Part shown: positions 1 to 34,024 of the stretch, in pieces
How the letters are laid out: each line of letters begins with the position of its first letter
How positions within the stretch are numbered: the stretch's first letter is position 1
DNA from: SAR202 cluster bacterium
GTDB taxonomy: Bacteria > Chloroflexota > Dehalococcoidia > Lucifugimonadales > VGZY01
Reading direction: 5' to 3'
DNA length: 34,024 nucleotides
Assembly (NCBI GenBank): GCA_016872355.1
Contig: VGZY01000002.1
Span: 68,484-102,507 of the forward strand
The notes under the pieces: generated by a model
The model's input: the letters and a program-made list of their open reading frames with translations, nothing else
What the model was told of the DNA's origin: nothing
The model's database searches: none
Translations under genes and position numbers: made by a program

Positions 1-203
1 CCACTGTGAATGTAGCAGTCAACCAGGCCGTCTTTGGCATCGCGGCTCGCCTTTTTGGCGGCCGTTGCAACGCCCTTGGCCTTCAGGATCTCCTGGGCCT
101 TGGCGATATTGCCGTTCGCCTGCGCCAGGGCCTTCTTGCAGTCCATGATACCGGCGCCGGTAAGCTCCCGGAACTCCTTTATCTGATCGAGAGTCGCTTC
201 CAC
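1..203 (-). CDS. tsf: elongation factor Ts, N-terminal part (cut by window edge)
   Basis: EF-Ts is the guanine-nucleotide exchange factor that recycles EF-Tu during translation. The first 67 codons are visible. They begin at GTG (203-201) and read through an N-terminal UBA-like domain with the hallmark [15 protein letters not shown] at about residues 13-27. The EF-Tu-contacting segment follows, ending [11 protein letters not shown], where the window stops. A clean AGGAGG (revcomp of 214-219) lies 10 nt upstream of the GTG. This Shine-Dalgarno overlaps the TAG stop of rpsB (218-220), so the two genes are tightly coupled in the conserved rpsB-tsf order. Nothing is abnormal in the visible portion. 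The C-terminal core domains lie outside the window. Confidence 0.95.
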
Positions 204-217
204 TAAAAAGGGTCCTC

Positions 218-1096
218 CTACTGCTGCTGAGCGCCGCGAGGGGCCTTTCGCCTGTTCTCGGCGGACTCTTCATCTTCTTCGAATGAGATATCGGCGGCCT
301 TGGCTGCCATGGAGCCGGGCTGGGGCCGGTCGGCGTCGCCGGGGGCAGCGGTTGTGTCCGACACAACCACGTCCCTGCGGTTTGTGCCTTCAATTACGGC
401 GTCGGCCATGCGGCCAGTGACAAGCCGGATAGAGCGAATCGCATCGTCGTTCCCGGGGACAGGGTAGTCTATGTACGTAGGGTCGCAGTCCGTGTCCACG
501 AGGGCGACGATCGGCACGCCCATGCGGCGGGCCTCTGCGACGGCGTTTGACTCTTTGCCCACATCGATGATGAACAGGGCCCCGGGCATGGAGGTCATCT
601 CCTTGATACCGCCGAGGTACTTGTTCAGCTTCTGGATCTCTTCCTCAATTCCCTGGGCCTCTTTCTTGGAGAGGACATCGAGCTCGCCCTTGGCCTTGCG
701 CTGCTCCAGGTTTACCAGATAGTCGATGCGCGACTGGATTGTGGTGAAGTTGGTAAGCGTGCCGCCGAGCCACCGCGTGTTCACGAAGAAGGAGCCGCTG
801 CGCTGCGCCTCCGCCTGCACGGTGTCGTGGGCCTGCTTCTTGGTACCCACAAAAATGACCTTCTGCCCGCTTGCGGCAACCTCTTCCACAAACGCCCCCG
901 CACGCTCAAGGTACTGGAGCGTCTGCTGAAGGTCTATAATGTGGATGCCGTTACGATGGGCAAAGATATACTGCTTCATCTTTGGGTTCCAGCGCCTGCG
1001 CTGGTGTCCAAAGTGAACGCCGGCCTCCAGCAAAGACTTCATCGTGATCTGAGTCCTTACCGGCTCTGCCCTGGTTTCCTCCAACTGTTGCACCAT
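218..1096 (-). CDS. rpsB: 30S ribosomal protein S2
   Basis: S2 binds the head-body junction of the 30S subunit and is needed for S1 recruitment. The 292-residue product starts with an 18-residue extension, then the S2 signature [22 protein letters not shown] and the IHIIDLQQT segment, and continues through [12 protein letters not shown] and the [13 protein letters not shown] motif. The C-terminal 50 residues are acidic/basic low complexity ending APRGAQQQ, somewhat longer than the compact family core. ATG 1096 was chosen as the first Met after an AGGAGG (revcomp of 1110-1115). The spacing is a long 13 nt, so an internal Met (residue 19) cannot be fully excluded. It forms an operon with tsf, and both transcripts probably start from the extended -10 at 1170-1178. 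Confidence 0.96.
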
Positions 1097-1140
1097 TTAG
1101 TCTGTTCACCCTCCTGCATTTCAGGGGCACAAATATCCTT

Positions 1141-1160
1141 CGAATACGAAACTGTATTCG
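1141..1160 (-). promoter_or_regulatory. hairpin in the rpsB 5' leader
   Basis: CGAATAC (1141-1147) and GTATTCG (1154-1160) are perfect 7-bp arms around a 6-nt loop. If rpsB starts near 1163, as its -10 element suggests, this hairpin is the very 5' end of the leader, about 45 nt before the start codon. No U-tract follows, so it is not a terminator. S2 autoregulation through the rpsB leader is known in Escherichia coli. Whether this hairpin serves that role is only inference. Confidence 0.45.
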
Positions 1161-1169
1161 CCGCAGTGC

Positions 1170-1178
1170 AGTATAGCA
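1170..1178 (-). promoter_or_regulatory. extended -10 promoter element for rpsB-tsf
   Basis: Read on the minus strand this is TGCTATACT, a full extended -10 (TGn plus TATACT). No good -35 hexamer lies at 16-18 nt. The predicted start near 1163 gives a leader of about 67 nt to the rpsB ATG. It overlaps one arm of the inverted repeat at 1174-1198. Confidence 0.55.
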
Positions 1179-1198
1179 CAGCGGGGCGCGCTGTGCTA
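1174..1198. repeat. perfect inverted repeat between divergent rpsB and rpsO promoters
   Basis: TAGCACAGCG (1174-1183) and CGCTGTGCTA (1189-1198) are perfect 10-bp arms around a 5-nt spacer. Each arm runs into the -10 element of one divergent gene: TATACT for rpsB on the left and TACAAT for rpsO on the right. The repeat would lie upstream of both transcription starts, so it is better read as a DNA-level operator than as an RNA hairpin. No regulator was identified. Confidence 0.6.
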
Positions 1199-1202
1199 CA
1201 AT
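1194..1202 (+). promoter_or_regulatory. extended -10 promoter element for rpsO-pnp
   Basis: TGCTACAAT matches the extended -10 form (TGn plus TACAAT). There is no convincing -35. The predicted start near 1209 leaves a leader of about 38 nt to the rpsO ATG at 1247. The left half lies in the right arm of the 1174-1198 inverted repeat. Confidence 0.5.
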
Positions 1203-1246
1203 CTTACGAAATAAACATAAAAGCAATGGGATGGTGCGTTTTTCGC

Positions 1247-1516
1247 ATGGGACTGGACAAGAGCGTCAAGGACACGGTTATCGGCGATTTCAAGGCCCGC
1301 GATGGCGATACAGGCTCGACCGAAGTGCAGGTTGCTCTCATCACCAAGAGGATTGAGACGCTGAACAACCACCTTCGGTCCCACAAGCACGACGAAGCCA
1401 CTCGGCGAGGCCTCTTCAAGCTGGTCGGCCAGCGGCGAAGGCTCCTGCGTTACCTGAATGCGGAAGATGTGGGGCGGTACCGCTCCCTCATTGCCAAGCT
1501 GGGCATACGCAAGTAG
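1247..1516 (+). CDS. rpsO: 30S ribosomal protein S15
   Basis: S15 is a primary 16S rRNA-binding protein of the 30S platform. The ATG at 1247 gives 89 residues, the usual family length. Recognisable segments are FKARDGDTGSTEVQVALIT, the RIETLNNHLRSHKHDEATRRGL helix pair and the C-terminal VGQRRRLLRYL stretch. An in-frame ATG at 1226 would add seven residues, but neither start has a clear Shine-Dalgarno. Length agreement decides for 1247. The gene is followed 64 nt later by pnp, the classic rpsO-pnp pairing, with a potential hairpin between them. It diverges from rpsB. Confidence 0.95.
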   Translation: MGLDKSVKDTVIGDFKARDGDTGSTEVQVALITKRIETLNNHLRSHKHDEATRRGLFKLVGQRRRLLRYLNAEDVGRYRSLIAKLGIRK

Positions 1517-1546
1517 CACCCCTGCCCCCACCATCCGCGGGGCTAC
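1513..1546 (+). other. possible hairpin in the rpsO-pnp intergenic region
   Basis: GTAGC-A-CCCC at the rpsO stop can pair with GGGGCTAC (1539-1546), with one bulged A and a loop of about 16 nt. Only a three-T run follows, so it is a weak terminator at best. In enterobacteria the rpsO-pnp junction carries RNase III/RNase E processing structures. A similar role here is speculative. Confidence 0.3.
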
Positions 1547-1580
1547 TTTGTCGCACCCAACCAGGAGGCTTTCTTTTCCA

Positions 1581-3842
1581 ATGGTGTCTTCTTTTCAACG
1601 CCAGATAGGTAGTGACGTCTTCAATTTGGAGACCGGACGCCTGGCGCTACAGGCCAACGGCTCCGTCCTCGTTCGCCATGGCGATACAGTGGTCCTCGTA
1701 ACCGCCACGATGTCCAGACCTCGTGAAGGGATAGATTTCTTCCCCCTCACCGTGGACTTCGAAGAGCGGATGTATGCCAAGGGCAAGATCCCCAACATTT
1801 ACTTCCGCAGAGAGGGGCGACCGAGCACCGAAGCAACGCTCACCGCCCGCCTGACTGACCGACCGATTCGCCCGCTCTTCCCCAAGGACTTCCGCAACGA
1901 GGTCCAGATCATTATTACGGCTCTATCCACAGATATGGAGAGGCCGCTTGATATCGTCGCAATGGTGGGCGCGTCAACAGCTCTCAGCATATCGGACATC
2001 CCGTTCAACGGGCCGATCGGCGCGTGCCGCGTGGGCTACGTGAACGGCGAGTTCGTTGTCAACCCCACCTACCAGCAGATGGAAGAGAGCGAGCTGGACC
2101 TTATCGTCGCCGGCAGCCGCAATGGCGTCATCATGATCGAGGCCGGCTCATACGAGTTCCCGGAAGACCTCATGCTGCAGGCCGTCGAGATTGCCCAAAA
2201 GGCGAACCTTGAGGCAATAACCCTCCAGGAGGAGATGGCGGCGGCGGTCGGCAAGGCCAAGTCGTCCTACACTCCCTTCGGCCCGACGCCTGAGCTTGAG
2301 CGACTGGTTGCCGAGAAGGTCGGCACGCGCATCGCCGACGCTTTTGTTCGGGGCACAACCAAGGCCGAGCGCAACACGGCAATGGACAGCATCAAGCAGG
2401 AGTTGCTTGAGCAGTTCCAGGACGAGTACGAGCCGAAGAGTATCTCCGGCGCCTTCGAGGCGTATACGGAGAAGGAGTTCCGAAAGCGCGTCCTGGAGCA
2501 CGGTGAAAGGCCTGACGGTCGCGGCGTCAAGGAGATTCGCCCCATTTCAGCGGACGTTTCACTCCTCCCCCGCACGCACGGCAGCAGCCTGTTCCAGCGC
2601 GGCGAGACCCAGGTCCTGGGTATTACCACTCTCGGCTCGGTTGGCGACGCGCAGAGGGTCGACGACCTGTTCCATCCCCCGGACTCCACGAAGCGCTTCA
2701 TGCTCCACTACAACTTCCCGCCATACAGCACCGGCGAAGTGAAGCGCATCGGATCACCGGGCCGCAGAGAGATCGGCCACGGCGCGCTCGCGGAACGCGC
2801 GATCGAGCCCGTCCTTCCGAACGAGGACGAGTTCCCGTATGTCATACGCGTCGTTGCCGAGTGTCTCGGTTCCAACGGCAGCACCTCAATGGCCAGCACC
2901 TGCGCGGGCACGCTCGCACTTATGGATGCCGGCGTCCCTATCAAGTCCCCTGTCGCGGGCATCTCCATCGGCCTGATCACCGGCGAGGACGGCAAATTCA
3001 CCACCCTGACAGACATCCAGGGCATGGAAGACCACTACGGCGATATGGACTTCAAGGTCGCCGGCACGGCCCACGGGATCACCGCCATTCAGCTAGACAT
3101 CAAGTCCCAGTACATCACCCTGGCAGTCGTGGAGGCTGCGCTGTCCCAGGCGAAAGAGGCGCGAGACTCCCTCCTCGGGATCATGAAGAAAGCGATTGAA
3201 GCGCCGCGCTCGGACATAAGCGAGTTCGCACCGCGCATGACGCGCATCAAGATCCCGGTGGAGAAGATCGGCCTCGTCATCGGCCCGGGCGGCAAGATGA
3301 TCCGCGCGATTATCGAAGAGACGAAGGCGACGGTCGACATTGAGGACGACGGCACGGTGACTATCGGGTCCACCGACAGGCTGGCCGCCAAGCGCGCAGT
3401 GGAGATCATCGAGGGCCTGACCCGCGAGGCGAAGGTTGGCGATATCTATACCGGCAAGGTTGTCCGCACCACCAACTTCGGAGCCTTCGTAGAGATCTTC
3501 CCCGGCCAGGACGGCATGGTCCACATCAGCGAGCTTGCCGACTACCGCGTTGGGGCAGTCGAGGATATCGTCAAAGTCGGCGACGATGTAACCGTCCAGG
3601 TTATCAACGTCGATCCCAGCGGCAAGATCGCACTCTCCCGGCGAGCGCTGCTGGAGGGCGACGGCGCCAAGGCCCAGGGCGAGGCCGCCGGCGACGGCGC
3701 AGAGGCCGGACATGGTTCCGGGTACAAGCCGCGTCCTCAAGGCGGGGGCGGACAGGGCGGCGGCGGACGGCGTGATGACCGCAGAGGCCCTCCCCGCTCA
3801 GGCGGCGGCGGGCGCCCAGGCGGCTTCGGCGGAAGGCGCTAG
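1581..3842 (+). CDS. pnp: polyribonucleotide nucleotidyltransferase (PNPase)
   Basis: PNPase is a trimeric phosphorolytic 3'-5' exoribonuclease that degrades mRNA and, in reverse, adds 3' tails. ATG 1581 is preceded by AGGAGG (1563-1568) at 12 nt and gives 753 residues. Two RNase PH-like domains are separated by a helical domain. The second contains GEGT-equivalent phosphate-binding surroundings and GEDGKFTTLTDIQGMEDHYGDMDFKVAGT. A KH domain follows at about residues 555-610 (GLVIGPGGKMIRAI) and an S1 domain at about 617-690 (IYTGKVVRTTNFGAFVEI). The last roughly 50 residues are a Gly/Arg-rich tail with RR, GGGG and RGG-like runs, longer than in many homologues and probably an unstructured RNA-binding extension. 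It is co-transcribed with rpsO and ends at the terminator at 3871. Confidence 0.97.
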   Translation: MVSSFQRQIGSDVFNLETGRLALQANGSVLVRHGDTVVLVTATMSRPREGIDFFPLTVDFEERMYAKGKIPNIYFRREGRPSTEATLTARLTDRPIRPLFPKDFRNEVQIIITALSTDMERPLDIVAMVGASTALSISDIPFNGPIGACRVGYVNGEFVVNPTYQQMEESELDLIVAGSRNGVIMIEAGSYEFPEDLMLQAVEIAQKANLEAITLQEEMAAAVGKAKSSYTPFGPTPELERLVAEKVGTRIADAFVRGTTKAERNTAMDSIKQELLEQFQDEYEPKSISGAFEAYTEKEFRKRVLEHGERPDGRGVKEIRPISADVSLLPRTHGSSLFQRGETQVLGITTLGSVGDAQRVDDLFHPPDSTKRFMLHYNFPPYSTGEVKRIGSPGRREIGHGALAERAIEPVLPNEDEFPYVIRVVAECLGSNGSTSMASTCAGTLALMDAGVPIKSPVAGISIGLITGEDGKFTTLTDIQGMEDHYGDMDFKVAGTAHGITAIQLDIKSQYITLAVVEAALSQAKEARDSLLGIMKKAIEAPRSDISEFAPRMTRIKIPVEKIGLVIGPGGKMIRAIIEETKATVDIEDDGTVTIGSTDRLAAKRAVEIIEGLTREAKVGDIYTGKVVRTTNFGAFVEIFPGQDGMVHISELADYRVGAVEDIVKVGDDVTVQVINVDPSGKIALSRRALLEGDGAKAQGEAAGDGAEAGHGSGYKPRPQGGGGQGGGGRRDDRRGPPRSGGGGRPGGFGGRR

Positions 3843-3870
3843 CCCACAGGGCTGAACACACGATACACAT

Positions 3871-3908
3871 GACCGGGCGGGAAGCTTTTCCCGCCCGGTC
3901 CTTTTTTT
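3871..3908 (+). terminator. Rho-independent terminator of rpsO-pnp
   Basis: A perfect 13-bp GC-rich stem (3871-3883 with 3888-3900) closes on a GCTT tetraloop and is followed by seven T (3902-3908). It lies 29 nt after the pnp stop and is among the strongest terminators in the window. Confidence 0.95.
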
Positions 3909-3948
3909 CAGCGAAATTACCGGTCGGTAACGGGAGATCGACTAGTCC

Positions 3949-3984
3949 TTCAAGACTATTCAAGACAGTCACAAAAGACAGTCA
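3949..3984. repeat. short tandem direct repeats in the pnp-dapB gap
   Basis: TTCAAGACTA (3949-3958) is directly followed by TTCAAGACAG (3959-3968). AAGACAGTCA occurs at 3962-3971 and again at 3975-3984. The 10-13 bp periodicity resembles a helically phased binding-site array. A TAATAT (4004-4009) downstream could be a -10. Apart from this, the doubtful small ORF at 4022 and a weak GCGGC/GCCGC pairing near 4366-4392, I see nothing definite in the 3909-4419 gap. No lysine riboswitch could be recognised before dapB. Confidence 0.35.
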
Positions 3985-4021
3985 ACATTTTCGCCGAGAA
4001 TCCTAATATAAGCGGAGTACT

Positions 4022-4264
4022 TTGCCGGAAGTAACGGAGGTCTCCGTGGGCACGGGTGCGGACCGAAATCAACACAAACGGTCGCAGGATAGCCTTGTCG
4101 AACCAGCCAACGCAGCCGAAGATGTTAACTCGGCGACCGGCGCCGCTTCGCCGCCGCATGCCAAGCCGCCTCCCGTGCCGGGGGAAGTCCCCGTGCGCAT
4201 CAACTTGCGCGCCCGCTTCCCCTCTGCCGACCGCCGCACAGGGATAGACCAGGAGCTGGGCTAA
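4022..4264 (+). CDS. doubtful small ORF, unknown function
   Basis: This is an 80-residue frame opening at TTG with a GGAG 4 nt upstream. The product is hydrophilic, with a Pro-rich middle (SPPHAKPPPVPGEVPV) and an Arg-rich end. No motif or family is recognised. Third codon positions are GC-rich in the second half, as in real genes here, but the only nearby -10-like element (4004-4009) lies too close to the start to serve it. It may be an accidental open frame in a 577-nt intergenic region. Confidence 0.2.
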   Translation: MPEVTEVSVGTGADRNQHKRSQDSLVEPANAAEDVNSATGAASPPHAKPPPVPGEVPVRINLRARFPSADRRTGIDQELG

Positions 4265-4419
4265 CTCGCCGCCAGGTCTCCCTCGGATGCCGTCCCCTGC
4301 CCGCCCAGCTACTACCCTTTACTTTCCATTGCCATTACCTTACTCTCTCTTTGCTCAATTTAGCCGCGGCACGCATGCATTGCAGGGGCCGCATAGATTA
4401 CCCCCTCAAGGAGAGGGCA

Positions 4420-5211
4420 ATGTCACCAACAAAGGTCGTAATTCAAGGCGTCCTCGGTAAGATGGGACAGGAGGTGCTCAAGGCGGTCTCGAAAGAGCCG
4501 GACATGAGGCCCCACGGTGCGGTGGACACCAACGCCGGGGCCGGCACTATAGCGCTCCCATCCGGCAGCGACTCTATCCCGTTGTCGCGGTCGATCGCAG
4601 ACGTGCTTGAGGGCGCAGATGTGGTCGTCGACTTCACAAACGCTGAGGGCGCCATGCAGGCAGTCCGCGCCGCCGCGCCCCGGAAGGTCAACCTGGTTGT
4701 CGGGTCTACCGGCTTTGCAAAGGCCGACTACGAGGCCGTAGGCGCGCTTGCGAAGCAGCATGGCGTCGGCATCCTCATCGCGCCCAACTTCACCATCGGC
4801 GCAGTGGTAATGATGCACCTCGCGAAGATCGCCGCGAAGCACTTCGAGTACGCGGACCTCATAGAGTTCCACAGCGAGATGAAGCTGGACTCCCCGTCCG
4901 GCACAGCAGTCGCGATAGCCAACGCGGCGGTGGACGGCCACGGCGGCCCCTTCAAATCGCCGGAATCGCACAAGGAGCTCGTCAAGGGCGCGCGCGGCGG
5001 CGTTCAGGGCGGGATAAACATACACGCCGCCCGCATGCCCGGCACCGTGGCGCACCATTCGCTCGTTTTCGGCCACACCGGCCAGACGCTGACGATACGC
5101 CATGACTCGATCAACCGGGAGAGCTTCATGCCGGGAGTTATGCTGGGCATACGGCAGGTCCTCAAGACCCCGGGCCTGACTATCGGCCTGGACAAGTTCC
5201 TGGGACTCTAG
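4420..5211 (+). CDS. dapB: 4-hydroxy-tetrahydrodipicolinate reductase
   Basis: DapB reduces hydroxy-tetrahydrodipicolinate with NAD(P)H to tetrahydrodipicolinate in the lysine/diaminopimelate pathway. The ATG at 4420 follows AAGGAG (4408-4413) at 6 nt and gives 263 residues, normal for the family. Visible motifs are the dinucleotide-binding GVLGKMGQ near the N terminus, VVDFTNAEGA, VGSTGF and APNFTIGAVVM. The catalytic/substrate stretch is EFHSEMKLDSPSGTA, which keeps the catalytic His and Lys of the E.HH..K.DAPSGTA pattern although the second His is Ser. It is the first gene of dapB-asd-dapA, all on the plus strand. asd follows 86 nt later. Confidence 0.95.
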   Translation: MSPTKVVIQGVLGKMGQEVLKAVSKEPDMRPHGAVDTNAGAGTIALPSGSDSIPLSRSIADVLEGADVVVDFTNAEGAMQAVRAAAPRKVNLVVGSTGFAKADYEAVGALAKQHGVGILIAPNFTIGAVVMMHLAKIAAKHFEYADLIEFHSEMKLDSPSGTAVAIANAAVDGHGGPFKSPESHKELVKGARGGVQGGINIHAARMPGTVAHHSLVFGHTGQTLTIRHDSINRESFMPGVMLGIRQVLKTPGLTIGLDKFLGL

Positions 5212-5260
5212 GCTGGATTTGCCGGGGGATAGTCGCTATCATTTCTGTTAAATCGTAGCG

Positions 5261-5297
5261 GGGAGGAGAAGCCGCACGGCGGCTTTCGAAGACCATC
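5261..5297 (+). promoter_or_regulatory. asd ribosome-binding region with hairpin between SD and start
   Basis: The only good Shine-Dalgarno before asd is GGGAGGAG at 5261-5268, 29 nt before the GTG and too far for normal use. Immediately after it AAGCCGC (5269-5275) and GCGGCTT (5279-5285) form a perfect 7-bp hairpin with a 3-nt loop. Folding it brings the Shine-Dalgarno to an effective distance of about 12 nt. The arrangement suggests that translation of asd depends on this hairpin. Confidence 0.45.
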
Positions 5298-6329
5298 GTG
5301 AGAAACTGTCGCATTGCAGTCGTGGGCGCAACCGGCGCCGTGGGCCAGGTCTTCCTGGATATCGTTCAGCAGCGCAAATTCCCCGCCAGCCAGATAAGGC
5401 TATGCGCGTCCGCCCGGTCCGTCGGCAAGAAGGTCACCGTCAACGGCGAGCAGATCGCCATCGAGGTGGCCACCCCCAAGCTCTTCAGCGAGGTGGACAT
5501 CGTCTTCATCGCCGCCGGCAGCGACATCAGCAAAGCGATGGCGCCCATCGCAGTTGAAAAGGGCGCGGTCGTCGTCGACAAAAGCTCGGCCTTCCGCATG
5601 GACCCGAACTGCGCGCTCGTAGTTCCCGAGGTGAACGGGGACGACCTCGTCGGCCACAAGGGCATCACGAGCGTCCCCAACTGCTCCACGACGCCCCTGG
5701 TCATGGTTCTCAAGCCCCTGAACGACAGGCTCAAGGTCAGGCGCGTCATAGCGGACACTTACCAGTCCGTTTCCGGCACAGGCGTTGAGGCCATTGATGA
5801 ACTCCGGACGCAGACTGCACAGATCGTGAAAGGCGAGCCTGTGACGAAACAGGTCTACCCGCACCAGATAGCCTTCAACCTCTTCCCGCACATTGAGACG
5901 TTCAAGGAGAACGGCTACACGACGGAAGAGATCAAGATGACGATGGAATCTCGCAAGATACTCCACCTGCCCAACCTGGCCGTCTCCGCCACCTGCGTGC
6001 GCGTCCCGGTCATGGTCAGCCACAGCGAGTCTGTGCACATAGACTTCGAGGGGAGGATCACCCCTGACGAAGTGCGAAAGATCCTTTCGAATGCGCCCGG
6101 CATCAAGGTCGTGGACGACCCGTCGAAGGGCGTCTACCCCACCCCGCTCATGGCGGAGGGCAAGGACGAGGTCTTCGTCGGCCGCATCCGGGAGGACGCC
6201 TCCAACCCGAACGGCATCGCCATGTGGCTGGTCTCAGACAACCTCCGCAAGGGAGCTGCCCTCAACGGCATCCAGATTGCAGAGGAGCTTCTGCGCAGGG
6301 ACCTGGTAGGCCGGAAGGCGCGGGTGTAG
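5298..6329 (+). CDS. asd: aspartate-semialdehyde dehydrogenase
   Basis: Asd reduces aspartyl-4-phosphate with NADPH to aspartate semialdehyde, the branch-point precursor of lysine, threonine and methionine. The GTG start gives 343 residues, typical of the family. The NADP-binding loop is VGATGAVGQ (residues 9-17). The nucleophilic Cys is residue 129 in SVPNCSTTPL. The middle dimerisation domain carries the expected YQSVSGTG and the substrate-binding region near VSATCVRVPVMVSHSE. No start codon lies upstream in frame before a long SD-less stretch, so GTG 5298 is kept despite its unusual leader. It lies between dapB and dapA and feeds the DapA reaction. Confidence 0.95.
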   Translation: MRNCRIAVVGATGAVGQVFLDIVQQRKFPASQIRLCASARSVGKKVTVNGEQIAIEVATPKLFSEVDIVFIAAGSDISKAMAPIAVEKGAVVVDKSSAFRMDPNCALVVPEVNGDDLVGHKGITSVPNCSTTPLVMVLKPLNDRLKVRRVIADTYQSVSGTGVEAIDELRTQTAQIVKGEPVTKQVYPHQIAFNLFPHIETFKENGYTTEEIKMTMESRKILHLPNLAVSATCVRVPVMVSHSESVHIDFEGRITPDEVRKILSNAPGIKVVDDPSKGVYPTPLMAEGKDEVFVGRIREDASNPNGIAMWLVSDNLRKGAALNGIQIAEELLRRDLVGRKARV

Positions 6330-6350
6330 GGTACGGGGTACGGGGTACGG
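6330..6350. repeat. GGTACGG tandem repeat after asd
   Basis: Three 7-bp units of GGTACGG begin directly after the asd TAG. No spacer structure or repeat length compatible with CRISPR is present. It resembles the other low-complexity repeats that abut gene ends in this window (9901-9990, 11337-11420). The rest of the asd-dapA gap shows nothing recognisable. Confidence 0.7.
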
Positions 6351-6479
6351 AAGGGGTCATGGCATGGTCCGAAGCCCCTGCCAAAGCATCAGTTCCGTTG
6401 TAACAGTCGTCAAATCGACGCGCCAGCGCTTTCCACACCCGCCGGGCACGCCGCCATAATCGCCGCACAGGAGACTCCC

Positions 6480-7367
6480 ATGGAAATCGGCAGACTTCTC
6501 ACCGCAATGGTCACCCCGTTCGCCGACAACGGCGATGTCGATTACGGCCAGGCGCGAAAACTCGCGAAGGCGCTTGTAAAGTCCGGCAGCGACGGCCTCG
6601 TCATCGGCGGCACAACCGGCGAGGCCCCGGCGATGTCCGACGAAGAGAAGCTGAGGCTATTCGGCGAGGTCAAGGACGCCGTCGGCGTCACCGCGACCGT
6701 CATCGCCGGCACGACCGACAACAACCACCGCCGCTCCATCGAGCTGTCGCAGGAAGCGGAGAAGCTCGGCGTCGACGGCCTGCTCCTGACCGTCCCCGCC
6801 TACAACAAGCCCTCCCAGGACGGCCTGTACCACCACTTCAAGGCCATCGCCGCCGCAACGCGCCTTCCGGGAATCCTGTACAACGTTCCCGGCCGCACTG
6901 CGCTCAACATGACCGCGGCTACAACCCTGAGGCTGGCGCAGATCGATAACATCATCGGCATCAAAGAGGCCTCCAGCGACGCCGACCAGATCGCCCAGAT
7001 CATCGACCAGGCCCCGCCGGGGTTCAAGGTCTGGTCCGGCAACGACAACGAGACATTCTCGATCATGTGCACTGGCGGCTACGGCATCGTCAGCGTCGCC
7101 TCCAACATCATCGGCCTGCAGATCAAGGGGATGATGGACTGCATCGTCGAGGGCAAGGTGGACCAGGCCGCCAAAGAGCACCTGCGGATGCTCCCGATCT
7201 TCAAGGCGCTCTTCTGGGTCACCAACCCCGTCCCCATCAAGTACGCCGTCAACCGCGCCGGCTTCCGCGCCGGCCCCGTCCGCCTGCCCATGTACGCGCC
7301 GGACAAAGACTTCAACACCCGCTTCGACGCGGTAATGGACAAGTACAAGATGGACGTCATGGGGTAG
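6480..7367 (+). CDS. dapA: 4-hydroxy-tetrahydrodipicolinate synthase
   Basis: DapA is a class I aldolase that condenses pyruvate with aspartate semialdehyde. ATG 6480 lies 6 nt after AGGAG (6469-6473) and gives 295 residues, the usual size. The (beta/alpha)8-barrel motifs are present: GGTTGE (residues 43-48), YNVPGRT (134-140, with Tyr134 and Arg139 of the active site) and the Schiff-base Lys162 in GIKEASSD. It completes the dapB-asd-dapA set, with the product of asd serving as its substrate and its product serving dapB. A second TAG follows its stop immediately. Confidence 0.96.
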   Translation: MEIGRLLTAMVTPFADNGDVDYGQARKLAKALVKSGSDGLVIGGTTGEAPAMSDEEKLRLFGEVKDAVGVTATVIAGTTDNNHRRSIELSQEAEKLGVDGLLLTVPAYNKPSQDGLYHHFKAIAAATRLPGILYNVPGRTALNMTAATTLRLAQIDNIIGIKEASSDADQIAQIIDQAPPGFKVWSGNDNETFSIMCTGGYGIVSVASNIIGLQIKGMMDCIVEGKVDQAAKEHLRMLPIFKALFWVTNPVPIKYAVNRAGFRAGPVRLPMYAPDKDFNTRFDAVMDKYKMDVMG

Positions 7368-7428
7368 TAGTCCGATAGCGGTCGTATGATGGTCTGGTAA
7401 CGGGTGACCTGGGCTTGAGGAGGAGACC

Positions 7429-7668
7429 ATGCAGACCAAACTGACAATTCACCTCGATGAAGACCTGATCAAGTACGCAGAAGAGTACGCCAAGGAACAC
7501 GGTACGTCTGTGTCTGAAATGGTCGCGGCATATATCGCGGTACTAAAGTCACGCCCAGAAAAGGCCCACTTAGACCTCCCAGAGGTGGTCAAGCGGCTTC
7601 GCGGCGCTGCAAAAGGCCCCGCTGACGAAGAAGACTACTACCGCTACCCGGAATCCAAGCACAGGTGA
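7429..7668 (+). CDS. antitoxin of a PIN-toxin pair (DUF6364-like)
   Basis: A 79-residue protein has an N-terminal ribbon-like start (MQTKLTIHLDEDLIKYAEEYAKEHGTS in part) followed by a helical segment ending in an acidic, Tyr-rich tail, as in ribbon-helix-helix antitoxins of the DUF6364 type. In such antitoxins the N-terminal part binds operator DNA and the tail occupies the PIN active site. A strong GAGGAGGAG lies 3-5 nt before the ATG. The TGA stop overlaps the GTG of the PIN toxin by four bases, the expected coupling of antitoxin first and toxin second. The family name comes from recalled similarity only. Confidence 0.8.
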   Translation: MQTKLTIHLDEDLIKYAEEYAKEHGTSVSEMVAAYIAVLKSRPEKAHLDLPEVVKRLRGAAKGPADEEDYYRYPESKHR

Positions 7669-8093
7669 AAGTAGCTTTCGACACCAACGTCGATTTGGAC
7701 GTCCTCCTGGACCGGTCACCGCATTCCGAAATTGCCTCGCAGTTGTTCGCGTATGTGGCCCGTTCCGAAATCACCGGCATCTTGTCGGCCACCTCGATAA
7801 CGACCATACACTACGTATCTTCAAAGAACGTGGGTAAGTCCGGAGCCGACAAACTCGTCGAGTCTTTGATAGGAACGTTTGAAATCGCCGAGGTTAATGA
7901 CGACGTTATCCGAAGTGCATTGAAGTTGAGTTTTGCCGATTTTGAGGATGCGGTCTTACACGAAGTAGCGCGGAATTGCGGTGCTGACGCCATCGTCACA
8001 AGAGACCCGAAGGGGTTTGCTAAAGGTTCGATTAGAGCATTTCAGCCGCAATCTCTGCTGGTGCTCCTGGAAAGCGGCGTGATCAATCTGTAG
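7665..8093 (+). CDS. PIN-domain ribonuclease toxin
   Basis: This 142-residue protein has PIN-fold signatures: VAFDTNVDLDVLLDR at the start (first acidic residue Asp6) and the C-terminal DFEDAVLHEVARNCGADAIVTRDPKGF, which carries the second acidic cluster and the VTRD strand. It fits the PIN_3-type RNases, Mg2+-dependent endoribonucleases that act as toxins. The start is GTG 7665, overlapping the antitoxin stop by four bases (GTGA). Third-position base use is less GC-biased than in the flanking dap and purA genes, consistent with a horizontally acquired module. The target RNA cannot be inferred. Confidence 0.85.
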   Translation: MKVAFDTNVDLDVLLDRSPHSEIASQLFAYVARSEITGILSATSITTIHYVSSKNVGKSGADKLVESLIGTFEIAEVNDDVIRSALKLSFADFEDAVLHEVARNCGADAIVTRDPKGFAKGSIRAFQPQSLLVLLESGVINL

Positions 8094-8112
8094 AGGCCTG
8101 ACGAGGACCGGC

Positions 8113-8424
8113 TCACTCCAGAAACCCTTGCTCCCGCAGCCGCCTTATGCTCTGGTCCAGCGACTCCTCCAGTTCCTTCTCTAGCCCGTAGTAGTCCACT
8201 ACTTGCATCGCCGCCAGGAGCAGGCCTTTCACCTCGCCAGCCAGCTTCACGCGGTCCGGCCCACCGTACTTATGGCGCTTGCTGCCGCTCCCCTCGAAGT
8301 GGTTCACCTGCTGCGCCAGCTCGCCGCCCTCTTCCAGTATGCGAGTCATTATTTGGAACGGGTCTTTGCCGTTCGGGAACCGCCGCTCGAGGCCCTGGTT
8401 GACCAGCTTGACCTTGTCGAACAT
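8113..8424 (-). CDS. MazG-like nucleotide pyrophosphohydrolase-related protein
   Basis: A 103-residue all-helical protein. RILEEGGELAQQVNHFEG resembles the first metal-binding helix (E..E) of MazG-type pyrophosphohydrolases. AGEVKGLLLAAMQVVDYYG resembles the second (E...D). This family hydrolyses nucleoside triphosphates to monophosphate and pyrophosphate, but substrate and activity are unproven here. The start at ATG 8424 was chosen because AGGGGG lies 5 nt upstream. A longer frame from 8451 lacks such a site. It lies downstream of purA on the same strand, separated by purA's terminator, so it is probably transcribed separately or by read-through. Confidence 0.7.
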   Translation of the reverse strand: MFDKVKLVNQGLERRFPNGKDPFQIMTRILEEGGELAQQVNHFEGSGSKRHKYGGPDRVKLAGEVKGLLLAAMQVVDYYGLEKELEESLDQSIRRLREQGFLE

Positions 8425-8444
8425 ACTTACCCCCTGATTGCCGT

Positions 8445-8480
8445 AAAACAAAAGCGCCGAGGCTCTTCACCCCGGCGCTT
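8445..8480 (-). terminator. Rho-independent terminator of purA
   Basis: On the minus strand an 8-bp stem (AAGCGCCG, 8473-8480, with CGGCGCTT, 8452-8459) with a 13-nt loop is followed by TTTTGTTTT. It begins 33 nt after the purA stop. Confidence 0.85.
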
Positions 8481-8512
8481 CTCTCTTCCGTCTTTACCCT
8501 AAACCCCAAACT

Positions 8513-9868
<1,356 letters not shown>

Positions 9869-9900
9869 TAAACGGCAGCAGCGGGCAGTCGGATAAGGCA

Positions 9901-9990
9901 GTAGTTGGTAGTAGGTAGTTAGTAGTTGGCCAGACCAAATTCGATCGGCTGTTGGCTTGGCTGACTACCTACTACCAACTACTAACTACC
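9901..9990. repeat. palindromic dispersed repeat, copy A
   Basis: About 90 bp. The left flank is built of TAGTTGG/TAGTAGG units, and the right flank is roughly their reverse complement (ACTACCTACTACCAACTAC, 9964-9982). The core begins GTAGTTGGCCAGAC and contains CGGCTGTTGG. The whole could fold into a long imperfect hairpin. The same core and flanks recur at 11337-11420. The TAG of the adjacent pterin dehydratase gene (9986-9988) lies inside the repeat. Confidence 0.75.
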
Positions 9991-10327
9991 CGCCACCGGC
10001 GATCTGGTCCGTCTTCGCGGCCATGATGAAGTCGTTGCGGTGGAGTCCCTTGATCTTGTGCGTCCACCAGCCGACGCCCACCCTACCCCACTCCACCACG
10101 AGGCGCGGGTGGTGGCCCTCCTCTTCGGCGGCCTGGCCCACCTTGTTGGCAAATGCCAGCGCCTGAGCGAAGTCTTTGAACTTGAACGTGCGCTCAAGGT
10201 GCTTAACGCCCTGCTCCTCGGTAAGCTCCCAGTTGGGCACCAGCGGCTTCAGCTCAACGATTTCCGCATCCGTAACTTTCGGTGAGTCCCTCCTGCATAC
10301 ACCGCATTTCTCGCGCCAGAGTGTCAT
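9986..10327 (-). CDS. pterin-4a-carbinolamine dehydratase
   Basis: This enzyme dehydrates 4a-hydroxytetrahydrobiopterin to regenerate the pterin cofactor of aromatic amino acid hydroxylases. Some bacterial homologues work in other pterin pathways. The 113-residue product carries EEGHHP (residues 69-74) with the catalytic His pair, and GWWTHKIKGLHRNDFIMAAKTD with His90 and Asp99. An N-terminal addition of about 17 residues contains a CGVC pair (8-11) not needed by the fold. ATG 10327 follows AGGAGG at about 8 nt. The gene is divergent from galU. Its stop codon lies in repeat copy A. No aromatic hydroxylase is visible in this window. Confidence 0.93.
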   Translation of the reverse strand: MTLWREKCGVCRRDSPKVTDAEIVELKPLVPNWELTEEQGVKHLERTFKFKDFAQALAFANKVGQAAEEEGHHPRLVVEWGRVGVGWWTHKIKGLHRNDFIMAAKTDQIAGGG

Positions 10328-10351
10328 ATACAGGCCTCCTGGGGACCGGGA

Positions 10352-10367
10352 TTGACCGGTTGGTCAA
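10352..10367. promoter_or_regulatory. operator-like inverted repeat, pterin dehydratase/galU intergenic region
   Basis: TTGACC (10352-10357) and GGTCAA (10362-10367) are perfect 6-bp arms around GGTT. The site is 25-40 nt upstream of the dehydratase ATG and each arm reads as a passable -35 hexamer in one direction. It may be a repressor operator. No regulator gene is next to it. Confidence 0.4.
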
Positions 10368-10410
10368 CATAAATATCCTAGCACAGGTAGTAGAGTCAGT
10401 TGGAATGTGT

Positions 10411-10419
10411 TGCTATACT
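10411..10419 (+). promoter_or_regulatory. extended -10 promoter element for galU
   Basis: TGCTATACT is identical to the element before rpsB. No good -35 is present. The predicted start near 10426 leaves a leader of about 47 nt to the TTG start of galU. Confidence 0.55.
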
Positions 10420-10472
10420 CGGTTAGAAGCGAGTTCCCCATCCTCTCAAGCTGCAACTTCCAGGAGGCCCCA

Positions 10473-11336
10473 TTGAAGGTACGAAAGGCTGTAATCCCCG
10501 TCGCAGGCTTCGGCACGAGGTTCCTGCCGGCAACGCGCGCCGTGCCCAAGAACCTACTGCCCGTGCTGGACACACCCGTGATCCACTTTGCGGTGGAGGA
10601 GGCGGCAAAAGCGGGGATAGAACACATCGTCCTCGTCATGTCTCAGCGTCAGGAAGCGATGGGCTACTACTTCGGCAAGTACACCGAGCTGGAGCTGGCA
10701 CTGGAGAAGAAGGGCAACAAGGCGATGCTGGAAAAGATGCTCGCTATCCCGAAGATGGTGGAGATCAGCTATGTCTACCAGCACGAGCAGATGGGCCTTG
10801 GCCACGCCGTGAAGACTGCAAAAGCGGTAGTGGGCAGGGAGCCGTTCGCCGTGTTCCTTCCAGACGACATCATCTGGTCAGAGAAGCCGACTATCGGATC
10901 GATGATCGATCTCTACAACCAGTACCAGTCAATCGTCCTGGCTATCAAGCAGGTGCCGGACGAGATGGTGCCTAACCTGGGGATCGTCGCCGGCAATCAG
11001 ATCGCCGACCAGGTGTACCAGGTGACGAAGATGGTGGAGAAGCCGAAGTTGGCGGACGCTCCGTCGAACCTGGCCATAATCGGACGGTACGTTCTCCCGC
11101 CGGAGATATTCGACGTGCTGGACCGCACGAAGCCGGGCGCCATCGGCGAGATACAGCTAACGGACGCAATGGCCACGCTTATGTCCTCCACCGGCAAGGC
11201 CTACGGCTACAAGTTCCACGGCGCACACTTCGATACCGGCGTTCCGCTGGGCATGCTCAAGGCCTCCGTCTACGCCGCCATGAAGCGGGAGGACCTGGCC
11301 CCGCAGCTCAAAGAGTGGCTGAAGAAGTACCAGTAG
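10473..11336 (+). CDS. galU: UTP-glucose-1-phosphate uridylyltransferase
   Basis: GalU makes UDP-glucose from UTP and glucose-1-phosphate for glycan and envelope polysaccharide synthesis. The TTG at 10473 has AGGAGG (10462-10467) at 5 nt and gives 287 residues. Upstream in-frame ATG 10407 would add residues that match nothing and lies upstream of the predicted transcription start. Motifs are the nucleotide-binding PVAGFGTRFLPATRAVPKN at the N terminus, VFLPDDI (metal and UTP binding), MVEKP and GEIQLTDAM. The product ends LKKYQ, and its TAG runs directly into repeat copy B. The three P-loop paralogues follow on the same strand after the repeat. Confidence 0.95.
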   Translation: MKVRKAVIPVAGFGTRFLPATRAVPKNLLPVLDTPVIHFAVEEAAKAGIEHIVLVMSQRQEAMGYYFGKYTELELALEKKGNKAMLEKMLAIPKMVEISYVYQHEQMGLGHAVKTAKAVVGREPFAVFLPDDIIWSEKPTIGSMIDLYNQYQSIVLAIKQVPDEMVPNLGIVAGNQIADQVYQVTKMVEKPKLADAPSNLAIIGRYVLPPEIFDVLDRTKPGAIGEIQLTDAMATLMSSTGKAYGYKFHGAHFDTGVPLGMLKASVYAAMKREDLAPQLKEWLKKYQ

Positions 11337-11420
11337 TAAGTAGTGGGTAGTTGGTAGTTGGCCAGACATACAGCCGGCTGTTGGATTGGCCAGCTACTAA
11401 CTACCTACTACCAACTACCA
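11337..11420. repeat. palindromic dispersed repeat, copy B
   Basis: About 84 bp. It shares GTAGTTGGCCAGAC and CGGCTGTTGG with copy A, and has flanks of TAGTTGG-type units on the left and CTACCTACTACCAACTACCA on the right. It is directly adjacent to the galU TAG. The inverted flanks can pair to form a long hairpin and may act as a transcription or mRNA 3' end. Confidence 0.75.
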
Positions 11421-11474
11421 TCCCTCTGTGTTACCCTTTCGCCCAGCCCTTCAGCGACGTTCCCAGGAGGCCTC

Positions 11475-12191
11475 ATGCGACTTATTCTAGCCGGCTGCGA
11501 GTACTCGGGGACCACTACCCTTGCCTACCGCCTCCGCGACTGGATCCACACGGTCATCGGCGGCAACGTCAACCGGATCCACGACCACTTCAAGATACCT
11601 TACACGTTTGTCCATATGCCTGAGTACACTCCCACCCCGGACGCTACTCCGGACGAGGTGAAGAGCTTCCTCTCGCTCAGCCCGCGCATAATGGATACGG
11701 TGATGCGGCATAACTGCGTTTACCACTCCAAGGCCATCAAGGGCATGGAGGACAAGATCATCATCGGCATGCACATCGATGAGCTTGTCTACGGCCCTCG
11801 CTATTTCAACTACGGGCAGGCAGGCACGAATGGGGACAGGCGGGCGTTCGGCCTGGGCATCGAGCGGACGGTCCTGGCAGAGGCCCCTGATACCATCCTG
11901 GTCCACGTTCACGCCACCCCGGATGTGATCGCAAAGCGCATGAGGCAGAACCCCCACCCGAACGGACTTGTGAAGGAGAATGACATCCAGTTCGTCCTGG
12001 GCAGGTTCGCGGAGGAGGTCGGCCACTCCGTGCTTCGTCGGAAGATTGCTCTGGATACGAGCACGATGTCTGTGGAAGAGACCTTAAACGAATTCGTTCG
12101 CAAGGTTGAGCCGCTCATGGCGGACAACGATCGGCGGCGAATGCTCCTGCGCCAGGTCTGGCTCAAAGACGGCGCCGCGGCCGGGAAGTAG
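11475..12191 (+). CDS. P-loop protein with Lys-less Walker A, paralogue 1
   Basis: Function is not recognised. The 238-residue protein begins with a beta strand and the loop GCEYSGTTT (residues 7-15), which has the GxxxxG spacing of Walker A but Thr where the Lys should be. HDHFK (36-40) follows, then IIIGMHIDE (95-103), a Walker-B-like strand ending in an acidic pair. Near the C terminus comes a strand with ATPDVIAKRM (147-156) and a lid-like PHPNGLVKENDIQFVLGRF. The overall order resembles thymidylate/deoxynucleoside kinases. The loop itself equals the SGTT phosphosulfate loop of sulfotransferases. ATG 11475 has AGGAGG 4 nt upstream. It is the first of three tandem paralogues and the most divergent, with no WPH after DHFK. 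Confidence 0.8.
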   Translation: MRLILAGCEYSGTTTLAYRLRDWIHTVIGGNVNRIHDHFKIPYTFVHMPEYTPTPDATPDEVKSFLSLSPRIMDTVMRHNCVYHSKAIKGMEDKIIIGMHIDELVYGPRYFNYGQAGTNGDRRAFGLGIERTVLAEAPDTILVHVHATPDVIAKRMRQNPHPNGLVKENDIQFVLGRFAEEVGHSVLRRKIALDTSTMSVEETLNEFVRKVEPLMADNDRRRMLLRQVWLKDGAAAGK

Positions 12192-12199
12192 GTGCGCCA

Positions 12200-12967
12200 G
12201 TGAGACTGCTAATTGTCGGCTGTGAATACTCCGGCACCACCACGTTCACCTGGCAGGTGATGACGTGGGCCAAGAAGCACCTGGGAGCGCCGGACCTCGG
12301 CCCCCACGACCACTTCAAGTGGCCGCACATCGCACATCCAAAGGCCTCGTCCACCGAAGCGCACGACAAGTACTTACACGATTGGGAGGCCGGTCGCGGA
12401 CCGGACCCCACCACCCACGCGCTAACGCTGGAAGAAAAGATGCAGCTTTTGGACCTCCCGCCGACGATCCAGGAGATGTTCATGCGCTACCTGATCCAGT
12501 ACCACCTCCAGGACGCCTTCTACTCCGACCCGGACATGGTGATGGTGGGCATGCATTTCGACGAGGCAATCTACGCGCCGCTCTTCTACGGCTACGGCGC
12601 CGTTGGACAGTACGCGGCCCGTAACCACGAGTCGCGAATCGTGGAGCAGCGCCTTTACGACGTCGCGCCGGACCTGGTGCTTATCCAGGTCAAAGCGACT
12701 CCAGAGACGATTGCGAAGCGGCTAAAGGCAAAGCCACACCCGCACGGGATCATCAAGGAGAAGGACATCGAGCTCGTCCTTAAACGGTTCCAGCAGGAGT
12801 ACGAAGACTCGTCAATCTACCGCAGGTTCACAATCGACACGACGAGGGCGTCACCTGCTGAGTGCCTTGAGCAGTTTGTGGAGAACATGAAGCCGCTCTG
12901 GACCGAGTCGGACAGGATGCGGATGATGGCGCACAGGGAGCTTGCAAAGCAAGGGTACGGGGTGTAG
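12200..12967 (+). CDS. P-loop protein with Lys-less Walker A, paralogue 2
   Basis: Function is not recognised. The 255-residue paralogue of the preceding gene starts at GTG, 8 nt after its stop, with only a weak GGTG upstream. Shared landmarks fall at the same positions: GCEYSGTTT at 7-15, HDHFKWPH at 36-43, MVGMHFDEAIYAP, KATPETIAKRL, PHPHGIIKEKDIELVLKRF and DTTRASPAECLEQF. The C-terminal ESDRMRMM is shared in form with paralogue 3. It is closer to paralogue 3 than to paralogue 1 in length and in the region between residues 40 and 85. Tight spacing argues for translation from one mRNA with its neighbours. Confidence 0.8.
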   Translation: MRLLIVGCEYSGTTTFTWQVMTWAKKHLGAPDLGPHDHFKWPHIAHPKASSTEAHDKYLHDWEAGRGPDPTTHALTLEEKMQLLDLPPTIQEMFMRYLIQYHLQDAFYSDPDMVMVGMHFDEAIYAPLFYGYGAVGQYAARNHESRIVEQRLYDVAPDLVLIQVKATPETIAKRLKAKPHPHGIIKEKDIELVLKRFQQEYEDSSIYRRFTIDTTRASPAECLEQFVENMKPLWTESDRMRMMAHRELAKQGYGV

Positions 12968-12969
12968 AG

Positions 12970-13737
12970 ATGCGACTGCTGATAACCGGCGCCGAATACA
13001 CCGGCACAACGACCCTCTCGTGGGCGATTGTGGAGTGGATGCGGGAGAACATGGGTGTTGCCAACCTGTGGACGCACGACCACTTCAAATGGCCCCACCT
13101 GTCGCATCCCCGGGCGAGGTCTGCTGCGCACCAGGACGAGATGTATGCGGACTGGCTGGCGGGGAAGGCCGAGGACCCCACGCGCCTTGGCCTTACGCTG
13201 GAAGAGCAAAAGAAGATCATGGCGCTCAGCCCGCGGCTGAGGGAGATGTTCCAGCGCTACCTCGTCAGCTACCACGTGATGCCGGCCTTCTTCCAGGAGC
13301 CGGACTACATAGTCATTGGCATGCACATTGAAGAGGCGGTCTACGCGCCCATGTACATGGGGTACGGCCGCAATGGGGAGTACGGGGACCGCGCCGAGAT
13401 GGCCATGGACGTCGAGCAAGCGCTATTCAAGTACGCCCCGGACCTGGTCATGGTAATGCTGAACGCCTCGCCGGAGGTCGTCTCGAGCCGTATGAAAGCG
13501 ACGCCCCACACCAACTCGATTGTGCCAGAACGCGACGTGCCCACCGTTCTGCGCCGGTTTGAAGAGGTATACGCAGCCTCTTCCATCCACCGGAAATTCA
13601 AGATCGACACGAGCAAGGCGACCGTGCAGGAGTCGCTGGCCGAATTCCTTCAGAAGATGGAGCCGCTGTGGTCTGACACGGACCGCCTCCGGATCATGTC
13701 CCACAAGCAGCTACGGAGATTCGGCCACAAGGTGTAG
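12970..13737 (+). CDS. P-loop protein with Lys-less Walker A, paralogue 3
   Basis: Function is not recognised. The 255-residue third member starts at ATG two bases after the stop of paralogue 2. Its loop is GAEYTGTTT (7-15), again lacking the Walker A Lys. HDHFKWPHLSHPRA is at 36-49, VIGMHIEEAVYAP replaces DE by EE, and NASPEVVSSRM and DTSKATVQESLAEF follow. The same architecture and 255-residue length as paralogue 2 point to a recent duplication relative to paralogue 1. The gene ends 14 nt before a strong 24-bp hairpin (13752-13810) that separates it from the convergent flotillin gene. Confidence 0.8.
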   Translation: MRLLITGAEYTGTTTLSWAIVEWMRENMGVANLWTHDHFKWPHLSHPRARSAAHQDEMYADWLAGKAEDPTRLGLTLEEQKKIMALSPRLREMFQRYLVSYHVMPAFFQEPDYIVIGMHIEEAVYAPMYMGYGRNGEYGDRAEMAMDVEQALFKYAPDLVMVMLNASPEVVSSRMKATPHTNSIVPERDVPTVLRRFEEVYAASSIHRKFKIDTSKATVQESLAEFLQKMEPLWSDTDRLRIMSHKQLRRFGHKV

Positions 13738-13751
13738 GGCATCGTACGCGC

Positions 13752-13810
13752 GTGTAGCTGCACACCATGCTGTGCCCGGTATTAATGCACAGCATGCTGT
13801 GCAGCTACAC
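13752..13810. terminator. 24-bp inverted repeat between convergent genes, likely bidirectional transcription stop
   Basis: Left arm 13752-13775 (starts GTGTAGCTGCACA) and right arm 13787-13810 (ends TGTGCAGCTACAC) pair over 24 bp with one mismatch, around an 11-nt loop. No T-tract flanks it, so it is not a textbook Rho-independent terminator. Its place between the stop of paralogue 3 and the flotillin stop suggests mRNA 3'-end protection or termination in both directions. Confidence 0.6.
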
Positions 13811-13827
13811 AGATACCTCGACTTCGT

Positions 13828-15281
13828 CTACCCGCTCCTGGTGCCGTCCGCGTCCACCTCGTCCGCCCCGTGAGCGCCACCGTTCTGCGACGTCATGACG
13901 CCGGGCAGGTTCTTGAGGGTCTTGATTATGTCTATGCCTGTGAGCGACTCCACGAGAGCGGGCAGCTGAGCGATCGTGTTGGAGACGTCGCGCGTGACCT
14001 TGCTCGCGCCCGCACCGTCACCGTTACTGCCTCCATTGCTAATTACGACAATGCTGTCCGTCTTTGCCAGTGGCTCAGCGACGGCCTTTGCGAGCTCAGA
14101 CAACGACTGGAAAATCTGTTGGACCAGGGCCGCCTGCCCGTACTCCTTCCAGGCCTCGGCCTTCTTCTGCATCGCCTCGGCTTCTGCGAGTCCTCTCGCA
14201 CGGATGGCGTCCGCCTCCGCCTCGCCGCGCAGGCGAATGGCGTCCGCGTCTGCCTGGCCGTGCAGGCGTATCGACTGGGCCTGGGCCTCCGCCTCTGCGA
14301 TCGCCCGGGCCTTGTTGCCCGCGGCGAGCGCCTCGAGCTGGTACTTTTCTGCATCGGCGCTGATCTCCACGCGCCGCTTGTTGCCCTCGGCGACGATCAT
14401 CAGCTTGTCGCGCTCCGCCTCCGCCGGCCTTCTGACCGTTGCATCCAGCTCGCGTTGCCGGCGCAGTATCTCCTGGTCCTGTATCTGAATCTGCTTCTGG
14501 CGTTCGACAACGTCGATCTGCAGCTCTTCGGACCTGATCGTCTGCTTCGTTTTCGCCGCCTGGAGCTGGTACGCCAGCTCGGCCTCGACCTTGCTGGCGT
14601 TTACCTCCTGGTCGTACGAAGCCTTCTGCGTTGAGAAGTCCTTCTGCGATTCAGCGATCTGCGTGTCGGCAGCGAACTTGGCCGCCTGGCGCACCTGCTC
14701 GGCCTGGGCGGCCTTGATGCCCGCGTCGCGCGCGGCCTCAGCCTCGCCGATGGCGGCATCGCGCTTCACCTCCGCGGTGCGCTTCTTGCCCAGCGCCTCC
14801 AGGTAGCCGTGGGAGTCCTGGATATCGTGGATGGTAAAGCTCACGATCTCCATGCCCATATTGGTCATGTCGGTGTGGGCAACTTCGCGCACCTTGTCGG
14901 CGAATGTGGCGCGGTCGCGGTAGATCTCCTCAACCGTCATTGTGCCCAGGATGGCGCGCTGCTGGCCCTCAAGGGTCTGCAGAGCGATGCGCGCGACTTC
15001 CTGCGGGACTTGCCAAGAAACTGCTCCGCCGCCGTCCTTATCGCCTCCTCGCTCCTGCCAACCTTCACCTGCGCCACGCCGTCCACGGAAACCGCCACGC
15101 CTTCTTGAGTGTAGACGCGCTCGGTGACGACGTTCAGCGTCATAACCTCCAGCGACAGCACCTGGGGCTTCTCAAGGATCGGAATGACAAATGAGCGGCC
15201 ACCGACCTTGATCTTCCGCAGTTTTGTACCGCCGGATACGATCAGGGCCTCGTTTGGACCTACCTTGTGAAAACCGGCCAT
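13828..15281 (-). CDS. flotillin-like SPFH-domain protein, split by a frameshift
   Basis: Flotillins are membrane-associated scaffold proteins with an N-terminal SPFH/band-7 domain and a long coiled coil. ATG 15281 (SD AAGGAG about 7 nt upstream) reads 92 residues through the SPFH start, ending AAEQFLGKS, then loses the frame. The correct continuation QEVARIALQTLEGQQRAILG lies in another frame and leads into MTVEEIYRDRATFADKV (frame open 13828-14940). One missing base in the GGG run at 15005-15007 explains it. The rest is intact: SPFH remainder, then a long Ala/Glu/Arg-rich coiled coil (AEAEA, LRGEAEADAIRARG repeats) and a Gly-rich tail. It forms an operon with nfeD upstream. It is either a recent pseudogene or a base-call error. 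Confidence 0.85.
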
Positions 15282-15302
15282 CGTGCGTCTCCTTCTGCCA
15301 GA

Positions 15303-16667
15303 TTAGGGCTTGCCTTGCGGGAGCCTGGGCTCCTTGACCATCCTCTCAACCTTCAGGACGTCGCGGTAGACGCCTGTTACCTGGATATGCTCGTCCTTGG
15401 GAATGAAACCCTCGGTGTAGTCCGCCGCCGCTACGTACTCGCGACCGTTGACCATTACCTTGCCGGAGGGACGCAGGTCCGTTAACGATATGCCCCATTC
15501 CCCAATGATCTCCAGTTCGGAAGGGTCAATGTTCCCCGTGTTGCTGCCGACGTCCTGCCTTGCGAACCTGAAGAACACGGCGAAAGTGGTCAGCGCGATT
15601 GCCGCCATGGCGCCGATTATCCACAGGCTTACGCGGAGGCTTGGCTCAGGGAAGTCCGGGGCCGAAAAGTAGCCGCCGAACAGGAGCAGCCCCCCGAGGA
15701 CCAGGGCAACCACGCCGCCGACGCCGAGGACCGTGTGGCCGTCGATGTGGACTTCGAGGTAAAAGAGGACCATTGCGAAGACCAGAAGACCCACGGCTAT
15801 CCAGTTTACGGGGAGGTTGCCGAAGCCGACCAGCCCCAGGGCGATGCATATGCCGCCGACAATTCCCGGGCCGATCAGACCCGGCGTGGCGATCTCGATG
15901 ATGATGGCAACGCCGCCGATCACGAAGAGCAGAAATGCGATGTTAGGGTTCGCGAGGAAGCCGATGATGTTGTCCAGTATCGTCGGCTCGACACTGCTGA
16001 TACTCGCTCCCGCGACGCTCACCGTCACCTCGCCCGAGGCCGTCCGCGCCGTGCGCCCATCGACCAGCGCCAGCAGCTCGTTAAGGTCGTGGGCGGTGAA
16101 GTCGATGATCCCGGCGTCCAGCGCCTCGGTGGTGGAGAACGACCACGCGAGCGAGACCGTCTCCTAGAGCGCGGCACCGTTTCGGCCCCGCTCCTGAGCT
16201 ATGCTGCGGATGAAGGCGCGGGTGTCCTCGTTTACCTTCCGGCCGAGTGTTCCCTCAATGTCGCCCCCGTCGCCGTTTATGGGAGATGCTGCGCCAATGT
16301 TGGTGCCGGGGGCCATAACGGCGAAATTGGCGGCGGCGGTAACGAATGTGCCGGCGGATGCTGCCTGCGCCCCGCCGGGTGCCACGAAAACCGCCACCGG
16401 AACATCGGAGGCAAGTATGGAGGCCACGATATCACGTGTCGAGACGACAAGGCCGCCGGGCGTGTCCATCTGGATGACGACAAGGCGCGCGTCCTCGGAC
16501 TCTGCGCGGTCTATGCCCCGCGCAACGCGCTTGGCGACCATGGAGTCTATTGGGCCGTCTATCTGAACGAGATACACGGTGTTGGTGGCAGTGGAGGATG
16601 TCGCCGCGCCGATGAAGACCGAGAGCAGGCCCAGGGCAAACGCAAGGAGCCCTGTTTTCCTGACCAT
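15303..16667 (-). CDS. NfeD family membrane serine protease, interrupted by an in-frame TAG
   Basis: NfeD proteins couple a ClpP-like protease domain to a transmembrane region and a C-terminal OB fold, and are usually encoded beside flotillins. ATG 16667 (AAAGGAG about 6 nt upstream) gives a signal/TM segment (residues 4-24), then the protease domain with MDTPGG (68-72), the presumed nucleophile Ser104 in QAASAGT and Lys144 in LGRKVNEDT. Codon 168 is TAG (16164-16166), right after RGRNGAAL. The same frame continues as ETVSLAWSFSTTEALDAGIIDF, four or so TM segments and the OB fold (GEWGISLTDLRPSGKVMVNG), ending TAA at 15303. Total length would be 454. The downstream part could restart at GTG/ATG near 16028. 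Confidence 0.85.
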
Positions 16668-16778
16668 GACGCGCTCCTTTCCGGTTGTTTCGCAGGGTGC
16701 CGGCGGCCATCCGCGTCGGCCGTCCTGCATGTTGTCCATAATATTCATGGATGATAGCGAAAAGTCGCTGCAACGCGC

Positions 16779-16796
16779 ATCACATGACGCTGTGAT
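16779..16796. promoter_or_regulatory. short inverted repeat upstream of nfeD
   Basis: ATCACA (16779-16784) and TGTGAT (16791-16796) are perfect arms around 6 nt. The site lies between recQ and nfeD, about 110 nt upstream of the nfeD start. The half-sites face the opposite way from a CRP site. It is a candidate operator with no linked regulator. Confidence 0.25.
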
Positions 16797-16823
16797 TTCG
16801 AAACGCGCCGGACATGAGCCTTA

Positions 16824-19013
<2,190 letters not shown>

Positions 19014-19090
19014 AGGACCCTCCCGGCAAATTCAGGGGCAGGGACGACGTTTCGATTAGAACGCAAATATACCTGAATCAGAACAAACAA

Positions 19091-19612
19091 TCAACCTGCC
19101 GATTTGCGCGCTTTCTTACGGGCGGGCCTGACATCGTACTCCGCCTTCGACTCCGCCACCATAGAACGCTTCACCGGCGCTACGCCGTCCAGCCGTGCCT
19201 CGATCTCATCCAGCCGCCGCTCTATCCGCGCCTGCACGTCCCCGCGCGAAAGTATGTCCACCACATACTGGTTGAGGCTCACATCCTGCTTCTTCGCAGC
19301 CTCCGCCAGCGACCGGTGGAGGGACGTCGGCACGCGGACGTTGAACTTGCCGCTGTACTCCTCGGAGTAGGAGGGTTCAGGAATGTCGTGGCCACGTTCG
19401 TATTCGACCTCTATCCAGAGCTCCCGGGCTTCTCTGGCCATTTGCGGGAGCTCCTCAAGACTATCTGCCTGCGTAAAGCAATTGGGCAGGTCAGGAAAAA
19501 CGACAACGTACGCCCCGTTTGGCTGGTCCGGGTCGACAACAACCTCAAAGGGATAGTTGAGCTTCAGATAGTAGTCGAGAGGCTTTCGGTCCAGAGACGC
19601 CTTCTTAAGCAT
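19091..19612 (-). CDS. hicB: HicB-type antitoxin
   Basis: HicB neutralises the HicA mRNA interferase and represses its own operon. The 173-residue protein has the HicB partial RNase-H fold at the N terminus (YVVVFPDLPNCFTQADSLEEL, about 36-56), a linker, and a ribbon-helix-helix/Arc-like DNA-binding segment (FNVRVPTSLHRSLAEAAKKQDVS). The C-terminal tail is long and Arg/Lys-rich (RPARKKARKSAG). ATG 19612 overlaps the end of hicA by 8 nt. This antitoxin is intact although its toxin gene is interrupted, so it would now act, if at all, as a repressor of its own promoter. Confidence 0.88.
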   Translation of the reverse strand: MLKKASLDRKPLDYYLKLNYPFEVVVDPDQPNGAYVVVFPDLPNCFTQADSLEELPQMAREARELWIEVEYERGHDIPEPSYSEEYSGKFNVRVPTSLHRSLAEAAKKQDVSLNQYVVDILSRGDVQARIERRLDEIEARLDGVAPVKRSMVAESKAEYDVRPARKKARKSAG

Positions 19613-19850
19613 CTTTCCCGTCCAGAATCACCGACTTGATAAAAAGAGCCAGGTACGGCCGCGCCACGTACCTACCCGACTGGAGAGGAACCGGAAGTGT
19701 CCTCCGTCCAGGCTTGGTAAACGCAACGTGGCTGCCTCGCTGTCTCTCCATGGTCCATCAGAAGTGTTCCATAACTTTACGAACATCTTCGAAGTCCATA
19801 TCGGGAGGCTTTGACATCAGCCTCCGTATTAGCTTCTCAATCTGCGTCAT
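19605..19850 (-). pseudogene. hicA: HicA-type mRNA interferase toxin, broken by in-frame TGA
   Basis: Reading from ATG 19850 gives 30 codons ending RKVMEHF, then TGA (19758-19760), then WTMERQRGSHVAFTKPG and on to a TAA at 19605-19607 with no other interruption. The pieces match the HicA double-stranded-RNA-binding-like fold. RQRGSHVAF contains the catalytic His of the GSHH motif. Gly is expected where TGA stands (FGW), so GGA to TGA is the likely single change. Re-initiation at ATG 19751 could make a 48-residue C-terminal fragment keeping the His but lacking the first helix. TGA is a true stop elsewhere in this window, so recoding is unlikely. Confidence 0.75.
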
Positions 19851-19864
19851 TTCGCCTCGCTTAT

Positions 19865-19882
19865 AGTACCACAGGCGGTACT
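19865..19882 (-). promoter_or_regulatory. hicAB operator-like inverted repeat
   Basis: AGTACC (19865-19870) and GGTACT (19877-19882) are perfect arms around 6 nt, about 15 nt upstream of the hicA ATG. On the minus strand the proximal arm merges into TACTATAAG, a possible -10. HicB proteins bind inverted repeats at their own promoters, so this is a reasonable operator candidate. Confidence 0.45.
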
Positions 19883-19897
19883 AGTTCGCACTCTGTT

Positions 19898-21937
19898 CTA
19901 TTGCTTGCCCAGGCTTGCCTCCACCATCTCAATGAGGTCCTTCGCCTGCTTTTGCTGGGCGTTGGGGTTGGACTGGATGCCCTCGTTGAACATCTGGAGG
20001 CAGAAGGGGCAGGAGACGCCGACGGTGTCCGCCTTCGTCTCCAGGAACTGTTCAGTGCGAACGTGGTTGACCCGCCGTCCCCTGCTCTCCTCTATCCACA
20101 TGTGGCCGCCGCCCGCGCCGCAGCAGAAGCCGCGGTCCTTGCACCGCGTCATCTCCACCAGCTTCAGGCCGGGAATGACGTTAGCAATGTCGCGCGGGGC
20201 GTCGTACACGCCGTTGTGGCGGCCCAGGTAGCAAGAGTCGTGATAGGCCATTGTCGTGTTCAGCTCGACGACCGGTTTGATCTTCCCCTGCGCGATTAGG
20301 CCGGCGACGAACTGGGTGTAGTGGACGACCTCGTAATTGCCGGCCAGGTGCGGGTACTCGTTCTTGATGACGTTGAAGCAGTGGGGGCAGATAGTGACGA
20401 TCTTCTTGACGTTGTACTGCTTGAAGACCTCGATGTTCTGCTGGGCCATCGTCTGGTACAGGTACTCGTTACCCATGCGCCGCGCCGGGTCGCCTGTGCA
20501 CTCCTCTTCGTTGCCTAGAATGGCGAAGTCCACGCCCGCGCGCTTGAGGACGGACGCCATCGACCGCGCGATCTTCTGGCTGCGCTGCTCCAGCGCGCCG
20601 GTGCAGCCGACCCAGAACAGAATCTCCGCCGTTGGGTGGTCTGCCAGCGTCTTGATTTCGAGGCCGTTCGCCCAGTCGGTGCGGCTGAAGGTGGTGCCGC
20701 GCCATGGGTGGCCACGTTGCTCCATATTCATCAATGCGTTCATCGCCGTCTCCGGCATCTCCGACTTCTCCATCACCAGGTGGCGGCGCATGTCGATGAT
20801 GCTGTCGATGTGCTCCACGCCAACGGGACACTCCTGCTCGCACGCGCCGCAGGTGAGGCAGTCCCACAGCGCCTCCGGCTGCACGAGACGACCGATAAAC
20901 GGCGTCGGCCCGGGTCCGCCTTCATAGTTCTTGAGGATTCGCCCGCCTTCCTCGATAAGCTGATCCTTGAGCCCTTCGGCAACGTGCATGGGTGAGAGGA
21001 TCTTGCCGCTGATATTGGCCGGGCAGCTATCGGTGCAGCGGCCGCAGACGGCGCAGGCGTAGCCGTCCAGGAGCTGCTTCCACGTGAACTGCTTCACGTT
21101 CTCCGCGCCGAAGGTGTCCATCGTCTCAAGGTCTTTCGGGGTGGAAAGCGTGCCCATCGGCGCAAGATCGCGCATGAAGAAGCTCAGGGGGGTCCCGAGC
21201 AGGTGCATGTGCTTGGACATGGGTATGTAGACCGCGAACCCGAGGATGATCCCCAGGTGTGCCCACCAGGCGACGGCGTGGAGCGTCCCGGCGGCGCCAT
21301 CGCTCAGGACGCCGCTCAGCGCCTCTCCTATTGCGTGGCCTACGATGGTCTTTCCTGCCGGCCCGGTCCCGCCGGATGCGACGTAGAGCGCGTCGGTCAG
21401 GAGCGTCAGCACCATGAGCAGCGTTATGAGTCCCAGAATGATCGCGGCTTCGGGCTTCTGTGTGAGATCAAAGGAAAGCCGCCGCGGGGTGAAGACCCAT
21501 CGGCGCAGCGCCGCCCACCCCAGGACGATCAGGAACCCGACTGCAAGAAGGTCAAGGTAGGTCGCGTACAGGCGTACGCCGGTTTCGGTGAGCAGGGTGC
21601 GGGAGAAATCCGGCCATAGGGAATCGGCGAAGATGAATATGGCGTAGCTTAGCGAGAACGAGAGGAAGCCCCAGAAGATGAAGAAGTGGGCCAGCCCTGC
21701 CCTGTCGCGCTTGATGTCCGTGCGCTGCAGCACCTTCTTCTGGCCGAAGACGAGCGGCATTGCGCCGAGAAAGCGCTCCATTGGCCGGTCAAAGCGCCCG
21801 GAAGGCTCGCCCAGCAGGATCAGCTTCACGACGCGCCCGTAAAGCACAATGCCGGCAAGGCCGAACATCAAAACAGTGAGCAAATAGACGCCTGCCCATG
21901 TGGGTACGAGGCCGAAAATTTCACCTGGAGGGACCAC
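19898..21937 (-). CDS. membrane-bound Fe-S oxidoreductase, HdrD/ETF-associated type
   Basis: The 679-residue protein joins an N-terminal NarI-like membrane domain (about five TM helices, residues 10-265) to two [4Fe-4S] motifs (CAVCGRCTDSCP and CLTCGACEQECP). Two CCG domains follow, the first with CTG in place of CCG (EEECTGDPARRMG ... CPHC) and the second with CYLGR ... FCCGAGGG ... CPFC. This matches the oxidoreductases that pass electrons from electron-transfer flavoprotein or HdrABC-like partners to the quinone pool, for instance during fatty-acid oxidation. No etfAB is adjacent, so the partner is unknown. The GTG start has GGAG about 8 nt upstream. It may be co-transcribed with the upstream UbiA gene, 70 nt away. 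Confidence 0.9.
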   Translation of the reverse strand: MVPPGEIFGLVPTWAGVYLLTVLMFGLAGIVLYGRVVKLILLGEPSGRFDRPMERFLGAMPLVFGQKKVLQRTDIKRDRAGLAHFFIFWGFLSFSLSYAIFIFADSLWPDFSRTLLTETGVRLYATYLDLLAVGFLIVLGWAALRRWVFTPRRLSFDLTQKPEAAIILGLITLLMVLTLLTDALYVASGGTGPAGKTIVGHAIGEALSGVLSDGAAGTLHAVAWWAHLGIILGFAVYIPMSKHMHLLGTPLSFFMRDLAPMGTLSTPKDLETMDTFGAENVKQFTWKQLLDGYACAVCGRCTDSCPANISGKILSPMHVAEGLKDQLIEEGGRILKNYEGGPGPTPFIGRLVQPEALWDCLTCGACEQECPVGVEHIDSIIDMRRHLVMEKSEMPETAMNALMNMEQRGHPWRGTTFSRTDWANGLEIKTLADHPTAEILFWVGCTGALEQRSQKIARSMASVLKRAGVDFAILGNEEECTGDPARRMGNEYLYQTMAQQNIEVFKQYNVKKIVTICPHCFNVIKNEYPHLAGNYEVVHYTQFVAGLIAQGKIKPVVELNTTMAYHDSCYLGRHNGVYDAPRDIANVIPGLKLVEMTRCKDRGFCCGAGGGHMWIEESRGRRVNHVRTEQFLETKADTVGVSCPFCLQMFNEGIQSNPNAQQKQAKDLIEMVEASLGKQ

Positions 21938-22007
21938 GGGTTACACTCCATCGCTGGACTATGGGGGAGAGTGTAGCATAGGAGCGGGCGGAGAGGCTAA
22001 ACAGGCG

Positions 22008-22964
22008 CTAGCGGAACACCGCGAGCACGGCCGCGGCGGTGCCGAGCCACAAAACGACGGAGATGATCAGCGGCTTGTCTGTGATTATGATGTCCTCGGG
22101 GTTTTCGCCCACGCCTCGCGCGTGCACCAGATACAGGTACCGGAAGAGGCCGTAGACTACGAATGGGATGGTCAACATCATGGCATGATTGGCCGGCAGG
22201 TTCGACGCCGTGAAGGTGTAAAGCGTGTAGGCCAGCAGGGTGGACGGGGCAACGATGGCGATGAACTGGTCCAGAAGGTGTGGCGTGTACATCTCGAGTG
22301 TCTGCCGCTGCTTGCTCGCGCCCTCCCCGGCCGCAACCAGCTCGCTGCGGCGCTTGGCCAGCGCGATCAACAGCGCGCCCAGGCCCGTGCAGGTGTACAG
22401 CCATGGCGATATCGGCACCTGGAGGACGGCGGCGCCCGCTACGGCGCGAAGGACGAATCCGGCGCTGATTGCAAACACGTCCAGCAGGACCACGTGCTTG
22501 AGCCACAGCGAGTAGGAGAACATGAGCACAAGGTATCCAAGGGCTACCCACGCGAACTCCATCGCCAGCAAGAAGGAGAGTGCGACGCTCGCCACTGAAA
22601 TAATCACCGCGGCCGCCAGTGCAAGCGAGACCGGCACCCGGCCCGAGGGTATTGGCCGGAAGCGCTTCTTAGGGTGCGCGCGGTCCTTATCGACATCGAG
22701 AATATCGTTGACGATGTAGACGGCGCCGCTGATCATCGAAAAGAGGACAAACGCCAGGAACGTCCGTATCACCAGGTTGGCCATAATGGCCGGAACGGAC
22801 GGGTCCCAGTGCTCATCGATCGTGAAGAAAAGGGCGAAGAAGACCAGCAGGTTCTTGGTCCACTGCTTCGGTCGCATCGTGAGCAGCAGTCCGGGAAGGA
22901 TGCCGACCAGCGATGGGGATGATAGAGGTGCAGAGGCCGCAGCTTCTCGCTCGGAAATATCCAT
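22008..22964 (-). CDS. UbiA-family prenyltransferase, probable decaprenyl-phosphate phosphoribosyltransferase
   Basis: This integral membrane protein (318 residues, about eight to nine TM helices) has the UbiA aspartate motif NDILDVDKDRAHP (residues 86-98) followed by KKRFRPIPSG. RPKQWTKN (31-38) near the N terminus is characteristic of the decaprenyl-phosphate phosphoribosyltransferase subgroup, which transfers phosphoribose from PRPP to a polyprenyl phosphate on the way to arabinofuranose donors. In Chloroflexota-like bacteria the exact glycan use is unknown. Other UbiA roles such as quinone or tetraether synthesis are less likely given the KKRFRPI signature. It diverges from dnaE across 343 nt. 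Confidence 0.87.
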   Translation of the reverse strand: MDISEREAAASAPLSSPSLVGILPGLLLTMRPKQWTKNLLVFFALFFTIDEHWDPSVPAIMANLVIRTFLAFVLFSMISGAVYIVNDILDVDKDRAHPKKRFRPIPSGRVPVSLALAAAVIISVASVALSFLLAMEFAWVALGYLVLMFSYSLWLKHVVLLDVFAISAGFVLRAVAGAAVLQVPISPWLYTCTGLGALLIALAKRRSELVAAGEGASKQRQTLEMYTPHLLDQFIAIVAPSTLLAYTLYTFTASNLPANHAMMLTIPFVVYGLFRYLYLVHARGVGENPEDIIITDKPLIISVVLWLGTAAAVLAVFR

Positions 22965-23176
22965 GAACCGATGATACGGCTGCCCTCACTGACAGTCAAC
23001 GCAACGCTAGCCTCTTCTCCTCCCGGCCGTTCGGCCTACTCCGGCGAATACGCCCGCCTGCCCGCCGTACCCGCCGCTCAACCATATTTCACGGACCCGG
23101 ATGGCGAGACTCGTGTCAAGAGAAAATTCACGATTATTCCGAGACTTCTCCTCTTGCTGGTTCGTAGCTGCGCCAC

Positions 23177-23185
23177 TGCTATAAT
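23177..23185 (+). promoter_or_regulatory. extended -10 promoter element for dnaE
   Basis: TGCTATAAT is a perfect extended -10. A TTGCTG (23154-23159) lies at a too-long 20-nt spacing. The predicted start near 23192 leaves a leader of about 116 nt, which includes the palindrome at 23208-23231. The remaining ubiA-dnaE gap (22965-23176) shows no gene. Confidence 0.6.
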
Positions 23186-23207
23186 GTTTGCCCCTGCCAG
23201 GCCAATC

Positions 23208-23231
23208 TTTTACACTCAATTGAGAGTAAAA
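23208..23231. promoter_or_regulatory. 24-bp palindrome in the dnaE leader
   Basis: TTTTAC (23208-23213) through GTAAAA (23226-23231) form a dyad centred on AATT, perfect except for one A-A position on each side. It lies about 16-40 nt downstream of the predicted start. It is AT-rich, unlike its surroundings, which favours a repressor operator. It does not match known LexA boxes I recall. Confidence 0.5.
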
Positions 23232-23307
23232 TGGGCTTGTAACGGTATGGGGTATGGTGTCGGTAGGCGCCTGCCTCGAATTGATTTCCGCTCTGCCCGG
23301 AGGTCCC

Positions 23308-26300
23308 GTGTCGTTCACTCACCTGCATGTCCACACTGAGTACAGCCTCCTGGACGGCCTGTGCTTCTTGGACAAGCTGGTGGACCGCGCAAAGCAGCTT
23401 GGAATGAACGCCCTCGGCATGACCGACCACGGCGGCCTCTACGGCGCAATCGACTTCTATCGCATTGCCAAGAAGGCGGGGGTCAAGCCGATCATCGGCT
23501 GCGAGATGTACGTCGCCCCCGGCAGCCGGCACGACCGGACGTCGCAGGAAAAGCCGTACCACATGACGGTGCTGGCGCACAACAACACCGGCTACGCCAA
23601 CCTCGTCAAGCTCGTCACAAAGTCGCACCTGGAAGGCTTCTACTACAAGCCCCGCATAGACCGCGAGCTCCTGGAGAAGCACCTCGAAGGCCTGATCATC
23701 CTCTCCGGCTGCCCCAGCGGCGAGGTGCCGCGCCTGATTACCCACGGCCGCATGGACGAGGCGAAGAAGGTCGCCGCCTGGTACCGCGATCGCTTCCCGG
23801 CCTACCACCTTGAGCTGATGGAGCACACCGGCGTGCCGGAGCTCCCGGAGATCAACAAGGGCCTCCTGGAGATCAACAAGAGCGTCGACATCCCCCTGGT
23901 TGCTACTAATGACGTGCATTACATCAACAAAGAGGACGCCCGCCTGCAGGACATCCTCATCTGCATCCAGACGAACACCAACGTCAATGACCCCAAGCGG
24001 ATGCGGATGGAGGACGACTCTTACTACCTCAAGAGCCCGCAAGAGATGTCGGCGATGTACCCGGAGCTGCCGGGCGCCATCTCCAACACGATGAAGATTG
24101 CCGAGATGTGCACGATGGAGCTGGACTTCACCAGGCTCCACCTGCCCCAGTACAAGGTCCCGGGAGGTCTGACGGCCCAGAAGTACCTTGAAAAGATCTG
24201 CGAGGAGGGGCTGGCGCGCCGGATACCTAACGCCTCTTCAGAAGACCTCAAGCGGCTGGAGTACGAGCTCAGCGTCATCAAGTACACCAAGTACGCCAAC
24301 TACTTCCTCGTCGTGTGGGACATCGCAAAGTTCGTCCGAGACCGCGATATCGCCTTTGCCGTTCGCGGCAGCGCGGCCGCCAGCCTGGTGCTCTACTGCC
24401 TGGGCGTGACGGACGTTAACCCAATGACCTACCGGCTCGTCTTCGAGCGCTTCCTGAACATCGAGCGCAAGGAGATGCCCGATATCGACATGGACTTCCA
24501 GGACGACCGCCGCGAGGAGGTCCTGAACTACGTCGTTGAGCGGTACGGCCGCGAGCACGTTGCGCAGATCATCACCTTCGGCACGCTCGGCCCCAAGGCC
24601 GCCATCCGCGACGTGGGCCGCGCGCTGGCGATGCCGTACGGCGACGTGGACCGAATCGCCCGCCTTGTGCCGAACAAGCTCAAGATCACCCTGGACGACG
24701 CCCTCGCGACCTCCACCGAGCTCAAGGAGCTGTACGACGCTGATGAGGGCATCAAGAACCTCGTCGACACCGCGCGCTCCCTTGAGGGCGTGACCCGCAA
24801 CACGAGCACCCACGCTGCGGGCGTCGTCATTTCCGAGGACCCGCTCGACGACTTCGTCCCCCTGCAGCGGCCCGCGAAGGCTGAGGAGGACAGCACCGTC
24901 GCGACGACGCAGTACGCGATGGAGCCGGTCGCGGCTCTCGGACTGCTCAAGATGGACTTTCTGGGTCTCATCAACCTCTCCATCCTCGCAAAGACCCGGA
25001 AGCTGATCGAAAAGACGCGCGACATCAAGATCGACCTCAAGGACATCCCGCTCGACGACCGAAACACGTTCGACCTCCTCTCGCGCGGCGACACCGTAGG
25101 CGTGTTCCAGCTTGAAGGCTCGGGGATGACCCGGTACATCAAGGAGCTCAAGCCAACCTCCCTGGGCGACGTCGCCTCGATGATCGCGCTCTACCGCCCT
25201 GGCCCCATGGAGCACATCAGCACGTTCATCGACGCCAAGCACGGCCGCGCCCCTGTCACGTACGTCCACCCTGCCCTCAAGGACATCCTTGAGGAGACAT
25301 ACGGCGTCATTGTCTTCCAGGACCAGGTGCTGCTCATCGTCCGCACCTTCGCAGGATACTCCCTCGGCGAGGCCGACATCGTCCGCAAGGCGATGGGCAA
25401 GAAGAACCCGGAGATCATGGCCAAGGAAAAGGACAAGTTCCTGAAGGGCGCCGTGAAGCTCGGCTACACCCAGGAACTGGCCGAGCAGATATTCACGCTC
25501 ATAGAGCCGTTCGCCGGGTACGCCTTCAACAAGGCGCACAGCTACAGCTACGGCTTCATTTCCTACTGGACGGGCTATCTCAAGGCGAACTACACGCCGG
25601 AGTACATGGTCTGCCTGCTCAACGCATACTCCGACCTCTCGGAAAAGGTGGCGGCGACGATCGTGGAGTGCCGCCGCATGGGCATCCCTGTCCACCCGCC
25701 GCACATCTGGAAGAGCCAGGCGCAATATGCCATCGAAACACAGGAAGACGGTACTGTGGCGCTGCGCGTCGGCCTCTCCTCTATCAAGAACGTGGGATCG
25801 GCGGTCATCGATTCATTCATCGCATCGCGGGCGAAGGCGGAGCAAAAGCCGTCGACGATTGAGGACCTCTGCCGCTCCGTGGACATTGGCGGAATGAACC
25901 GCAAGACTCTGGAGAGCCTCATCAAGGCGGGCGCGTTCGACGACTACGGTGACAGGGGCGCGCTGCTGGAATCGATCGGCCGCATCCAGGGGCTGGCCCA
26001 GAGCGAGTCCAGCCTGAAGTCGTCCAACCAGACTTCGATGTTCGGGATGTTCGGCGATTCCACGCCGGCCGCCTCAGCGGGGCTGGCGAAGATCGACCTT
26101 CCGGCGATCGCGACGCCTTCAGCGGAAAAGCAGGCGTGGGAGGTGGAGCTGCTCGGCATCCCGTTCTCCGGGGCCGACATGCTAAACCTCATGGCCTATT
26201 ACAGTGGCTCCGAGGCAATCATGTCGCGCTCGGACATCACTCCGGAGATGGACCGCAACAAGGTGATCGTGCGAGGTCAGGTGTCCGGCGTGGAGCAGCG

Positions 26301-27048
26301 CGCCACCAGGGATGGTAAGCAGTTTCTTAAGGTCAGCCTGGCGCTGCTTGGAGGCAATCTGGAAGTGCTGGTCTGGGAGAACGCAGTTGAGCAGGTGCGA
26401 GCGGTGATGCAAACAGGCAACCTGGTCACGGTGAACGGGACCGTACGGGTCCGGGATACTGAGACGAGCATTTCATGCCAAAGCGCGCAGATCTACAAGC
26501 TGCCAGTGGAAGAGGGCAGCAGTCAGCAGTCAGTAGTCGGCAGTCAGCTAAGGGCCGCCGATCCCAAGATGGCAGCAGCCGAGGCGAAAGTTGCGCCGCA
26601 TTCGGAGGAGAGGCCGCGAGAGAAGGTCGTCGCGCCCCCGCCTGCGGCGGCCAGTCCCGTGAACGGCGCAAATGGATTCCACAAGCCGAACGGTAACGGC
26701 AACAGCGCTCCCAAGCCCTACACCAACGGCGGAACTAACGGCGCGCGCCCGGCTGCTAGCCAGTCCCCATCCCCCAGCCCCCAGCCCCACTCCCCCCGCC
26801 TGCTGACCGTTCGTATCCGCGAGTCCGCCCAGACGGACGCCGACCAGATGCTGCTGGACGATATCCGCCGCCTCCTCCTCGAGCACCAGGGCCAGGACCC
26901 CGTAAACCTGGAAATCGCGACGGACGGCCGCATAATCACGATGGAGTGGCCGGTCCTTCGGGTGAACATCAGCGAGACACTTGAGCGCGATCTCCAAAAC
27001 ATCCTCGGCACGGCAGGCCGCTGCCTGGTCCGTCCGCTGCTGATGTAG
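23308..27048 (+). CDS. dnaE: DNA polymerase III alpha subunit
   Basis: DnaE is the replicative DNA polymerase. GTG 23308, with GGAGG (23299-23303) at 4 nt, gives 1246 residues starting SFTHLHVHTEYSLLDG. An upstream in-frame ATG at 23254 lacks such a site. Order: PHP domain with HVHTEYS, TDHGGLYGA and NDVHY; palm with the catalytic PDIDMDF (Asp392 and Asp394); fingers; a beta-binding/HhH region (VDIGGMNRKTLESLIKAGAFDDYG); an OB fold (VIVRGQVSGVEQRATRDGK); and a C-terminal domain (LLTVRIRES ... MEWPVLRVN). Between the last two lies a roughly 95-residue low-complexity linker encoded partly by microsatellite-like DNA. It is longer than a typical DnaE1 of about 1160 residues because of this linker. 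Confidence 0.96.
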   Translation: MSFTHLHVHTEYSLLDGLCFLDKLVDRAKQLGMNALGMTDHGGLYGAIDFYRIAKKAGVKPIIGCEMYVAPGSRHDRTSQEKPYHMTVLAHNNTGYANLVKLVTKSHLEGFYYKPRIDRELLEKHLEGLIILSGCPSGEVPRLITHGRMDEAKKVAAWYRDRFPAYHLELMEHTGVPELPEINKGLLEINKSVDIPLVATNDVHYINKEDARLQDILICIQTNTNVNDPKRMRMEDDSYYLKSPQEMSAMYPELPGAISNTMKIAEMCTMELDFTRLHLPQYKVPGGLTAQKYLEKICEEGLARRIPNASSEDLKRLEYELSVIKYTKYANYFLVVWDIAKFVRDRDIAFAVRGSAAASLVLYCLGVTDVNPMTYRLVFERFLNIERKEMPDIDMDFQDDRREEVLNYVVERYGREHVAQIITFGTLGPKAAIRDVGRALAMPYGDVDRIARLVPNKLKITLDDALATSTELKELYDADEGIKNLVDTARSLEGVTRNTSTHAAGVVISEDPLDDFVPLQRPAKAEEDSTVATTQYAMEPVAALGLLKMDFLGLINLSILAKTRKLIEKTRDIKIDLKDIPLDDRNTFDLLSRGDTVGVFQLEGSGMTRYIKELKPTSLGDVASMIALYRPGPMEHISTFIDAKHGRAPVTYVHPALKDILEETYGVIVFQDQVLLIVRTFAGYSLGEADIVRKAMGKKNPEIMAKEKDKFLKGAVKLGYTQELAEQIFTLIEPFAGYAFNKAHSYSYGFISYWTGYLKANYTPEYMVCLLNAYSDLSEKVAATIVECRRMGIPVHPPHIWKSQAQYAIETQEDGTVALRVGLSSIKNVGSAVIDSFIASRAKAEQKPSTIEDLCRSVDIGGMNRKTLESLIKAGAFDDYGDRGALLESIGRIQGLAQSESSLKSSNQTSMFGMFGDSTPAASAGLAKIDLPAIATPSAEKQAWEVELLGIPFSGADMLNLMAYYSGSEAIMSRSDITPEMDRNKVIVRGQVSGVEQRATRDGKQFLKVSLALLGGNLEVLVWENAVEQVRAVMQTGNLVTVNGTVRVRDTETSISCQSAQIYKLPVEEGSSQQSVVGSQLRAADPKMAAAEAKVAPHSEERPREKVVAPPPAAASPVNGANGFHKPNGNGNSAPKPYTNGGTNGARPAASQSPSPSPQPHSPRLLTVRIRESAQTDADQMLLDDIRRLLLEHQGQDPVNLEIATDGRIITMEWPVLRVNISETLERDLQNILGTAGRCLVRPLLM

Positions 27049-27080
27049 AGATCGGCTTCCCCGGGTCAGCTCGATCCTTG

Positions 27081-27329
27081 TCATTTGGGGACGCACTGCT
27101 GTTTTTGTAGGGGCGCACAGCAGTGCGCCCCTACACGATACGGCATTCTGAAGCTGCCCCGACGATTAAGGCTTGCCTGGGTCACCAGCAGCGAGAGGAC
27201 CAGATCTGGTGCGTGGTTTGCCGGGGCACGCTGCTGCGCTTCGGCCATGTCTATCGAGACCTGTCCGACGTTGCAGGCGGGGTTGGGGCAGTGGCAGGTG
27301 AAGCAGGTGACGTCGCCATCGTCGTGAAC
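27081..27329 (-). other. open frame continuing past the ogt stop
   Basis: Directly after the ogt TAG the same frame stays open for 82 codons to TGA (27081-27083). Its first 30 codons end in G or C about as often as those of real genes here, and it encodes a Cys cluster (CFTCHCPNPACN). It has no ATG, GTG or TTG before ATG at codon 28, so independent translation of the Cys cluster is unlikely. It may be a relic domain, a read-through extension or chance. Confidence 0.25.
27092..27135. repeat. alternative hairpins after dnaE
   Basis: GTAGGGGCGCAC (27107-27118) and GTGCGCCCCTAC (27123-27134) form a perfect hairpin with loop AGCA. CGCACTGCTGT (27092-27102) can instead pair with ACAGCAGTGCG (27117-27127), so the two stems exclude each other. 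The hairpin lies 59 nt after the dnaE stop and has no 3' T-tract on the plus strand. The rest of the gap to ogt holds the open frame described at 27081-27329. Confidence 0.7.
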
Positions 27330-27851
27330 CTAGAAGCGCCGTCCGCTCCCCTGCTCTATCGCCAACAGCTTCGCCTTGAGGTCCAGTTGAGTCGCGCCTT
27401 TGCCGAAGCCGTGGAGCGCGCCGCTGGAGGCGAGGACGCGATGGCACGGGATGACGATGGGTATGCGGTTGCGGGCCATGGACTGGCCTGCTGCGCGGAG
27501 GGCGCGGGGGTTGCCGGCTTGCTCGGCCAGCCATTTGTAGCTGCGGGTCTCTCCATAGGGAATGGACCGGCACGCGGCCCACGCCGCGGCCAGGAAAGGA
27601 GGCGCGCCGGCCAGGTCCAGCGGGATGTCTTCGAAGGCGGGCCGATCGCCGCGGAAGTAGGCTTCCATGGCATGGCGAAACCCGTTGAAACCCTCCGGCG
27701 CGTAGCTAGAGCCTATCGCCTCCGGGCCAAGCTGCGCGACGGCCTCGTCCGGCGTGTGCTGCGGGAGCGTCGCGCGGCGAATGCCCAACGGCGATGCAAG
27801 CACGCCTATCCATCCAAACGGGGTATCAAAAATGTCGTGGTTGAGAGGCAT
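27330..27851 (-). CDS. ogt: methylated-DNA--protein-cysteine methyltransferase
   Basis: This suicide repair protein transfers alkyl groups from O6-alkylguanine to its own Cys. The 173-residue product shows the Ada/Ogt C-terminal domain with RSIPYGETRSYKWLAEQAG and the active-site PCHR at 135-138 (acceptor Cys136 in IPIVIPCHRVLASSG), then GFGKGATQLDLKAKLLAIE. The Ada N-terminal phosphotriester domain is absent, so it is the stand-alone Ogt type. ATG 27851 is the first Met. No strong SD was seen. The frame stays open past its stop (see 27081-27329). It lies alone between dnaE (convergent) and the tgpA operon. Confidence 0.94.
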   Translation of the reverse strand: MPLNHDIFDTPFGWIGVLASPLGIRRATLPQHTPDEAVAQLGPEAIGSSYAPEGFNGFRHAMEAYFRGDRPAFEDIPLDLAGAPPFLAAAWAACRSIPYGETRSYKWLAEQAGNPRALRAAGQSMARNRIPIVIPCHRVLASSGALHGFGKGATQLDLKAKLLAIEQGSGRRF

Positions 27852-27949
27852 TGGCCGTTAGAAGAAGAGTGAACGTTATTGAGCGCCCTGATTGACGATG
27901 AACGGTCTCAAAGTCCGTAATCCCCGTCAACCAGAGCGTTCGGGTGACA

Positions 27950-30631
27950 CTACGTTGAGGCGGGCTTCGCCGTCGCCGGCCTCCTTGGCACCATGCGCTT
28001 TATCATGCGGCCGAGGAGGCTGCGGCGAATTGCTTTCCAGTGGCCGTTAAGCTCCCTGGCCTTGTCGCTCTGTTCCATATCGATGCCGCCAATTCCGATC
28101 TGGTCGGCGGTGCGAGCGGCCGCCTTGGGCCCGTACCTTCCGGCCGCGTAAGACACAGCGACAGTGGTCGCGGGCGCCGAGGCGCCGGGCAGCAAAATGC
28201 CCATTGACCTTGCGTATTCCATCGGGGTCTGGTGCGGCCTGCGACGGATGCCGGCTATAGCCCCCAGGCGTCCCATCTTGATATACGCGCGCTCTGCCGG
28301 GGTGGCCTTGCCAAGGCCTCGCGTCCACATCAGCCAGCCCGCCATCCAGACCGCCGCTATCATGGCCAGCATAATGGCGAGCGGCCGCGCCATATCTGCA
28401 AGTTGAATTCCAGCCGCCTGATCGCCTTCCAGGCTGTTCTGCAGCTCGGCAAACTCCTCCGGCGTTAGGCACTGGGCCGGGTCCACTATGTCCTCGATGA
28501 AATCGTTCGGTCCCAGGAGGCAGTTCTCCATCCATTCAGGCTGCCCGCTGCCGATTGACGTGCTCGGGTTCGGCAGGGTCTGGGGACGCCCTTCTTCGGG
28601 CGCCCTTTCTGCCAGCGCCGAGACCGGACCGCGGTTAATTTGAGGCCAGTGAGTCGTGGGCTCGAAGTCCAGCCAGCCGTGTCCGGGGAAATAGACCTGC
28701 ACCCAGCCGTGGCTATCTGAGTCTTTCACGATACGCTCGTTCGGGTTCACGCCGGCAACGCCGGGCGCATACCCGGCAGCCATCCTGGCGGGAACGCCGA
28801 CCGAGCGCGCCATGACGGTCATGGCGGACGCGAAATAGTCGCTGTACCCGGTCTTCGTGGCGAAAAGGAAGTGGTCCACGCCGTCTGCGCCCATTGGCGG
28901 CGCGCTTATATCCTGCGAGTAGGTTAAGCCGCCGGTCTCGCGCAGGTAGCTCTCGATGGCGAGCGCCTTGTCCAGCGGCGTCTCAGCGCCGGCGGCGACC
29001 TGCGCCGCCAGGTCTTTCACGCGCTGCGGAAGGGAGGCCGGAAGCTGCAGGTAACGGTCCGTTATAGTGTGCGGGTAGTTCTCCCCCGCCTCTCTCAGCT
29101 CGAGATTCATCACGTTCGATACGTAAGAGTACATTGTGTAAGGTGTTTGCGCCGGCAGCTCGCCGTCAAACCGCCACGCGACCACGTCCGGCACCTGCGG
29201 CTCCTTCCGGGCTATGGTTACGGTCTCCTGGCGTGTCCAGTCTTTCGCATCGCTGCCCGGAGTCACCTTAACAAGCTGCAGGTCTGCGGGCAGGACCTCA
29301 ATGACGAGCGATTCCACGAAGCGGCTCGGCGGCGATACCAGCCTGTTGCGGATATCGCGGGCGATCTCGCGAACGTCCTCAGGCAATGCGCCGTCCCCGG
29401 AAGGGTCATGAATCTTGATCGTGAACTCTTTCGGAGGGAGCGTCTCAACTATTGCGTTGTGGCTCACCCAGTCGACATTGCCGCCGGAAAAGAGCTCCTC
29501 CGAAGCAAATGTCAGAACGACGGTCTGAAATGCCAGCTCCCTGCGAGACGATTCGTGAGGAGGTGGAGGAAGCCCTTGCGGCCCCACCAGCGTCTTCTTT
29601 GTTGGGCTGGCAACCCAGCCCTGCGACGAGTAGGTGTCGTACGTCCGGGACAGCCAGTACGCCGGCAGCTCGGACGCCGTAACCATAACGATGTCGCCCC
29701 CGAAAGACATTTTGCCCTGAAAAGGCAGAGTATCCCCGAAGAAACGTCCGTTCAGGTCTTTTTTGGAAGCGATCCCGGAGAAGAGGCGTGAGAAGTCGTC
29801 CTCCAGCCCTGTGATCGGCTCACGCCCGGTGTTCCAGACAGAGACCGCCGTGTTCCAGACATAGGCGCGCAGTGGCATAACGGCCGCGAGGGTGAGCAAC
29901 AAGGCGCTGACGACCATGAGCATTGGAAGCGAGAACCACCGGACTGCAACGTTTGGCACCACTCCGACTCTTGCGCGTCGCCACCTTTCCTGCTGTTGCA
30001 CCCAGCTTACGCGAGCGACCAGGACAATTGAAATGAACAGGAAGATGAAGAAGCGGGGTGCGTAGTTGTCAGGAAGGAAGCTCAGCGTTGTGAGAATGGC
30101 CACTCCGGACAGGACAAGGCCAATCCACACATTAGAGTACCGAAAGAGAAACCAGGAGCTTGTGAAGCCAAGCGTCCATGCGATGAGCAGCAGATAGAGC
30201 GTGGACGGTAGCAGGTCGGTGTTGATCCTGCCGGTACGGGCCGCATCCAGCCAGGCATACGTACGGTCCCATACATCCACGAAGCCCAGGACCAGGTCCT
30301 TGCCGACAACGAGCGTGGCGGCGTTCCACGCTGCCACAGAGACGCCTATGAGGCCGCCTGCGATCAAAAGGAGCGGCCACCAGACCTTCAGCTTGGCCAG
30401 CCCCAATGCAGTAAGGGCCGAAAGGACAAGTACCCAGTACAGTCCGGGCGTGGGCACCCAGTTCGCCTCCCTGACTGTCCAGGCGCTGACACCGATGGCA
30501 GCGACCAACAACACAAAGCAGTCCCAGCCCTCTTTCGGGGAGGCCCGTGCGATCCATTTCAGGGGAGAGCCGCTCTTCGCGGCGGCGTCCGCCCCTGGAG
30601 AATAAGAAACAGTCGGGTTTGCCGTACTCAT
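27950..30631 (-). CDS. TgpA-like membrane transglutaminase with Ser in place of catalytic Cys
   Basis: The 893-residue protein has about six N-terminal TM helices (to roughly residue 250), an extracytoplasmic region with a transglutaminase-like core near 570-660, then one TM helix and a cytoplasmic tail. Its architecture follows Pseudomonas TgpA. In the core, TKTGYSDYFASAM has Ser597 where Cys is expected. His641 in DSHGWVQVYFPG and Glu657 in FEPT fit the other two positions with the spacing of the TgpA triad (44 and 16 residues). Ser597 is encoded by AGC, one base from the Cys codon TGC. It is the third gene of the MoxR-DUF58-TgpA operon, 14 nt after the DUF58 stop, with GAGGAG upstream of ATG 30631. 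Confidence 0.92.
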   Translation of the reverse strand: MSTANPTVSYSPGADAAAKSGSPLKWIARASPKEGWDCFVLLVAAIGVSAWTVREANWVPTPGLYWVLVLSALTALGLAKLKVWWPLLLIAGGLIGVSVAAWNAATLVVGKDLVLGFVDVWDRTYAWLDAARTGRINTDLLPSTLYLLLIAWTLGFTSSWFLFRYSNVWIGLVLSGVAILTTLSFLPDNYAPRFFIFLFISIVLVARVSWVQQQERWRRARVGVVPNVAVRWFSLPMLMVVSALLLTLAAVMPLRAYVWNTAVSVWNTGREPITGLEDDFSRLFSGIASKKDLNGRFFGDTLPFQGKMSFGGDIVMVTASELPAYWLSRTYDTYSSQGWVASPTKKTLVGPQGLPPPPHESSRRELAFQTVVLTFASEELFSGGNVDWVSHNAIVETLPPKEFTIKIHDPSGDGALPEDVREIARDIRNRLVSPPSRFVESLVIEVLPADLQLVKVTPGSDAKDWTRQETVTIARKEPQVPDVVAWRFDGELPAQTPYTMYSYVSNVMNLELREAGENYPHTITDRYLQLPASLPQRVKDLAAQVAAGAETPLDKALAIESYLRETGGLTYSQDISAPPMGADGVDHFLFATKTGYSDYFASAMTVMARSVGVPARMAAGYAPGVAGVNPNERIVKDSDSHGWVQVYFPGHGWLDFEPTTHWPQINRGPVSALAERAPEEGRPQTLPNPSTSIGSGQPEWMENCLLGPNDFIEDIVDPAQCLTPEEFAELQNSLEGDQAAGIQLADMARPLAIMLAMIAAVWMAGWLMWTRGLGKATPAERAYIKMGRLGAIAGIRRRPHQTPMEYARSMGILLPGASAPATTVAVSYAAGRYGPKAAARTADQIGIGGIDMEQSDKARELNGHWKAIRRSLLGRMIKRMVPRRPATAKPAST

Positions 30632-30645
30632 GCCCGTCTCCTCTG

Positions 30646-31908
30646 CTACCCTCGCCGCGCCGTGCCGTTTCTGTGAACGCCGTCCTTCCTGTTCGCAAAG
30701 CCAAGGGCGATGGAAATTTCGTCGCCTTTCTTAACGATGTAAGTGGGCACGCCCGATGCGTAGAGGCGGTCCGGCACCTCCGGGCTGCCCTCCTCGCCCT
30801 TGAACGTCGCCGCGTCCAGCCATACGGCCGCCAGCCTTACCCCCCTCCGGGACAGCTCGGTCGCCGCCACGACCCATTCCGGGTCGGGCGAAGAGGTTAT
30901 GACCAGGACGGAGCTATTATGGCGGAAGAGGCTCTCGTAGTTCGCCAGCGCGACGTTAATCGCCGTGACTCCCTCCGCCTTGGCAAGCGCAAGGTACCGG
31001 AGCATCCTGTCCATCTGGGCGCCGCCGGTCTCGGCCGGGAGGAAGTACCGCTCGTCCCCGAAGGCCACCATGCCCACCGGGAGGTTGCCGTCGAGGTAAC
31101 GCTTTGCCAGGGATGCCCCGATTGAGACGGCGTACTCGTCCGTGCTCTCCTCCATATCGCCGGCCTGCACGCTGGCGTCCAGGTCCACAACTACCCACGC
31201 CTCACTCGCCCTTCCCAGGTCGAACTCCTTGGACATCAGCTTGCCCACCTTGGCGGTGCTGTTCCAGTGAATGCGGCTCAGGCTGTCTCCGAAGGCGTAC
31301 TCTCGCACGCTGGATGCGTGTGGCGACACGTGGTGGGACCTGCGGCGGGTGGCGGAATCGCCGTAAAGGGCTGCGGAGGGTACCTCGAAGTTAGGAAGCG
31401 GGTGCACGCGGGGATAGACAGTAAGGTGCTCAACCGTGCCGAATTGCTTGTCCCTGGCAAACAGGCCGAAGGGGTCCGTGCTCCGGACATTCATCGGCCC
31501 CATAAAGAACGTGCCACGACGGCGGGCACGGGTCTGTATGCTCCACGTGGAGGAGCCCTTTGAGCCAAGGCTCAGGCCCATGCCACCCAGGCTGCCCGGG
31601 AGGTCGGTCTGGTCCTTGAACTCCAGGGCCAGCTTGGGTATTACACTGTGGTTCCGGGCTGTGATCGTTTCCTCGATAACGTCCCCGACGCGCGCCTCCC
31701 GGCTCCGGCTTTCAACCTTCACTTCGAGGCGCTTCAGCATCAACCACGTCCACACGTAGCCCAGAACGGCCGCGAGCACCAGCACATAGAGCAGCCTGTA
31801 GAATAGGCTGAAGCCCGTCGCAAGGCCGGTGCCGAACGTGATAACCATGAGGACGATGACGAGGTATAACCTCATCAGCAATTGCACCCGGAAGCGGTGC
31901 AGCTTCAT
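30646..31908 (-). CDS. DUF58 family protein
   Basis: The 420-residue protein has two TM helices at the N terminus (about 12-55), a beta-rich domain, and the DUF58 block VREYAFGDSLSRIHWNSTAKVGKLMSKEF in part, followed by a vWA-like alpha/beta domain (AWVVVDLDASV, the MIDAS-like DxD). Such proteins work with MoxR AAA+ chaperones in envelope or metal-enzyme maturation, though their exact task is unknown. ATG 31908 is chosen over GTG 31920 because it overlaps the MoxR TGA as ATGA and has GGGTGG at suitable distance. It is the middle gene of the moxR-DUF58-tgpA operon. Confidence 0.92.
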   Translation of the reverse strand: MKLHRFRVQLLMRLYLVIVLMVITFGTGLATGFSLFYRLLYVLVLAAVLGYVWTWLMLKRLEVKVESRSREARVGDVIEETITARNHSVIPKLALEFKDQTDLPGSLGGMGLSLGSKGSSTWSIQTRARRRGTFFMGPMNVRSTDPFGLFARDKQFGTVEHLTVYPRVHPLPNFEVPSAALYGDSATRRRSHHVSPHASSVREYAFGDSLSRIHWNSTAKVGKLMSKEFDLGRASEAWVVVDLDASVQAGDMEESTDEYAVSIGASLAKRYLDGNLPVGMVAFGDERYFLPAETGGAQMDRMLRYLALAKAEGVTAINVALANYESLFRHNSSVLVITSSPDPEWVVAATELSRRGVRLAAVWLDAATFKGEEGSPEVPDRLYASGVPTYIVKKGDEISIALGFANRKDGVHRNGTARRG

Positions 31909-32876
31909 CGTCTGATCCACCCTTTCGCCTGGGCCCCGGGGACTGCAACCTCCTCGATCAGGCCCTTCACAACATCCCTGCTCTTCACTCCCCTCATCCT
32001 CGCGGACGGTGAGACGATGATTCTGTGGCCGAGCATCGGCACGGCCAGATCCTTCACGTCGTCCGGCAGAGCGAAGTCGCGCCCGCGTATCAGTGCCAGC
32101 GCCTGAGCGCCCCTGAATAGCGCGAGCGAGCCCCTGGGCGAGGCACCCAGCGCGACATCCGGGTGGACGCGCGTCGCCTCAATGAGGGTCACGATGTACT
32201 GCCGGATGAGGTCATCCACATAGATCGATTTTACGGCATCCTGTATACCAATGATATCTTGAGGGCCGGCGACCGCATGCAGACCCTCGATCGGATGCTT
32301 CTGCTGCTGGTTGCCGACGATTGCAAGCTCTTCCTCCAGCGTGGGGTAGCCGAGCGTGATCATCAGCAGAAAGCGGTCGAGCTGGGCCTCGGGAAGAGGG
32401 AAGGTGCCCTCGTACTCAATGGGGTTCTGCGTGGCCATAACAGTGAACGGGCGCGGCACCGGGTACGTTACACCTTCAACTGTGACCTGCCGCTCCTCCA
32501 TTGCCTCCAGCAGCGCCGATTGCGTCTTGGGAGTGGCCCGGTTGATCTCGTCCGCCAGTACCACCTGGGAAAGGATGGGGCCTTTCTTGAACTCGAACTC
32601 GGAGGTCTTCTGGTTGAAGACGGAGACGCCTGTGATATCGCTGGGGAGGAGGTCGGGGGTGAACTGAATACGCTTGAAGGACCCGCCCGTCGAGACGGCG
32701 AGGCTCTTCGCAAGCATCGTCTTGCCGACGCCCGGGACGTCTTCTATCAGAATGTGGCCCTGGCAGGTGATGGCCACCACAGCAAGCTCAACTGCGCGTT
32801 CTTTCCCTACAATCACCTTCTTGACGTTGTCGACGATCTTCTGAGCGCCGGCTCTGGCCCGCTCCGCGTCTTCCAA
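31905..32876 (-). CDS. MoxR family AAA+ ATPase
   Basis: MoxR AAA+ ATPases are chaperones that remodel vWA-domain partners such as the DUF58 protein encoded next. The 323-residue protein has Walker A PGVGKT (48-53), Walker B VLADE (106-110) with INRATPKTQSALLEAMEE, sensor 1 TQNP, the arginine finger region LPEAQLDRF and the C-terminal lid. The start is TTG 32876, preceded by AAGGAGGG about 4 nt upstream. An ATG cannot be found at a better distance. Its TGA overlaps the DUF58 ATG by four bases. A promoter and operator-like palindrome lie at 32925-32955. Confidence 0.94.
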   Translation of the reverse strand: MEDAERARAGAQKIVDNVKKVIVGKERAVELAVVAITCQGHILIEDVPGVGKTMLAKSLAVSTGGSFKRIQFTPDLLPSDITGVSVFNQKTSEFEFKKGPILSQVVLADEINRATPKTQSALLEAMEERQVTVEGVTYPVPRPFTVMATQNPIEYEGTFPLPEAQLDRFLLMITLGYPTLEEELAIVGNQQQKHPIEGLHAVAGPQDIIGIQDAVKSIYVDDLIRQYIVTLIEATRVHPDVALGASPRGSLALFRGAQALALIRGRDFALPDDVKDLAVPMLGHRIIVSPSARMRGVKSRDVVKGLIEEVAVPGAQAKGWIRR

Positions 32877-32924
32877 ATGGCCCTCCTTGGCAAGAGGCGA
32901 GTTCCCAGTGGAAAAGGGTAGCCC

Positions 32925-32955
32925 TCAGTATATTTACTGATGTCTTATAACGCAA
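32925..32955 (-). promoter_or_regulatory. promoter and operator-like palindrome of the moxR operon
   Basis: On the minus strand TTGCGT (-35, revcomp of 32950-32955) is followed after exactly 17 nt by TATACT (-10, revcomp of 32927-32932). The -10 lies in a perfect palindrome, TCAGTA (32925-32930), TATT, TACTGA (32935-32940). A repressor bound there would cover the -10. The predicted start is near 32920, 44 nt before the TTG. Confidence 0.5.
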
Positions 32956-33015
32956 ACCCGCCCCTTGCGTTAGCTTTCGTACCCATTTGGGTGGCCGAAT
33001 TCGAAAAACGAAAGC
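32948..33015. repeat. nested inverted repeats upstream of moxR
   Basis: TAACGCAA (32948-32955) pairs with TTGCGTTA (32965-32972). Directly after, GCTTTCGT (32973-32980) pairs with ACGAAAGC (33008-33015) and encloses two palindromes, ACCCA-TT-TGGGT (32981-32992) and CGAATTCG (32996-33003). The run could fold into a cruciform-like cluster. The remainder of the gap to the first tRNA (33016-33173) shows nothing recognised. Confidence 0.55.
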
Positions 33016-33173
33016 CTGCAGAGTGCGGGTGAGCCTGGGAGCTACGAATGCCGTTCAATCACCGTGGTTTGAGGCAATATTACCCAAGTTTCGTTGTAAC
33101 GGCAACCATGTGCAGCGTTGGTAGCACACGGGGCGCTTAAATAGGTGACAAGGGAGGACCTTGTTTGAGCCTC

Positions 33174-33250
33174 TGGTGGGGGGTAAAGGACTCGAACCTT
33201 TGACCCTCTGCGTGTAAAGCAGATGCTCTAACCAACTGAGCTAACCCCCC
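33174..33250 (-). tRNA. tRNA-Val (anticodon UAC)
   Basis: A 77-nt cloverleaf with a 7-bp acceptor stem (GGGGGGT/ACCCCCC), a D-arm with GTTGGTTA, anticodon loop TTTACAC, and a T-arm with GGTTCGAGTCC. The anticodon is TAC and reads GUA/GUG/GUU. The 3' CCA (33174-33176) is encoded. Confidence 0.96.
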
Positions 33251-33294
33251 ACGGGGTTGCGCGGCGTTCTGGATGGGCCGAGGATTGACGTAGA

Positions 33295-33371
33295 TGGTGC
33301 GCTTGGCGGGACTTGAACCCACGACCTCAGCCTTCGCAGGGCTGCGCTCTATCCAACTGAGCTACAAGCGC
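33295..33371 (-). tRNA. tRNA-Arg (anticodon GCG)
   Basis: A 77-nt cloverleaf with acceptor GCGCTTG/CAAGCGC, anticodon stem CAGCC/GGCTG, and loop CTGCGAA with anticodon GCG (reads CGC and CGU). The 3' CCA is encoded. Most bacteria read CGN with an ACG anticodon converted to inosine by TadA, so the G34 form is unusual. Confidence 0.93.
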
Positions 33372-33455
33372 CGGTGATACAAGGCCCCATCCATTTCCTC
33401 TTCTCCCTGAGGGAGAAGATGTCCCGCTTTGGGGACAGATGAGGGCTAAACTTAC

Positions 33456-33542
<87 letters not shown>

Positions 33543-33566
33543 ATGCATTCATGCGGCTGCTTTCAG

Positions 33567-33642
33567 TGGTGGGCGGTAATGGATTTGAACCAATGACCCC
33601 TTGCGTGTGAAGCAAGTGCTCTAACCACTGAGCTAACCGCCC
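33567..33642 (-). tRNA. tRNA-Val (anticodon CAC)
   Basis: A 76-nt cloverleaf with acceptor GGGCGGT/ACCGCCC, anticodon stem CTTGC/GCAAG, loop TTCACAC, and encoded CCA. The anticodon CAC reads GUG. The sequence is clearly related to the tRNA-Val(UAC) at 33174-33250. Confidence 0.95.
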
Positions 33643-33721
33643 GTGAAGCCAAACGCCTGGGACTCCGCCGCGAGACCGGCTCCTCAGGGTAGCTGAGACG
33701 CCCTCACAACGGAAGAAAAGT

Positions 33722-33797
33722 TGGTGGCGACGATAGGGGTCGAACCTATGACCTAGCGCTTATGAAGCGCCCGCTCTAACCTCTGAGCTACGTCGCC
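33722..33797 (-). tRNA. tRNA-Met (anticodon CAU), probably elongator
   Basis: A 76-nt cloverleaf with acceptor GGCGACG/CGTCGCC, anticodon stem GGCGC/GCGCT (one G-U pair), loop TTCATAA, and encoded CCA. It lacks the three G-C pairs of initiator tRNA. A lysidine-modified tRNA-Ile with anticodon CAU cannot be excluded from sequence alone. Confidence 0.9.
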
Positions 33798-33873
33798 ACA
33801 TCAATTAGCCCAGACGTAAATGATATCCCACTGCTGGGCCGAGTGTCAACGCAAAGTGTATCTGACTGTCTTT

Positions 33874-34024
33874 GCTCAGTGATATTGTCAGTAGGTAACT
33901 GCTCAGTGAATATGTCAGTCCATGAGAGGACTACATTTGACCGAGCGAGAAGCGAAGAGAGCACAGATACTGAACCTTGTTCTGGAGGGGCGTTGCGAGG
34001 CAAGTAAGGCCGCTGAGCTGATGG
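33874..34024 (+). mobile_element. left end of an insertion sequence (cut by window edge)
   Basis: Two near-identical 19-bp direct copies, GCTCAGTGATATTGTCAGT (33874-33892) and GCTCAGTGAATATGTCAGT (33901-33919), precede a transposase-like ORF and are typical of terminal subrepeats. The stretch is more AT-rich than its surroundings. The element lies about 75 nt beyond the tRNA-Met gene. The exact outer boundary and target duplication are not visible. Confidence 0.6.
33922..34024 (+). CDS. transposase, N-terminal part
   Basis: Thirty-four codons are visible from ATG 33922 and read MRGLHLTEREAKRAQI, then LVLEGRCEASKAAELM. This is a helix-turn-helix DNA-binding start as in ISNCY-type or integrase-core transposases. 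Start alternatives include TTG at 33937. The catalytic DDE region lies beyond the window, so the family is tentative. The ORF follows the two 19-bp terminal repeats directly. Confidence 0.65.
   Translation, partial: MRGLHLTEREAKRAQILNLVLEGRCEASKAAELM

Follow-up and report, generated by a model that had tools for sequence, protein, structure and literature searches.

The window analysed here, a 34,024-nucleotide stretch of a SAR202 contig, contains three tandem genes encoding paralogous proteins (Table 1). They lie on the same strand downstream of a nucleotidyl transferase gene, which from reading its sequence we take to be of the UTP-glucose-1-phosphate uridylyltransferase (GalU) type. All three reading frames are intact, separated by 8 bases (genes 1 and 2) and 2 bases (genes 2 and 3), and their products share pairwise identities of 37, 38 and 46%. 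The comparison of gene 2 with gene 3 gave an E value of 1e-88, so the resemblance is not due to chance. No Pfam, NCBIfam or PHROG model matched any of the three at its cut-off, and the matches below the cut-off were to kinase and AAA-type P-loop models. The trio almost certainly represents an undescribed P-loop kinase-like family, in keeping with a preliminary description, made from the sequence alone, that had called the family unrecognised.

Table 1. The tandem kinase-like genes, their lysine-bearing motifs and the upstream gene, in window coordinates.
Feature	Position	Strand	Description	Evidence
Nucleotidyl transferase, upstream	10407-11336	+		Pfam NTP_transferase, E 1e-31
Gene 1	11475-12191	+	238 aa, Thr13/Lys40 kinase-like paralogue	ORF, translation, family tree, residue states
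Gene 1 P-loop	11493-11519	+	GCEYSGTTT, residues 7-15	Translation, alignment with Lys13 relatives
Gene 1 HDHFK	11580-11594	+	Residues 36-40, proposed relocated lysine	
Gene 2	12200-12967	+	255 aa, GTG start, Thr13/Lys40 kinase-like paralogue	
Gene 2 P-loop	12218-12244	+	GCEYSGTTT, residues 7-15	Translation, alignment with Lys13 relatives
Gene 2 HDHFK	12305-12319	+	Residues 36-40, proposed relocated lysine	
Gene 3	12970-13737	+	255 aa, Thr13/Lys40 kinase-like paralogue; structure modelled	
Gene 3 P-loop	12988-13014	+	GAEYTGTTT, residues 7-15	Translation, alignment with Lys13 relatives
Gene 3 HDHFK	13075-13089	+	Residues 36-40, on modelled strand 2 (35-40)	

Several motifs had been described as common to the three proteins. 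The P-loop G[CA]EY[ST]GTTT at residues 7-15, HDHFK at 36-40 and GMH[IF][DE]E are indeed present in all three translations, and the P-loop departs from the Walker A consensus GxxxxGK[ST] in having Thr at the Lys position, again in every member of the trio. Two further blocks proved less uniform than reported: ASPE...R is exact in gene 3, genes 1 and 2 having ATPD and ATPE, and PH....KE.DI holds for genes 1 and 2, gene 3 having PHTNSIVPERDV instead.

A family search with mapping of taxonomy and gene neighbours, which the preliminary description had proposed, gathered 198 distinct members with a patchy distribution and varied catabolic neighbours (residue numbers below follow gene 3). The scan of the collection selected on the P-loop motif, not on position 40. 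The SAR202 genome itself (3.07 Mb, 133 contigs) has six family copies, and two same-genome relatives (L003 and L006) carry Lys13 together with Thr40. Directly downstream of one of these Lys13 paralogues, on contig C27, is an ORF (L006, 2035-2487) that from its sequence is presumably NUDIX-like. Within the same order the family was found in 16 of 59 genomes, one of them giving up to 27 matches, some of which are pieces of one gene; across the phylum it was found in 13 of the 301 genomes drawn (this one included), and its spread is therefore patchy. Named relatives come from SAR202/Dehalococcoidia, Caldilineae, other Chloroflexota, Poribacteria and Latescibacterota, and further ones from records labelled Gemmatimonadota and Acidobacteriota. 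Viral contigs queried with gene 2 yielded no relative. A role in anti-phage defence was considered and rejected, PADLOC having given no match.

Comparison of the members revealed two kinds of protein: those with the P-loop GCEYSGKTT and a residue other than Lys at position 40, and those, including the trio, with a Thr-type P-loop and HDH[FW]K. Lys40 occurred in none of the 58 Lys13 members, in which residue 40 is Thr (37), Ser (13) or another non-Lys residue. It was present in 123 of the 140 members that lack Lys13, among them some with Ser, Ala, Gly or Asn in place of Thr13, and the two lysines were never found together (0/198). Around residue 40, HDH and Pro42 serve as anchors of the alignment. 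Within either set, Lys is found in at least 90% of members at a single position, 13 in one and 40 in the other. Divergence between the sets reached 1.0 at the two lysine columns, against a highest value of 0.65 elsewhere; since the sets were defined by residues 13 and 40, the informative part of this result is that neither set holds the other's lysine. Lys40 is kept across 123 sequences with a median identity of 41%, and residue 13 remains Thr in this set (97% by weight). Common to both sets are G7, G12, Thr/Ser14, Asp37, His38, Arg96, His102 and Arg174, the last, a LID arginine after strand 4, being present in every member. The lysine of HDHFK had been quoted before, and its covariation with residue 13 became visible only from the relatives. 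The earlier suggestions of a Lys-independent kinase and of a non-catalytic nucleotide sensor both overlook this reciprocal lysine.

Seventeen members have neither lysine, so loss alone also occurs; their other conserved residues are still kept, and no third conserved lysine that might rescue them was seen. Two of these (L259, 272-961, minus strand; L269, 257-928, plus strand) carry Arg as residue 14 of the P-loop (GARTL and GVRTL), possibly another form of compensation. Another five (L183, L184, L185, L186 and L295), from Latescibacterota-type genomes and one Poribacteria genome, combine GCEY[ST]GV[ST]T with DDHFT, and four of the five have an aminotransferase class V gene downstream. The two designs also occur side by side: a tandem array at L078 (5244-7464) consists of Thr13/Lys40, Lys13/Gln40 and Thr13/Lys40 members.

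An AlphaFold2 model of gene 3, based on an alignment of 22 sequences, had a mean pLDDT of 91.3 and a pTM of 0.88. The Lys13 paralogue L003, predicted without an alignment, gave a pLDDT of 43 and was unusable. Thymidylate kinases headed the structural matches of the gene 3 model (Z 16.0, rmsd 3.0, 180 residues aligned), and comparison with YorR and with a deoxyadenosine kinase gave Z scores of 15.4 and 14.8. The predicted fold of the trio is thus that of a thymidylate-kinase-like P-loop kinase. A profile of the Lys13 set matched the thymidylate kinases of related genomes with an E value of 6.8e-7 and a probability of 85%, collinear over most of its length, and a profile of the Lys40 set matched them more weakly (probability 35%). 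The resemblance to thymidylate and deoxynucleoside kinases noted earlier is therefore borne out by the predicted fold, the structural matches and the profile alignment with thymidylate kinases.

The same alignment places residue 40. From the P-loop onward, and free of gaps, HDHFTIP of the Lys13 set falls on REPGSTP of thymidylate kinases, such that residue 40 lies in the REPGG loop, which contacts the phosphoryl acceptor. Since the profiles of the Lys13 and Lys40 sets match each other with an E value of 8e-94, the two sets are near-certain homologues and this placement carries over to the Lys40 set. Via the RFPxR motif, we take residue 40 to be the equivalent of Arg45 of human thymidylate kinase. 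In the human enzyme (1NN5), coordination of the second substrate involves Arg45 and Pro43, among other residues given in a published table (PMC9599734). By homology, then, Lys40 is assigned to the acceptor side of the transfer site.

The likeness to known enzymes is partial in each case. With thymidylate kinase (PF02223) the P-loop and REPGG loop are collinear, Arg96 falls on the AAR arginine and RFEE on DRFE, whereas the DR[FYH] that follows strand 3 in thymidylate kinase is replaced by GxHxEE. PF02223 gave no match to the trio at E 1, and its best score among the relatives, 17 bits, fell short of the cut-off of 27. The trio was also rejected as the cell's thymidylate kinase, because a separate one exists in the genome. 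The best sequence match of solved structure was YorR of Bacillus phage SPbeta (PDB 2axp, 3kb2; E 1.1e-5 with the Lys40 set); it spans strand 3 to strand 5 and includes the LID stretch, but leaves out the N-terminal third with the P-loop. A literature search covering few subscription journals returned nothing on YorR as a deoxynucleoside kinase, or on its substrate or function. Deoxynucleoside kinases (PF01712, for example the Mycoplasma deoxyadenosine kinase 2jat) resemble the trio in fold, as the Z score above indicates, and in weak sub-threshold profile matches. They differ in that their EPV at the end of strand 2 is replaced by HDH[FW][KT] in both sets, and in that their Walker A lysine is absent from the trio.

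The reciprocal distribution of the two lysines suggests the relocation of a catalytic residue that has long been regarded as fixed. We propose a model whereby the three proteins are paralogous small-molecule kinases with a P-loop fold like that of thymidylate and deoxynucleoside kinases. In the ancestor of their clade, Lys13 would have been exchanged for Thr and a lysine gained where strand 2 ends, at residue 40. Lys40 would most likely neutralise and orient the transferred ATP phosphate in place of Lys13, and the glycine-rich loop, the Mg-binding Thr/Ser14 and the LID arginine would keep their usual roles. Gene duplication would then have been followed by diversification, probably toward different organic acids or sugars, with acceptors supplied by the expanded catabolic enzymes of the lineage. 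We lean slightly toward the view that the proteins of the trio are active kinases whose Walker A lysine has moved to residue 40. The wider proposition, that an entire, actively duplicating family of P-loop kinases carries out phosphoryl transfer with its Walker A lysine moved to the acceptor side, at the end of strand 2, is evenly balanced, and a relocated lysine with retained activity appears to us about even to somewhat likely.

WNK protein kinases offer a parallel: their usual ATP-contacting lysine is replaced by one on strand 2 (PMC4718504). In both cases the canonical lysine is lost and one other invariant lysine gained; the WNK enzymes, however, have the unrelated protein-kinase fold, and the substitution demonstrated there by structure and assay is here inferred. 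The Walker A lysine of P-loop enzymes is held to be universal; its conservation has been described in that very term and a regulatory role built on it (PMC8517177). If our reading is correct, geometry can replace this residue, and since both designs are paralogous within one genome, the swap could be run in both directions by exchanging two residues. Our literature search, which covered few subscription journals, turned up no report of a Walker A lysine that had moved.

How often the exchange took place bears on its interpretation. In a tree built without the columns for residues 13 and 40, Lys13 forms branched deeply at several points, and one large group took in most Lys40 forms. A tree with all Lys40 forms in a single clade was not rejected and in fact scored higher (p-AU 0.69), so that one ancestral exchange suffices. 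The tree is unrooted, and we regard Lys13 as ancestral because it is universal in P-loop kinases. Independent repeated swaps were not obtained, the independent-pairs test being without power. The case for relocation therefore rests on the retention of Lys40, not on repetition of the exchange, and a possible single event means that the exchange cannot by itself prove that the two lysines are coupled. Also weighing against relocation are the seventeen members that lack both lysines yet retain the remaining conserved residues, and the weaker profile match of the Lys40 set to thymidylate kinases.

This is the point at which the main rival explanation enters, namely that Lys40 is a specificity residue for a new acidic or phosphorylated acceptor and that Lys13 was lost separately, the LID and other arginines being sufficient for catalysis. 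We consider this possible but unlikely. In its favour, the counterpart of residue 40 in the alignment, human Arg45, binds the acceptor; the exchange may have been one event, in which case the two changes need no link; and members with neither lysine exist. On the other hand, such a role would allow Lys13 and Lys40 to occur together, yet no member combines them, and the many paralogues that retain Lys40 are divergent and presumably act on different acceptors. Given a single event, the absence of double-lysine members cannot settle the matter.

Another explanation, which we hold to be improbable, is that the Thr13 forms are pseudo-kinases, binding nucleotides or metabolites without catalysis, for instance as regulators of Lys13 enzymes in the same cell. 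In favour of this, catalysis normally depends on the residue that they have lost, a single genome can hold both Lys13 and Thr13 paralogues, a tandem array with the two kinds mixed exists, and so do members lacking both lysines. Against this, Thr/Ser14, Arg96, His102, Asp37-His38 and Arg174 are as conserved as in the Lys13 forms, and a new invariant lysine would be unexpected at a dead site. Moreover, in many genomes the Thr13/Lys40 forms are the sole copies found.

Very improbable is a sulfotransferase-like protein, the first reading offered in the preliminary description (which overall is partly supported), or another transferase that uses PAPS or polyphosphate instead of ATP. The loop letters SGTT do match the 5'-phosphosulfate loop of cytosolic-type sulfotransferases, but that loop is PKSGTT, with a Lys ahead of SGTT, and residue 10 is Tyr in all 61 aligned Lys40-set sequences. 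No sulfotransferase profile appeared among the 25 families listed, of 47, for 61 Thr-type members (E 0.5), an absence that is weak evidence, and kinase-type P-loop models recurred. An ordinary Walker A lysine is found in the deeper relatives, the kinase LID arginine is invariant, and sequence comparison with solved structures led to kinase-like ones. We reject a sulfotransferase origin as unlikely, given the homology to Walker A members and the lack of matches among the families listed.

Returning to the proposed kinases, their neighbours may hint at the substrate. Genes on the same strand beside family members encode aldo/keto reductases, amidohydrolases, DHDPS-family proteins, PhyH proteins and mandelate-racemase-like enolases. 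Caldilineae copies follow a UxuA-like gene (PF03786, E 7e-49), and a copy in the SAR202 genome itself, on contig C62, is flanked by two DHDPS-family genes. Over the 59 genomes, family copy number rose with that of the enolase superfamily (rho 0.58, p 2e-6, uncorrected for ancestry; 0.53 given genome size), and no rise was seen with flavin monooxygenases over the same genomes. The main exceptions to the enolase correlation are two small genomes (G028 and G057) with 25 and 41 enolase-superfamily matches and no family copy. SAR202 enolase expansions have been annotated mostly as galactonate and rhamnonate dehydratases (PMC6946804). A sugar acid or related organic acid is a candidate acceptor, although a doubtful one. 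If the model holds, an unnamed kinase expansion accompanies the sugar-acid-dehydratase-type enolase expansion of these bacteria, which are considered consumers of the ocean's recalcitrant carbon.

The gene order of the window recurs in SAR202 ALOHA_A2.5_112 (L037, 3455-6744), where a tandem triplet of family members again lies downstream of a GalU-like gene; the second protein of that triplet is without the second lysine (HDHWQ).

Two genes downstream of the trio, on the minus strand, look split. A flotillin/band-7 gene (13828-15281) appears to be interrupted by a frameshift near 14940: the ORF at 14937-15281 corresponds to its N-terminal part and that at 13828-14940 to the rest, with Band_7 positions 106-174 matching residues 1-69 of the latter. 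The split may be an assembly error or may mark a pseudogene. Similarly, an NfeD-type gene (15303-16748) has its NfeD1b N-terminal domain in 16164-16748 and its membrane and C-terminal domains in 15303-16028.
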